Assembly (NCBI GenBank): GCA_003175985.1
Contig: PSRJ01000205.1
Location: forward strand, 1-46,973
Source: Terriglobia bacterium
GTDB lineage: Bacteria > Acidobacteriota > Terriglobia > Bryobacterales > Bryobacteraceae
Length of the DNA stretch: 46,973 nucleotides
Direction of reading: 5' to 3'
This document shows positions 1 through 46,973 of the stretch, one piece after another. Within the stretch, counting starts at the first letter, position 1; each line of letters starts with the position of its first letter. The notes under the pieces are model-generated. The model was not told the origin of the DNA. It saw only the letters and a list, made by a program, of their open reading frames with translations, and did not search any database. Made by a program: the position numbers and the translations under genes.

Positions 1-151
1 CGGGATCTAATGACGTGCAATCAACTCTTCATGGACAGTGGGCTTAGCCCTTCGCGCGAACCTGCGTGCGCCTGAAGCACACAAGTGTAGGATAACACCG
101 GAATCATTCACGCGGCTCTCTCTCCCGGTGACAGCCCGTCCACTTTCTTGC
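1..151. other. Non-coding edge segment
   Basis: Nothing convincing is seen here. The segment lies downstream of the minus-strand gene ending at 152. It contains a small hairpin-capable sequence, GGGC-TTA-GCCC at 40-50, without a following T-run on either strand. A plus-strand reading frame open from base 1 closes at a stop near 75 and could be the tail of a gene outside the window, but this cannot be tested here. Confidence 0.4.
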
Positions 152-1174
152 CTATGCCCGCCACGGCCTCGTGCGCGCCAGTTTCTTGGCGAAGAGCTGT
201 TTCGTAATCGACACATCTTCCGCAATCTGGAAATCGTACATCCCCACGGCAACGAAATCGGCGCCGTTGGCGAAAGCATACTCGAATCCGTCGCGCGGAT
301 GAATCGCGCCCGCCGCCAGCACCTTGTAAGCGATGAACGGCTTCTCCACCTTTTCGAAAAACGCTTTCGTCTGCGCCGGTGTCGTCTCCCACAGATTATC
401 GTGATTGCCTGGCGCGTATTCCGACTGCACCAGTTCCTCCTTGGTCGGCCTCCAATTCGGATCGGGTTCGAGCTTCGACCCCGCCGACCAGTACTGCGCG
501 CTGTTGAAGGTCTTGAAGTAGAAATCCGCGGGAATGCCTTCCCTCTCCACTGCCATCAACGTATCGATGAGGTGGCTGCCGGCGCCGGCCGGTATCTTGC
601 AGGCTTTGATCTTCTCCACGGCTTTTGCGATCAGATCGAGCCGCCCCGCCTTGAAGAACCGGTCGCCCTCCAATCCCCGCACGTAAGCGGCCTGCACCCC
701 CAACTCCATCGCGAGATCCAGATCGTGATTCAGATCCTTCTCGTTGATGACCAACTGCGCCATCCACTGCAATTTCCCGCCGCACTCCTCGCGGTATCGT
801 TTGGCAAGCTGCAATTGCCGCGCCTCGACGCGCAGAAATGCCGTGTTGATCCCCGCTTCTTCGTACTTGCGATAGGTATCCAGGATCTTATCGTCCGTGA
901 AATACGCGCGCAGAAGCTGGGAGACGTAAATCAGGTCGCGTGCATGAGCCGTCGCGCCTACCAGGTTGTGCCCGGCGATCAACCGGCTGACGTTAAGGTT
1001 TCCCAGCTTTCCCGTAGGCATGGGCCCGGCACTATCGGGCGTGGTGGATTGCGTTGGCCGCCGCTGCTGGTATGCCAGCAGTGACTGCTCTTCGAAACTG
1101 AATGCGCTGGTGGCCGCGGTGAGGGCCGAAGCCTTGGTAAGAAAACCGCGGCGGTTGATAGAATTGCCGGACAT
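152..1174 (-). CDS. Tat-exported aldo/keto-reductase-like TIM-barrel protein
   Basis: The 340-aa product begins with a twin-arginine signal (NRRGFLTKAS near residues 7-16, followed by a short hydrophobic stretch), so it is probably exported folded, perhaps with a cofactor. After the signal, the sequence GKLGNLNVSRLIAGHN resembles the opening strand of aldo/keto reductases. The rest alternates helices and strands as in a TIM barrel and ends with AYKVLAAGAIHPRDGFEYAFANGADFV-type text typical of that fold. I cannot place the AKR catalytic Tyr/Lys, so a reductase activity is unproven. The ATG at 1174 is preceded by GGAGG about six bases upstream. It is the last gene of a minus-strand run with the DUF2271-like, MFS and ThuA-like genes (spacing 63, 22 and 9 bp), so it is probably co-transcribed. 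It may instead be an uncharacterised sugar-isomerase-like barrel. Confidence 0.7.
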   Translation of the reverse strand: MSGNSINRRGFLTKASALTAATSAFSFEEQSLLAYQQRRPTQSTTPDSAGPMPTGKLGNLNVSRLIAGHNLVGATAHARDLIYVSQLLRAYFTDDKILDTYRKYEEAGINTAFLRVEARQLQLAKRYREECGGKLQWMAQLVINEKDLNHDLDLAMELGVQAAYVRGLEGDRFFKAGRLDLIAKAVEKIKACKIPAGAGSHLIDTLMAVEREGIPADFYFKTFNSAQYWSAGSKLEPDPNWRPTKEELVQSEYAPGNHDNLWETTPAQTKAFFEKVEKPFIAYKVLAAGAIHPRDGFEYAFANGADFVAVGMYDFQIAEDVSITKQLFAKKLARTRPWRA

Positions 1175-1237
1175 TGAATGCCTCCGTGGCGCGAAGGCTG
1201 GCGGGATGACACCCGCGCGCGAAAACCCGCTGCTGTC

Positions 1238-1798
1238 TTACGGCACGTAGCGGAGTTGCACGTCGCGCACTAGATCGCTTGCCCCCGCTGGTTTCGCGGG
1301 GCTGTAAAATACTTCCAGGTTGGCCTCGTCCGCCGCGTGGCCGACGGTAATCGTTCCTCGAAAGAGAATGTTGTACTTGTCGATAATATGAACCTGGAAA
1401 CGGAATTCGTATTCGCCGGGCGCGACGCCCAGCTTTTCCAGGTCGAAGTGGAATGAACCGCTGCCCACGTTGGGTGTCGGACCGGTCACCGCATCCACCG
1501 CAGACTTTTCCGCCTTCTCCCAGTGCGCCTGCTTCACCCAGTCGGGACAGGCATCGCCCACCTTGTACTCCGTCCCGGATAACTCCTGGCTGACAAACAG
1601 GGTTTTCACCATTTGGCCGCGTTTGTCCTCCAGCCAGATTGCCGTGTGATAGGTAGGCTCGATTTCCGTCGGCGGCATGTACAGGAAGCTGATTTCCAGT
1701 TTTCCTTTGGCAGTTTCTGCGGCGTTTAGGGGGGAGAGCGGCCCCGCGAGGGCGCTGCCGATCGCAACCAACCGGCAGAGCGTGACCAGTGGTCTCAT
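1238..1798 (-). CDS. DUF2271-like periplasmic protein
   Basis: The 186-aa protein has an N-terminal Sec signal (charged start, hydrophobic core to about residue 25, AxA-like end LNAAETA). The body reads as a single beta-sandwich domain. AIWLEDKRGQMVKTLFVSQ, then W..A....VDAVTGPTPNVGSGSFHFDL, then APGEYEFRFQVHI match what I know of DUF2271, in which a flavin-transferase-like 'TGAT' segment and a W residue recur. Its function is unknown. In other genomes such proteins often sit near ApbE or PepSY/flavin electron-transfer genes, and an ApbE gene does lie 4 kb away here, although in another transcription unit. It lies 22 bp after the MFS gene on the same strand, so it is probably in the same operon. 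Confidence 0.65.
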   Translation of the reverse strand: MRPLVTLCRLVAIGSALAGPLSPLNAAETAKGKLEISFLYMPPTEIEPTYHTAIWLEDKRGQMVKTLFVSQELSGTEYKVGDACPDWVKQAHWEKAEKSAVDAVTGPTPNVGSGSFHFDLEKLGVAPGEYEFRFQVHIIDKYNILFRGTITVGHAADEANLEVFYSPAKPAGASDLVRDVQLRYVP

Positions 1799-1820
1799 GT
1801 CCTCGACTTACTGTCCAGCT

Positions 1821-3176
1821 CTAAGCCTCATTGTATACGCCTTGCTGGCAGCGAGTCTCCGTCGTCAGACTCAGCAGCAAAACCGTGACGAGCGACCAGC
1901 CTATGCTCAACAAAAACCCTGTTTCGAACGCGTCCAACCCGTAAACCCGCAGACCGTTCAGCATTTGTCCCGACCATTTCTGATCGAGTATCCAACCAAT
2001 GCCCGGCTGCAGCAGCATGGGCCCGATCATGTTGCCGGAATTGATTAACCCCGTGATGGCGCCCGAAAATTTCACCGGTACGGATTCTTTACCCAAAGCG
2101 AACCCGATGATCACGGCGCCCGTAGCCAGGCTCGTCAGCGCTGCGATCGCTATAAAGGCCGGCAAACCCAGGCCACCGGCATAGAACATGGCCAACCAAC
2201 CGGCCGCGGCGGTCACTGCGCCGCCGACATAGATAGGCTTCCGCCTGCCGATCCGGTCCGAGAGATGTCCGCAAATGGGGCTTGCCACCGCCCAGCAGAT
2301 GATCATCACCGAACACACCGCCGCCGCCGTCGTCGCCGGCAGGCCGAAGCGCGCGCGCAGAAACGGCGCGCCCCAGAGTCCCGTGAAAGTCATGATGGGG
2401 CCGACCAGCCCGCCCTGCGCGAAGAAGATCAGCCATGTGTTGCGGTAGCCGAAAATCCGTTTGAAGCCTTTCAGAAGGGTGAGAAACTGTTCGTGCTTTT
2501 GCGCCTGCAATTCGGCCGGAGCGTAGCTCCGAAAACCGCGCTCGGCCGGGTCGTTCCGCACCAGCAGCCACGCGAGCAGAGCCACGGCAAGAATCACGCC
2601 CGCTGAAGCCATCATCACCGTGCGCCAGCCGAAGTTTTCGATCAGCAGCCGCAGCGGCACCTGCGCCACCAGCGCGCCCAGGTTCCCAAAGCAGAGCCCC
2701 AGCCCGGTGAGCATCGCGAACCGCTCCGGCCGGAACCATTGGGTGGCCAGCCGCAGCACCACCAGCCAGGCCACGGCCGTCGAAATGCCAATAACCGCTC
2801 TCCCCGTACACGCCAGCGCAAAGCTGGTCGTCGCGCCGACCAGGAAAGTGCCTGCCGCGGCCGCGAACGACCCCGTTACCAGCAGTTTTCGCGCGCCCCA
2901 GGAATCGATCAAAACCCCTACCGGGATCTGCATCACCACGTAGAAATAGAAATAGAATCCCGAGAGATTGCCCAGCTCTTTCGCGCCGATGTGGAAGTCC
3001 CGCATCAGCTCGGTGGTCATTACTGCCGGCGAAACGCGCTGGTAAAACCCGGTGAGATAGAACAGCGCGGCGATGCCCCAGATGGACCACGACAGCCACG
3101 CCGGCGCGGTTGGCAGACGTCCTTCGGCCGGAACTGCGGCCGGCTTCACAGGGGCGGCACTCACACGATTCGCCAA
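1821..3176 (-). CDS. MFS transporter (sugar-phosphate/organic-anion permease type)
   Basis: The 451-aa polytopic inner-membrane protein has about 12 hydrophobic segments. The MFS loop 2-3 signature is visible as GVLIDSWGARK near residue 85, and a second copy in the C-terminal half reads GHLSDRIGRRK. These are the classic G-x(3)-D-x-x-G-R-[RK]-like motifs of the two six-helix halves. The N-terminal pattern (GFYQRVSPAVMTTELMRDFHI) resembles the sugar-phosphate/glucarate permease branch, but the substrate cannot be read from sequence. The start is TTG at 3176, with a GAGGGAG ribosome site four to five bases upstream; a GTG at 3164 is the alternative. Only 9 bp separate it from the ThuA-like gene upstream, which indicates an operon. 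Confidence 0.88.
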   Translation of the reverse strand: MANRVSAAPVKPAAVPAEGRLPTAPAWLSWSIWGIAALFYLTGFYQRVSPAVMTTELMRDFHIGAKELGNLSGFYFYFYVVMQIPVGVLIDSWGARKLLVTGSFAAAAGTFLVGATTSFALACTGRAVIGISTAVAWLVVLRLATQWFRPERFAMLTGLGLCFGNLGALVAQVPLRLLIENFGWRTVMMASAGVILAVALLAWLLVRNDPAERGFRSYAPAELQAQKHEQFLTLLKGFKRIFGYRNTWLIFFAQGGLVGPIMTFTGLWGAPFLRARFGLPATTAAAVCSVMIICWAVASPICGHLSDRIGRRKPIYVGGAVTAAAGWLAMFYAGGLGLPAFIAIAALTSLATGAVIIGFALGKESVPVKFSGAITGLINSGNMIGPMLLQPGIGWILDQKWSGQMLNGLRVYGLDAFETGFLLSIGWSLVTVLLLSLTTETRCQQGVYNEA

Positions 3177-3185
3177 TCGGCTCCC

Positions 3186-4052
3186 TCAATCCTTCGGCAA
3201 CGGCCGGGGCGTCACATCCGCATCCGTCAGGCCCAGGGACCACTTAATCGCCTCCAGCCACATCGTCTGCAGCATCGGATTGTCCCATGCCGCGACTTCA
3301 TGTCCGAAAGACGCGAAGAACACGCGTCCCTTGCCGTACTTCTTCACCCACGCCTGAGGAAAATCGCTGTCGGTCCGATGCACCCCCTCGTGTTTCATAT
3401 CCACCTTACTGGTATCGAGCCGAAGCAGCACGCGGATATCTTCGCGGGAAAAATCTTTGGCCTGGTACATCTCGTCGCGAAGCGTGAACACCGGCGGAAA
3501 CTGTTTTGTCGCCGGGAATGCGGGGTCTTCCACAATCACCGGCGCTTCGATGAGATTCCAGGGATGCCCGTCGTAGCGCGCTCCCAGCATCTCGCCGAAC
3601 TCCGGCCAGGAGAGGAACGCCGTATCGGCCGTGTGCGCGGCCACGAACCCTTTGCCATCGTCCTTCACGAACGAAAGCAGATCTGCTTTCTGTTGCGCGG
3701 ATAGCTCAATTTCCCGCATGCCGAAAAAGAAAATGCCATCGAAATAGTTGAGGGTTTTGTTCACCGGCCAGTCGCGGCCGTCGGCGAAAACACTCAGCGG
3801 CTGCTTGGTAATGAGCTGCGAATCGGTACGCAGGTAGGCATCGAAGAGTCCGGTATCCCGGCCCATTTTCTCAACCACAGCCATAGCGTGCGAAACCGAA
3901 TCGTGATAGGCGCCGCCAAAGCGCGTGTCGCACCAGACGAGAAGCTGTTTTCGGGAAGGCCGCTGGCTGCCGCGGCCCGCGGGCCGGTTCTGGGCCACCG
4001 CCGCGCCGCAAACGATCACCAGACATGCCGCCAGGAACCGGGATGAAATCAT
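3186..4052 (-). CDS. ThuA-like (trehalose-utilisation-type) exported protein
   Basis: The product is about 288 aa, starting at ATG 4052, with a Sec signal (MISSRFLAACLVIVCGAAVAQ). The mature part matches the ThuA class of the glutamine-amidotransferase-like fold: LLVWCDTRFGGAYHDSVSHAMAV opens the domain, followed by YFDGIFFFGMREIELSAQQKADLLSFV and GKGFVAAHTADTAF (the usual G-G-G-x-x-H-x-A-x-D region). The C-terminus carries WVKKYGKGRVFFASFGHEVAAWDNP. ThuA proteins are associated with sugar metabolism, but the catalytic role is unresolved. An in-frame GTG at 4073 with AGGGG ten bases upstream is an alternative start. A possible -10 box (TAGAAT, 4082-4077) would place transcription initiation inside that extension, which favours 4052. 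It is the first gene of the minus-strand operon and diverges from the aldehyde dehydrogenase. Confidence 0.8.
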   Translation of the reverse strand: MISSRFLAACLVIVCGAAVAQNRPAGRGSQRPSRKQLLVWCDTRFGGAYHDSVSHAMAVVEKMGRDTGLFDAYLRTDSQLITKQPLSVFADGRDWPVNKTLNYFDGIFFFGMREIELSAQQKADLLSFVKDDGKGFVAAHTADTAFLSWPEFGEMLGARYDGHPWNLIEAPVIVEDPAFPATKQFPPVFTLRDEMYQAKDFSREDIRVLLRLDTSKVDMKHEGVHRTDSDFPQAWVKKYGKGRVFFASFGHEVAAWDNPMLQTMWLEAIKWSLGLTDADVTPRPLPKD

Positions 4053-4099
4053 TTCGAATGAGACCTTTCCCACCCGATTCTATCCCCTGGCGGCCGGTC

Positions 4100-4155
4100 C
4101 CGGAACAAGAGAAAACGGCGGTAACGGTAGTGATACGGTAACTCCATTGTTCCGG
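4100..4155. repeat. 9 bp inverted repeat flanking the operator-like element
   Basis: CCGGAACAA at 4100-4108 and its exact reverse complement TTGTTCCGG at 4147-4155 flank the 22 bp element at 4121-4142 in the divergent region between the ThuA-like and aldehyde dehydrogenase genes. The right arm contains the proposed -35 of the plus-strand gene. The left arm would be at a comparable place for the minus-strand operon. This is direct sequence observation; the role is inferred. Confidence 0.5.
4121..4142. promoter_or_regulatory. Operator-like 22 bp element, copy 1
   Basis: This is an imperfect palindrome built from two GTWACSGT half-sites. The left arm is GTAACGGTAG, the right arm is ATACGGTAAC, and TG lies between them. 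Read on the opposite strand it matches copy 2 (6608-6629) at 19 of 22 positions. It ends four bases before a TTG that could be the -35 of the aldehyde dehydrogenase gene (TTGTTC 4147-4152, 17 bp spacer, TAGGTT 4170-4175). The same four-base distance is kept at copy 2. It is probably a transcription-factor site; the factor is unknown. Confidence 0.5.
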
Positions 4156-4182
4156 ACGAAGCCGGATGTTAGGTTGGGATCG

Positions 4183-5589
4183 ATGGCCAGGTCGATCACA
4201 CCGGAAGAGCAGCGGTATGCTCAGGAATTGCTGGCGCGGGCCCGGCACGCGATGTGCCTGATCGAGGGATACGATCAGGCTCGCATCGATCGTCTCTGCC
4301 AGGCCGTAGGCTGGGCCACCGCCAACGAGAAGACCTTCACCCGTCTGTCGCACATGAGCGTGGATGAAAGCGATCTCGGCGATCGCGAGGGCCGGCCCAA
4401 CAAACGCTTCAAAATCATGGGCATCTTGCGCGACGCGCTTCGTCAGAAAAGCATGGGGATTATCGAAGAGATCCCTGAAAAGGGAATCGTGAAGTACGCG
4501 AAGCCGGTGGGCGTGATCGCCTCGCTCGTTCCCGTCACCAATGCCTCTCTTACCGAATCGGGGAACGGCATCTATTCGCTCAAATGCAAGAACGCCATCA
4601 TATTTTCCCCGCATCCGGCGAGCAAGAAGACCACGTTTGAAACGGTCCGTATCATGCGGGAGGCTTTGAAGCGGCAGGGCGCGCCCGAAGACCTGTTCCA
4701 ATGCATCGAAAAACCCAGCATCCCGCTGGCGCAGGAGTTGATGGCTATCTGCGACCTGACCATCGCCACCGGCGGCTCGGCCATGGTCAAAGCCGCCTAC
4801 AGTTCCGGCAAGCCGGCGTATGGCGTGGGCGCGGGCAATGCCACCATGGTCATCGACGAGACCGCGAATATTGCGGAAGCCGCCCGGAATACCCGCATCA
4901 GCAAGATCTCGGATTTCGGCAGCGGCTGTTCCGCCGATGGCAACCTCCTTGTAGAAGAGTCGATCTACGACCGGTTTCTCGAGCAACTGCAGAGAGAGGG
5001 CGGCTATCTGGTTACGGAGGGGGAGAAAGAACTCCTGCAGGCCGTCCTATGGGATTCCGAAGGCCATCGCACTCCGCCTACCGTGGCCCGCTCGGCGGCG
5101 CGGATCGCGGAGATCGCGGGCTTTCGTATTCCTTCGGGCAAGACCTTTCTCATCGTCGAGGAAAGCCAGATCGGCAAGGAGTATCTCTTCTCGAGCGAAA
5201 AGTTGTGCCCCGTGCTGGCGATTTTCCGCTACAGCGGTTTTTCCTGTGCTCTGGAAATGGTTCGGCAGATCTACGAGGTCGGTGGAAAGGGCCACTCCTG
5301 CGGCATCTATTCTTTCGATGAAGAACATATCCATCAGCTCGCGCTGGTGGCGCCGGTGAGCCGCATGATGGTCCGGCAGCCGCAATCGAAAGCCAATGCC
5401 GGCGCGTTCAACAATGGCATGCCGATGACCTCGAGCATGGGTTGCGGGATCTGGGGTGGCAACGTCACGAATGAAAACATCGCGCTCAAGCACTACATGC
5501 AGGTGACCTGGGTGAGCCGGCCCATTCCCGAGGATCGACCTTCGGAGGCGGAGCTGTTCGGAGAGTTCTACAACACGGAAACCTTCTGA
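4183..5589 (+). CDS. Acylating (CoA-dependent) aldehyde dehydrogenase, SauS/EutE-like
   Basis: The 468-aa cytosolic enzyme of the aldehyde dehydrogenase superfamily belongs to the acylating branch, which oxidises an aldehyde to an acyl-CoA with NAD(P)+. Visible blocks are KYAKPVGVIASLVPVTNA (nucleotide-binding entry), LKCKNAIIFSPHPASKK, ATGGSAMVKAAYSSGKPAYGVGAGNATMVID, and the catalytic cysteine region DFGSGCSADGN with Cys249. The C-terminus has SMGCGIWGGNVTNENIALKHYM and ELFGEFY, which resemble sulfoacetaldehyde dehydrogenase (SauS) more than EutE. The true substrate is unknown, and no other sulfonate genes are nearby. Length fits the family. The ATG at 4183 was chosen because homology begins there; the frame is open further upstream but reads through the promoter region. 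The ribosome site is weak (AGG at 4171), and the proposed -10 is only eight bases before the ATG, so the mRNA may be nearly leaderless. The TGA overlaps a possible CTG start of the next gene. Confidence 0.85.
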   Translation: MARSITPEEQRYAQELLARARHAMCLIEGYDQARIDRLCQAVGWATANEKTFTRLSHMSVDESDLGDREGRPNKRFKIMGILRDALRQKSMGIIEEIPEKGIVKYAKPVGVIASLVPVTNASLTESGNGIYSLKCKNAIIFSPHPASKKTTFETVRIMREALKRQGAPEDLFQCIEKPSIPLAQELMAICDLTIATGGSAMVKAAYSSGKPAYGVGAGNATMVIDETANIAEAARNTRISKISDFGSGCSADGNLLVEESIYDRFLEQLQREGGYLVTEGEKELLQAVLWDSEGHRTPPTVARSAARIAEIAGFRIPSGKTFLIVEESQIGKEYLFSSEKLCPVLAIFRYSGFSCALEMVRQIYEVGGKGHSCGIYSFDEEHIHQLALVAPVSRMMVRQPQSKANAGAFNNGMPMTSSMGCGIWGGNVTNENIALKHYMQVTWVSRPIPEDRPSEAELFGEFYNTETF

Positions 5590-5669
5590 CGGTCCTCCTC
5601 GCCGCACAGGCGATTGGCAGCGCGAGCTTCGCCGGGGAGAATGTCCCGCATCGCGGGTCCCGGCGGATC

Positions 5670-6593
5670 ATGGGGACCTTTTGCGAAATCCAGGGCTACG
5701 ATTCCGATGCGGCGCGAGCCGGCCAGGCCATAGAAGCGGCGCTCGATGAAATGAGCCGCATCGATCGTCTGCTGAGCAACTACGACCCCGCAAGCGAACT
5801 GAGCGCGATGAACCGGTCTGCGGCCAGCGCGCCATTCCGGGCTTCGGCCGAGCTGTTCGGGTTCGTAGCCGCCTGCCGCCGGTTTTATGACGAGAGCGCC
5901 GGAACCTTTGATCCCACGGTCGGCGCGCTGGTCCGCGCCTGGGGGTTCTTTGCCCGCCGTCCGGAGCTGCCTTCCGCCGCCGCAGTCGCCGCGGCAAAGG
6001 CGGCATCAGGTTTCGACAACGTTCGGCTGATCCCCGGCGATCACAGCATCTCGTACCTCGCCTCCGGGTTGGAGTTTGACCCCGGCGGCATCGGCAAGGG
6101 GTATGCCGTGGACCGGGCGGTTGCGGTTCTCAGGCGCCTCGGCATCCGGTCCGCCCTGGTCAGCGCGGGCGGCAGTACAATCTACGGCTTGGGCCATCCG
6201 CCGGGGCGCGACGGCTGGAAAGTGGCCGTTGCCAATCCCGCGGATGCAAACCGTCCGGTGGCCTTCATTCAGCTCCGCGATAACGCGCTCTCGACTTCGG
6301 GTGTATCGGAGCAGTCGCTCAAGGCGGGAGAGCGTCGCTACAGCCATATCTTCGATCCGCGGTCCGGCGCTCCGGTGGAGGGGATGTGCCAGGCAACCGT
6401 GATCGCACGCAGCGCCGCGGAGTCGGACGCTTTGACCAAGCCGGCGTACATACTCCCGCGCGAGGAAGTGACACGGGTGATGAAGCGCTATCGAGGGGCG
6501 CACGCCCTGCGGATGGAGGGCGCCTGCCAGGGGCCGCCCGCGGTCTGGATGACCCCGTGGTCCCGGCCCTTCTTCATTGGAAACACCGAGTAA
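5670..6593 (+). CDS. apbE: FAD:protein FMN transferase (ApbE family)
   Basis: ApbE enzymes attach FMN covalently to a threonine of flavoproteins in the periplasm, using FAD and Mg2+. Here MGTFCEIQ opens the fold (the usual MGT start of the mature domain). It is followed by FDPTVGALVRAWGF, EFDPGGIGKGYAVDRAVAVLRRLG (GGIGKGYA, the FAD-binding block, from about residue 137), SAGGSTIYGLG and YSHIFDPRSGAPV. The length of 307 aa is slightly short because the ATG at 5670 lies at the start of the catalytic fold and leaves no export signal. The frame stays open upstream and, from a CTG at 5586 that overlaps the TGA of the preceding gene, reads LTVLLAAQAIGSASFAGE, which looks like a signal peptide. I therefore think the real start is probably this CTG, coupled to the dehydrogenase; no in-frame ATG, GTG or TTG exists between. 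The flavoprotein target is not in the window. Confidence 0.87.
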   Translation: MGTFCEIQGYDSDAARAGQAIEAALDEMSRIDRLLSNYDPASELSAMNRSAASAPFRASAELFGFVAACRRFYDESAGTFDPTVGALVRAWGFFARRPELPSAAAVAAAKAASGFDNVRLIPGDHSISYLASGLEFDPGGIGKGYAVDRAVAVLRRLGIRSALVSAGGSTIYGLGHPPGRDGWKVAVANPADANRPVAFIQLRDNALSTSGVSEQSLKAGERRYSHIFDPRSGAPVEGMCQATVIARSAAESDALTKPAYILPREEVTRVMKRYRGAHALRMEGACQGPPAVWMTPWSRPFFIGNTE

Positions 6594-6607
6594 CGGGAGC
6601 CCGGTTC

Positions 6608-6629
6608 GTTACCGTGCCGCTACCGTTAC
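6608..6629. promoter_or_regulatory. Operator-like 22 bp element, copy 2
   Basis: Here the two half-sites are GTTACCGT (6608-6615) and CTACCGTTAC (6620-6629). It matches the reverse complement of copy 1 (4121-4142) at 19 of 22 positions. Four bases later come TTGGCC (6634-6639), a 17 bp spacer and TAGCAT (6657-6662), the same geometry as at copy 1. The promoter segments also share ATTG and GATGYTAG at identical spacing. It stands upstream of the receptor gene starting at 6679. Confidence 0.5.
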
Positions 6630-6633
6630 TCTA

Positions 6634-6662
6634 TTGGCCCTACGGGAACCCGATGCTAGCAT
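6634..6662 (+). promoter_or_regulatory. Possible promoter of the first receptor gene
   Basis: TTGGCC, a 17 bp spacer and TAGCAT form a weak sigma70-like promoter (four of six matches in each box). What lends it weight is its alignment with the region 4147-4175 ahead of the aldehyde dehydrogenase gene: both have ATTG at the -35 and GATGYTAG around the -10, at identical distance from the shared 22 bp element. The predicted start of transcription would be very close to the ribosome site of the GTG at 6679. Confidence 0.35.
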
Positions 6663-6678
6663 TTACCAGGGGTCGGGT

Positions 6679-9600
6679 GTGAAACATATGAGTTTCCGAT
6701 TGTTGGCAGGCCTGCTGGCTTGCGCCGCCGTCTGGGGGCAGGCCGTTTCCACGTCGCAGATTTCGGGTACGGTCGAAGATGCGACCGGCGCCGCCGTCGA
6801 AGCGGCCGAGGTGAAAGTAACGCAGACCGACACCGGACTGGTGCGGTCGGTTTCCACCGGAGTGGATGGCTCTTACATTCTGCCCAACCTTCCTGTTGGC
6901 CCATATCACCTGCAAGTCACCAAAGCCGGCTTCAACGCCTACGTGCAGACTGGAATCGTGCTTCAGGTGAACACCAATCCCGTGATCAACGCCACCCTCA
7001 AGGTTGGGTCTGTTACCGAACAGGTGGTCGTGGATGCCAGCGTGGCCATGGTGGAAACCCATAGCAACGGCGTAGGCCAGGTAATCGATCAGCAGCGGGT
7101 GGTCGATTTGCCCCTCAACGGACGCCAGGCTACCGAGCTGATTTTCCTCTCCGGCGCCGCCACCACGGCTCCCGCAGGCGACCTCAACACCAATAAGAAC
7201 TACCCGACCGTCACGATCTCGGTTGCCGGGGGTCTTCCCAACGGAATGACCTACGTAATGGATGGCGGCACGCATAACGACCCCTTCAATAACCTGAACC
7301 TGCCGATCCCATTCCCCGATGCTTTGCAGGAATTCAAAGTAGAGACCAGCGCCGTTCCGGCGCGCTACGGGCAGCATGCCTCGGCCGCGGTCAACGCCGT
7401 TACCAAGAGCGGCAGCAACCAGTTTCACGGCAGCGTCTTCGAGTTCGTCCGCAACTACCAGTTCAACGCGCGAAACTTCTTCGCCCCCGCGCGCGACTCT
7501 CTCAAGCGCAACCAGTTCGGCGGCGTGGCCGGCGGCCGCATCATTCCCAACAAGCTGTTCTTCTTCGCCGGCTACCAGGGGACCATCGTCCGCTCGAACC
7601 CCCCGACCACCATCACCTTCGTCCCCAACCAGGCGATGCGCAGCGGCGATTTCACCACCTTCACTTCCGCCGCCTGCCAGGGCCGCCAGGTGAATCTCAG
7701 CGCGCCGTTTGTGAACAACCAGGTTTCGCCCGCGCTGTTCAACCAGCAGGCGCTCAATTTCTTGAAGTATGTGCCGACCACTTCCGATCCCTGCGGCCGG
7801 GCGCAGTACGGAATCCTGAATAACAATCGCGAGCACCAGATCATCGGTAAAATCGACTACCAGTTCGCGCAGAATCATACCTTCTATGGCAGGTACTTCA
7901 TCGGGAACTACAAGAACCCGGTCGAATGGGACGGCCAGAACGTTCTGCTTGCGAATAAGACCGGCGTCGCCAACCAGGCGCAATCCGTGGTCCTGGGCGA
8001 CAATTATGTCTTTAGTCCCAACACGATCAGCGCGCTCCATGTAACCGTGAATCGCACGCGCAACAACCGCGTGCTGGTTCCTTATTTTTCTCCCACTGAC
8101 CTGGGCGTGCAGGTCTTCAGCCTCGCGCCGAAATTCATGGGCATCAGTGTGACCGGCGGCCTCACGCTCGGCGCCGGCGGCACCAACCCCGGGTATTTCA
8201 ATTCCCTCTCTTACCAGGTTGCTTACGATATGGACCTGATCCGCGGAGCCCACCAGATCTCTTTCGGCGTGAACTGGATTTACTCCATCATGAACACGCT
8301 GAACAACCGCCCCACCAATGGCCAATTCACTTTTAACGGCCAGACCTATGGATTGGGCTACGCCGACTTCATGCTGGGCGCCCTGGATTCCTTTGTCCAG
8401 GGGAATCCCGTTTACGATAACGACAAGTCGAATTACATCGGCTTGTATGTGCAGGACTCCTGGAAACTCAGCCGCAAGCTCAGCTTCAATTACGGCGTGC
8501 GCTGGGAACCTTTTCTTCCCGAGCACAACAGCAACGGCTTCGTAGAGAACTTCGATGTGGGACGTTTCCTGGCGGGACAGCGGAGCGGCGTATATAAAAA
8601 CGCTCCGGCGGGGTTGATCTTTCCGGGCGATCCCGGGTATCCCGGCCAGTCGAACGTTTTCGGCCGAACGGCGCAATTCGCCCCGCGGGTCGGTTTGGTT
8701 TGGGATCCCAACGGCGATGGACGCATGACGATTCGCGCTTCGTACGGCGTGTTCTTTGACACGCCGCAACTGTTCTTCTTCACGCGCGTGGCCAACAATC
8801 CGCCGTGGGGCGCGCAGATCAGCCTTACCAGTCCCAAGGGCGGCCTCACCAATCCCTACGCGGACTATCCGGGCGGCAATCCGTTCCCGGCCCTCAACGC
8901 GGTCTCGAAGGATATGGCGTTTCCGGCGGCCGGCGTTTACGTGAATGCTCCGGTCCACATGCACCCTGGCAACCTGCAGCAGTGGAACCTGAGTATCCAG
9001 CGCCAGGTGGGAGAATGGCTGCTTTCGGGAAGCTATTTGGGTAACAAGACGACGCACCTGTGGACCTCCGCCGAGCTGGATCCGGCTGTCTACGGGCCGG
9101 GCGCCACCACCGGTAATACCAATCAGCGGCGCGTTCTCTACCGCTTGAATCCGGCGCAGGGGCAATTCTATTCGACGATCGGGCAACTGGACGATGGAGG
9201 CAATGGCGGCTATGAAGGGCTGTTGCTTTCCGCGCAGCGGCGCTTGAGCCGCAATTTCTCCGTGCTCTCGAATTGGACCTGGTCGCACTGCATTAGCGAC
9301 GCCGAGACCACCGAACTAACGGGGCCCAGCTATGTCGATCCGGCCAATCGAGCGCTCGATCGTTCGAACTGCTCCTCAGACCGGCGGCACATCGTCAACT
9401 TCTCGGTCGTAGCAAGAACTCCCCGGTTTTCGAATCACGCGGCGCAACTTCTCGCCGGAGGCTGGCAGCTCTCGAACATCCTGCGCTGGCAGACCGGCAA
9501 TTTTGCCACGGTCACCACGGGCGTGGACAACGCGTTGACGGGGATCGGCAATCAGCGGCCGCTCCAGGTGCTCCCCGACGTGCTCTGGCCGAATGCTACA

Positions 9601-9894
9601 GTAGACCATTACTTGAACCGGAATGCTTTTGCTTCGCCCTCGACCGGCACGCTCAGCACAATGGCGCCTCTGCTGATCCCGAATCCCGGCACGCTGCAAA
9701 TCGACATGAGCCTGCAGCGGGTCTTTCGCATTCGCGAGGGCCAGACGCTGCAGTTCCGTGGCGAGGTCTTCAATTTGCCGAACCATCTCAATCCCAACGC
9801 CCCTACGCTCGGTTTGAACAGCACTACCTTCGGCACGATCACCACGGCGGGCGATCCGCGTATCATGCAATTCGCGTTGAAATACCTGTTCTGA
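6679..9894 (+). CDS. TonB-dependent receptor with N-terminal carboxypeptidase-regulatory-like domain (receptor 1)
   Basis: The product is about 1071 aa. A Sec signal (to about residue 20) is followed by a carboxypeptidase-regulatory-like beta-sandwich (SGTVEDATGAAVEAAEVKV... to about residue 110), a plug region with LPLNGR at 144-149, and a long barrel rich in aromatic/Asn strands. It ends FALKYLF, the C-terminal phenylalanine expected for BAM-assembled outer-membrane barrels. This architecture is that of the Oar-like receptors expanded in Acidobacteriota; the ligand is unknown. The GTG at 6679 has AGGGG six bases upstream; an ATG at 6688 (VKH|MSFRL) is the alternative. The PQQ dehydrogenase gene starts one base after its stop, so the two are surely co-transcribed, and the receptor may import or anchor the substrate of that enzyme (inference). 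Confidence 0.88.
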   Translation: MKHMSFRLLAGLLACAAVWGQAVSTSQISGTVEDATGAAVEAAEVKVTQTDTGLVRSVSTGVDGSYILPNLPVGPYHLQVTKAGFNAYVQTGIVLQVNTNPVINATLKVGSVTEQVVVDASVAMVETHSNGVGQVIDQQRVVDLPLNGRQATELIFLSGAATTAPAGDLNTNKNYPTVTISVAGGLPNGMTYVMDGGTHNDPFNNLNLPIPFPDALQEFKVETSAVPARYGQHASAAVNAVTKSGSNQFHGSVFEFVRNYQFNARNFFAPARDSLKRNQFGGVAGGRIIPNKLFFFAGYQGTIVRSNPPTTITFVPNQAMRSGDFTTFTSAACQGRQVNLSAPFVNNQVSPALFNQQALNFLKYVPTTSDPCGRAQYGILNNNREHQIIGKIDYQFAQNHTFYGRYFIGNYKNPVEWDGQNVLLANKTGVANQAQSVVLGDNYVFSPNTISALHVTVNRTRNNRVLVPYFSPTDLGVQVFSLAPKFMGISVTGGLTLGAGGTNPGYFNSLSYQVAYDMDLIRGAHQISFGVNWIYSIMNTLNNRPTNGQFTFNGQTYGLGYADFMLGALDSFVQGNPVYDNDKSNYIGLYVQDSWKLSRKLSFNYGVRWEPFLPEHNSNGFVENFDVGRFLAGQRSGVYKNAPAGLIFPGDPGYPGQSNVFGRTAQFAPRVGLVWDPNGDGRMTIRASYGVFFDTPQLFFFTRVANNPPWGAQISLTSPKGGLTNPYADYPGGNPFPALNAVSKDMAFPAAGVYVNAPVHMHPGNLQQWNLSIQRQVGEWLLSGSYLGNKTTHLWTSAELDPAVYGPGATTGNTNQRRVLYRLNPAQGQFYSTIGQLDDGGNGGYEGLLLSAQRRLSRNFSVLSNWTWSHCISDAETTELTGPSYVDPANRALDRSNCSSDRRHIVNFSVVARTPRFSNHAAQLLAGGWQLSNILRWQTGNFATVTTGVDNALTGIGNQRPLQVLPDVLWPNATVDHYLNRNAFASPSTGTLSTMAPLLIPNPGTLQIDMSLQRVFRIREGQTLQFRGEVFNLPNHLNPNAPTLGLNSTTFGTITTAGDPRIMQFALKYLF

Positions 9895-9895
9895 T

Positions 9896-11746
9896 ATGCG
9901 CTTTTCTGTTTTGTTATGCGGAGCCGCCATTTCGATGGCGGCTTTCGCGCAGACCGACTGGCCTACCTATGGGCGGGACTTGGCCGGCACGCGCTATTCT
10001 CCGTTGAAGCAGATCAACACGCGTAATGTAACCAGGCTCGCGAAGGCCTGGACCTATCACATGAGCGGCATCGGCGGAGCACCGCCAGCCGCGCGGGTCT
10101 GGGAAGCTTCCCCGCTCGTGGTCGGGGGCGTCATGTACCTCACCGCCGCCAACGGCCGCGTCGTGGCGCTGGAACCCGAAACCGGCAAGGAGTTGTGGGT
10201 CTACCAGGTGAGTGATGGACTGCCGGCCGAGCGCGGCCTGGAATATTGGCCCGGCGACGCTCAATCTTCGGCGCAGCTCTTCTTCGGCACTTCGACCGGA
10301 AAACTGATCGCTCTCAATGCCAAGACCGGCAGACTGGCGCCGGGTTTCGGCAACGAAGGCATCGTCGATATGAAGCCCGGAGCACTGAATGGCCTTACGA
10401 ACTCCATGTTCGGACTTTCCTCCCCTCCGGTTGTTTACAAGAATCTGGTGATCACGGGGGCGCATGTGCAGGAGTCGCCGAGCATCGGGTCGGCCGGCGA
10501 CACGCGCGCCTGGGATGTACACACCGGCAAACTGGTCTGGACCTTTCATTCCGTCCCGCGGCCGGGCGAGGCTGGCAGCGAGACCTGGGAAGGCGATAGC
10601 TGGAAGAACCGTTCGGGCACCAATGTGTGGGGCTTCTTCACCCTAGACGCCGAGCGCGGCATCCTTTATATGCCGTTCGGCGAGCCCACAACGGATTATT
10701 GGGGCGGCGACCGTAAAGGCGCCAATCTCTATGGCACTTCTCTGGTAGCGGTGGACGCACTGACCGGCAGTCTCAAGTGGTATTTTCAAGCCGTCCACCA
10801 CGACACGTGGGATTATGACTTGGCCGCGCCGCCGGTTCTTCTTGAGATCACTCGGAACGGCAGGAAGATACCGGCCGTGGCCCAGCTCACCAAGATGGGC
10901 CTGCTGTTCTTTTTCAATCGGGTGACGGGCGAACCGATCTATGGAATCGAAGAAAGGCCCGTCCCCGTTTCCGATGCGCTTGCCGGCGACACACCGTGGC
11001 CGACACAGCCCTTTCCGCTGAAACCGCCGCCGCTGGCGCGCAACAGTTTTCAGCGGAGCGAACTTGCCACTGTGACACCCGAGCTGGAAGAATTTTGCCG
11101 CGAGCTGTTCGATAGCGTTCCGGGCGGATTGCATAGCGGCGGCCCGTATACGCACTATTCCACGGAGCCGAGTGTCATCTTCCCGAGTTCGATCGGCGGC
11201 GGCAATTGGAACCCTCCTTCCTACGATCCCGCGCTCGGCTACCTGTTTGTGAACACGATGGATTTCGGCAGTCTGAACACGATGGCGAAAAGCAGCGACG
11301 GCACACGGTATAACCGGCTCGGTTATCGTGGCATCAACCGGTTCTGGGAGCCATCGAACAACCTCCCATGCAACCAGCCGCCCTGGGGGCGCTTGTTCGC
11401 CATCAATGTGAACACCGGAGACATTGCCTGGCAAGTGCCGCTCGGGATTACCGAGAGCTTCCCGGAAGGAAAGCAGAGAACGGGCCGGCCCAACATGGGC
11501 GGCTCGCTGGCTACAGCCGGCGGTCTTGTATTCATCGGCGCCACCGACGACAGCCGCTTCCGCGCGTTCGAATCGAAAACCGGCAAAGAGCTTTGGGTGA
11601 CCAGGATCGACGCCGGCGCGCACTCGGCCCCGATCACCTACCAAAGCAAAGACGGCAAGCAGTACGTGCTGGTCACCGCCACCGGCGGCGGATTTCTCGG
11701 GGACAAGAGCAATGCCGATTCGGTGATCGCTTTCGCGCTGCAGTAA
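9896..11746 (+). CDS. PQQ-dependent dehydrogenase (glucose/quinate-type quinoprotein), periplasmic
   Basis: The 616-aa protein has a Sec signal (MRFSVLLCGAAISMAAFAQ) and an eight-bladed quinoprotein propeller. It starts with DWPTYGRDLAGTRYSPLKQI and repeats GRVVALEPETGKELWVYQ, GKLIALNAKTGRLAPGF, TGKLVWTF, ALTGSLKWYFQ and TGKELWVTRI, the W-motifs of PQQ propellers. HHDTWDYD at 301-308 corresponds to the HHDLWD-like active-site block of membrane glucose dehydrogenase, whose Asp is catalytic; the C-terminal MGGSLATAGGLVFIGATDD also fits. The five-helix membrane anchor of Gcd is absent, so the enzyme should be soluble and need a cytochrome or quinone acceptor. The next gene encodes an exported c-type haem protein. 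The substrate (sugar or alcohol) is unknown. The ATG follows the receptor's TGA after a single base. Confidence 0.9.
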   Translation: MRFSVLLCGAAISMAAFAQTDWPTYGRDLAGTRYSPLKQINTRNVTRLAKAWTYHMSGIGGAPPAARVWEASPLVVGGVMYLTAANGRVVALEPETGKELWVYQVSDGLPAERGLEYWPGDAQSSAQLFFGTSTGKLIALNAKTGRLAPGFGNEGIVDMKPGALNGLTNSMFGLSSPPVVYKNLVITGAHVQESPSIGSAGDTRAWDVHTGKLVWTFHSVPRPGEAGSETWEGDSWKNRSGTNVWGFFTLDAERGILYMPFGEPTTDYWGGDRKGANLYGTSLVAVDALTGSLKWYFQAVHHDTWDYDLAAPPVLLEITRNGRKIPAVAQLTKMGLLFFFNRVTGEPIYGIEERPVPVSDALAGDTPWPTQPFPLKPPPLARNSFQRSELATVTPELEEFCRELFDSVPGGLHSGGPYTHYSTEPSVIFPSSIGGGNWNPPSYDPALGYLFVNTMDFGSLNTMAKSSDGTRYNRLGYRGINRFWEPSNNLPCNQPPWGRLFAINVNTGDIAWQVPLGITESFPEGKQRTGRPNMGGSLATAGGLVFIGATDDSRFRAFESKTGKELWVTRIDAGAHSAPITYQSKDGKQYVLVTATGGGFLGDKSNADSVIAFALQ

Positions 11747-11899
11747 CGCGCCATTGCGCGGAGGCCGTTCCTTCGTGCAACTCTGCCTCGGCGGCGAAAC
11801 TTTTCGGAAACGCCGGTGTCTAAGTCCCACGTGCTCGAGGTTCGCGACGGCGCCAACCGCCTCAGTTTTCGGGTACACTGCGGTAACAGGAGGGGGACC

Positions 11900-13297
11900 A
11901 TGCGCTTCCAACTCGCGGTGGCAGCACTGCTGGCGGGCGGCCTGCTGCAGGCGGCCGACGTAGCGGCCTCAAGCCAAACTACCTTCAGCAGAGACGTCCT
12001 TCCGGTGTTACAGAAGAACTGCCAGGGCTGTCACCGGCCGGGCCAGATCGCTCCAATGTCGTTCCTGTCTTACAAAGACGCGCGCCCGTGGGCCAAGGCG
12101 ATGAAGACGGCGGTGTTGAGCCGGAAGATGCCGCCGTGGTCCGCTGACTCGCGTTACGGTCCGTATCTGAACGACCGCTCGCTGAAGCAGCCGGAAATCG
12201 ACGCCATCGTGCGTTGGGCCGACGGCGGAGCGCCGGAGGGCGATCTGAAGGACGCGCCGCCCGCGGTCTCCTTCCCGGAGGGCTGGCTGATCCAGCCAGA
12301 CGTGATCGTTGAAGGACCCGTGACCGATGTTCCGGCGAGCCCGAAAAACAACGTCCTGGAATGGATTACCGTGATCATGCCCACAGGGTTCACCAAGGAC
12401 ACCTGGGTGACCTCCGTGCAGATCAAGCCGGAGCACGCGGCCATTGCCCATCACATCTGTATCGGTTACGTGCCGCATCAGCCGAACGTCAAATACGGGC
12501 TCGGCGTTTGGGCCGATCTGCCGCGCGACGCGGAAGGAGCGGCCATGCCGGAAAAGGGTCCGACGTTCGTCGGCCGGGGGCAGGGGCGGGCTGCGGAGAA
12601 TCCGGACGCAGCGGCGATTTTCGCCGAGAGCGGTATCTCCGGCGGGAGCGCGCAGGATTGCTACCTGCCCGGCAATGTCGCTGCCGATTACCGGCCCCTC
12701 AACGCAGCCAAGCTCATTCCCGCCGGGTACGACATCGTTTTCAATGTCCACTACACGCCGAACGGCACGGCTGCTACCGACCACGTGAAGGTCGGGTTTA
12801 CGGTGGCCAAAGAGCCGCCGCGCCGCCGGTACGTTTCGCTGCTGATTTCGGCACCCACGGATTCCAAAACGTTTGCCATTCCGCCGAACGATCCGAACTG
12901 GCAGAGCCCCCACGCCGAGGCGACTTTCCGCGAGGATGTCGAGCTCGTTTACATGATGCCCCATATGCACGTTCGCGGGAAGGATACGACCTGGACCCTG
13001 GAGTATCCCGACGGGCGAAAGCAGGTGGTGCTCGACGTGCCCCATTACGACTTCAACTGGCAAATGGGTTATGACACGTCGATTCGGGTGCCGAAGGGGA
13101 CTCGCCTGCGCGTCGACGCGCACTACGACAATTCGCTGAACAACAAGTTCAATCCCAACCCGAGCCGAACTGTGTACTATGGCCAAATGACATGGGAGGA
13201 GATGATGTCCCCGTTTTTCGGGGTTGTGGTGGACCCTGGAGCGGACGTTCACAAGCTGATCGATTCCCCGGTGGCCTTCGTCTCCGGCGGCGCATAA
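11900..13297 (+). CDS. Exported c-type cytochrome fused to a PHM/DBM-like type II copper monooxygenase domain
   Basis: The 465-aa product has a Sec signal (MRFQLAVAALLAGGLLQAA) and then a c-type haem site, CQGCH at 41-45, inside FSRDVLPVLQKNCQGCHRPG. From about residue 150 the protein resembles the ascorbate-dependent copper monooxygenases (PHM/DBM). It has His184-His185 in AIAHHICIGY, His284 in FNVHYTPNG, the His-x-His pair 355/357 in MMPHMHVRGKD, and Met435 in MTWEEMM. Together these are the pattern of the CuH (three His) and CuM (two His, one Met) sites. The reaction is unknown; a hydroxylase fed by its own haem is an inference. The ATG at 11900 has a strong AGGAGGGGG ribosome site. It follows the PQQ dehydrogenase after 153 bp on the same strand. 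Its last 49 bp overlap the end of the convergent membrane-protein gene. Confidence 0.8.
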   Translation: MRFQLAVAALLAGGLLQAADVAASSQTTFSRDVLPVLQKNCQGCHRPGQIAPMSFLSYKDARPWAKAMKTAVLSRKMPPWSADSRYGPYLNDRSLKQPEIDAIVRWADGGAPEGDLKDAPPAVSFPEGWLIQPDVIVEGPVTDVPASPKNNVLEWITVIMPTGFTKDTWVTSVQIKPEHAAIAHHICIGYVPHQPNVKYGLGVWADLPRDAEGAAMPEKGPTFVGRGQGRAAENPDAAAIFAESGISGGSAQDCYLPGNVAADYRPLNAAKLIPAGYDIVFNVHYTPNGTAATDHVKVGFTVAKEPPRRRYVSLLISAPTDSKTFAIPPNDPNWQSPHAEATFREDVELVYMMPHMHVRGKDTTWTLEYPDGRKQVVLDVPHYDFNWQMGYDTSIRVPKGTRLRVDAHYDNSLNNKFNPNPSRTVYYGQMTWEEMMSPFFGVVVDPGADVHKLIDSPVAFVSGGA

Positions 13298-15300
13298 CGG
13301 CGGCGACCGGCAGCGCCCTTTCGGCAACGCCACAGAATCGGAACCATGCCAAACGCCCCAACCCACGCCACTGCGCTCAGCAGCGCGAAGACTCGCTGCT
13401 CGCCCGTTCCGGCGTAATGCAGTTCGATGTGCGATGCGGGCGCAGCGTCGGCATGCAGCACTAGAAACCCCAGCCGGTCTGCCGCGGTCTCGATTCTTCG
13501 GCCATCCTGCGTGGCGCGCCAGCCGGGGTCGTAGTTGATCCGTAGGGCAACCAGGCGGTCTGGTGGCACATCGCCATCCAACACCAGATAGCCGGCGTCC
13601 TTCCACTCGGTGCGAAGCAGCGGACGGCTGGAATGCTCCATCGCCCCGAGATACGCGTCCAGCGCCCACGGCTGGTGCTGCACGTCTTTGCCCGGCAGTT
13701 CTTCCACCGCGAGTGATTGCGCGAGGCGCGGCGCCGGCAACCGGTAGATCGTGTCATTCTCTTCGTGATATGCCACCGGCAGCACTTCCGCCAGCCGTTC
13801 AGGACGCAAGAAATCGCGGTAATACTCGCGGGACCTGGCGCCATGGACAACGACGTATTCCACCCCCAGCGCCCGCAACTCTCGCAACGTATCCTGCGCC
13901 TCGCTACCGGCCCGCATTTCCTTGCCCGTGCGGATACGATAGGCAAGATCTACCGGCACGCGATTCCGAAGCCCCGACTCGAATCCGCCTCCCACTTGTG
14001 GGATGTCGAACCAGGAGTTGAGACGGAATCGCAAGCCGCCGGAAGCGAACACCCGTCCGGAGGGAGGATGCTCGGCGATCCATTGCGCCAAGCGGTATTC
14101 TACGGTTTGCTCGCGCGGCGCCGGCCTCCACAAATCGGCCTTTTGCGTCGTGTAGGCCCAGAGTTGTGGCAAACCCACGAGCAACGCCACTCCTGCCGCT
14201 CCGGCGGCGCATAGCCGTACCGTCTGATTCGGCTGGCGCAAAGCCAGACGCAAAGCTTCCGTCATCGCCAGAAATAGAAATAGCTCGAACTCCAGGACAT
14301 AGCGGCGCGATTCGGGAATCGTATCCACGCCGTAGACATAATAAGCGGTCACCAGCCAGCCGAAGACGAATGCGCACAACGTCACGAAACAAAAATAGAA
14401 AGAGGCGCGCAGCTTATGGCAGACAAAGGCAACCAACACCGCGCCCGCCAACACGCCTGCCAGCAAACCCTGTTGCCGCGGTCCGAACTGATAGCCGAAC
14501 GCGTCGGCGGGCCAGTTGAACGCGATGGTTTCGACGAATGACGGCGTGAGCCAGAAACACGCCAGGAAATAAGCCAATCCTGCCGCGGCGAGCACGCGCC
14601 ACACGCGAAAGTCCGACTCTGCCAGCGTGGCCAGCAGCAGCAGGATACAGGCGATTGCCAGCGCCAGAGCGGAGATCCAATTGGTCAAAGTGACAGCGGC
14701 AAGCAGCAATGCCGCCAGCAGAATCGAGGGATAGCCGCGGCTCTTGCCGGCCCGCCAAACCGCCAGCAGGGCCAATGGCAGGAGCGCCAGACCGGTGTTA
14801 TGCGGACCTTCACCATATTTCGCCAGCACCTGGATGCGCCAGGGAAGCTGGACGATTCCCCGATCCTTTTCCACGGCTGGGAACAGTCCATAGGCCGGTG
14901 AGAACAACGAATAAGCGATGGAGACAACCGCCGACCAGGTCAAACTTCGAGTGAAATACAGCGCAAAGAAGAAAACGACAACTGGTCCCAGAAAAGCGAA
15001 TATCGCGGTGATCAGGTGATAAACGTAGTCCGGTGAACTGTGCGGAAATACGCGCACCAGCAGAGCTGTCAGATATGGGAGCCCCGGCAGGTAGAGAAAC
15101 TGCGTGGGCACTCCGCAATATTGAAACGGGTTCCAACCCCACGGATTCGGATGCGCGGAAATAAAACGCGCCATGGCGGCGTACCCGCCTTCAATCGAGC
15201 CGCGAAACGGCAGTTCGCCCGGCAGTAGCAGCGGAGCGTTCAACCAGACGTTGAGCAGGAAAATCGCGCACGCGACGAGAGGCGCCGCCAACCGCTTCAC
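13249..15300 (-). CDS. Polytopic membrane protein, YfhO/PTPS-related-like (paralogue 2)
   Basis: The 683-aa protein has a first hydrophobic helix at residues 5-25, an extracytoplasmic loop with FISAHPNPWGWNPFQYCGVPTQF, then about ten more hydrophobic segments and a roughly 230-residue soluble C-terminal domain (from QKADLWRPAPREQTVEYRL). It closes with one or two helices. The layout matches large GT-C-like or YfhO-like membrane proteins that handle lipid-linked sugars; I cannot assign a donor. It is clearly paralogous to the gene just upstream: both contain KYGEGPH after a VL-A/V-K segment, a PQxGGGxExGLxN-like block and the WxxWxG-type ending. The GTG at 15300 overlaps the TGA of that gene (GTGA), so translation is coupled. 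It is the last gene of the glycan set. Confidence 0.75.
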   Translation of the reverse strand: MKRLAAPLVACAIFLLNVWLNAPLLLPGELPFRGSIEGGYAAMARFISAHPNPWGWNPFQYCGVPTQFLYLPGLPYLTALLVRVFPHSSPDYVYHLITAIFAFLGPVVVFFFALYFTRSLTWSAVVSIAYSLFSPAYGLFPAVEKDRGIVQLPWRIQVLAKYGEGPHNTGLALLPLALLAVWRAGKSRGYPSILLAALLLAAVTLTNWISALALAIACILLLLATLAESDFRVWRVLAAAGLAYFLACFWLTPSFVETIAFNWPADAFGYQFGPRQQGLLAGVLAGAVLVAFVCHKLRASFYFCFVTLCAFVFGWLVTAYYVYGVDTIPESRRYVLEFELFLFLAMTEALRLALRQPNQTVRLCAAGAAGVALLVGLPQLWAYTTQKADLWRPAPREQTVEYRLAQWIAEHPPSGRVFASGGLRFRLNSWFDIPQVGGGFESGLRNRVPVDLAYRIRTGKEMRAGSEAQDTLRELRALGVEYVVVHGARSREYYRDFLRPERLAEVLPVAYHEENDTIYRLPAPRLAQSLAVEELPGKDVQHQPWALDAYLGAMEHSSRPLLRTEWKDAGYLVLDGDVPPDRLVALRINYDPGWRATQDGRRIETAADRLGFLVLHADAAPASHIELHYAGTGEQRVFALLSAVAWVGAFGMVPILWRCRKGAAGRRRYAPPETKATGESISL

Positions 15301-17294
15301 ACGCGCTGCCTCGCGCGAACTCCCAATCCGAACAATGCAAGCACGGCCAGAAGAGAAACCGCAGTGACGGCCCGGCCCACCTGGTTTTCGAGCGGCGTCA
15401 CGAACCGGAGCTGGATTTCCTGCTCGCCCGGAGGTGCATCCAGCGCCATCAGCCCCATCGGGTCTTTGTGGATCGCTATGGGTTGTCCTCCAGACCACGC
15501 TTGCCAGGCTGGATCGTAGCTTTCCTGCACCACAATCGACTGCCCCGGCGCCAGTTTGGCCCGGACCGACATTGCGTCTGTTCCGTTTCTCGCGACAGTC
15601 GCGGGCGAATCCGGTCCCCGTTCGATCACTTCGACGTAAGCGCGCATGTTCTCCACGTCCACATTCCCCTGCGGCGGTTTCAGCGATTGCAGACGGGCGG
15701 TTTCCACCACTCGCGCGCGCGAGGGGTAGCGCCGCGGAACGCGGTAAACAAAATTGCCCTTGTGATCGTCATAGATCACAGGCAGAACGCTCTCGAATTT
15801 CTCGGGGTGCACGAAATCTTTGAAGACTTCTTGCGAGCGTTTGTCCGAAACGTAGACGGTGTCGACGCCCATCGATTGGAGCCAGAGGATGCCGGGTTCG
15901 GCGTTCGGCCCCAGGTTGAGCTCCCATTGAGCGTTTTCGACGAAGCCGTTCAGCAGCCCCTGTTCGGAGCCGCCGCCGAGCTGCGGCAGGTCATGCCAGG
16001 TGTCATACCAGAACCGCACCGAGCCGCTGGGGTAGGCACGCGCCTCCGGCATGTTCTTCCACAACCACTCCGATACCTGATACTCCACGCGGTTCTGGTA
16101 ATCCGGCCACAGCGGAAACATGTGCCAGGCGTGCCGCAGGTAGCCGGCGGTTGTGGCAAAGGCCGCGAGCGTCACTGCGATCACTGTAGCGCGCGGCCAA
16201 CGGCCCGGGAGATCCCACATCCATAGCAGCACGGTTACTACGCCGAGGATATAAACCAGATCGAGCTCCGGCACAAGCCGCAGGGGCTCGCCCGCGATAC
16301 GAAAATTGAAGAACTTGTTCCCCAGGATGTCGAGCGAAAAGAAGAGCACGTTGCCGCCGGTAAACACAGCCCAGGTCCGCTGCGGTTTGCCCCGCGCCCA
16401 CCGGTCCGTGGCCAGTGCGAACGCAATCGCGGCGATCACGGCGATCCAGATGGACCAGGTGGTGCCGTGTTCGGAAACGTATTTCATGTTCTCCGAAGTC
16501 ACTTTGAAATAGGAAGGCACCAGCCAGAAGGCCGTCAGTCCATAGGCCAGTACCGGAATCGCCAGCGCGGGTACGAGAATCCTTCTGTCCTGCCGGGTGA
16601 TCCAGAAGCTCCATACCAGGATGGGATAGAACACGGCGAGCGCCGTAGCCCCATAAAAGTTGTTGGAGGCCACGGCGGCGGAGAAAACGGCGGCGGCAGC
16701 TAATGCAGCAGGCCGCCGCGCTTCCATGGCCATCCAGGTGAATGCCAGGGCGATGGGAACGAACGCCAGGGCTGTCATGTGCGGCCCCTCGCCATATTTG
16801 ACAAGCACGCCGAGGCGCAGCGGCAGCAACATCCAGGCATCGTCCCGGAATTCTTTCAGGATGAGAAACGAGGGCGACATGAGCGCCGCGGCGGCGGCGC
16901 CCAGCCACGCGGCGCGCCGCGATCGCGTGCCCGTGCGAATCAATAGAAAGACGCCCGCGATCCCGATGCAATAAAAGAACGCAGTGTAGACGTGATAGGC
17001 TTTCACCGGCCAGTAGCCGAATGTCTTGGAGATTACGGCCGTGCCATAGCGGAGCGCCGGAGGATAAATATAGTCGAAACGCGTGCCGCCATACCAGAGC
17101 GGCTGCCATTGCGGGTGCGGCCAGTGGTCGATGAGAAATCGCGCGTCTGCGATGAACGTGCTTTCGATCGAGGCCCACTTGTCGGTGTACTTTGCCTTGA
17201 AATACGGCCGGATCAGTGCGGCCGTCATGAGGAATATCAAAAGGAAATCGAGCAGGATTTCCTGTCGCCGGGATAATTTCCTAGGAACCTTCAA
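15297..17294 (-). CDS. Polytopic membrane protein, YfhO/PTPS-related-like (paralogue 1)
   Basis: The 665-aa protein has a short basic N-terminus (MKVPRKLSRRQE), a first helix, and a loop FIADARFLIDHWPHPQWQPLWYGGTRFDYIYPPAL. This loop is typical of multi-helix proteins with a GT-C-like first periplasmic loop containing acidic residues. About ten further helices follow, then a soluble domain from about residue 420 (YQVSEWLWKNMPEARAYPSGSVRFWYDTW) and a final helix. It is similar in layout and motifs to the next gene. It probably transfers or flips a lipid-linked sugar, or modifies an envelope polymer; this is inferred from its neighbours, a GT2 enzyme and a methyltransferase. The start codon is TTG at 17294, and TTGA is shared with the stop of the GT2 gene. 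Confidence 0.75.
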   Translation of the reverse strand: MKVPRKLSRRQEILLDFLLIFLMTAALIRPYFKAKYTDKWASIESTFIADARFLIDHWPHPQWQPLWYGGTRFDYIYPPALRYGTAVISKTFGYWPVKAYHVYTAFFYCIGIAGVFLLIRTGTRSRRAAWLGAAAAALMSPSFLILKEFRDDAWMLLPLRLGVLVKYGEGPHMTALAFVPIALAFTWMAMEARRPAALAAAAVFSAAVASNNFYGATALAVFYPILVWSFWITRQDRRILVPALAIPVLAYGLTAFWLVPSYFKVTSENMKYVSEHGTTWSIWIAVIAAIAFALATDRWARGKPQRTWAVFTGGNVLFFSLDILGNKFFNFRIAGEPLRLVPELDLVYILGVVTVLLWMWDLPGRWPRATVIAVTLAAFATTAGYLRHAWHMFPLWPDYQNRVEYQVSEWLWKNMPEARAYPSGSVRFWYDTWHDLPQLGGGSEQGLLNGFVENAQWELNLGPNAEPGILWLQSMGVDTVYVSDKRSQEVFKDFVHPEKFESVLPVIYDDHKGNFVYRVPRRYPSRARVVETARLQSLKPPQGNVDVENMRAYVEVIERGPDSPATVARNGTDAMSVRAKLAPGQSIVVQESYDPAWQAWSGGQPIAIHKDPMGLMALDAPPGEQEIQLRFVTPLENQVGRAVTAVSLLAVLALFGLGVRARQRV

Positions 17295-18088
17295 TTCACT
17301 TTGCCTGCCGGTGCGATTCCCGCGGCGCTTCGGTAACGGCGCTCCAGGCTGTCAAACTGGCGCTGCCGGAGCAGGCCGCCGCGATGCAGCAGATACCGCG
17401 AGAGCAGCCACAGAATCGAGAGTCCGTAAATGGAGCTTTGGACGAATGTGGCCGAAGACGCCTGCGCAAAGTATCGCGTCGGCACCGGCACCTCGCGAAT
17501 CCGCAAGCCCAGGCTGACGATTTGCGCGAGGATCTCCTGATCGAAAATGAAACGGTCGGAATTCATCTGCAAGTTTACGGACTCGAGAACCTCGCGCCGG
17601 AATGCGCGATAGCCCGTGTGGTATTCGGAAAGACGCAAGCCGAAGGCCACGTTTTCCAGCAGGGTCAAAAACCGGTTGGAGTAATATTTCCACCAGGGCA
17701 TCCCTTGCTCGATGGGGTTAGCACCCATGAGGCGCGAGCCCAGCACCACATCGGCCGCGCCTTCCTGAATGGGGCGGATGATTTCAGGCAGCAGCGTGGG
17801 GTCGTATTGATAATCGGGATGAACCATAACGACGATATCGGCGCCGGCGCGCAGCGCTTCGCGGTAGCACGTTTTCTGATTCGCGCCGTAGCCGTAATTG
17901 CGGTCGTGGACGAATAATTCGAGGCCCAAATCGCGGGCGACGCGCGCGGTTTCATCCGAGCTTCCATCGTCCACCAGGATGACGAGATCCACCAGATCCC
18001 GCGGCAGCGCGGCATACGTCATGTGCAGCGTCTTGGCGGCATTGAACGCCGGCATCACCACGACGACCTTGGGTTTTACCAGGCTCAT
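17291..18088 (-). CDS. Family 2 glycosyltransferase (dolichyl/polyprenyl-phosphate sugar synthase-like)
   Basis: The 265-aa protein has the GT-A nucleotide-sugar fold. VVVVMPAFNAAKTL opens the fold, VDDGSSDET at 39-47 binds the nucleotide, and HPDYQYDP at 90-97 sits where DPM1-type enzymes carry their metal-binding acidic cluster. HTGYRAFRREVLES follows. A single hydrophobic segment near the C-terminus (IYGLSILWLLSRYLL) could hold it at the inner membrane. It likely makes a polyprenyl-phosphate-linked sugar used by the two downstream membrane proteins (inference). The ATG at 18088 was chosen because it overlaps the methyltransferase stop as ATGA and homology starts there; the frame is open further upstream but reads in the shadow of the methyltransferase gene. 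Confidence 0.88.
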   Translation of the reverse strand: MSLVKPKVVVVMPAFNAAKTLHMTYAALPRDLVDLVILVDDGSSDETARVARDLGLELFVHDRNYGYGANQKTCYREALRAGADIVVMVHPDYQYDPTLLPEIIRPIQEGAADVVLGSRLMGANPIEQGMPWWKYYSNRFLTLLENVAFGLRLSEYHTGYRAFRREVLESVNLQMNSDRFIFDQEILAQIVSLGLRIREVPVPTRYFAQASSATFVQSSIYGLSILWLLSRYLLHRGGLLRQRQFDSLERRYRSAAGIAPAGKVN

Positions 18089-18789
18089 GAACGCCGCTCC
18101 ACCCGAGCGCGGACGATGAATTGATACGCGAACAGCCGCATCCAGACTCGCGCCATCCCGAACGAGAGCCGTTCCATAGCCCGGATGACGCCCGAGCCGT
18201 CCCAATGCGGAAGGGCCAATCCTACGGGGACGGCCGCCGGCTGTACGCTCTCGATCCGAAACCCGGCCCGCTCTAACAGGCTTACCCAGCCATCCCACGT
18301 GAAAAAATGCAGGTGTGTCTTATCGAACAGTCCCTGGTCATGCTGCGGAAACCGGCCGCGCAGCACGTTCCAACGAAAATACGCGTTGCCGCTGTTTGGC
18401 AGAGAGGCTAGCAAAATGCCATCGGGAGCCAGGTGCCGCCGGCAATCCTCAAGGAGCAGAAGTGGATCCCGCAGGTGCTCCAGGATGTCGGCGCACAAGA
18501 CGTAATCCCAGGTCCCCGCGAGCGGTGGGAGACCATCGTCCAGGTCGGCTTCTACAAAGCGAATCGACTCCGGATGCGGCGTTCCCGGAAGATCCACACC
18601 GGTCACCGCGAAACCGCGGGCGGCCAGAACCTCGCCGAGATAGCCTTCGGCGCAGCCGGCATCGAGCACGCGGCGGCCGTTCCCAACGTCCGGAAATTCC
18701 TCCAGGAGCAGAGTATGGCTGCTGTATGCGCGCGGTTTGAAGCGATAGCGGACAGGCTGTTCCAAACCAGCCGAAGTCATTTCGTCCAT
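18085..18789 (-). CDS. Class I SAM-dependent methyltransferase
   Basis: The 234-aa protein has the Rossmann SAM-binding motif VLDAGCAEG at 41-49, the acidic ribose-binding position in VTGVDLPG, and a post-motif region WDYVLCADILEHLRDPLLLLEDCRRHLAPDGILLASLPN. This places it with the Methyltransf_11/23-type small-molecule and glycan methyltransferases. The C-terminal AMERLSFGMARVWMRLFAYQFIVRAR could contact the membrane. Its target is unknown; its place at the head of a coupled glycosyltransferase set suggests a sugar or lipid-linked glycan. The start is ATG 18789 (or 18780, three codons later). It lies 17 bp after the efflux channel gene on the same strand, so it could be read through from the pump operon. 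Confidence 0.87.
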   Translation of the reverse strand: MDEMTSAGLEQPVRYRFKPRAYSSHTLLLEEFPDVGNGRRVLDAGCAEGYLGEVLAARGFAVTGVDLPGTPHPESIRFVEADLDDGLPPLAGTWDYVLCADILEHLRDPLLLLEDCRRHLAPDGILLASLPNSGNAYFRWNVLRGRFPQHDQGLFDKTHLHFFTWDGWVSLLERAGFRIESVQPAAVPVGLALPHWDGSGVIRAMERLSFGMARVWMRLFAYQFIVRARVERRS

Positions 18790-18806
18790 TATACAGTCGA
18801 ACCGTG

Positions 18807-20219
18807 CTACTGCCAGCCGCCGCCGAGAGCCTTGTAGAGCTGCACCACGCTCAGCAGTTCGCTGCGGCGGATTTGGGCAAGGGTCAACTCCGCCTGAAAC
18901 TGATCGCGGTCCGCGTCCAGGGCGTTGAGCAGAGTGTCAACGCCGCCGCGATATCGCACGTAGGCCAGGCGCGTCCGATCCTGCAAGGCGGTCACCAGGA
19001 GCTCCTGTTGCATCCGGCTTTCCCGCACTCTCTGATGAGCGATCAAGCCATCCGAAACTTCCGTGAAGCCCGACTGAATCGCTCTTTCGTATTCCACCAG
19101 GGCCCTTTCGTGCAGAGCCTCCGCCAGTTTCACGTTCGATTTGAGCCGGCCCGCGGTGAAGATCGGTTGCGTCACCTGGGGGACGAAACTCCAAGCGCCA
19201 TTCGCTTCGCTGAAAAGGCCGGAAAGCTGATTGCTCTGCCCGCCCAGGAACCCGCTTAAGCTGATTTGCGGAAAGTAAGCCGCTTTGGCGACGCCAATTT
19301 CGGCGTTGGCGGCGACGAGGTTCTGCTCGGCTGCGCGAATATCGGGGCGGCGCTCCAGCAAAGCGGAAGGGAGGCCCGCCGGCACATCGGGCGGCAGGTC
19401 CTGCTCCGTCAGGCTCCGCCCCCGAACGATTTCGCCGGGGTTGTTCGCGAGGAGCAGGCTAATCGCGTTCTCGGTCAGTTCGATCTGTTGCTGCAAGGCC
19501 GGAATGGTCTCTGCTGCCGTGTAAACAAGCTGCTCACCCTGGCGCAATTCCAGCAGCGTGGCAACTCCGCCGCTCTGCCGGCTTCGGATTAAATCCAGAG
19601 ACGCCTGACGAGTCGCCAGGGTTCGGCGCGAAATATCGAGCTCATAATCCAGCTCGCGCAGGTTGAAGTAGGCGGTCGCGACGTCGCTGACGAGAGTCGT
19701 GATCACGGCCTTGCGCGTCTCCTCGGCGCTCAGGAGGTTGGCGCGTGCTGCCTCGGTGGCGCGCCGCAGCCGCCCCCAGATATCCACTTCAAAAGACAGC
19801 AGGTCGAGAGTCACACTCCCGAAGGTGCGGTTTTGGGACGGCACAAAGCTGGCCGGCAATCGCAGTGAGCCATTTCGGGAGGTGCGTGTCGTGGATAGCT
19901 CCGCGCCGGCGCCGAGATTCGGATACTGCTCCGAGCGGGTTATGCCCAGGCTGGCGCGGGCTGCGTCGACTCGCGCCACGGCTTCGCGTAAGTCGTAATT
20001 CTGTGCCAGCGCGGTGCGCTCAAGCTCCTGCAGCCGTTCATCCTTGAAGACTTCAAACCACTTCAGGTCTGCGAGGGACGACGATTCGCCCGGAGGCAGC
20101 GGCGTAGGAGCGCGGAAGCTGGCAGGTGTTTGCACGGCCGGACGCCGGTAGTTCGGTCCTACCGTACAACCGGCCCACGTGACGGCGGCCAGGATGACTG
20201 CGATGCGGAGCCGGTTCAT
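18807..20219 (-). CDS. Outer-membrane efflux channel, NodT/OprM-type lipoprotein
   Basis: The 470-aa protein is the outer-membrane channel of a tripartite RND pump. It has a lipoprotein-type signal ending WAGC with Cys18, then the family hallmark TVGPNYRRPAV. Two repeats of the TolC-like fold follow, including LDLLSFEVDIWGRLRRATEAARANLLSAEE (the FDLWGR-like signature) and the later copy AKAAYFPQISLSGFLGGQSNQL. It forms a trimeric barrel with a periplasmic alpha-helical tunnel in the family. It lies three bases after the RND gene and is therefore in the same operon. The length is normal for NodT-type factors. Confidence 0.93.
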   Translation of the reverse strand: MNRLRIAVILAAVTWAGCTVGPNYRRPAVQTPASFRAPTPLPPGESSSLADLKWFEVFKDERLQELERTALAQNYDLREAVARVDAARASLGITRSEQYPNLGAGAELSTTRTSRNGSLRLPASFVPSQNRTFGSVTLDLLSFEVDIWGRLRRATEAARANLLSAEETRKAVITTLVSDVATAYFNLRELDYELDISRRTLATRQASLDLIRSRQSGGVATLLELRQGEQLVYTAAETIPALQQQIELTENAISLLLANNPGEIVRGRSLTEQDLPPDVPAGLPSALLERRPDIRAAEQNLVAANAEIGVAKAAYFPQISLSGFLGGQSNQLSGLFSEANGAWSFVPQVTQPIFTAGRLKSNVKLAEALHERALVEYERAIQSGFTEVSDGLIAHQRVRESRMQQELLVTALQDRTRLAYVRYRGGVDTLLNALDADRDQFQAELTLAQIRRSELLSVVQLYKALGGGWQ

Positions 20220-20222
20220 GGC

Positions 20223-23200
20223 TCAATCCCCCTCCGAACCGAGAGGAGTTCGTCTCCCGGCGGCGAACACACGCTCTTTTTCCGGGCCTGAGACTCGCTC
20301 CACCACGTAGAACACCGCCGGCACAAAGAAGATGCCGATCAGGCTCGCCGCCAGCATGCCGCCTATTACGGTCGTGCCCATGATCTGCCGCGCCACCGAG
20401 CCCGCGCCCGACGCCGTCCAAAGCGGCACGCTGCCCAGAATAAACGCGAACGACGTCATCAGAATGGGACGCAAGCGGAGCCGTGCTCCTTCGAGCGCGG
20501 CGTCCACCAGGTTCTTTCCCTTCTCAAACTCGTCTTTGGCGAACTCGACAATCAATATGGCGTTCTTCGCAGACAGGCCGATCAACATGACCAAACCGAT
20601 TTGAGAATAGACATCGCTTTCGATCTGAACCATGTAGGGGGGAAGCAATGCGCTCAACACGGTGCGCCGGAGCCAGAGAACGGCGAACGCGCCGAATACG
20701 GCGATGGGCGTGCTCAACAGCACGCTGAATGGAAGCGACCAGCTCTCATAAAGGGCCGCCAGAATCAGAAAAACAAACAGAAGTGAAAATCCGAAGATGA
20801 CGGCCGGCGGTACGCCCTCCTGTGCTTTCTTTTCCTGGTAGGACATGGCCGAGTAGTCGTAACCCATCTCGCGGGGCATGGTCTGATCGAAGACTTCTTC
20901 GAGCGCCTTCATCGCCTGTCCGGAGCTATAGCCCGGGGCAGCGTTGCCGTTGAGCTGCGCCGCGCGGTACATATTGAATCGCATGGTGAACTCCGGCCCG
21001 CTTCTGGATTCGAATTTCGTGAGTGCCGACAGCGGCACACTCTGGCCGGCATTGTTTCGTACGTAGAATTGCCCGGCGTTTTCGGCCCGGTTCCGGAAGT
21101 CTCCATCCGCTTCGATGTAGACCGGCCATTGGCGGCCGAAGCGGTTGAAGTAGTTTACAAAGTAACCGCCCAAGAAGGTCTGCAGGGTCTTATAGACATC
21201 GTTGACCTGGACGCCCTGTTTGAGCACCTTGTCTTCGTCCACATCCACGAACTGCTGCGGGACGCTGGGCAGCAGAGTCGTATTCAGGCCCGCGATCTCC
21301 GGCCGTTTGCGCGCCGCCGCCATGAAGGTGTTCAGGTTGTTCGCCAGGAATCCCACGTCGTTGCCAGCCCGGTCCTCGAGTACGAACGTGAACCCGCCCG
21401 CGGTGCCGACACCGGGTATTGCAGGCGGCGAAAAATCGAACGCGACACCTTCCGGTAACGTGCTCAGCGCCCCATTCAGACGCTGCTTGATCGCCTGGAA
21501 TTGCTGGTCCCGGCTCTTGCGGTCGCTCCACTCCTTCAGAGTCACGAAGAAGAACGCGTTGTAGCTGGTCCTGACAAAGCTCAACAGGCTGAATCCGACG
21601 ACACTGGTGGTGTATTGCACGCCCGGCGTTTGCGAGAGAACACTTTCAATCTTCCGTGCAACCGCGTCTGTTCGCTGCAGGGAAGCTGCATTGGGAAGTT
21701 GCAGATTGACGTAGAGGTATCCCTGATCCTCATCCGGCAGGAAGCTGGAAGGCACCTTGCTGCTGAAGAAACCTGCCGCTACGCCGAAACCCACGAGTAA
21801 CAGCAGCGCGAATGCGCTCTTGCGAATGAGGACGCCCGACCAGCGAACGTAGCCGTCGGTGGCGCGCCCGAACAAGCGGTTGAACCAATCGAAGAACCGG
21901 CGCAGCAGTCCCCGGCTCGCGGTCTTCGGTTTGAGCATCAGGGCCGCCAATGCCGGGCTCAGAGTGAGGGCATTGAATGCCGAAAGAATCACGGAAATCG
22001 CGATGGTAACCGCGAATTGCTGATACAGCCTTCCGGTGATGCCGGGAATAAACGCTGTGGGAATGAAGACGGCGGAAAGGACCAGCGCGATTCCGATCAC
22101 CGGTCCCGAGATCTCTTCCATCGCTTTAAAGGCTGCCTCCTTGGGAGCGAACCCCGCCTCGATATGCCGTTCGACCCCCTCCACGACGACGATCGCGTCA
22201 TCCACCACAAGACCGATCGCGAGCACCAGGCCGAAAAGTGAAAGCGTATTGATCGAGAAGCCGAACAGTGGGAAGAATACGAACGTGCCCACCAGAGAGA
22301 CGGGAACGGCAAGCAGCGGGATGAGGGTGGCGCGCCAGCCTTGCAGGAAAATGTAAACGACGACGATGACCAATACAATCGCGATGACCAGAGTCTCGAC
22401 AATCTCCCGGATGCCTTCGCTCACCGCGTGAGTGGTATCGAGCGCGACGGAGAAATCCACATCGGAAGGAAAGCGCCTCTTAGCTTCGGCCATCAGTTTG
22501 TTCACGCCCTGGGCTGCCTCCACCGCGTTAGACCCCGGTAGCTGGTACACGGCAATGATGGCGCTGGGCTTGCCATTCAAGCGGCCAACGATCGTATAAT
22601 CCTGGGAGCCGAGTTCGACGCGCGCCACATCTTTGACGCGCACAATACCCCCGTCCGGCGCCTCTCGTACGACGATCTGCCCGAATTCCTCCGGCGTCGT
22701 GCGCCGCCCGCGGGTGCGCACCGAGTAGGTGTACTCCTGGCCTGGCGGCACGGGCTCGCTTCCCACCTGGCCCGCCGGATTCACCGTGTTCTGCGTCTGT
22801 ATCGCATTTACAATCTCGGGTACGGTAATGCCGAGCTTGGCGAGCTGATCCGGCCTTACCCATAGACGCATCGCATACTGTCCGGCTCCAAACACCTGGA
22901 CGCTTCCGATGCCCGGAACGCGCGTCAACTGGTCGTTCAGATTGATGTAAGCGTAGTTGGACAGGAAGCGCCCGTCATAAGTGCCGTGCGGCGAATAGAG
23001 ACTCAGCAGCATCAGCGGAGCCGTCAGAGTCTTTTGCACAGTGACTCCCAATGCATTTACTTCGGCGGGAAGTTGCGGCGCGGCGAGGGATTCACGTATC
23101 TGGGAGAGAATCAAATCGGTATTGGGGTCTGTCTTGACGTCGAAATCGACAATCAATCGCATCTCGCCTTTGGCGGTAGCGTTGAGCGAGTACATGTAGT

Positions 23201-23426
23201 TCATGTTGTCCACGCCGCTCATTTGCTGTTCGATGGGCGTGGCAACCGATTGTTCGACAGTCTGCGCATCGGCGCCGGTGTAAACCGCGGAGATCTGCAC
23301 CTCCGGAGGAGCGATCTGCGGGAATAAGGCTACCGGAAGACCCGCGATAGCCACGGCGCCGATGATCACCATGACGATCGAGATCACCATCGCCACGATC
23401 GGGCGGTTGATAAAGAATTTGGACAT
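20223..23426 (-). CDS. RND efflux pump inner-membrane subunit, AcrB/MexB (HAE1) type
   Basis: The 1067-aa protein is a proton-driven drug/hydrophobe exporter. The start MSKFFINRPIVAMVISIVMVIIG is the canonical N-terminus of HAE1 pumps. The proton-relay aspartates are present as Asp409-Asp410 in GLVVDDAIVVVEGVERH of helix 4, and the matching lysine lies in GLSAKNAILIVEFAKDE of helix 10. Two large periplasmic porter loops and twelve helices are evident. Length is normal. Substrates cannot be predicted. The ATG at 23426 was chosen by the family N-terminus. Five bases separate it from the adaptor gene and three from the channel gene. No regulator of the TetR or MarR type is adjacent, which is unusual for such operons. 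Confidence 0.96.
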   Translation of the reverse strand: MSKFFINRPIVAMVISIVMVIIGAVAIAGLPVALFPQIAPPEVQISAVYTGADAQTVEQSVATPIEQQMSGVDNMNYMYSLNATAKGEMRLIVDFDVKTDPNTDLILSQIRESLAAPQLPAEVNALGVTVQKTLTAPLMLLSLYSPHGTYDGRFLSNYAYINLNDQLTRVPGIGSVQVFGAGQYAMRLWVRPDQLAKLGITVPEIVNAIQTQNTVNPAGQVGSEPVPPGQEYTYSVRTRGRRTTPEEFGQIVVREAPDGGIVRVKDVARVELGSQDYTIVGRLNGKPSAIIAVYQLPGSNAVEAAQGVNKLMAEAKRRFPSDVDFSVALDTTHAVSEGIREIVETLVIAIVLVIVVVYIFLQGWRATLIPLLAVPVSLVGTFVFFPLFGFSINTLSLFGLVLAIGLVVDDAIVVVEGVERHIEAGFAPKEAAFKAMEEISGPVIGIALVLSAVFIPTAFIPGITGRLYQQFAVTIAISVILSAFNALTLSPALAALMLKPKTASRGLLRRFFDWFNRLFGRATDGYVRWSGVLIRKSAFALLLLVGFGVAAGFFSSKVPSSFLPDEDQGYLYVNLQLPNAASLQRTDAVARKIESVLSQTPGVQYTTSVVGFSLLSFVRTSYNAFFFVTLKEWSDRKSRDQQFQAIKQRLNGALSTLPEGVAFDFSPPAIPGVGTAGGFTFVLEDRAGNDVGFLANNLNTFMAAARKRPEIAGLNTTLLPSVPQQFVDVDEDKVLKQGVQVNDVYKTLQTFLGGYFVNYFNRFGRQWPVYIEADGDFRNRAENAGQFYVRNNAGQSVPLSALTKFESRSGPEFTMRFNMYRAAQLNGNAAPGYSSGQAMKALEEVFDQTMPREMGYDYSAMSYQEKKAQEGVPPAVIFGFSLLFVFLILAALYESWSLPFSVLLSTPIAVFGAFAVLWLRRTVLSALLPPYMVQIESDVYSQIGLVMLIGLSAKNAILIVEFAKDEFEKGKNLVDAALEGARLRLRPILMTSFAFILGSVPLWTASGAGSVARQIMGTTVIGGMLAASLIGIFFVPAVFYVVERVSGPEKERVFAAGRRTPLGSEGD

Positions 23427-23431
23427 GGCGC

Positions 23432-24712
23432 TTATCTCCCCGGCAGTTCCGCGACTGCAGCATACGGTTTCACATTGACCGTCATACCGGGGCGAACCTT
23501 CTGCACGCCTTCGGCGACCACTCGCTCCCCGGGATTCAGGCCTTGTTCGATGATCCAAAGGCTGCCCACACGATCGCTGGGCTTCACGTTGCGGATATCG
23601 ATTTTGTTGTCGCCGCTCACAACCGCAACCTGATAGATCCCCTGCAGTTCGCTTACGGCCCGCTGGGGAACCAGCAACGCATGTGGCGCCATCCGGAAGG
23701 ACATCCGAACCCGGGCGTATTGTCCGGGACGGAGTGTGTTTTCAGGGTTGGCAAAAAGCCCGGCCACGCGAATCGATCCGGTGCTGGGATTCACCTGGCG
23801 GTCGGCGAAATAGAAGCTACCCATCTGCGGATAGATCGTGCCATCGGCCAGCATGAGCTGCAGGCGCAATTGTTTGCGTTCCGCGTCCACGGTGGCCTGG
23901 GTTGTGTAGAGTTTGTGGAACTCCAGATAGTCTTGTTCGCTGGCGGTGAAATAGACTTTGATGGGGTTCAGCGTCGATATGGTCGTCACCGCCCCGCTGG
24001 AAGGGTTCACCAGCGCGCCCACCTGTTGCTGCGCCTGCCCGGCTATGCCATCGATGGGTGAAGTGAGCCTGGTGAAGCCGAGATTGAGGTCCGCAGTTGC
24101 CACCGCGGCCCGCGCCGCCTCCACCGTTGCAGTGGCCGCCTGAATCTGGGCGCGCGCGGTTTCGACTTGCGCGTCCGCCGCCTGCACCTGTGCCTTGGCG
24201 GCAAGATTGTTCTGCGTGGCGTTATCCAGATCCTGCTGCGTGATGGCTTGCTGCTGGGCCAGAGGAATGTAGCGATCGACATCCCGCTGCGTCTTTCCCT
24301 GGTTCGCCTGCGCTACCGCAACTTGTGCCTCTGCCTGTCCCAGTTGCGCTCTGGCTTGCGCGAGTTGACCGTTAGCTTGCGAAAGCTGGCCGCGCGCCTG
24401 ATCGACCGCCGCCTGGAAGGGCCGCGGATCGATCTCAAACAACAACTGGCCCTTTTGCACAAACGAACCTTCCGTGTAGTCCTGCTTCAGAAGGTAGCCG
24501 GTGACTTGAGCCTTGATATCGGCGTTCACATAGCCATCGAGCGTGCCGATCCATTCGTTATAGATCGGAACGTCGCGTTGTTGGACCGGCGTCACCTCCA
24601 CGGTGAGCGGTTCCTGTGAGCGCGCAGCCTCCGTACGTTTGGCACACCCGCTCTCCAGGATCGCGGTCAGGGAAGCCACTGCGATGATCGCGCGAATAAC
24701 GAACTGCTTCAT
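23432..24712 (-). CDS. RND pump periplasmic adaptor (membrane fusion protein, AcrA/MexA type)
   Basis: The 426-aa protein bridges pump and channel in the periplasm. A lipoprotein-like signal ends LESGC (Cys23); Glu at -3 is an unusual lipobox residue, so acylation is likely but not certain. The order of domains is a barrel-sandwich half (VTGYLLKQDYTEGSFVQKGQLLFEIDPRPFQ) and then a long coiled-coil hairpin rich in Ala/Gln (about residues 105-200, LSQANGQLAQARAQLGQAEAQ and similar). The second lipoyl half (TRLTSPIDGIAGQAQQQVGALV), a beta barrel and a membrane-proximal domain follow. It is the first gene of the three-gene pump operon. Confidence 0.95.
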   Translation of the reverse strand: MKQFVIRAIIAVASLTAILESGCAKRTEAARSQEPLTVEVTPVQQRDVPIYNEWIGTLDGYVNADIKAQVTGYLLKQDYTEGSFVQKGQLLFEIDPRPFQAAVDQARGQLSQANGQLAQARAQLGQAEAQVAVAQANQGKTQRDVDRYIPLAQQQAITQQDLDNATQNNLAAKAQVQAADAQVETARAQIQAATATVEAARAAVATADLNLGFTRLTSPIDGIAGQAQQQVGALVNPSSGAVTTISTLNPIKVYFTASEQDYLEFHKLYTTQATVDAERKQLRLQLMLADGTIYPQMGSFYFADRQVNPSTGSIRVAGLFANPENTLRPGQYARVRMSFRMAPHALLVPQRAVSELQGIYQVAVVSGDNKIDIRNVKPSDRVGSLWIIEQGLNPGERVVAEGVQKVRPGMTVNVKPYAAVAELPGR

Positions 24713-24759
24713 AGAGAGTTCGATGCGTGTACCGTGTAGATTTATTCAACTAGGAGCCT

Positions 24760-24778
24760 CTATACGGCAAGTGTATGG
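24760..24778. repeat. Short inverted repeat upstream of the pump operon
   Basis: CTATAC (24760-24765) and GTATGG (24773-24778) form an imperfect dyad, with TATAC/GTATx arms seven bases apart. It lies in the 110 bp gap ahead of the adaptor gene (start 24712). It could be the operator of an unlinked TetR-like repressor, but the arms are short and chance is a real alternative. No convincing -35/-10 pair is visible in this gap. Confidence 0.25.
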
Positions 24779-24822
24779 AAGCGTACGATTCGAGATACCT
24801 CGATTGTGTTAGCCGGAGCTAC

Positions 24823-27030
24823 CTATCCCCGCGCCAACGCGGCCAGCACGCGCTTGGGCGTCAACGGATACTCCTGCATGCGGACACCCGTGGCATCGAA
24901 GAAAGCGTTGCCGATCGCGGCGGCAGCGGCTGCCATCACTTCTTCTCCCGCGCCCGTCGACCGTTGATCGAGCCGTTGCACCACTACCGCTGTGACCTCG
25001 GGAGACTCTTCGAAGCGCAGAATCGGATAGCTGTTCCAGTCCAGACTCGTCACATTAGTCGTCGAGAAGGTCACTTCTTCTTTAAACATCCTGCTGGCGG
25101 TCTGCACGAGTTGGCCGCTGATCTGGTTCTCGATAAACCCCGGATTCACTGCCAGGCCCGCATCCATCGCGCCATACAGATGCTTTGCAACGACGCGGCC
25201 CGTTTCCCTGTTGACTTCGATCTCGGCGACTGCCGCGCCGTAAGAAACCAGGTGCGTGCCGAGCCCGATACCGCGGCCGGTTACGACTTTAGCATCGGAA
25301 CGGTTCGACGCCGCGCGCCGGGGCGTCCAATTGGCGGCGCGCGCTACGGCATCCAGAACACCGAGCCAGCGTGCATCCTTTATATTGCGTTGGCGGAAGA
25401 GATAAGCATCCATCTCCAGCCGGTACGCCAGCTCGTCGATCGTCTGCTCGGACGCGAACGAGAACGAAAGATCCAACGGCGAGCGCAGCCAGCCGCCTTT
25501 CAGGTAGTCATTGGAAGGGATCTGATGATTCACCAGACGCAGGTTGGGCACGTCATACATTCCGCCGCAGTTCGCGGGGCTCACCTGTTGCGCCGCGCCG
25601 GCATTCCAGGGAGTGGCCGGAATTCCCAGCGCCAGTTGCGCCGAGGTCTCCACGGCGCTCCAGTTGTGGTGCCAGCCCTGGTATTCGTATGCCACCAATT
25701 TCCCCTGGGCGTCGGCGGCGGCCATGGCTTCGCCCACGTGCGCGGGACCGTAGTTATCCCACCCGTGCTCATCCCACCGCATGAACTGAAGACGCACCGG
25801 TTTCGCGGCCAGTTGCGAAAGCAGCGCCGCGCCTTGCGCCACATCGTCATAGCAGCTATGGCCATACGTGCCCGAGCCCTCGTAATACTGCACGCGAATC
25901 TTCTCCACGGGCAGGCCGAGGACGCGAGCGAGGCCGTTGCGGGTTCCATAAACATCCTGCGTCGAGCACATCACCAGTGCGGAATCCGCTGTCACTTCAG
26001 CCAGCGCGCAGTTCGGGGCAAACGGGGCATGCGCCTGATAGGGGCCGCGGTAACCCTGCGTAACAACATGCGCCGCCCGCTCACGCGCAGCGGCTACATC
26101 GCCGCGTTCCAGGACCACGCGGTCGGTGGGCTTCGCCGCGCGCATCTGTTCATAGAGACCGGCATTGGATGGCAGTGTGGGCGTGTTGTCCCAAGTCACC
26201 TTGAGTTGCTGAGCGGCACGGACGGCATCCCATTCGCTCTCGGCCGCCACGCCGAGAAAATCGCCCTTCCGCAAGACGCGCGCTCCAGGAATGCCGTGGA
26301 TTGAGCTCTCGTCAACGGCCAAGACCTTTGCTCCCGCCCCGTAAGCGCGCTGGCCTCGCGGGCGCACCACGCGAGCATGCAGCATTCCCGGCACACGCGC
26401 GTGCTGCATGTAGGTATATCTGCCGCTGACCTTATCGGGAATGTCGTTCCGCGGCACGGACGTGCCTACCACGTTATACTCCGCCGGCGATTTGACAGGC
26501 GCAGACCCGGTGAACGGCAGTTGGAACAACTTGCCGCCGATGAGCTGGCCATAATTCACGGAGCGCTGGGGGCTGCCCGCAACAGAGACAACCCCTTTGG
26601 AAACCGTGAGCCTTTCCACAGGAGCATCCAGTTGCTTGGAGGCGAGTTGCAGCAAAGCCAGGCGGGCTTCCGCAGCGGCCGTGCGAAGCTGCGGACCGCC
26701 CCGCTGAATCGAGGCGCTGGAATAGGTCCCGCCTTGATTCGGCGTGACGTTGGTATCGAGCCGCACGGTCTTGATCTGGCTCATTTCCATGTCCAGTTCT
26801 TCGGCGGCGATCTGGAGCAGACTCGTCGAGGAGCCTTGCCCGAGCTCGGCGAATCCGATATACACCGTGGCGGTGTTATCCGGGTGAATGGCGAGCCACG
26901 TGTCGATCTGTTTCGCATCGGGGGGGCCGGCGGTGGCGCCGCGGGTCTGTTGCGCGGGCAGTGTTTCCCGAAAACTGAAGCCGATCAGCAGAGCGCCGCC
27001 GGTCTTAAGAAAATCGCGGCGGGGAATCAT
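24823..27030 (-). CDS. Molybdopterin-binding subunit of a xanthine-oxidase-family hydroxylase (IorB-like), Tat-exported
   Basis: The 735-aa protein has a twin-arginine signal (IPRRDFLKTGGALLIGFSF). It belongs to the aldehyde/isoquinoline oxidoreductase large subunits that hydroxylate aromatic heterocycles or oxidise aldehydes with a molybdenum cofactor. Visible blocks are AELGQGSSTSLLQIAAEELD, the substrate/Moco region SNDYLKGGWLRSPLDLSFSFASEQTIDELAYRL, and STGAGEEVMAAAAAAIGNAF with the catalytic-glutamate candidate in GAGEE (693-697). The substrate is unknown. The ATG at 27030 overlaps the TGA of the iron-sulfur subunit gene as ATGA, so synthesis is coupled. The cytochrome c subunit that usually accompanies IorAB-type enzymes is not encoded next to it. 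Confidence 0.9.
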   Translation of the reverse strand: MIPRRDFLKTGGALLIGFSFRETLPAQQTRGATAGPPDAKQIDTWLAIHPDNTATVYIGFAELGQGSSTSLLQIAAEELDMEMSQIKTVRLDTNVTPNQGGTYSSASIQRGGPQLRTAAAEARLALLQLASKQLDAPVERLTVSKGVVSVAGSPQRSVNYGQLIGGKLFQLPFTGSAPVKSPAEYNVVGTSVPRNDIPDKVSGRYTYMQHARVPGMLHARVVRPRGQRAYGAGAKVLAVDESSIHGIPGARVLRKGDFLGVAAESEWDAVRAAQQLKVTWDNTPTLPSNAGLYEQMRAAKPTDRVVLERGDVAAARERAAHVVTQGYRGPYQAHAPFAPNCALAEVTADSALVMCSTQDVYGTRNGLARVLGLPVEKIRVQYYEGSGTYGHSCYDDVAQGAALLSQLAAKPVRLQFMRWDEHGWDNYGPAHVGEAMAAADAQGKLVAYEYQGWHHNWSAVETSAQLALGIPATPWNAGAAQQVSPANCGGMYDVPNLRLVNHQIPSNDYLKGGWLRSPLDLSFSFASEQTIDELAYRLEMDAYLFRQRNIKDARWLGVLDAVARAANWTPRRAASNRSDAKVVTGRGIGLGTHLVSYGAAVAEIEVNRETGRVVAKHLYGAMDAGLAVNPGFIENQISGQLVQTASRMFKEEVTFSTTNVTSLDWNSYPILRFEESPEVTAVVVQRLDQRSTGAGEEVMAAAAAAIGNAFFDATGVRMQEYPLTPKRVLAALARG

Positions 27031-27536
27031 CGCGCCACCCCCGTCATCGCCTTGGAGGCGCGCTGTATGGCTTTGAGGATCCGCGGATATGTTCCGCAGC
27101 GGCACAGGTGGCCGTTCATCGCCAAGCGGATCTGCATTTCGCTCGGCTGCGGCGTCTTCGACAACAGCTCGGAAGCCTTGATGATCATGCCGTTGAAGCA
27201 GTAGCCGCATTGTACGGCCTGTTCATCGATCAGAGCCTGCTGCACCGGATGCAGCGCCGGCGCTTGCGGAAGCTTCTTCTGGGCGGCGTACCAGGCGGGC
27301 AGGCCTTCGAGCGTCGTCACGGCCTTGCCCTGAACCGAGGCGACCGGTGTTACGCACGAGCGCGTTTCCACTCCGTTCACCAACACCGAGCAGGAGCCGC
27401 ACTGCGCGAGCCCGCAGCCGAACCGCGGACCGTGAAGCTGTAATTCATTGGAGAGCACATACAGCAGCGGCGTTTCCGGCGCCGCGGCAACCGTCCACTC
27501 CCGTTCATTCACCTTGATCTTGAGCTGCGTGGCCAT
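27027..27536 (-). CDS. 2Fe-2S subunit of a xanthine-oxidase-family hydroxylase (IorA-like)
   Basis: The 169-aa electron-transfer subunit carries two [2Fe-2S] clusters. The plant-ferredoxin-type cluster is held by Cys41, Cys46, Cys49 and Cys61 (FGCGLAQCGSC...SC). The helical-domain cluster is held by Cys110, Cys113, Cys145 and Cys147 (QCGYCFNGM...CRCGTY). No export signal is present, as expected for a subunit that folds with the Tat-tagged large subunit and is carried out with it. The ATG at 27536 has AAGGG about nine bases upstream; an extension to 27560 is possible but adds nothing family-like. It is followed by the Moco subunit with a four-base overlap. Confidence 0.93.
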   Translation of the reverse strand: MATQLKIKVNEREWTVAAAPETPLLYVLSNELQLHGPRFGCGLAQCGSCSVLVNGVETRSCVTPVASVQGKAVTTLEGLPAWYAAQKKLPQAPALHPVQQALIDEQAVQCGYCFNGMIIKASELLSKTPQPSEMQIRLAMNGHLCRCGTYPRILKAIQRASKAMTGVAR

Positions 27537-27592
27537 TGCGGAAACCCTTCGCGCCATCATAGCAGCCTATTGCACGAGGGCGCGGGGGCGAA

Positions 27593-30500
27593 TCAAAAAA
27601 CTACCTTCAGGCTGAATTGCAGCTCCCGCATATCGATTCCGGCGCGCGTAGTGGTTATCGTGCCGAAACTGCCCGTGCCCGGGATGGGGACTCCGCTGGC
27701 ATCCAGACGGTTATTTCCCAAGTTGTTGTTCGGGTCCCCAAAATTGGGGTGATTGAGGAAATTGAAAACCTCGAAGCGGAACTGCAAATACCGCCGCTCG
27801 GTGAAGTAGAAGTTCTTCAGAGTGGAGAAATCCCAGTCGAAAATCCCGGGGCCGCGGGCGACGTTGCGCCCGGCGTTACCGTAGGTTCCCAGGGGCTGCA
27901 GTGAAAACGCCGCGATGTTGAACCATTGGCCCGGCGTCGGATTGCTCAGGACCGGACTGATGCCGGTAGCGTTCGTGCGATCGTATCCTGTGCTGGTTTG
28001 GGAACGGTCGGAACCTGGGACAATCGTCAGCGGGAACCCGGTTCCGATGGTCACAATCGAATTCAATTGCCAGCCACCGATCACTTTGCTTGCGGCGCCC
28101 TGATTCAGGAAGGCTTTTCCGCGGCCGACAGGCAAATCGTAAACAGCCGAGGTCACCCAGCGCTGGCGCTGGTCGAAGACTGACACCCCTCGCTCGCAAG
28201 AGAGGCAATACGAGTTCTGCGGGTACAGTGGGTCCGTGCCGAGGGTGCGGACGCCGCTGCCGTTATCGATAGACTTCGAATAGGTATAGCCCGAGAGAAC
28301 CGTCAACCCATTCGCCAGACGCCGCGTGAACTTGACGGCAAGCGAATTGTAATTGGAATCGCCCGAATTTACCACTCCTTGAATCAGTCCCCATTCCGGA
28401 AATGGCCATCGCTGCGCCAAGGGGGCAGAACCGAGCACGGGTTGGTTCGCGAGATAACTGAACCGTTGCAGCAGATGCCCCTGAGTGCCCAGGTAACCCG
28501 CTTCGAGGGCCGTGGAATTGGAGATCTGGCGTTGGATGTTGAATTCGTATTGTTCGACGTACGGAGTCTTGTGATCATAATTGTGGGCGAGCGCCAGCGG
28601 CTGATTGATGCAGACCAGCGGGGCAATGTTGCCGCACGGAGTATTTCCAACTGCCAGGATCGGGTTTTCCCAGGTCAGATTATGGTTGCTCTGGGTGACG
28701 GTGAAACGGCCCACAAAGTTCCGGCCCATGTCGAACACTGCATTCCCGATATCCTGGGCATAGAAAATTCCCGCGCCGAATCGCACCGTCCATTTCTGGC
28801 TCGGGCTCCAGGCAATTCCGAGTCGCGGCGCGAAATTGTTGTAACTGGCGGCGACCAGCCGGTTGCCGAGAAGGCTGTCCGTCCTCTGCACCGGAAGATT
28901 CGGATTGAAGCGGATGGGCATATCCTGATAGAAATCGCCAGTCCCAGGGCGGACGAATATTGGCTGCAGTTTCGGGTCGGTGATGTTGGCAACGGCAGCG
29001 TTCAACGGGACATAAGCGTTCAAAAGATTGGGGCGCCTGTCGGACCACGGTGGAACGAACTCATAGCGCAATCCCACGCTTACTGTCAGGTTCGGCCGGA
29101 CTTTCCACGCATCGGTAATGTAATAGGCCTGGCTGGTAGCGCGGAGTTGCGTGTTGGCCAGGCCGGCGGCATCGGAATTGTTATACAAATAGCCGAGCAT
29201 ATAGTCGGCAAAGCCATAACCCGTGGCTTGGTTCTGGAAACCCGCCGCACCGCGTGGGAACTGGTTTCCAATTTGACTGTAACGGTCGCGGCGAATATCG
29301 GCTCCGAACTTTATGGCATGCTTGCCGCGAGACCATGACACGTTGTCCGTCCACTGGAACGTATAGTTGTAGTTGAGATAAGGCGAATTGTTGTCATCGC
29401 CGAAGCCGCTGAATCCCAGAATGCCAACCGAAGGAGTGCCCCACGCTATCGGTGGGGGATCCGGCATGGGAATGCCAAACTCCTTGATCACATCCCTTTT
29501 GTAATTGAGCTCTCCCCCGATGTCGTTAAAGAAATGATCGACGCCGAAACGGAATTCGTTGACCAAGTTCGGCCTAAGGATACGAGTATTGTCGATCATA
29601 CCCTGATGCGCCGTGGTCGCCGTGAAGTGGCCGTTCAGATAGAGCGCCGGGTTGAGAATGTATTCATCGTCCCAGCTAACGCGTCCGAACCAGTTTGACT
29701 TGGTGCTCTCCACAAAATCGATGCGGCTGGTGAACTGATCTTTGTTCGTAATGTTTCTGTCCAGGGCCAGGTAGTTGCGCACCAGCGCGGAACCGGGTTG
29801 GTTCGGCGCCGGATAAAATTCGAGCATCTTCAAAGAAATCGAATCCAGCCGCTCCCTAGGGATGCGATTGCCCGCGAACGGCTGGTTGTTAGTCAAGGGG
29901 TCAATAATGGGCGTGCCTGGCAGAATCTGAGAGAAGTCCCCGGCGCGCATGGCGCCGGAAGGCACGTTGTATACGCCCTGAGTCTGATTGTGCAGCCGGA
30001 AGCCTTCAAAGTTGGCCATGAAGAAGAGCCGGTTCTTGCCGTTATAAATCCTGGGAATCCGGATCGGCCCACCTAGCGTGAAACCATACTGGTTCCATTT
30101 GAATGGTGACGAAGCCGGCACCGCGGCAGTGAAGGCGTACGGCAGCGCATCGAGCTTGTTGTTGCGGAGAAACTCCCACAAGGTTCCGTGATAGTCATTG
30201 GTGCCGCTCTTGGTGGAGACGTTGACCTGGCCGACTTCGCGGCCGAACTCGGCCGAGTAGACGCCCGTTTGAACCTTGAACTCCTGCAAGGCGTCAATCG
30301 AGGGAAGGAAAAGATAGGAGTTGAAGTTTACATCCGTGTTGCTCATGCCGTCCAAGGTGAAATAATTCCATTCGCGGCGATTGCCGGAAATGGAGAGCTG
30401 CTGCGTGCTGCGATCGCCTCCCTGGCGCGAACTGGACTGTCCGCCATTGCCAAAGGATGTGTTCACGTTCGGGCTAAGAGCCGCCAATTGAAGGAAATTG

Positions 30501-30952
30501 CGGCCATTGAGAGGCAGATCCACAATACGCTGGTTTTCGATGACGGTGCCGATAGTCGCGTCCTCGGTGTTGAGCAACGGCGCGCCGCCGGTCACCTCCA
30601 CAGCCTGTGTCACCGCGCCGACCTGGAGTTGAAAATCGAGGCGCGCCACCTGCTGGACTTGCAGCTCAACATTGTTGCGGATCTCCGACTGGAAGCCCGG
30701 CATCTCCACTCTGATGTTGTAGACGCCCGGCAGCAGGGTGGGGAAATTGTAGAGGCCCGCGGCATTCGTAACTTCCTTGCGGGTGAAATTAGTTTGTGGA
30801 TTAGTGACTGCTACTGCGGCGCCCACCACCGCGCCCCCGGTAGAGTCAGTCACCAGTCCCGTGATTTCCCCGAACGTCTGGCCGAACGCAGGCACTGCAA
30901 TTGCGAGCGTAATGACCTGAAGAGAAAAGCCCAAGCAAAATTTGGCGCCCAT
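27593..30952 (-). CDS. TonB-dependent receptor with carboxypeptidase-regulatory-like domain (receptor 2)
   Basis: The 1119-aa outer-membrane protein has a signal to about residue 25 (VPAFGQ), then a regulatory-like beta-sandwich (GEITGLVTDSTGGAVVGAAVAVTNPQT... to about 110), the plug with LPLNGR at 146-151 and a barrel ending FSLKVVF. The plug text (LDGMSNTDVNFNSYLFLPSIDALQEFKVQTGVYSAEFGREVGQVNVSTKSGTN, in pieces) is typical of acidobacterial Oar-like receptors. The ligand is unknown. Start ATG 30952 has AAGGAG seven bases upstream, and a seven-base-pair hairpin stands one base before that ribosome site (30967-30988). It is probably co-transcribed with receptor 3 upstream (63 bp gap) and perhaps with the molybdenum hydroxylase genes downstream. 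Confidence 0.9.
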   Translation of the reverse strand: MGAKFCLGFSLQVITLAIAVPAFGQTFGEITGLVTDSTGGAVVGAAVAVTNPQTNFTRKEVTNAAGLYNFPTLLPGVYNIRVEMPGFQSEIRNNVELQVQQVARLDFQLQVGAVTQAVEVTGGAPLLNTEDATIGTVIENQRIVDLPLNGRNFLQLAALSPNVNTSFGNGGQSSSRQGGDRSTQQLSISGNRREWNYFTLDGMSNTDVNFNSYLFLPSIDALQEFKVQTGVYSAEFGREVGQVNVSTKSGTNDYHGTLWEFLRNNKLDALPYAFTAAVPASSPFKWNQYGFTLGGPIRIPRIYNGKNRLFFMANFEGFRLHNQTQGVYNVPSGAMRAGDFSQILPGTPIIDPLTNNQPFAGNRIPRERLDSISLKMLEFYPAPNQPGSALVRNYLALDRNITNKDQFTSRIDFVESTKSNWFGRVSWDDEYILNPALYLNGHFTATTAHQGMIDNTRILRPNLVNEFRFGVDHFFNDIGGELNYKRDVIKEFGIPMPDPPPIAWGTPSVGILGFSGFGDDNNSPYLNYNYTFQWTDNVSWSRGKHAIKFGADIRRDRYSQIGNQFPRGAAGFQNQATGYGFADYMLGYLYNNSDAAGLANTQLRATSQAYYITDAWKVRPNLTVSVGLRYEFVPPWSDRRPNLLNAYVPLNAAVANITDPKLQPIFVRPGTGDFYQDMPIRFNPNLPVQRTDSLLGNRLVAASYNNFAPRLGIAWSPSQKWTVRFGAGIFYAQDIGNAVFDMGRNFVGRFTVTQSNHNLTWENPILAVGNTPCGNIAPLVCINQPLALAHNYDHKTPYVEQYEFNIQRQISNSTALEAGYLGTQGHLLQRFSYLANQPVLGSAPLAQRWPFPEWGLIQGVVNSGDSNYNSLAVKFTRRLANGLTVLSGYTYSKSIDNGSGVRTLGTDPLYPQNSYCLSCERGVSVFDQRQRWVTSAVYDLPVGRGKAFLNQGAASKVIGGWQLNSIVTIGTGFPLTIVPGSDRSQTSTGYDRTNATGISPVLSNPTPGQWFNIAAFSLQPLGTYGNAGRNVARGPGIFDWDFSTLKNFYFTERRYLQFRFEVFNFLNHPNFGDPNNNLGNNRLDASGVPIPGTGSFGTITTTRAGIDMRELQFSLKVVF

Positions 30953-30966
30953 GAAAACACTCCTTT

Positions 30967-30988
30967 GCGAGCCACACCCACGGCTCGC
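30967..30988 (-). other. Intercistronic hairpin abutting a ribosome-binding site
   Basis: GCGAGCC (30967-30973) and GGCTCGC (30982-30988) are perfect complements around an eight-base loop. On the minus-strand transcript the hairpin lies between receptors 3 and 2, with one base before the AAGGAG of receptor 2. There is no U-run, so a simple intrinsic terminator is unlikely. mRNA processing, protection from decay or control of ribosome access are possible roles. Confidence 0.5.
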
Positions 30989-31015
30989 CTGGTTTCATTC
31001 CCGCCGCGGCCAGTG

Positions 31016-34000
31016 CTAAAAAACGAACTTCAGGCTCAGCTGCATGCTGCGAGCCGGGTACGATGCACTGATTTGACCGGCCGTCGCTGAACCGATCTGC
31101 GCGCCGCTTGCGCTGTTTGGCGCAGCGCCCGCGACGTTTTGATCGGGGTTTACGAAGTTGACGCGATTGAAGGCATTGAACATCTCCCATCGGAACGTTG
31201 CCCGCATCTGCTCATTGATGCGAAAGTCCCGGTGTATGCCTGTATCCATGTTGAAATAGCCGGGGCCTTCGAGAATCAAAAGCCCGGAGTTGCCGAAAGT
31301 GAACTGCTGCGGAGACCGGAACGCCGAGGTGTCGAACCAACGATCGATCGTGCGCTGGTCACTGGGCAAATTACCATCGCCTACGCGATTCGGACGCTCG
31401 ATGAAGTTCACGGCCGGATTGCTGCCCAGCGAGTTGGATACCGAAGTCGCCAGGCTGGGACCAAAGTGAGCCCCTGTATACATGCTCCAGATGCCCGAGA
31501 TGTTCCAGTTCCCTACAATGTGGGCGGCGATGCCTCGATTGATGTAGCTGCGCCCAAAGCCGAACGGCAGCTCGTAGACGTGGTTGATCACCACCATGTG
31601 CCGCCGGTCTTCGAGTGCATTACCCCACTCGCAGGCGGAACAGCGGGAATTCTGGGGCTGGACGGACGTGGATGGCCCCCGGGCGTTGGCCAGGTTGTGC
31701 GACCAGGTCCAGGCGAGCGAAGCTGTAAGCCCCTTGGCGTAGCGCTTTACCAGGTTCACTTGCAGCGAGTGATACTTGGAAGCTCCCCAGTTTGTCCGGT
31801 AATCGATATCGCCCAGTGCGGGATCGATACTGAACAAAGGCCTTCTGGGGTTGAGCGCGCCCGCGCCCGGCACAGCCTGGTTGGCGTTAATCGAATTGAT
31901 CAGATCCAGGGTCCGCGACCCCACGTAGGAGACGTCGAGCATGAGGTTCGACATCAGCTCGCGCTGGATGCCCAAGCTCCACTGCATCGCTTTGGCGTCC
32001 TTCATATGTTGATCGAACGCGATTACATTGCCGTTGTAAATCTCCGGGTGAGTCAGGTCGGGCGCGACCGGCAGCGGAAGACCGGCCGCGATCGTGAACG
32101 GCGGCGGAGCCGTGAGGTCGGTGGTCAGAAGCTGCGAAATGGTCAGCGGCGGGTCTTGATGTAGCTGCTTACCGGCGTTATATGCCTCTACGAACGAGAT
32201 GCCCGCGCCCGATCGCAGCACCGTCTTATGATCGTTGGTAAGCACCCAGGCGATCCCGAGGCGCGGCGAAAAGTTGTTCGTGTCCAGAACACGGAGCGCA
32301 CTTCCCAGTCCATTAGCGCCGTTTGTCAGGAACTTGCCGGCCACCACGTCAAAGTTCGTCCAGCGGTTGTTTACTTCATGAGGGGGCGCTTGCAATTCAT
32401 ACCGCAGACCATAGGTCAGAGTCAGCCGGTTATTCACGCGCCAGGAGTCCTCGGCAAACAGCGAGCTTTCCCAATAGCGCATCCCGAAGAAACCGCTTTG
32501 AATGCTGCGCGTGACTGTGGCGAAGCCGCCTAATGCGAAGTCCGCCAGTACGGAGCCGCCCGTGCCGGCTCCGATCTGCCGCGTGAACTGGCCGTTGAAC
32601 GTATACCAGCCGCGTGGCGCGATCGCGGTGTGACCGTTGAAATCGTGGCGAATGTAACTGCCGCCGAATTTGAGCGTGTGCGATCCTCGAACCTGCGTGA
32701 GCGTATCCGCCGCCTGGTACGAAATGGTCCGGGCAAACTCGGGAGACTGGGCGGTGTCTCCGATAGTGGTGAAGCCGGTCATTGCGTAACCGGGTATTCC
32801 TCGACTGGTATCGCTGATGTTTAGGCCGGGGATTCCCAGCGCTTGCGCGATATTGTATGGATCGTTGGCCGTGACAAACGCCGAATTCCACCGCACCGCA
32901 CCAACCCGGGCCTCGTTCACAAGCGACGCCGTGAACACCTTTGTGTAATTCACTGCAGCCGCCCAGTTCTTCAAGGTGTTGGTGCTGCCCCCGGTGAGGT
33001 AGGCGCTCATGGGTATGCCGGGGTTGGGCGGCGCTGGTATGGAGCCGGTGCCCAGGCTGGCCGAATTGTCGTAGCTGTATTTGAAGAAAAGCCGGTCGCT
33101 CGCCGCCAGATTCTCGTCCACGCGAATGTCAAACTGGTCGACACGCTCGGTGGTTGCGGGATTGAACGTAAGATTCCGTGTCGTTCCCGGCGAAGTCGGC
33201 GCCGGCAGCAGATTCATCAGCTTGATCGCGATGGGATCGATCATCCGCAGCGGTATCTGGTTTCCTGTGAACGGAACCCGCGGAGCGCCTGCCGCGGGTG
33301 AACTGTATGGATCGTAGACCGGCGTGGTCAGCGACGAAAAGTCACCCGTGGTCACCATCTGCCGTTGCGCCACACTCGGTATGGTGGAAACCGTCGTGGT
33401 GGGCTGAGCCAGCCGGATCCCCTGGTAATCTCCGAAAACGAACGTCTTGTCTCGCCGGATCGGTCCGCCGAGCACGCCGCCGAACTCGTTCCGCCGGAAA
33501 TGCGGCTTGGTCAGGCCCGCGCGGTTGCTGAAGAAATTGTTGGCGTCCAGGTGATCGTTGCGAAGAAACTCGTACGCATCGCCGTGAAATTGGTTGGTTC
33601 CCGATTTGGTTTGAACCACCGTGACGGCCCCCGCCGCGGCCCCATACTCCGCCGAATAGTTGCTGGCCATCACACGCATTTCCTGGATCGAGTCGATAGT
33701 CGGCACAATCGCCAGGCCGTTCAGCCATAGGCCGCGGTCGAACATTCCGTCAACCAAATAGCTGTTGTTGTTCCAAACCGATCCGTTCACGCTTACCGAG
33801 TTGTTGGCCCGCATCTGGTATCCGGTCAGCGCAGTCGGCAGCCCGGGATTCTGCGGGGCCGCGCCCGCTCCGAGTTGTAGCAGTTGAGTCAGCGAACGTC
33901 CGTTGAGGGGCATTTCCAGCATCTGCTGATTGTTAATCAGCGTGGAAACGGCAGCCGTTTGCGATTGCAACAACGGCGCCTCGCCGGTCACCTCCACCGT

Positions 34001-34345
34001 CTCTTGAACATTGCCGACCGTGAGCCTCAGATCGACCGTTAACGTGTCGGCCGCCGTGAGTACGATTCCCGAGCGAATCAGCTTCTGAAAACCCGTACGT
34101 TCCACAGTGACGCTGACGGCTCCTGTCGGAAATGAGTAAATGACGTATTGCCCGTTCTCATTGGTTGTTACGGTGCGGGTCAGGCGAGTCCCTTCGCTCA
34201 GAATGGTTACACTTGCTCCCGGCACTACAGCCCCGCCCGGGTCTGTCACCACACCTACCAGCGTTCCGCTTTCCGCCTGAGCGAAGAGATTCCACGCCAT
34301 GCTCGCCGTCAAGCATGCGCGGAACCACCAATTCCTGGAAATCAT
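31016..34345 (-). CDS. TonB-dependent receptor with carboxypeptidase-regulatory-like domain (receptor 3)
   Basis: The 1109-aa protein has the order signal (MISRNWWFRACLTASMAWNLFAQ), regulatory-like domain (GTLVGVVTDPGGAVVPGASVTIL...), plug with MPLNGR at 145-150, and barrel ending LSLKFVF. The middle of the plug reads YLVDGMFDRGLWLNG and later ASNYSAEYGAAAGAVTVVQTKSGTNQFHG, standard for this receptor class. The ATG at 34345 has GGGAGGA about seven bases upstream. It lies 48 bp after the beta-propeller gene and 63 bp before receptor 2 on the same strand, so the three may form one unit. It is only distantly similar to receptor 2, so it is not a fresh tandem duplicate. Confidence 0.9.
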   Translation of the reverse strand: MISRNWWFRACLTASMAWNLFAQAESGTLVGVVTDPGGAVVPGASVTILSEGTRLTRTVTTNENGQYVIYSFPTGAVSVTVERTGFQKLIRSGIVLTAADTLTVDLRLTVGNVQETVEVTGEAPLLQSQTAAVSTLINNQQMLEMPLNGRSLTQLLQLGAGAAPQNPGLPTALTGYQMRANNSVSVNGSVWNNNSYLVDGMFDRGLWLNGLAIVPTIDSIQEMRVMASNYSAEYGAAAGAVTVVQTKSGTNQFHGDAYEFLRNDHLDANNFFSNRAGLTKPHFRRNEFGGVLGGPIRRDKTFVFGDYQGIRLAQPTTTVSTIPSVAQRQMVTTGDFSSLTTPVYDPYSSPAAGAPRVPFTGNQIPLRMIDPIAIKLMNLLPAPTSPGTTRNLTFNPATTERVDQFDIRVDENLAASDRLFFKYSYDNSASLGTGSIPAPPNPGIPMSAYLTGGSTNTLKNWAAAVNYTKVFTASLVNEARVGAVRWNSAFVTANDPYNIAQALGIPGLNISDTSRGIPGYAMTGFTTIGDTAQSPEFARTISYQAADTLTQVRGSHTLKFGGSYIRHDFNGHTAIAPRGWYTFNGQFTRQIGAGTGGSVLADFALGGFATVTRSIQSGFFGMRYWESSLFAEDSWRVNNRLTLTYGLRYELQAPPHEVNNRWTNFDVVAGKFLTNGANGLGSALRVLDTNNFSPRLGIAWVLTNDHKTVLRSGAGISFVEAYNAGKQLHQDPPLTISQLLTTDLTAPPPFTIAAGLPLPVAPDLTHPEIYNGNVIAFDQHMKDAKAMQWSLGIQRELMSNLMLDVSYVGSRTLDLINSINANQAVPGAGALNPRRPLFSIDPALGDIDYRTNWGASKYHSLQVNLVKRYAKGLTASLAWTWSHNLANARGPSTSVQPQNSRCSACEWGNALEDRRHMVVINHVYELPFGFGRSYINRGIAAHIVGNWNISGIWSMYTGAHFGPSLATSVSNSLGSNPAVNFIERPNRVGDGNLPSDQRTIDRWFDTSAFRSPQQFTFGNSGLLILEGPGYFNMDTGIHRDFRINEQMRATFRWEMFNAFNRVNFVNPDQNVAGAAPNSASGAQIGSATAGQISASYPARSMQLSLKFVF

Positions 34346-34393
34346 CCCGCGTCCTCCCGATTGGCGCCTGCGATTACCCTTCGCGGCGACGCC

Positions 34394-35215
34394 TTACAAA
34401 TCGATCCGGCAAATCCAGCCGGAATTGGGGTCGTTGCTTACGCTGCCGCCTACCGGGAAGCCGGCGTCGCAGTAATACAGGTGCCCGTCGTGCAGGCACA
34501 TCCCATGGGGATCGGGATCGTCTTTGGAGAGAGTCACAATCTCAAGGACTTTTCCCGTATTCGCATCGATCTTGTGGATCACGTAATCGCTGGAGAACAT
34601 CACCCACAGCGCGCCATTGTCCCAGTCGAGCCCGTGGACCCGGTTGTATTGCACCGGAACCATGCGCAGGATTCGGAAATTATCTTTCGTGTCGAGCTCC
34701 GCGACCGTTCTGAGCCCCACCGCGGTCACCCACAGCGTGTTGGTCTGCTCGACCCACACGATCCCATGAGACCCGCCGGGCCATGGCGGCCTATACCGCC
34801 GGATCGTCTTCCCTGTCTCCAGGTCGCACTGCACGATTTCGTCGTATGGGAAGTCTGTGGGGCGTGCCGGCCGGCGGTTGCTGACGCCGCCATTGGCGGA
34901 CATCCAAAGATAGCCGCCTCCGACCGCCATGCCGCTCGTGTTGTGCGATTCCGTTTGCACCTGGTGCAGCACCTTGTGCGTTTTCCAGTCCACTTTATAG
35001 GCGATCTCGCTCACCTGCCCGCCGACCCACAGCGCATCGGCCGTAGCTTCGAGCGCGTTCGGATGCTCATCCGGTGACTTGAAGGCTCTGACGACGTTTG
35101 CTTTCCGCGTCGGAATCTCGTCCTTGTGCTTCGGGCCCGGAGATTCGGTCGTCTGCGCAGTCGCCACTCCCGCGGCTAATGCCGCACCCAGGAAATCTCT
35201 CCGGTTGATATTCAT
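34394..35215 (-). CDS. Tat-exported beta-propeller protein (Vgb/NHL-like)
   Basis: The 273-aa protein has a twin-arginine signal (NINRRDFLGAALAAGVATA). The mature part repeats strand motifs such as NALEATADALWVGGQVSEIAYKVDW, GGGYLWMSANGGVSN, VEQTNTLWVTAVGLRTVAELD, LDWDNGALWVMFSSDYVIHKIDANTGKVLEIV and LHDGHLYYCDA. These are typical of streptogramin-lyase-like (Vgb) and NHL-type propellers. It is probably a periplasmic sensor-like or ligand-binding protein; no catalytic residues are identified. There is no ribosome site near the ATG, and the only clear promoter predicts a transcript starting at or next to the ATG, so it may be leaderless. It sits between two receptor genes on the same strand and could serve one of them. 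Confidence 0.75.
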   Translation of the reverse strand: MNINRRDFLGAALAAGVATAQTTESPGPKHKDEIPTRKANVVRAFKSPDEHPNALEATADALWVGGQVSEIAYKVDWKTHKVLHQVQTESHNTSGMAVGGGYLWMSANGGVSNRRPARPTDFPYDEIVQCDLETGKTIRRYRPPWPGGSHGIVWVEQTNTLWVTAVGLRTVAELDTKDNFRILRMVPVQYNRVHGLDWDNGALWVMFSSDYVIHKIDANTGKVLEIVTLSKDDPDPHGMCLHDGHLYYCDAGFPVGGSVSNDPNSGWICRIDL

Positions 35216-35221
35216 GCGATG

Positions 35222-35250
35222 AAACTATCCCAACGTATCGTGGTTGTCAA
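35222..35250 (-). promoter_or_regulatory. Promoter of the beta-propeller gene, possibly giving a leaderless mRNA
   Basis: On the minus strand, TTGACA (35250-35245) is followed by a 17 bp spacer and TAGTTT (35227-35222). The expected initiation point, about seven bases on, is the A of the ATG at 35215. The -35 is a perfect match; the -10 is weak (three of six). Confidence 0.5.
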
Positions 35251-35261
35251 GGATTGGGTTC

Positions 35262-35282
35262 GCGAACAGCGAACAGTGAGCA
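35262..35282. repeat. Three tandem heptamers upstream of the beta-propeller promoter
   Basis: GCGAACA occurs twice in direct tandem (35262-35268 and 35269-35275), followed by the variant GTGAGCA (35276-35282). The array lies 12 bases before the -35 of the beta-propeller gene and 18 bases past the stop of the 1346-aa receptor. It could be a spreading simple repeat or a binding site with a period of seven bases. Confidence 0.5.
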
Positions 35283-35300
35283 GCGGATTCGATCGGCCGC

Positions 35301-38300
35301 TTAGAAATCGAAGCGCACGTAAAAAGTGATCATCCGGTTTCCGCTCGCCGACGTGATCCGTCCGAATAGGGGCGAATCGATATTCGTATTGATGTTGATC
35401 AGGCCCGAGGTCGGACTGTAACCCCACTGCGGAGTGTTCAAGATGTTGATGGCATCCGCGCGCAGCGTGAAGAACTTGGATTCCGTCACGCGGATGATCT
35501 TACTTGCCGACGCATTGAAGCCCATCAGCGAGGGTCCGCGCAGCCCCGGCAGGTTGTACGCAGTGCTACCCGTGGTTCCCGGATTGGGGTTGACCAGAAC
35601 CGGCTGTCCCGAAGAGTTCACCACTTGGAAATTGGTGAACCGCCCGGGCAGCGTCGGATCGCCGCCGAAATTTGGTAAAGGCGCATTCTGGACGGAGAGC
35701 CCCGGGAAGTATTGCACGAACCCATTCCCCTTTTGCACTTGCGAGAAATTGGACGGTAATTGCCCAACCAGATTTGCGGTGTTGGCGGTCAGATAACTCA
35801 GCGTGCTGATCGTCGTTCCGGCGCCGGTGCCGCCCGCGGTAAATGTGAGCGGGACACCCGACTGCCACTGGAACGAAGACGCGATCTGCCAGCCACCCAC
35901 CGCCGCGTTGGCCCACCGAGGCAGGTTCCCCAGCAGCGCCCTCTTACTGCCGATCGGCAGATCCCACGACAAATTCCATTGGAAGAGCTGCGGGCGATCG
36001 ATATTCAGCAGGCCCTTGCTCAAGTGGTAGTTCCGCGGATCCCGGATGGACCCAAACAGACCGCCGCCGGCGGGAACGTCGCCGAGCGTTTTGGAGAACG
36101 TGTAAGCGAATTGGCCGGTAACGCCGCGACTCAACCGCTTCGCGATATGCGCCTGGAACGCGTGATACGTGGAGTTACCATTGTTGTCAACCATAAACAC
36201 GCTGCCGAACTGCGGATTCACCACAATAAAGTTCTGCGGCAGACCGGCACGCGAAAGAAGCCCGCCGTTCACTCCCGTACCGGTGGCCGTCGTGTTAAAG
36301 AAATTCGCAAGAGCGCCCACCGAACCGTTGGCGATCATGGTGTTTGTTACCGAATAGAGCCGCAGCGCCTGCGAACCCGTTAACGAGGTGCCATTCACAG
36401 CCCCGACACCCGGAAGCGTGATTCCCATCAACATCTGGTCAAACAGGGGAGCATTGCCTCCCGCACGAGTGATGTTGAAAGCGTTCAATATTCCGTTTTC
36501 GAAGATGTTGGTATCGTTCAACTGCTGATTGGTATAGAGCTGCGAACCCTTGTTGCCGATGTAATTGAAATCGACAATCAGGGTCGAAGTCAGTTCCCGC
36601 TGGATGGAGAAGTTGAAGCTCTGGACGTAGGGCGTTCTCAAATGGTCAGCGTACCCGTAGAGCGTGGCCACACGGTTCGTCAGCGGGACCGGGGCGAACG
36701 GTTGCGCTCCACCGGTCGAAACCGGCACCACTCCCGCGGAGCCGATGCTTGCCAGATTGACGAAGCTTGAAGGGTTGTACTGCGTATTCAGTGTTTGGCC
36801 CGGGAAATTACCCACGCCAGTGTTCACTGCGAGGAAGTCTACGTTGCCGATGTAGTTGATCCCATAACCGGCGCGGACCACGGTGCTTCGCTTAAACCAC
36901 GGAAGTTGCCAGGCGGCGCCAATCGAGGGCCCGATGGCTTTCCAGTAGTTGTTGTAGACGCTCAGACCGGGATTGGGCGAGTTCGGGCCAACAAACTGGG
37001 CGATAGTTAAAGCGCCTCCGCTGGCATAAGGATTCCACATTGCGTTGGAGAAACTCGTGCCGGAGACGCCAAACAGCCCCGCCTGACCTCCGGCGGGCCG
37101 GCCGGCCAGTCCCTGGTCCTGATATGGGGCGCCGAAAAAGTCAAACCGCAGACCGGCATTCAGCGTGAAATTGGAATTGACCTTCCAGCTATCCTTCACA
37201 TAAGCGGACCAGGCATTGGCATGGTTGGTCCTGTAAAAGAGGAAGTCGCTCTGATAGGAGATCCAATCCTTAGCCGTGGGACTGTTGACCCAATACTGCT
37301 CCTGGATGTTCGCGACCGAGCCTGCGAGGTTAGCCAGGAGGTTCTGCGCCGTGACCAGGTTATTCGGACCGATCCCTGCAAAAGTCGCCGTCGTGATGGG
37401 CGGCGCGATGCTGCCGATTCCGAGGTTGACGGTCGGCCGGGTGGTTTGGGTTCCGCCGCTGTTTGCAGACTGAGAGCTGGTTCTATCGATTTCGAACCCG
37501 AACTGAACGGAATGCGCGCCGTGGATCCAACTCATCGAGTCGGCAAACTGCCAGAACGGGCTGACTGTGAGCCGGGGAGAGGAGACATTCATCCCGGCGT
37601 AGAGTCCCAGGCAGTTGCTGGGGTTGGCTGGGCTGGGGCACGTGCCCACGCCATTCAGCGGTCCTGGCTGCGCATACAGAAACAATCCGTTGAGTTGGGG
37701 AAACGAGGCCCGCGCCGCTTCCGCGGTAGCCGCCAGGCCTTTGTTCTCGGATGCGCCATTGAAGCAGCAGCCCTTATCGAGCGGCGAAGTGCCCTGCCAG
37801 GTGTCCGTCTTGTGCCCGAAGCGGAATTCATTAAGAAGCGTGGGCTTGATCATCCAGGTATAGGCCACGCTGTAGAACGAAGGATTGCGTTGCACGTCGC
37901 CAAAATATCCCGCCGGATAATCGGGTATTCCGGTCTGGCCCGTGACTCCCCAGTCATGCTCCTTCGTCACGACGAAATTCACTTTCTGTCTGGCGCTGAT
38001 CTGATAGTCGAACCGCAGGGTGTAATTGTTGCGGTTCGCATTGGGACTCTGGCCCGTGGCGCCGTCAACTCCATTCTCGGGCTGTTGCCACGCAAACCCC
38101 GCGGTGTTCAGGCCGTCGCCCGCAGTGTAATTGTTGGGCAGGGGCATGTACTTGCCGATATATTGGGGGCCGAACCAAAGCGGGTCGATTGCGCTAAAGT
38201 TGGGACCTCCGGCGGCCAGCAGATTGACGGAGTTCAAAAACAGCGGAGCTCCGCCAGCCGAGGTGAGAATGTTGCCGTTCAGATCGACCGACGGTGTCGT

Positions 38301-39341
38301 AGAAAATGCATTCCCGTTTGTACGTGCTCCGCCGCCCGCAGAGCCGGTAGTCAGATAGCGGAAAATACCTTGGCGCGCCGGTGCGGTAAGGACGGTTGCG
38401 ACATAATTCACTTTCGTTAAATAGCGCTGGTCATCGGTCAAGAAAAAGAAGAAGGCCTTGTTCTTTTTGATGGGGCCGCCAACGCGGCCGCCGAACTGGT
38501 TCCGATTGGCGTAGTCGATAGGCTGGCGCTGGAGATTCTGAAAATAGGTGGCGGCATTGAACGCGGAGTTGTTATTGGTCCAGAAGCCCGCGCCATGAAA
38601 AGCATTGCTGCCCGAGCGGGTCCGCATCTGCACCTGCGCCGAGCCGCGCCCCAGCGCGGGATCGATCTGGTTGGTGCTGACCATAACCTCTTCGACCATA
38701 TCGGGGCTGGTGAAGACTCCCGAGTATGCGCCATTGGCATAGCGGCCGTCGTTGGTGATGAGGCCATCGCGCGTAGTGTTGACCTGGTTTTGCTGGACGC
38801 CGGCGAAATTCAACGTGGTGGGGACAAAGACTCCGGAGACCGTAATTACGCCGGGCGTTAAGGCGATCAGATCGAGCACATTGCGGCTCGCCACCGGCAT
38901 GGTGAGCACATCTTTCTCGGCAAGGACACCGCCGACCGAGGCGGAAGTGGTTGCCAGGGCAGTATCGGCCTCGACCACCACATCGACGGTCTGGGCTCCG
39001 CTGGCCAGCGGCAGTGTGAAGTTCAGGCGCACCCGCTGGCTTTGACCGAGCTGCACATCGTTGTACGTCGTAGTTTGGAAGCCGGTGCTCGCGGCCGAGA
39101 TGGTATAGGAGCCGGGCTGCAAGCTGGAGAATTCATAACTGCCGGTCTCGTTGGTTGTCGCGTTCGCGACAATTCCGGTGTTGACGTTTCGGGCGGTGAC
39201 CGCCACGCTGGGGATCACGGCGCCCGACGGATCGGATACGGTCCCACTTACAACCGCATTCACCTGGCCGAGCGCGGGGCGCAAGAACGCGGGTAACAAG
39301 ATCACGGCTGCTAAGGCGCAGCGAAGAAACAAATGTTTCAC
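35301..39341 (-). CDS. Large TonB-dependent receptor with carboxypeptidase-regulatory-like domain (receptor 4)
   Basis: At 1346 aa this is the longest receptor in the window. It has a signal (VKHLFLRCALAAVILLPAFLRPALGQ), then the regulatory-like domain (VSGTVSDPSGAVIPSVAVTARNVNTG... to about 110), the plug and a long barrel ending FYVRFDF. The LPLNGR motif of its relatives is altered to MPVASR at 148-153, so it belongs to a different sub-branch of these receptors. The GTG at 39341 was chosen because AAGGAG lies seven bases upstream and the signal peptide begins there. It is transcribed from a strong promoter at 39504-39475, giving a leader of about 125 bases that contains a seven-base-pair inverted repeat. 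It is divergent from receptor 5. The ligand is unknown. Confidence 0.9.
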   Translation of the reverse strand: MKHLFLRCALAAVILLPAFLRPALGQVNAVVSGTVSDPSGAVIPSVAVTARNVNTGIVANATTNETGSYEFSSLQPGSYTISAASTGFQTTTYNDVQLGQSQRVRLNFTLPLASGAQTVDVVVEADTALATTSASVGGVLAEKDVLTMPVASRNVLDLIALTPGVITVSGVFVPTTLNFAGVQQNQVNTTRDGLITNDGRYANGAYSGVFTSPDMVEEVMVSTNQIDPALGRGSAQVQMRTRSGSNAFHGAGFWTNNNSAFNAATYFQNLQRQPIDYANRNQFGGRVGGPIKKNKAFFFFLTDDQRYLTKVNYVATVLTAPARQGIFRYLTTGSAGGGARTNGNAFSTTPSVDLNGNILTSAGGAPLFLNSVNLLAAGGPNFSAIDPLWFGPQYIGKYMPLPNNYTAGDGLNTAGFAWQQPENGVDGATGQSPNANRNNYTLRFDYQISARQKVNFVVTKEHDWGVTGQTGIPDYPAGYFGDVQRNPSFYSVAYTWMIKPTLLNEFRFGHKTDTWQGTSPLDKGCCFNGASENKGLAATAEAARASFPQLNGLFLYAQPGPLNGVGTCPSPANPSNCLGLYAGMNVSSPRLTVSPFWQFADSMSWIHGAHSVQFGFEIDRTSSQSANSGGTQTTRPTVNLGIGSIAPPITTATFAGIGPNNLVTAQNLLANLAGSVANIQEQYWVNSPTAKDWISYQSDFLFYRTNHANAWSAYVKDSWKVNSNFTLNAGLRFDFFGAPYQDQGLAGRPAGGQAGLFGVSGTSFSNAMWNPYASGGALTIAQFVGPNSPNPGLSVYNNYWKAIGPSIGAAWQLPWFKRSTVVRAGYGINYIGNVDFLAVNTGVGNFPGQTLNTQYNPSSFVNLASIGSAGVVPVSTGGAQPFAPVPLTNRVATLYGYADHLRTPYVQSFNFSIQRELTSTLIVDFNYIGNKGSQLYTNQQLNDTNIFENGILNAFNITRAGGNAPLFDQMLMGITLPGVGAVNGTSLTGSQALRLYSVTNTMIANGSVGALANFFNTTATGTGVNGGLLSRAGLPQNFIVVNPQFGSVFMVDNNGNSTYHAFQAHIAKRLSRGVTGQFAYTFSKTLGDVPAGGGLFGSIRDPRNYHLSKGLLNIDRPQLFQWNLSWDLPIGSKRALLGNLPRWANAAVGGWQIASSFQWQSGVPLTFTAGGTGAGTTISTLSYLTANTANLVGQLPSNFSQVQKGNGFVQYFPGLSVQNAPLPNFGGDPTLPGRFTNFQVVNSSGQPVLVNPNPGTTGSTAYNLPGLRGPSLMGFNASASKIIRVTESKFFTLRADAINILNTPQWGYSPTSGLININTNIDSPLFGRITSASGNRMITFYVRFDF

Positions 39342-39363
39342 GACGGGTCTCCTTGCGGCGAAA

Positions 39364-39396
39364 GCCAATGCCTTTCCTGGAACGCCTGCCATTGGC
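39364..39396 (-). repeat. Inverted repeat in the leader of receptor 4
   Basis: GCCAATG (39364-39370) and CATTGGC (39390-39396) are exact complements separated by 19 bases. In the minus-strand leader this could form a stem-loop ending about nine bases before the AAGGAG of receptor 4. The same CATTGG word recurs at 39462-39467 near the predicted transcription start, so it may instead be a DNA-binding repeat. Confidence 0.4.
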
Positions 39397-39476
39397 AAAT
39401 GCACACTTTACTCCCGGATCGAAATGCATGCAACTGCCCCTGTGGAAGCGCACATCTACAGCATTGGTAAGTGCAG
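39390..39476. repeat. Direct-repeat pair CATTGGNAANTGCA
   Basis: CATTGGCAAATGCAC (39390-39404) and CATTGGTAAGTGCAG (39462-39476) match at 12 of the first 14 positions and are 72 bp apart, about seven helical turns. The second copy overlaps the -10 and start of the receptor 4 promoter, a repressor-like position. Confidence 0.45.
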
Positions 39477-39573
39477 TATATTCCGGGGGCGCCGATCGTG
39501 TCAATGACCGCTCCCTCATGGTCGCGGCTCGCTAGGAGGCGGTGGGACTGTAGCTCCAATTTGCATGCATTTC
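39421..39573. repeat. 13 bp inverted repeat pair GAAATGCATGCAA in the divergent promoter region
   Basis: GAAATGCATGCAA (39421-39433) and its exact reverse complement (39561-39573) lie 140 bp apart, start to start. One is in the leader of receptor 4 and one is six bases upstream of the -35 of receptor 5. The arrangement would suit a regulator that acts on both divergent genes, possibly by looping. Confidence 0.5.
39475..39504 (-). promoter_or_regulatory. Sigma70-type promoter of receptor 4
   Basis: On the minus strand, TTGACA (39504-39499), an 18 bp spacer and TATACT (39480-39475) give one perfect and one near-perfect box (five of six). Transcription should begin near 39468. Confidence 0.65.
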
Positions 39574-39579
39574 TTCAGC

Positions 39580-39609
39580 TTGACAACCAATCGAGTGAGG
39601 GCATAGACT
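39580..39609 (+). promoter_or_regulatory. Sigma70-type promoter of receptor 5
   Basis: TTGACA (39580-39585), an 18 bp spacer and TAGACT (39604-39609; four of six) precede the ATG at 39640 with its GGAGGA ribosome site. The leader would be about 24 bases. Confidence 0.6.
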
Positions 39610-39639
39610 TCGACCAAAGTAGTGGGAGGAGATCGTCCG

Positions 39640-42600
39640 ATGCATTCCTTAGTTCGCGCGATATGTCTGTGCCTGCTCGGCTGGAGCGCCTTCGCCCAGA
39701 GCGATCGCGGCACCATCACCGGTGAGATCACAGATCCCGCGGGCGCGGTAGTCGCCGCTGCGTCCATTGAAGCCAGGAATGTCGAAACCGGAGCGACTTA
39801 TCCGGTGGCGAGTTCCGCGACGGGCAATTATACGATCGCGTCGCTGCCCGCCGGCAGTTATGAGATCAGTGTCTCGGTGCCGGGGTTCAAGAAGTATGTC
39901 CGTTCGGGCCTAACCGTTCAGGCGGCGCAAACCATGCGCATCGACATCACTCTCGATATCGGCAATGCATCGGAGTCGGTAACGGTGCAAGCGGAAGCGC
40001 CGCTGTTGAAGACGGAAAGCGGGGAGCTGAGTCACGTAGTGGCCACCGAACGCATGGATAATCTTCCCCTGCTGCAAACCGGAGCTATCGCCGGCAGCGG
40101 CGGCATTCGCAACCCATACACGGTGGTCGCGTTGATGCCGGGCTCGGCTCTGGTGCAAGGCGTGACGGGGCCAACCGTGCGGATCAATGGGGGTGTGAAC
40201 AACTCGGAGATTCTGCTGGTGGAAGGAATGGACGCCACCAACAGCCTGGGCCAGGGCGCTTCTCAGCAGAACCAGCCGGGGACGGATTCCATTCAAGAGT
40301 GGGCGGTTCAAACCAGCAACTACTCGGCCGAGTTCGGACAGGCCGGGAATGCGATCATGAACGTCACCATGAAAAGCGGCACGAACCAGTTTCATGGAAG
40401 CGCCTACGAGTACTTCGTAAATGAATTCATGAACGCGGGCCAGCCGTTCACCAACGATGGCAACGGCCACCTGGTGCGCACGCGCACGCGGCGCAACGAT
40501 TATGGATTTACGATTGGCGGCCCGGTATGGATTCCGAAGGTTTATGACGGCCACAACCGTACGTTCTTCTTTCTGAACTGGGAGCAATACAAGATCGGCA
40601 CCAATGTGCTGCCTGCCGCGCTGTCGGTGCCGACGGCGGCCTACCGCCAGGGTGATTTCAGCGCCGCATTGCAGGCGGTCAACCGCAACCTGGGCAATGA
40701 TCCACAGGGGCGGCCGATCTTCGCCAACGAGATTTACGATCCCACCACACGGCACACGGTGAACGGGCAGATCGTCACCGACCCGTTCCCGAATAACATG
40801 ATTCCCTCGGCCCGTTTCGATCCGGTTGCAGTGAAGATCCAGAGTTTGATCCCGTCTCCCACGTTCCGGAATCTTCTGGTGAATAACTTTCAGCAGACTT
40901 ACCGTCAAGATCGCACGACTGATGTTCCCTCGCTGAAAATCGACCAGTTGCTTGGCCCCAAGAACAAGATTTCCTTCTTCTGGAACCGCACGAAAACATT
41001 CTGCTGGTATTGCGCGGGCGCAGCAGGGTTGCCGCAGCCGATTGACCCCGTAATCGGCACCGATATTCATGCCTACAGCGTGCGCCTGAATTATGACCGA
41101 ACGCTATCGCCGACGCTTCTGGCGCACTTGGGCGCAGGGTTTTCTCAGAACTGGTTGGGGAGGCCGCCGATCACTCCGGATTATGACGCTCCGGCGCAAC
41201 TGGGCTTGAATGGGCCCTTCACGCGGCCGGCAACTTTCCCTGTGTTCCAGGGCATGTGCCAGCAGGCAGTGGGAACGGCAACGCCAACGGCGTGCATCGG
41301 GCAGGGTGGGATGGCGAACATGGGATCGACGGCGAGCCCGGTTTCCGACGTGTTCCAGCAATTTTCCTCGATCGCCAGCGTCACCTGGGTGAAGAACAAC
41401 CACACCTTCAAATTCGGCGGCGAATTACGAAACCAGGGGGACTACAATCTGAACGCGGGGGCCCTCAACGGCACTTACGTTTTTAGCAACGCGCAAACGG
41501 CGCTTCCTTACGTGGTTGCCGGGAGCCCGACGGCCAGCATAGCGGGAAACAACATCGGGTTTGCGTATGCCAGTTTTCTACTGGGACTGGTGAACAATGC
41601 CAATGCCAAGCCGCCTTCCGCCGGCAGGATAGGCAAACATCAGCTCGGCTTTTACGCGCAGGACAACTGGAAAGTGACTCGGAAGCTCACACTCGATATT
41701 GGCCTGCGTTACGACTTCTCGACCTACCTCAAAGAGCAGTACGGACGCACGCCGACGCTCGATCCAGTGGCCGGGAACCCGAGATCGGGCGGGCACGCCG
41801 GCGCCGTGACGTATGAAGCGATCTGCCGGTGCAACTTCGCCCGCAATTATCCGTGGGGATTCGGGCCGCGCTTCGGGATCGCGTATCAACTCGCGCCCAA
41901 GACAGTGTTTCGTGCCGGCTTCGGAATTGTGTACACCGGCACTCCCCAATACAACCTGGCGGGTGGGGCGGCAGCGGCCAGTAATCCCATTGGACCCAGT
42001 CCCGACAGCGGCCGCGAAATTATGACGCTCGCGGGCGGCGTACCTTTGACGCGGGCGCAGATCGCCTGGCCCAACTTCGATCCGGGCTATTACCCCATCA
42101 ACGCCATTGTCGGAGGCGGACCGCCCTATGTCGTCGATCCGAATGCCGGCAGACCCGGCAGGCAGTATCAGTGGAGCGTCGGGTTGCAGCGAGAGGTGAT
42201 TCACGATCTCCTGGTGGAAGCGTCGTATGTCGCCAACCGCGCCGTCTGGCTCACCACGAATAACCTGGTCAATTACAATTTCCTGAGTAACGATCTGTTG
42301 AAGAGTTACGGGCTGAGTCTCGATAATCCCGCGGACGTGGCGATTCTCAGCGCGACGCTCAGTTCGCCCGCCGCCGGGCGCTTCCAAAACAAGGCGCCCT
42401 TCGCCGGTTTTCCGTTGAACTCCACGGTGGCGCAATCGTTGCGGCCGTTCCCGCAGTTCTCGGGGGCTACATCCCTTGTTCCTCTATGGGCGCCACTGGG
42501 CAGCACCTGGTACGATTCGCTCCAGGCGAAGGTGACGAAGCGATTTTCGCACGGACTGGATTTCACCTACGCATTTACGTGGTCGAAGGAGCTTGACAAC

Positions 42601-43293
42601 ATCAACACGCTTACCAACGGGACGACGGTCTATCCCACGGACGTGCAGAACCGGAAGCTCGCCAAGGCGATCTCCGCGAACTCGCGGCCATTCATCAGCG
42701 GGCTGGGCGTAAATTATACGCTCCCGAAGTGGGGAAAAAACAAGGCAATGTCTCTCGTGGTCCGCGACTGGACGATCGGTGCGTTCCTGCAATACGCCAG
42801 TGGTCTACCCATTGCGCCTCCCGCCGCGAACGCCAATCCGACCATGGCGGCGATTACCTTCCAAAGCACGGTGCAGAACCGTGTGCCAGGGCAGCCTCTG
42901 TTTACCAACGACCTCAATTGCCATTGCTTCGATCCGAATACGACCTTTGTCCTAAACCCGAAGGCTTGGAGCAACCCTGCCCCCGGACAGTTCGGCACAG
43001 CTACGTTTTATAGCGATTACAGGCAACAGCGCCGTCCGCTGGAGAACATCGCGTTGGGGAGGCTGTTCCGGATTCGCGAAAGGATGACCCTGAGTATGCG
43101 GATTGAGTTCACGAACTTCCTCAACCGGACCTACATGAACAATCCGGCCTCTACAAACCCGCAGGCGTCCCAGACGCGCGTGAACAATAGCGATCCGAAC
43201 AGCAAGACCACCGCGGGGTTCGGCTATATCGATACGAGCAGCGTGCCCAGTCTGCCGCGGCAAGGGCAGATCGTAGCGCGTTTCCAATTCTGA
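39640..43293 (+). CDS. TonB-dependent receptor with carboxypeptidase-regulatory-like domain (receptor 5)
   Basis: The 1217-aa protein has a signal MHSLVRAICLCLLGWSAFAQ, a regulatory-like domain (GTITGEITDPAGAVVAAASIEARNVETG... to about 110), a plug and a barrel ending IVARFQF. In place of LPLNGR it has LPLLQT at 142-147, followed by an inserted GSGGIRNPYTVVALMPG, marking a separate sub-branch. The ATG at 39640 has GGAGGA nine bases upstream and is preceded by a clear promoter. An in-frame ATG at 39622 lies before that ribosome site and is unlikely. It is divergent from receptor 4. Two cysteine pairs (FCWYC, and CNCHC-like NCHCF near residue 1094) stand out; they could form disulfides in loops. 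The ligand is unknown. Confidence 0.9.
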   Translation: MHSLVRAICLCLLGWSAFAQSDRGTITGEITDPAGAVVAAASIEARNVETGATYPVASSATGNYTIASLPAGSYEISVSVPGFKKYVRSGLTVQAAQTMRIDITLDIGNASESVTVQAEAPLLKTESGELSHVVATERMDNLPLLQTGAIAGSGGIRNPYTVVALMPGSALVQGVTGPTVRINGGVNNSEILLVEGMDATNSLGQGASQQNQPGTDSIQEWAVQTSNYSAEFGQAGNAIMNVTMKSGTNQFHGSAYEYFVNEFMNAGQPFTNDGNGHLVRTRTRRNDYGFTIGGPVWIPKVYDGHNRTFFFLNWEQYKIGTNVLPAALSVPTAAYRQGDFSAALQAVNRNLGNDPQGRPIFANEIYDPTTRHTVNGQIVTDPFPNNMIPSARFDPVAVKIQSLIPSPTFRNLLVNNFQQTYRQDRTTDVPSLKIDQLLGPKNKISFFWNRTKTFCWYCAGAAGLPQPIDPVIGTDIHAYSVRLNYDRTLSPTLLAHLGAGFSQNWLGRPPITPDYDAPAQLGLNGPFTRPATFPVFQGMCQQAVGTATPTACIGQGGMANMGSTASPVSDVFQQFSSIASVTWVKNNHTFKFGGELRNQGDYNLNAGALNGTYVFSNAQTALPYVVAGSPTASIAGNNIGFAYASFLLGLVNNANAKPPSAGRIGKHQLGFYAQDNWKVTRKLTLDIGLRYDFSTYLKEQYGRTPTLDPVAGNPRSGGHAGAVTYEAICRCNFARNYPWGFGPRFGIAYQLAPKTVFRAGFGIVYTGTPQYNLAGGAAAASNPIGPSPDSGREIMTLAGGVPLTRAQIAWPNFDPGYYPINAIVGGGPPYVVDPNAGRPGRQYQWSVGLQREVIHDLLVEASYVANRAVWLTTNNLVNYNFLSNDLLKSYGLSLDNPADVAILSATLSSPAAGRFQNKAPFAGFPLNSTVAQSLRPFPQFSGATSLVPLWAPLGSTWYDSLQAKVTKRFSHGLDFTYAFTWSKELDNINTLTNGTTVYPTDVQNRKLAKAISANSRPFISGLGVNYTLPKWGKNKAMSLVVRDWTIGAFLQYASGLPIAPPAANANPTMAAITFQSTVQNRVPGQPLFTNDLNCHCFDPNTTFVLNPKAWSNPAPGQFGTATFYSDYRQQRRPLENIALGRLFRIRERMTLSMRIEFTNFLNRTYMNNPASTNPQASQTRVNNSDPNSKTTAGFGYIDTSSVPSLPRQGQIVARFQF

Positions 43294-43449
43294 CACCGTC
43301 TGCGCATCATGCAATTGCGTTGAAGCATACGTTTTGACGGCTTTGACCGCCGGGGCGGAAATCCGGATGCCGGAACTCCCGTTATCCTGATGGCAGCGGG
43401 ATTTGCTCCTTTGCTAAGCACCGCTCGCCACGAGGGGGATGCGCTGCAC

Positions 43450-44820
43450 ATGAAACTGGTGGAACTCTTTCGATTGAATTCCAGGGTCAACGGATCGATG
43501 CGGGAACCGCCGCGAGGGGTTCGTAGCGCCATAGAACTCAGCCATCGAATCATGTCGCAGCACGGCGAAGTTTCGGGAAACCGCCTGACGCACGAGACGC
43601 TCAAGCTGTATCAAGCGTTTGACCAAGCGGAGCGGGCCGCTTTCTTCGATCTGCTGGCCAGGGAGTTTTCGCCGAATCCCGATGAGATCGGGCGCGCGGC
43701 AGATGCCTATCGCAAGGAAGCCAGTGCCGAGAATCTCGCGCGGCTGGAACGGGTGGTGGAGCCGCCCCGGCGGGAACTCTTCCGGCGCCTGAACATGGCT
43801 CCTGGCGCCACCAGCGTGCTGGTCGAAATGCGTGGACAGCTACTGCAGGAGACCGCCGGGAGCTCGCAGTGGGCGCCGGTTGCCGCCGATCTTACGCACC
43901 TTCTGACATCCTGGTTCAACCGCGGCTTTTTAGTTTTGCAGCGAATCGACTGGCGCACGCCGGCGAATATTCTCGAGAAGCTGATCCGGTTCGAAGCAGT
44001 TCATCAAATCCAGGGCTGGAACGATCTGCGGCGCAGGCTCGCCGCGGACCGCAGGTGCTATGGCTTCTTTCATCCGGCGCTTCCCGACGACCCGATCATC
44101 TTCATCGAAGTGGCGCTGACACGCGGCATGAGCGATGGGGTACAGCCTCTGCTCGACCCGGATTCGCCCGTCCTGAACCCGCAATCGGCTGATTGCGCCA
44201 TGTTTTATTCGATAACGAACTGCCATCAGGGATTGCGCGGGGTGCCCCTGGGCAGCTTCCTCATCAAACAAGTCGTGGAAGATTTGGGGCGGGAGTTTCC
44301 GAGATTACGCACTTTCGCCACTATCTCTCCGGCCCCGAAATTTCGGGCGTGGCTGGCGAATCAAAATCAGAGCGGGAAGTGGGATGGCCATGCGGAGGCA
44401 ATTGCGGAATTGGCGAAGATGGTCGACGAGCCACAGTGGTTCGAGAACCGGGAACTTCCGGCAAGGCTGCAGAGGGATCTGACGGGTTGTTTCGCTTACT
44501 ACCTGCTGCATGCGAAGCAGGGCGAAAGGCCTTACGATCCGGTAGCTCGCTTCCACTTGCGCAACGGAGCGCGTCTGGAACGAATCAACTGGCTGGGCGA
44601 CAAATCCATGGTGGGGATCGATCTCTCGGCCGGCTTTATGGTCAATTACGTTTACAGGCTCGCCGAAGTGGCTCGGAACCACGAGCTCTATATGCGGGAG
44701 CACCGGGTCGCAGCATCGCGCTTGGTAACCGCCGCACTCTCGGGATGGATGCGTAAAACGGGAGCGATTCCCGCCCGCCCGCCTCAAGCTATAACGAACG
44801 CCCGCGCGAACGCCGGCTAG
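43450..44820 (+). CDS. Malonyl-CoA decarboxylase
   Basis: The product is about 456 aa; it converts malonyl-CoA to acetyl-CoA and CO2 in the cytosol. The N-terminal half is the helical domain (ELSHRIMSQHGEVSGNRLTHETLKLYQAF...LLAREFSPNPDEI). The C-terminal half is the acetyltransferase-like catalytic domain: RRCYGFFHPALPDDPIIFIEVALTRGMS, MFYSITNCHQGLRGVPLGSFLIKQVVEDL, TISPAPKFRAWL and PVARFHLRNGARLERINWLGD. Ser293 of SPxPxF and His369 of FHLxNGA match the residues thought to be catalytic in characterised enzymes. The ATG at 43450 follows GAGGGGG; an ATG at 43390 would add 20 residues with no clear ribosome site. It is not next to matB/matC-type malonate genes, so a role in recycling malonyl-CoA is as likely as malonate use. 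Confidence 0.92.
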   Translation: MKLVELFRLNSRVNGSMREPPRGVRSAIELSHRIMSQHGEVSGNRLTHETLKLYQAFDQAERAAFFDLLAREFSPNPDEIGRAADAYRKEASAENLARLERVVEPPRRELFRRLNMAPGATSVLVEMRGQLLQETAGSSQWAPVAADLTHLLTSWFNRGFLVLQRIDWRTPANILEKLIRFEAVHQIQGWNDLRRRLAADRRCYGFFHPALPDDPIIFIEVALTRGMSDGVQPLLDPDSPVLNPQSADCAMFYSITNCHQGLRGVPLGSFLIKQVVEDLGREFPRLRTFATISPAPKFRAWLANQNQSGKWDGHAEAIAELAKMVDEPQWFENRELPARLQRDLTGCFAYYLLHAKQGERPYDPVARFHLRNGARLERINWLGDKSMVGIDLSAGFMVNYVYRLAEVARNHELYMREHRVAASRLVTAALSGWMRKTGAIPARPPQAITNARANAG

Positions 44821-44895
44821 ATGCTCGCCCCCGCAATCGCCGATTGCAAGGTCTATACTGGATCACAGTTTCATCATCACGGTGGAGGTTTGCGC

Positions 44896-45675
44896 GTGAA
44901 AAACAATCGCATCGGGTCACTTCTGATCGGTGCCTGCATGTTCGGGCTCCTGGGGTTGGCACAGACACCGGAGGAAGGCGGGGGACCTACCAAACCGGTT
45001 CCCAAGGGGCCGGCACCCCGCATGGCGGATGGGAAACCCGATTTTGCAGGCGTCTGGAGTCCCGACCGGAATTTCATCTATGACATCGCCGATGCGCTCA
45101 AGCCTGGTGAAAGCCTCCCCCTGCAGCCGTGGGCTCTGGAACTCACGAAGAAGCGCTTGTCCAACGACGATCCGGAGGCCAATTGTCTGCCTACCGGCGT
45201 ACCGCGGATGGCGCCGTATCCCTGGCGGATTGTACAGACTCCGAAAGTGGATTTCTTCCTCTTCGAAGGGAACATTCACAGCTACCGGCAGATCTTCATG
45301 GATGGCCGAAGCCACTCCAAGGATCCCAATCCCACATGGTACGGGGAATCGATCGGGAAATGGGAAGGAGACACGCTGGTGATTGACACCATCGGTTTCA
45401 ATGACCGGTTCTGGTTCGACTTTGCCGGGCACCCGCATACCACTCAGCTACACACCGTGGAGCGCTATCGCCGGCCGGACCTGGGCCACCTGGAATGGGA
45501 AGTCACGATCGACGATCGCGGGGCGTACACGAAGCCTTTTACAGTCTACGGGCACGCGACGCTGCAGTCCGACACGGACCTGATGGAGTACATCTGCCAG
45601 GAGAATAACAAGGACGTAGGCCACATTCTCGGGAAAGATCCAAGAAACCGGGAATCGAAACAGGGCAAGCAATAG
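44896..45675 (+). CDS. Secreted protein of unknown function (acidobacterial 'GVW...DGR...PTWYG' family)
   Basis: The 259-aa protein has a Sec signal (VKNNRIGSLLIGACMFGLLGLAQ). The mature part reads PDFAGVWSPD, later NCLPTGVPRMAPYPWRIVQTP, IHSYRQIFMDGRSHSKDPNPTWYGESIGKWEGDTLVIDTIGFND and a closing region LEYICQEN. I recognise this set of motifs from many secreted acidobacterial and proteobacterial proteins of unknown function; I cannot give a reaction. The ladder of W, G and D residues suggests a beta-rich fold. The GTG at 44896 has GGAGG seven bases upstream and fits the signal peptide. The 75 bp upstream contains a TATACT (44854-44859) that could be a -10, without a good -35. Confidence 0.75.
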   Translation: MKNNRIGSLLIGACMFGLLGLAQTPEEGGGPTKPVPKGPAPRMADGKPDFAGVWSPDRNFIYDIADALKPGESLPLQPWALELTKKRLSNDDPEANCLPTGVPRMAPYPWRIVQTPKVDFFLFEGNIHSYRQIFMDGRSHSKDPNPTWYGESIGKWEGDTLVIDTIGFNDRFWFDFAGHPHTTQLHTVERYRRPDLGHLEWEVTIDDRGAYTKPFTVYGHATLQSDTDLMEYICQENNKDVGHILGKDPRNRESKQGKQ

Positions 45676-45729
45676 CGGGAGAGCTCTTTAGGGGCGAGGA
45701 TTGTACCCCCGTGTTACCATACCTCCGAA

Positions 45730-46164
45730 ATGGCCTGCCCTTATTTCTACCCTGTGGAGCGTGAGCAAAGGGGCACCAGCAATATCTATCCGCTTCCCTT
45801 GGGAGATGCGTGGAACGGCGTTTGCCGCGCATCCGCCGGCTGCAATCCGGAGCCGGATTCCGCGCAGTGGTGTTCCCTGGGATACGCGCGGGGGCGCTGC
45901 CGGCATTTCCCCGGGGAAGATAGCGGCCCTGACGCGGTGCGTTTTGCCATTTCCCGCGACGACGGCGTTCGAATCGAACTCTATTACGTCCTGGAGCGCG
46001 ATCACCTGCCGTTTGCGCACGGACCGTTGGAATATTCGCTCGCGGCCGCGCAGTTCACCCGTGCGCCCATCGCCGAAACGCTCCTTCGCCAAGCCGAAGC
46101 GTACGTCCTGAGCTACCTGCGGCGCACAAAAGAAGCTGCGGACCCGCGGCGCGCATCACAATAA
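45730..46164 (+). CDS. Small cysteine-containing conserved hypothetical protein
   Basis: The 144-aa protein has no signal peptide. Five cysteines lie in the first 60 residues (3, 32, 38, 48, 57), in ACPYFYP, GVCRASAGC and WCSLGYARGRCRHFP, a pattern that could hold a metal ion or iron-sulfur cluster. The second half (DAVRFAISRDDGVRIELYYVLERDHLP) looks like a small alpha/beta domain and ends in a basic helix. I do not know its function. The ATG at 45730 has no good ribosome site. It precedes the thioesterase gene by four bases, so the two are probably co-transcribed. Confidence 0.65.
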   Translation: MACPYFYPVEREQRGTSNIYPLPLGDAWNGVCRASAGCNPEPDSAQWCSLGYARGRCRHFPGEDSGPDAVRFAISRDDGVRIELYYVLERDHLPFAHGPLEYSLAAAQFTRAPIAETLLRQAEAYVLSYLRRTKEAADPRRASQ

Positions 46165-46168
46165 TGAA

Positions 46169-46660
46169 ATGACATCAGGCAAGCCGGTCCGCCAGTCCGT
46201 TTCAGAATACTCCGAGCTTGCACTACCTACGGATGTCAACGCATTGGGCAATGTTCTCGGTGGAAAGGTAATGCACCTTGTCGACCTGGCGGGAGCAATG
46301 GCGGCTATCCGGCACGCACGCTTGCCCGTGGTCACCGCATCCGTGGATGGTCTCCAGTTTTTGCACCCGGTCCACAGCGGAGAACTCATCATCCTGCGCT
46401 CTTCGGTGAATCGGGTATTTCAAACTTCCATGGAAGTGGGCGTTAAGGTGACAACCGAGAATCTGCTCACCGGGCACCGCCTGCACACATGTTCCGCTTA
46501 CCTGACTTTTGTGGCACTGGACGAGAAGGGAAAGCCTACGCCGGTGGGTCCGGTAATTCCCGAGACCGAAGAAGAGAAGAGAAGGTACCGTGAAGCCGGC
46601 GAGCGGCGTGCATATCGTCTGGCTCACCGCAATGGCAAGCACCGAGCTTCGATAACTTAG
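46169..46660 (+). CDS. Acyl-CoA thioesterase, hotdog fold (YciA/BACH-like)
   Basis: The 163-aa cytosolic enzyme hydrolyses acyl-CoA to the free acid and CoA. The hotdog signature is clear: LPTDVNALGNVLGGKVMHLVDLAGAMAAIRHA, with Asn24, the paired Gly31-Gly32 and Asp39 at the active-site helix. DGLQFLHPVHSGELIILRSSVNRVFQTSMEVGVKV follows, then the C-terminal PETEEEKRRYREAGERRAYRL tail typical of this group. Length is normal. The acyl preference is unknown. It begins four bases after the stop of the small cysteine protein; an ATG six bases earlier runs straight into a stop. Confidence 0.93.
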   Translation: MTSGKPVRQSVSEYSELALPTDVNALGNVLGGKVMHLVDLAGAMAAIRHARLPVVTASVDGLQFLHPVHSGELIILRSSVNRVFQTSMEVGVKVTTENLLTGHRLHTCSAYLTFVALDEKGKPTPVGPVIPETEEEKRRYREAGERRAYRLAHRNGKHRASIT

Positions 46661-46708
46661 CGTTCGGGGGAAGGATCCTGACTGCCGATGTATGGGTTCG
46701 TACGTCGC

Positions 46709-46973
46709 CTAGCCTTCTTTGTACATGTACTTGATGCTGGGCTTGTACAGGAGTAGGTTAGGCTCGCCGTTTCGATTCACCTTGAGGCAGCACTTGTCGT
46801 ACCACTCAATGGTCCCGTGGAGTTTTTCGCCGTCTCGCAGAACGAAAACCATCGGTGTCTTGGCTTGCATCTGCTTCACGTAATAAAAATTCTCAGCGTT
46901 GGTTTGATCCGGCGGGACTGGCTTCTTCTGCTGCGGACCACGGCGGGGAGGCGTGATCTGTTCCTTGATTTCG
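46709..46973 (-). CDS. Hfq-like Sm-family RNA-binding protein, partial (N-terminus outside the window)
   Basis: The last 87 residues are visible. An extended N-terminal part ([28 protein letters not shown]) leads into the Sm fold: [29 protein letters not shown] matches the Sm1 motif of Hfq (VxxxLxxGxxLxGxIxxxD), and [13 protein letters not shown] replaces the YKHAIS Sm2 motif. Such proteins would assemble into a ring that binds small RNAs and mRNA. The Sm2 change and the N-terminal extension set it apart from proteobacterial Hfq. The gene reads off the right edge, so its start is unknown. Its TAG lies 48 bp from the convergent thioesterase stop. Confidence 0.8.

Follow-up and report, generated by a model that had tools for sequence, protein, structure and literature searches.

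By working principle, the nearest described system is AfsR of Streptomyces and the SARP group, in which an OmpR-type winged helix is joined to a TPR-bearing sensor part, and which acts through a 22-bp box of two 11-bp units in fixed phase to a promoter with a poor -35 (PMC10936776). The afs box consists of direct repeats that overlap the -35, with the centre at -29.5, and a winged-helix dimer binds to it (PMC10936776). A 22-bp dyad upstream of the promoter is also characteristic of CRP, for which class I and class II sites are positioned at -61.5 and -41.5, respectively (PMC10936776). Other points of comparison are PhoB and further OmpR/PhoB response regulators, the best structural neighbours of the predicted DNA-binding domain considered here. 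HilA and EilA are regulators that combine a winged helix with TPRs.

Acidobacteriota are widespread in soil. In the window (the whole stretch of DNA that was analysed, 46,973 nucleotides from a Terriglobia bacterium of this phylum) two copies of a 22-bp element precede catabolic genes. Compared with the afs box, this element is a dyad, is centred near -50 and ends about 4 bp before the -35; its logo is that of a dyad and not of two 11-bp direct repeats overlapping the -35, as in SARP sites (comparison with PMC10936776). In relation to CRP, the main site is centred near -50.5 and not at -41.5, a second group of sites, with the -10 at +38, comes near the class I position of -61.5, the half-site is ACSGTWAC and not TGTGA, and the candidate regulator is no CRP-fold protein. 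Whereas AfsR carries a NOD ATPase, the candidate, whose winged helix is predicted, has a predicted TolB-like domain; unlike OmpR/PhoB response regulators, it has neither a receiver domain nor a sequence match to Trans_reg_C. Its helical/TPR region matches the HilA/EilA model (NCBIfam PRK12370, E 4e-15), a match that lies outside the DNA-binding domain and reaches 55 bits against a curated cut-off of 589. No sequence homology of the candidate's DNA-binding domain to known families was detected, and a literature search on the motif, the regulator family and the pathway found no operator of this kind described.

Based on the evidence presented below, we consider it likely, by a fair margin of belief, that the element serves as operator for a small catabolic regulon of Acidobacteriota, specific to one pathway and controlled by a dimeric activator, likely the one-component regulator encoded on contig C314 of the same genome. 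The features of the window are as follows.

1821-3176, minus strand: MFS transporter downstream of ThuA; orthologues lie within the cluster in relatives
3186-4052, minus strand: ThuA family protein, divergent regulon member, ATG at 4052
4077-4082, minus strand: TAGAAT, the -10 of the promoter that leads left into ThuA, at a distance of 38 bp from operator 1
4121-4142, no strand assigned: operator 1, 22-bp dyad GTAACGGTAGTGATACGGTAAC, exact consensus match
4147-4152, plus strand: -35 TTGTTC of the aldehyde dehydrogenase promoter, 4 bp past operator 1; the TTG at +4 is recurrent
4167-4175, plus strand: extended -10 TGT-TAGGTT of the aldehyde dehydrogenase promoter, 17 bp past the -35
4183-5589, plus strand: acylating aldehyde dehydrogenase (AldDH; SauS/AdhE-N-like)
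5670-6593, plus strand: flavin transferase of the ApbE family, probably belonging to the AldDH operon
6608-6629, no strand assigned: operator 2, 22-bp dyad GTTACCGTGCCGCTACCGTTAC, exact consensus match
6634-6639, plus strand: -35 TTGGCC of the receptor promoter
6654-6662, plus strand: extended -10 TGC-TAGCAT of the receptor promoter
6688-9894, plus strand: Oar-type TonB-dependent receptor (receptor 1)
9896-11746, plus strand: PQQ-dependent dehydrogenase, nearest to the glucose/quinate/shikimate family
11816-13297, plus strand: protein with a CxxCH haem motif (CQGCH), read earlier as the haem-copper member

Operator 1 and the reverse complement of operator 2 (GTAACGGTAGCGGCACGGTAAC) are identical at 19 of 22 positions, the two sites being oppositely oriented, while the best 22-bp match in 1000 shuffles of one promoter region did not exceed 17/22. 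Operator 1 is followed by TCCA-TTGTTC-17 bp-TAGGTT and operator 2 by TCTA-TTGGCC-17 bp-TAGCAT, and ATTG and GATGYTAG occur at equal offsets in both promoters. A sequence-only reading of this DNA had reported the two coordinates, the opposite-orientation match, the 4-bp gap to the TTG, the 17-bp spacer, the TAG-type -10 and the common ATTG and GATGYTAG, and on recomputation all of them proved correct. The ATG of AldDH lies about 7 bp past the -10 hexamer (window 4170-4183), so its mRNA is probably leaderless. Operator 1 also faces left, toward the divergent ThuA-MFS operon, and the offset of 38 found on this side (27 + 11, one helical turn) is also present at other sites in the six genomes that carry the AldDH.

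The rarity of the element was assessed by pattern searches of the 7.44-Mb home genome. GTWACSGTN6ACSGTWAC has three exact matches and its reversed-pattern control none; the third match (C314:22866) is located on another contig, upstream of a carboxylesterase and a second receptor, with an identical promoter layout (CGCC-TTGTTT-17 bp-TAATAT). A search for a relaxed element with a -10 placed 26-28 bp away returned four sites, which account for five promoter-positioned matches (control, 0), the fourth site lying between the candidate regulator gene and a TPP enzyme gene on C314 and facing the latter. The promoter-proximal half-site together with the TTG and the -10 yielded, in the whole genome, the three exact sites only. 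With two mismatches allowed there were 18 matches vs 37 in the control, that is, at or below control, and therefore in a single genome meaning is limited to near-exact sites; none of the two-mismatch matches elsewhere in the home genome (L004-L015) has a promoter in place. Stray matches across the genome, which the earlier reading had regarded as damaging to its proposal, were thus not encountered, and this favours the regulon. Single exact matches in the genomes G013 and G061 fit chance, as the reversed pattern gives 3 hits in 101 genomes; the one in G061 (L028:1865) overlaps the start of an antitoxin-like gene and is probably fortuitous.

Orthologues of AldDH with 72-84% identity were detected in 5 of 100 relatives (6/101 with the home genome), the next matches falling to 37%, and elements are located near the cluster in all five relatives as well as in the home genome, including a conserved operator upstream of the AldDH orthologue of G053. 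Taken together, the loci of these six genomes and those of G013 and G061 contain 10/8/5 element hits at 0/1/2 mismatches (a count in which one site was entered twice owing to the overlap of two loci), compared to 0.005/0.02/0.54 for permuted half-site palindromes. Among 38 oriented sites from six genomes, TANNNT occurs at +27 (9), +28 (8) and +38 (4) against a mean of 0.53 per offset, and TTG at +4 in 10 sites against a mean of 0.76 per offset. Acidobacteriota-wide, 45 distinct sites were found, and in 34 of these TANNNT follows 27/28 bp downstream. The element has the traits of an activator-type promoter site, at fixed offsets of 27, 28 or 38 directly upstream of a core promoter with a weak -35 and a TTG at +4, and it is kept ahead of the same genes at equal promoter distance, the conservation upstream of orthologues that the earlier reading had proposed to look for. 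The logo derived from 39 oriented sites is a dyad with the consensus KTWACSGTRNCGNYACSGTWAM, followed by GGTGNTAGNAT. Each 11-bp half is nearly palindromic around ACSGT, so that direct and inverted readings of the core are inseparable; the dyad is favoured by the outer bases and by positions 9 and 14. A perfect element at L024:7023, overlapping a ThuA gene at its 3' end, lies some 870 bp away from the start of AldDH, and no promoter is recognisable to either side of it.

The candidate is a one-component regulator of 587 residues (L016:4500-6263) encoded on C314, the contig that also carries sites 3 and 4, and comprises a predicted winged helix, a middle domain that may be TolB-like, judging from the alpha/beta arrangement seen in the model of an orthologue, and TPRs. 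Its family is large, with 16 matches in the home genome, members in 70/101 genomes and a DNA-binding domain that is not represented in Pfam. Close orthologues (60-67% identity) are restricted to 5/101 genomes (home counted), all within the six AldDH genomes; outside the home genome they occur only in G053, G054, G057 and G081, in three of the four on the AldDH contig. The co-occurrence of regulator and AldDH has a hypergeometric p of 8e-8, phylogeny being ignored. A scan of public genomes with the regulator protein, a test independent of the definition of the element, retrieved 24 loci, 21 of them new. The new loci contain 3/15/7 elements at 0/1/2 mismatches vs 0/0.05/0.83 for permuted patterns (18 elements with at most one mismatch vs 0.05 expected), counts that are partly non-independent, some loci coming from related or identical bins. 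Distant paralogous-regulator loci and distant AldDH loci contained 0/0/1 elements each. A PWM trained partly on the loci it scanned gave 50 promoter-positioned or strong hits in the regulator loci and 0 in reversed sequence. This evidence suggests that the TPR regulator is the probable cognate factor of the element.

The full element is absent from 7 of 23 regulator loci (L098, L099, L100, L102, L106, L109 and L117); L102 comprises only 4 kb, and L103 carries a degenerate element only. L098-L100 appear to form a subclade of paralogues, and a dyad search of the intergenic DNA of L098 and L099 gave no full element. In L099, at 20747 (+) and 20568 (-), the promoter-proximal half-site ACCGTTAC is found alone with exact spacing to the TTG and -10, and since it is retained alone, rightly spaced and on both sides, the proximal half is suggested to be essential in this subclade. 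Two MAG contigs, L109 (titled Cyanobacteria) and L116 (titled Rhodanobacteraceae), bear the cluster with the regulator, which may reflect misbinning or horizontal transfer.

It is conceivable, though unlikely, that the regulon is real but depends on some other protein, with the TPR regulator controlling something else in the cluster. Several regulator loci lack elements, as described above; G034 has an AldDH orthologue and elements but no regulator closer than 36% over its full length (a bin with 10% contamination that may be incomplete), and a Trans_reg_C protein is encoded near the C314 cluster. Against this, the TPR regulator co-occurs with AldDH and the elements, loci picked by this regulator alone are rich in elements, and the Trans_reg_C gene has no counterpart in the clusters of the relatives.

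With respect to the DNA-binding part of the candidate, its N-terminus had no Pfam match; membership in Trans_reg_C by sequence was considered and not found (no match of the Pfam family to the candidate; hhalign 7%). Foldseek with the N-terminal model gave no significant hit, and the N-terminal profile retrieved nothing of use from the PDB sequences. The model (pLDDT 86.7) has the layout of a winged helix, with four helices, the fourth of them long, and a beta hairpin. The nine structural neighbours that rank highest are all OmpR/PhoB-type DNA-binding domains, among them SaeR (Z 7.1) and PhoB-DNA (1gxp, Z 6.8), with Z of 5.9-7.1, although values below 8 can reflect a common arrangement; they are supportive rather than conclusive. 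In the long, predicted recognition helix (DPIVRVQARRLR) a Gln is nearly invariant in the regulator clade, while 15 of 16 paralogues have Glu at this position. L106 encodes the sole clade member with Glu, and its 13 kb are devoid of the element.

The proposed operator of the C314 regulator is made up of two 11-bp units that abut each other and together form a dyad. It spans about -61 to -40, just upstream of the weak -35 and a good extended -10, and we infer that a regulator dimer would bind there and most likely activate transcription by recruiting RNA polymerase. In some promoters the dimer would be placed upstream by one more helical turn, and certain sites would drive genes on both flanks; the regulator may sense the pathway substrate or status. 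An activator that contacts RNA polymerase is suggested by the constant phase, by the alternative position one turn away at 38 and by the use of sites in both directions. Repressors often act at dyad operators close to promoters, and a divergent operator can shut two promoters; the same placement of the present element could accordingly be read as that of a repressor operator relieved by the pathway substrate, a possibility we rate slightly lower still than that of another factor. The site lies upstream of the -35, so that the -35 and -10 are left free, and both the constant spacing, of 27/28 or, with one more turn, 38, and the weak -35 are traits of activator promoters. Finally, chance resemblance or a dispersed repeat, imaginable when only two sites were in view, is ruled out for practical purposes by the rarity of the element (three genome matches vs 0 in the control), its exact promoter phasing and its conservation across many genomes.

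The earlier proposal that the AldDH-ApbE operon and the receptor-PQQ-haem/copper cassette form one regulon is supported by the rarity and conservation of the element and appears well founded on sequence grounds. The regulon is larger than first described, as it also includes ThuA-MFS, the TPP enzyme, the second receptor and the esterase, and all four home-genome sites serve one catabolic gene set. AldDH is best matched by the SauS model (NCBIfam NF047625), at 460 bits and thus below the curated cut-off of 600. The protein at 11816-13297 had no match in a Pfam search, and its real start is probably inside the ORF. The C314 genes encode a TPP enzyme of the acetolactate synthase group, an HMG-CoA-lyase-like protein, ThuA, the esterase and the second receptor; in relatives the cluster further includes a citrate-synthase-C-like protein, a zinc alcohol dehydrogenase, a CoA-transferase III and a small cytochrome/HHH protein.

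The analysis thereby provides a defined operator whose promoter rules are exact, together with a compact set of genes and one specific candidate for the regulator, a member of a large unstudied family. The chances are about even that these represent the first operator and regulon for a large uncharacterised one-component family, in which each paralogue may have its own receptor-plus-catabolic cluster and a 22-bp site at about -50. The regulon links genes of an undescribed pathway (receptor, PQQ dehydrogenase, TPP enzyme, acylating AldDH and lyases), and the identity of the inducer could point to a plant-derived substrate. On plasmid pAZKH of Azoarcus sp. KH32C (L150), a TPP enzyme 60% identical to that of C314 has as neighbours a CoA transferase, a citryl-CoA lyase, a shikimate dehydrogenase and a dehydroquinate dehydratase, a combination that hints at quinate/shikimate-like chemistry for the pathway.
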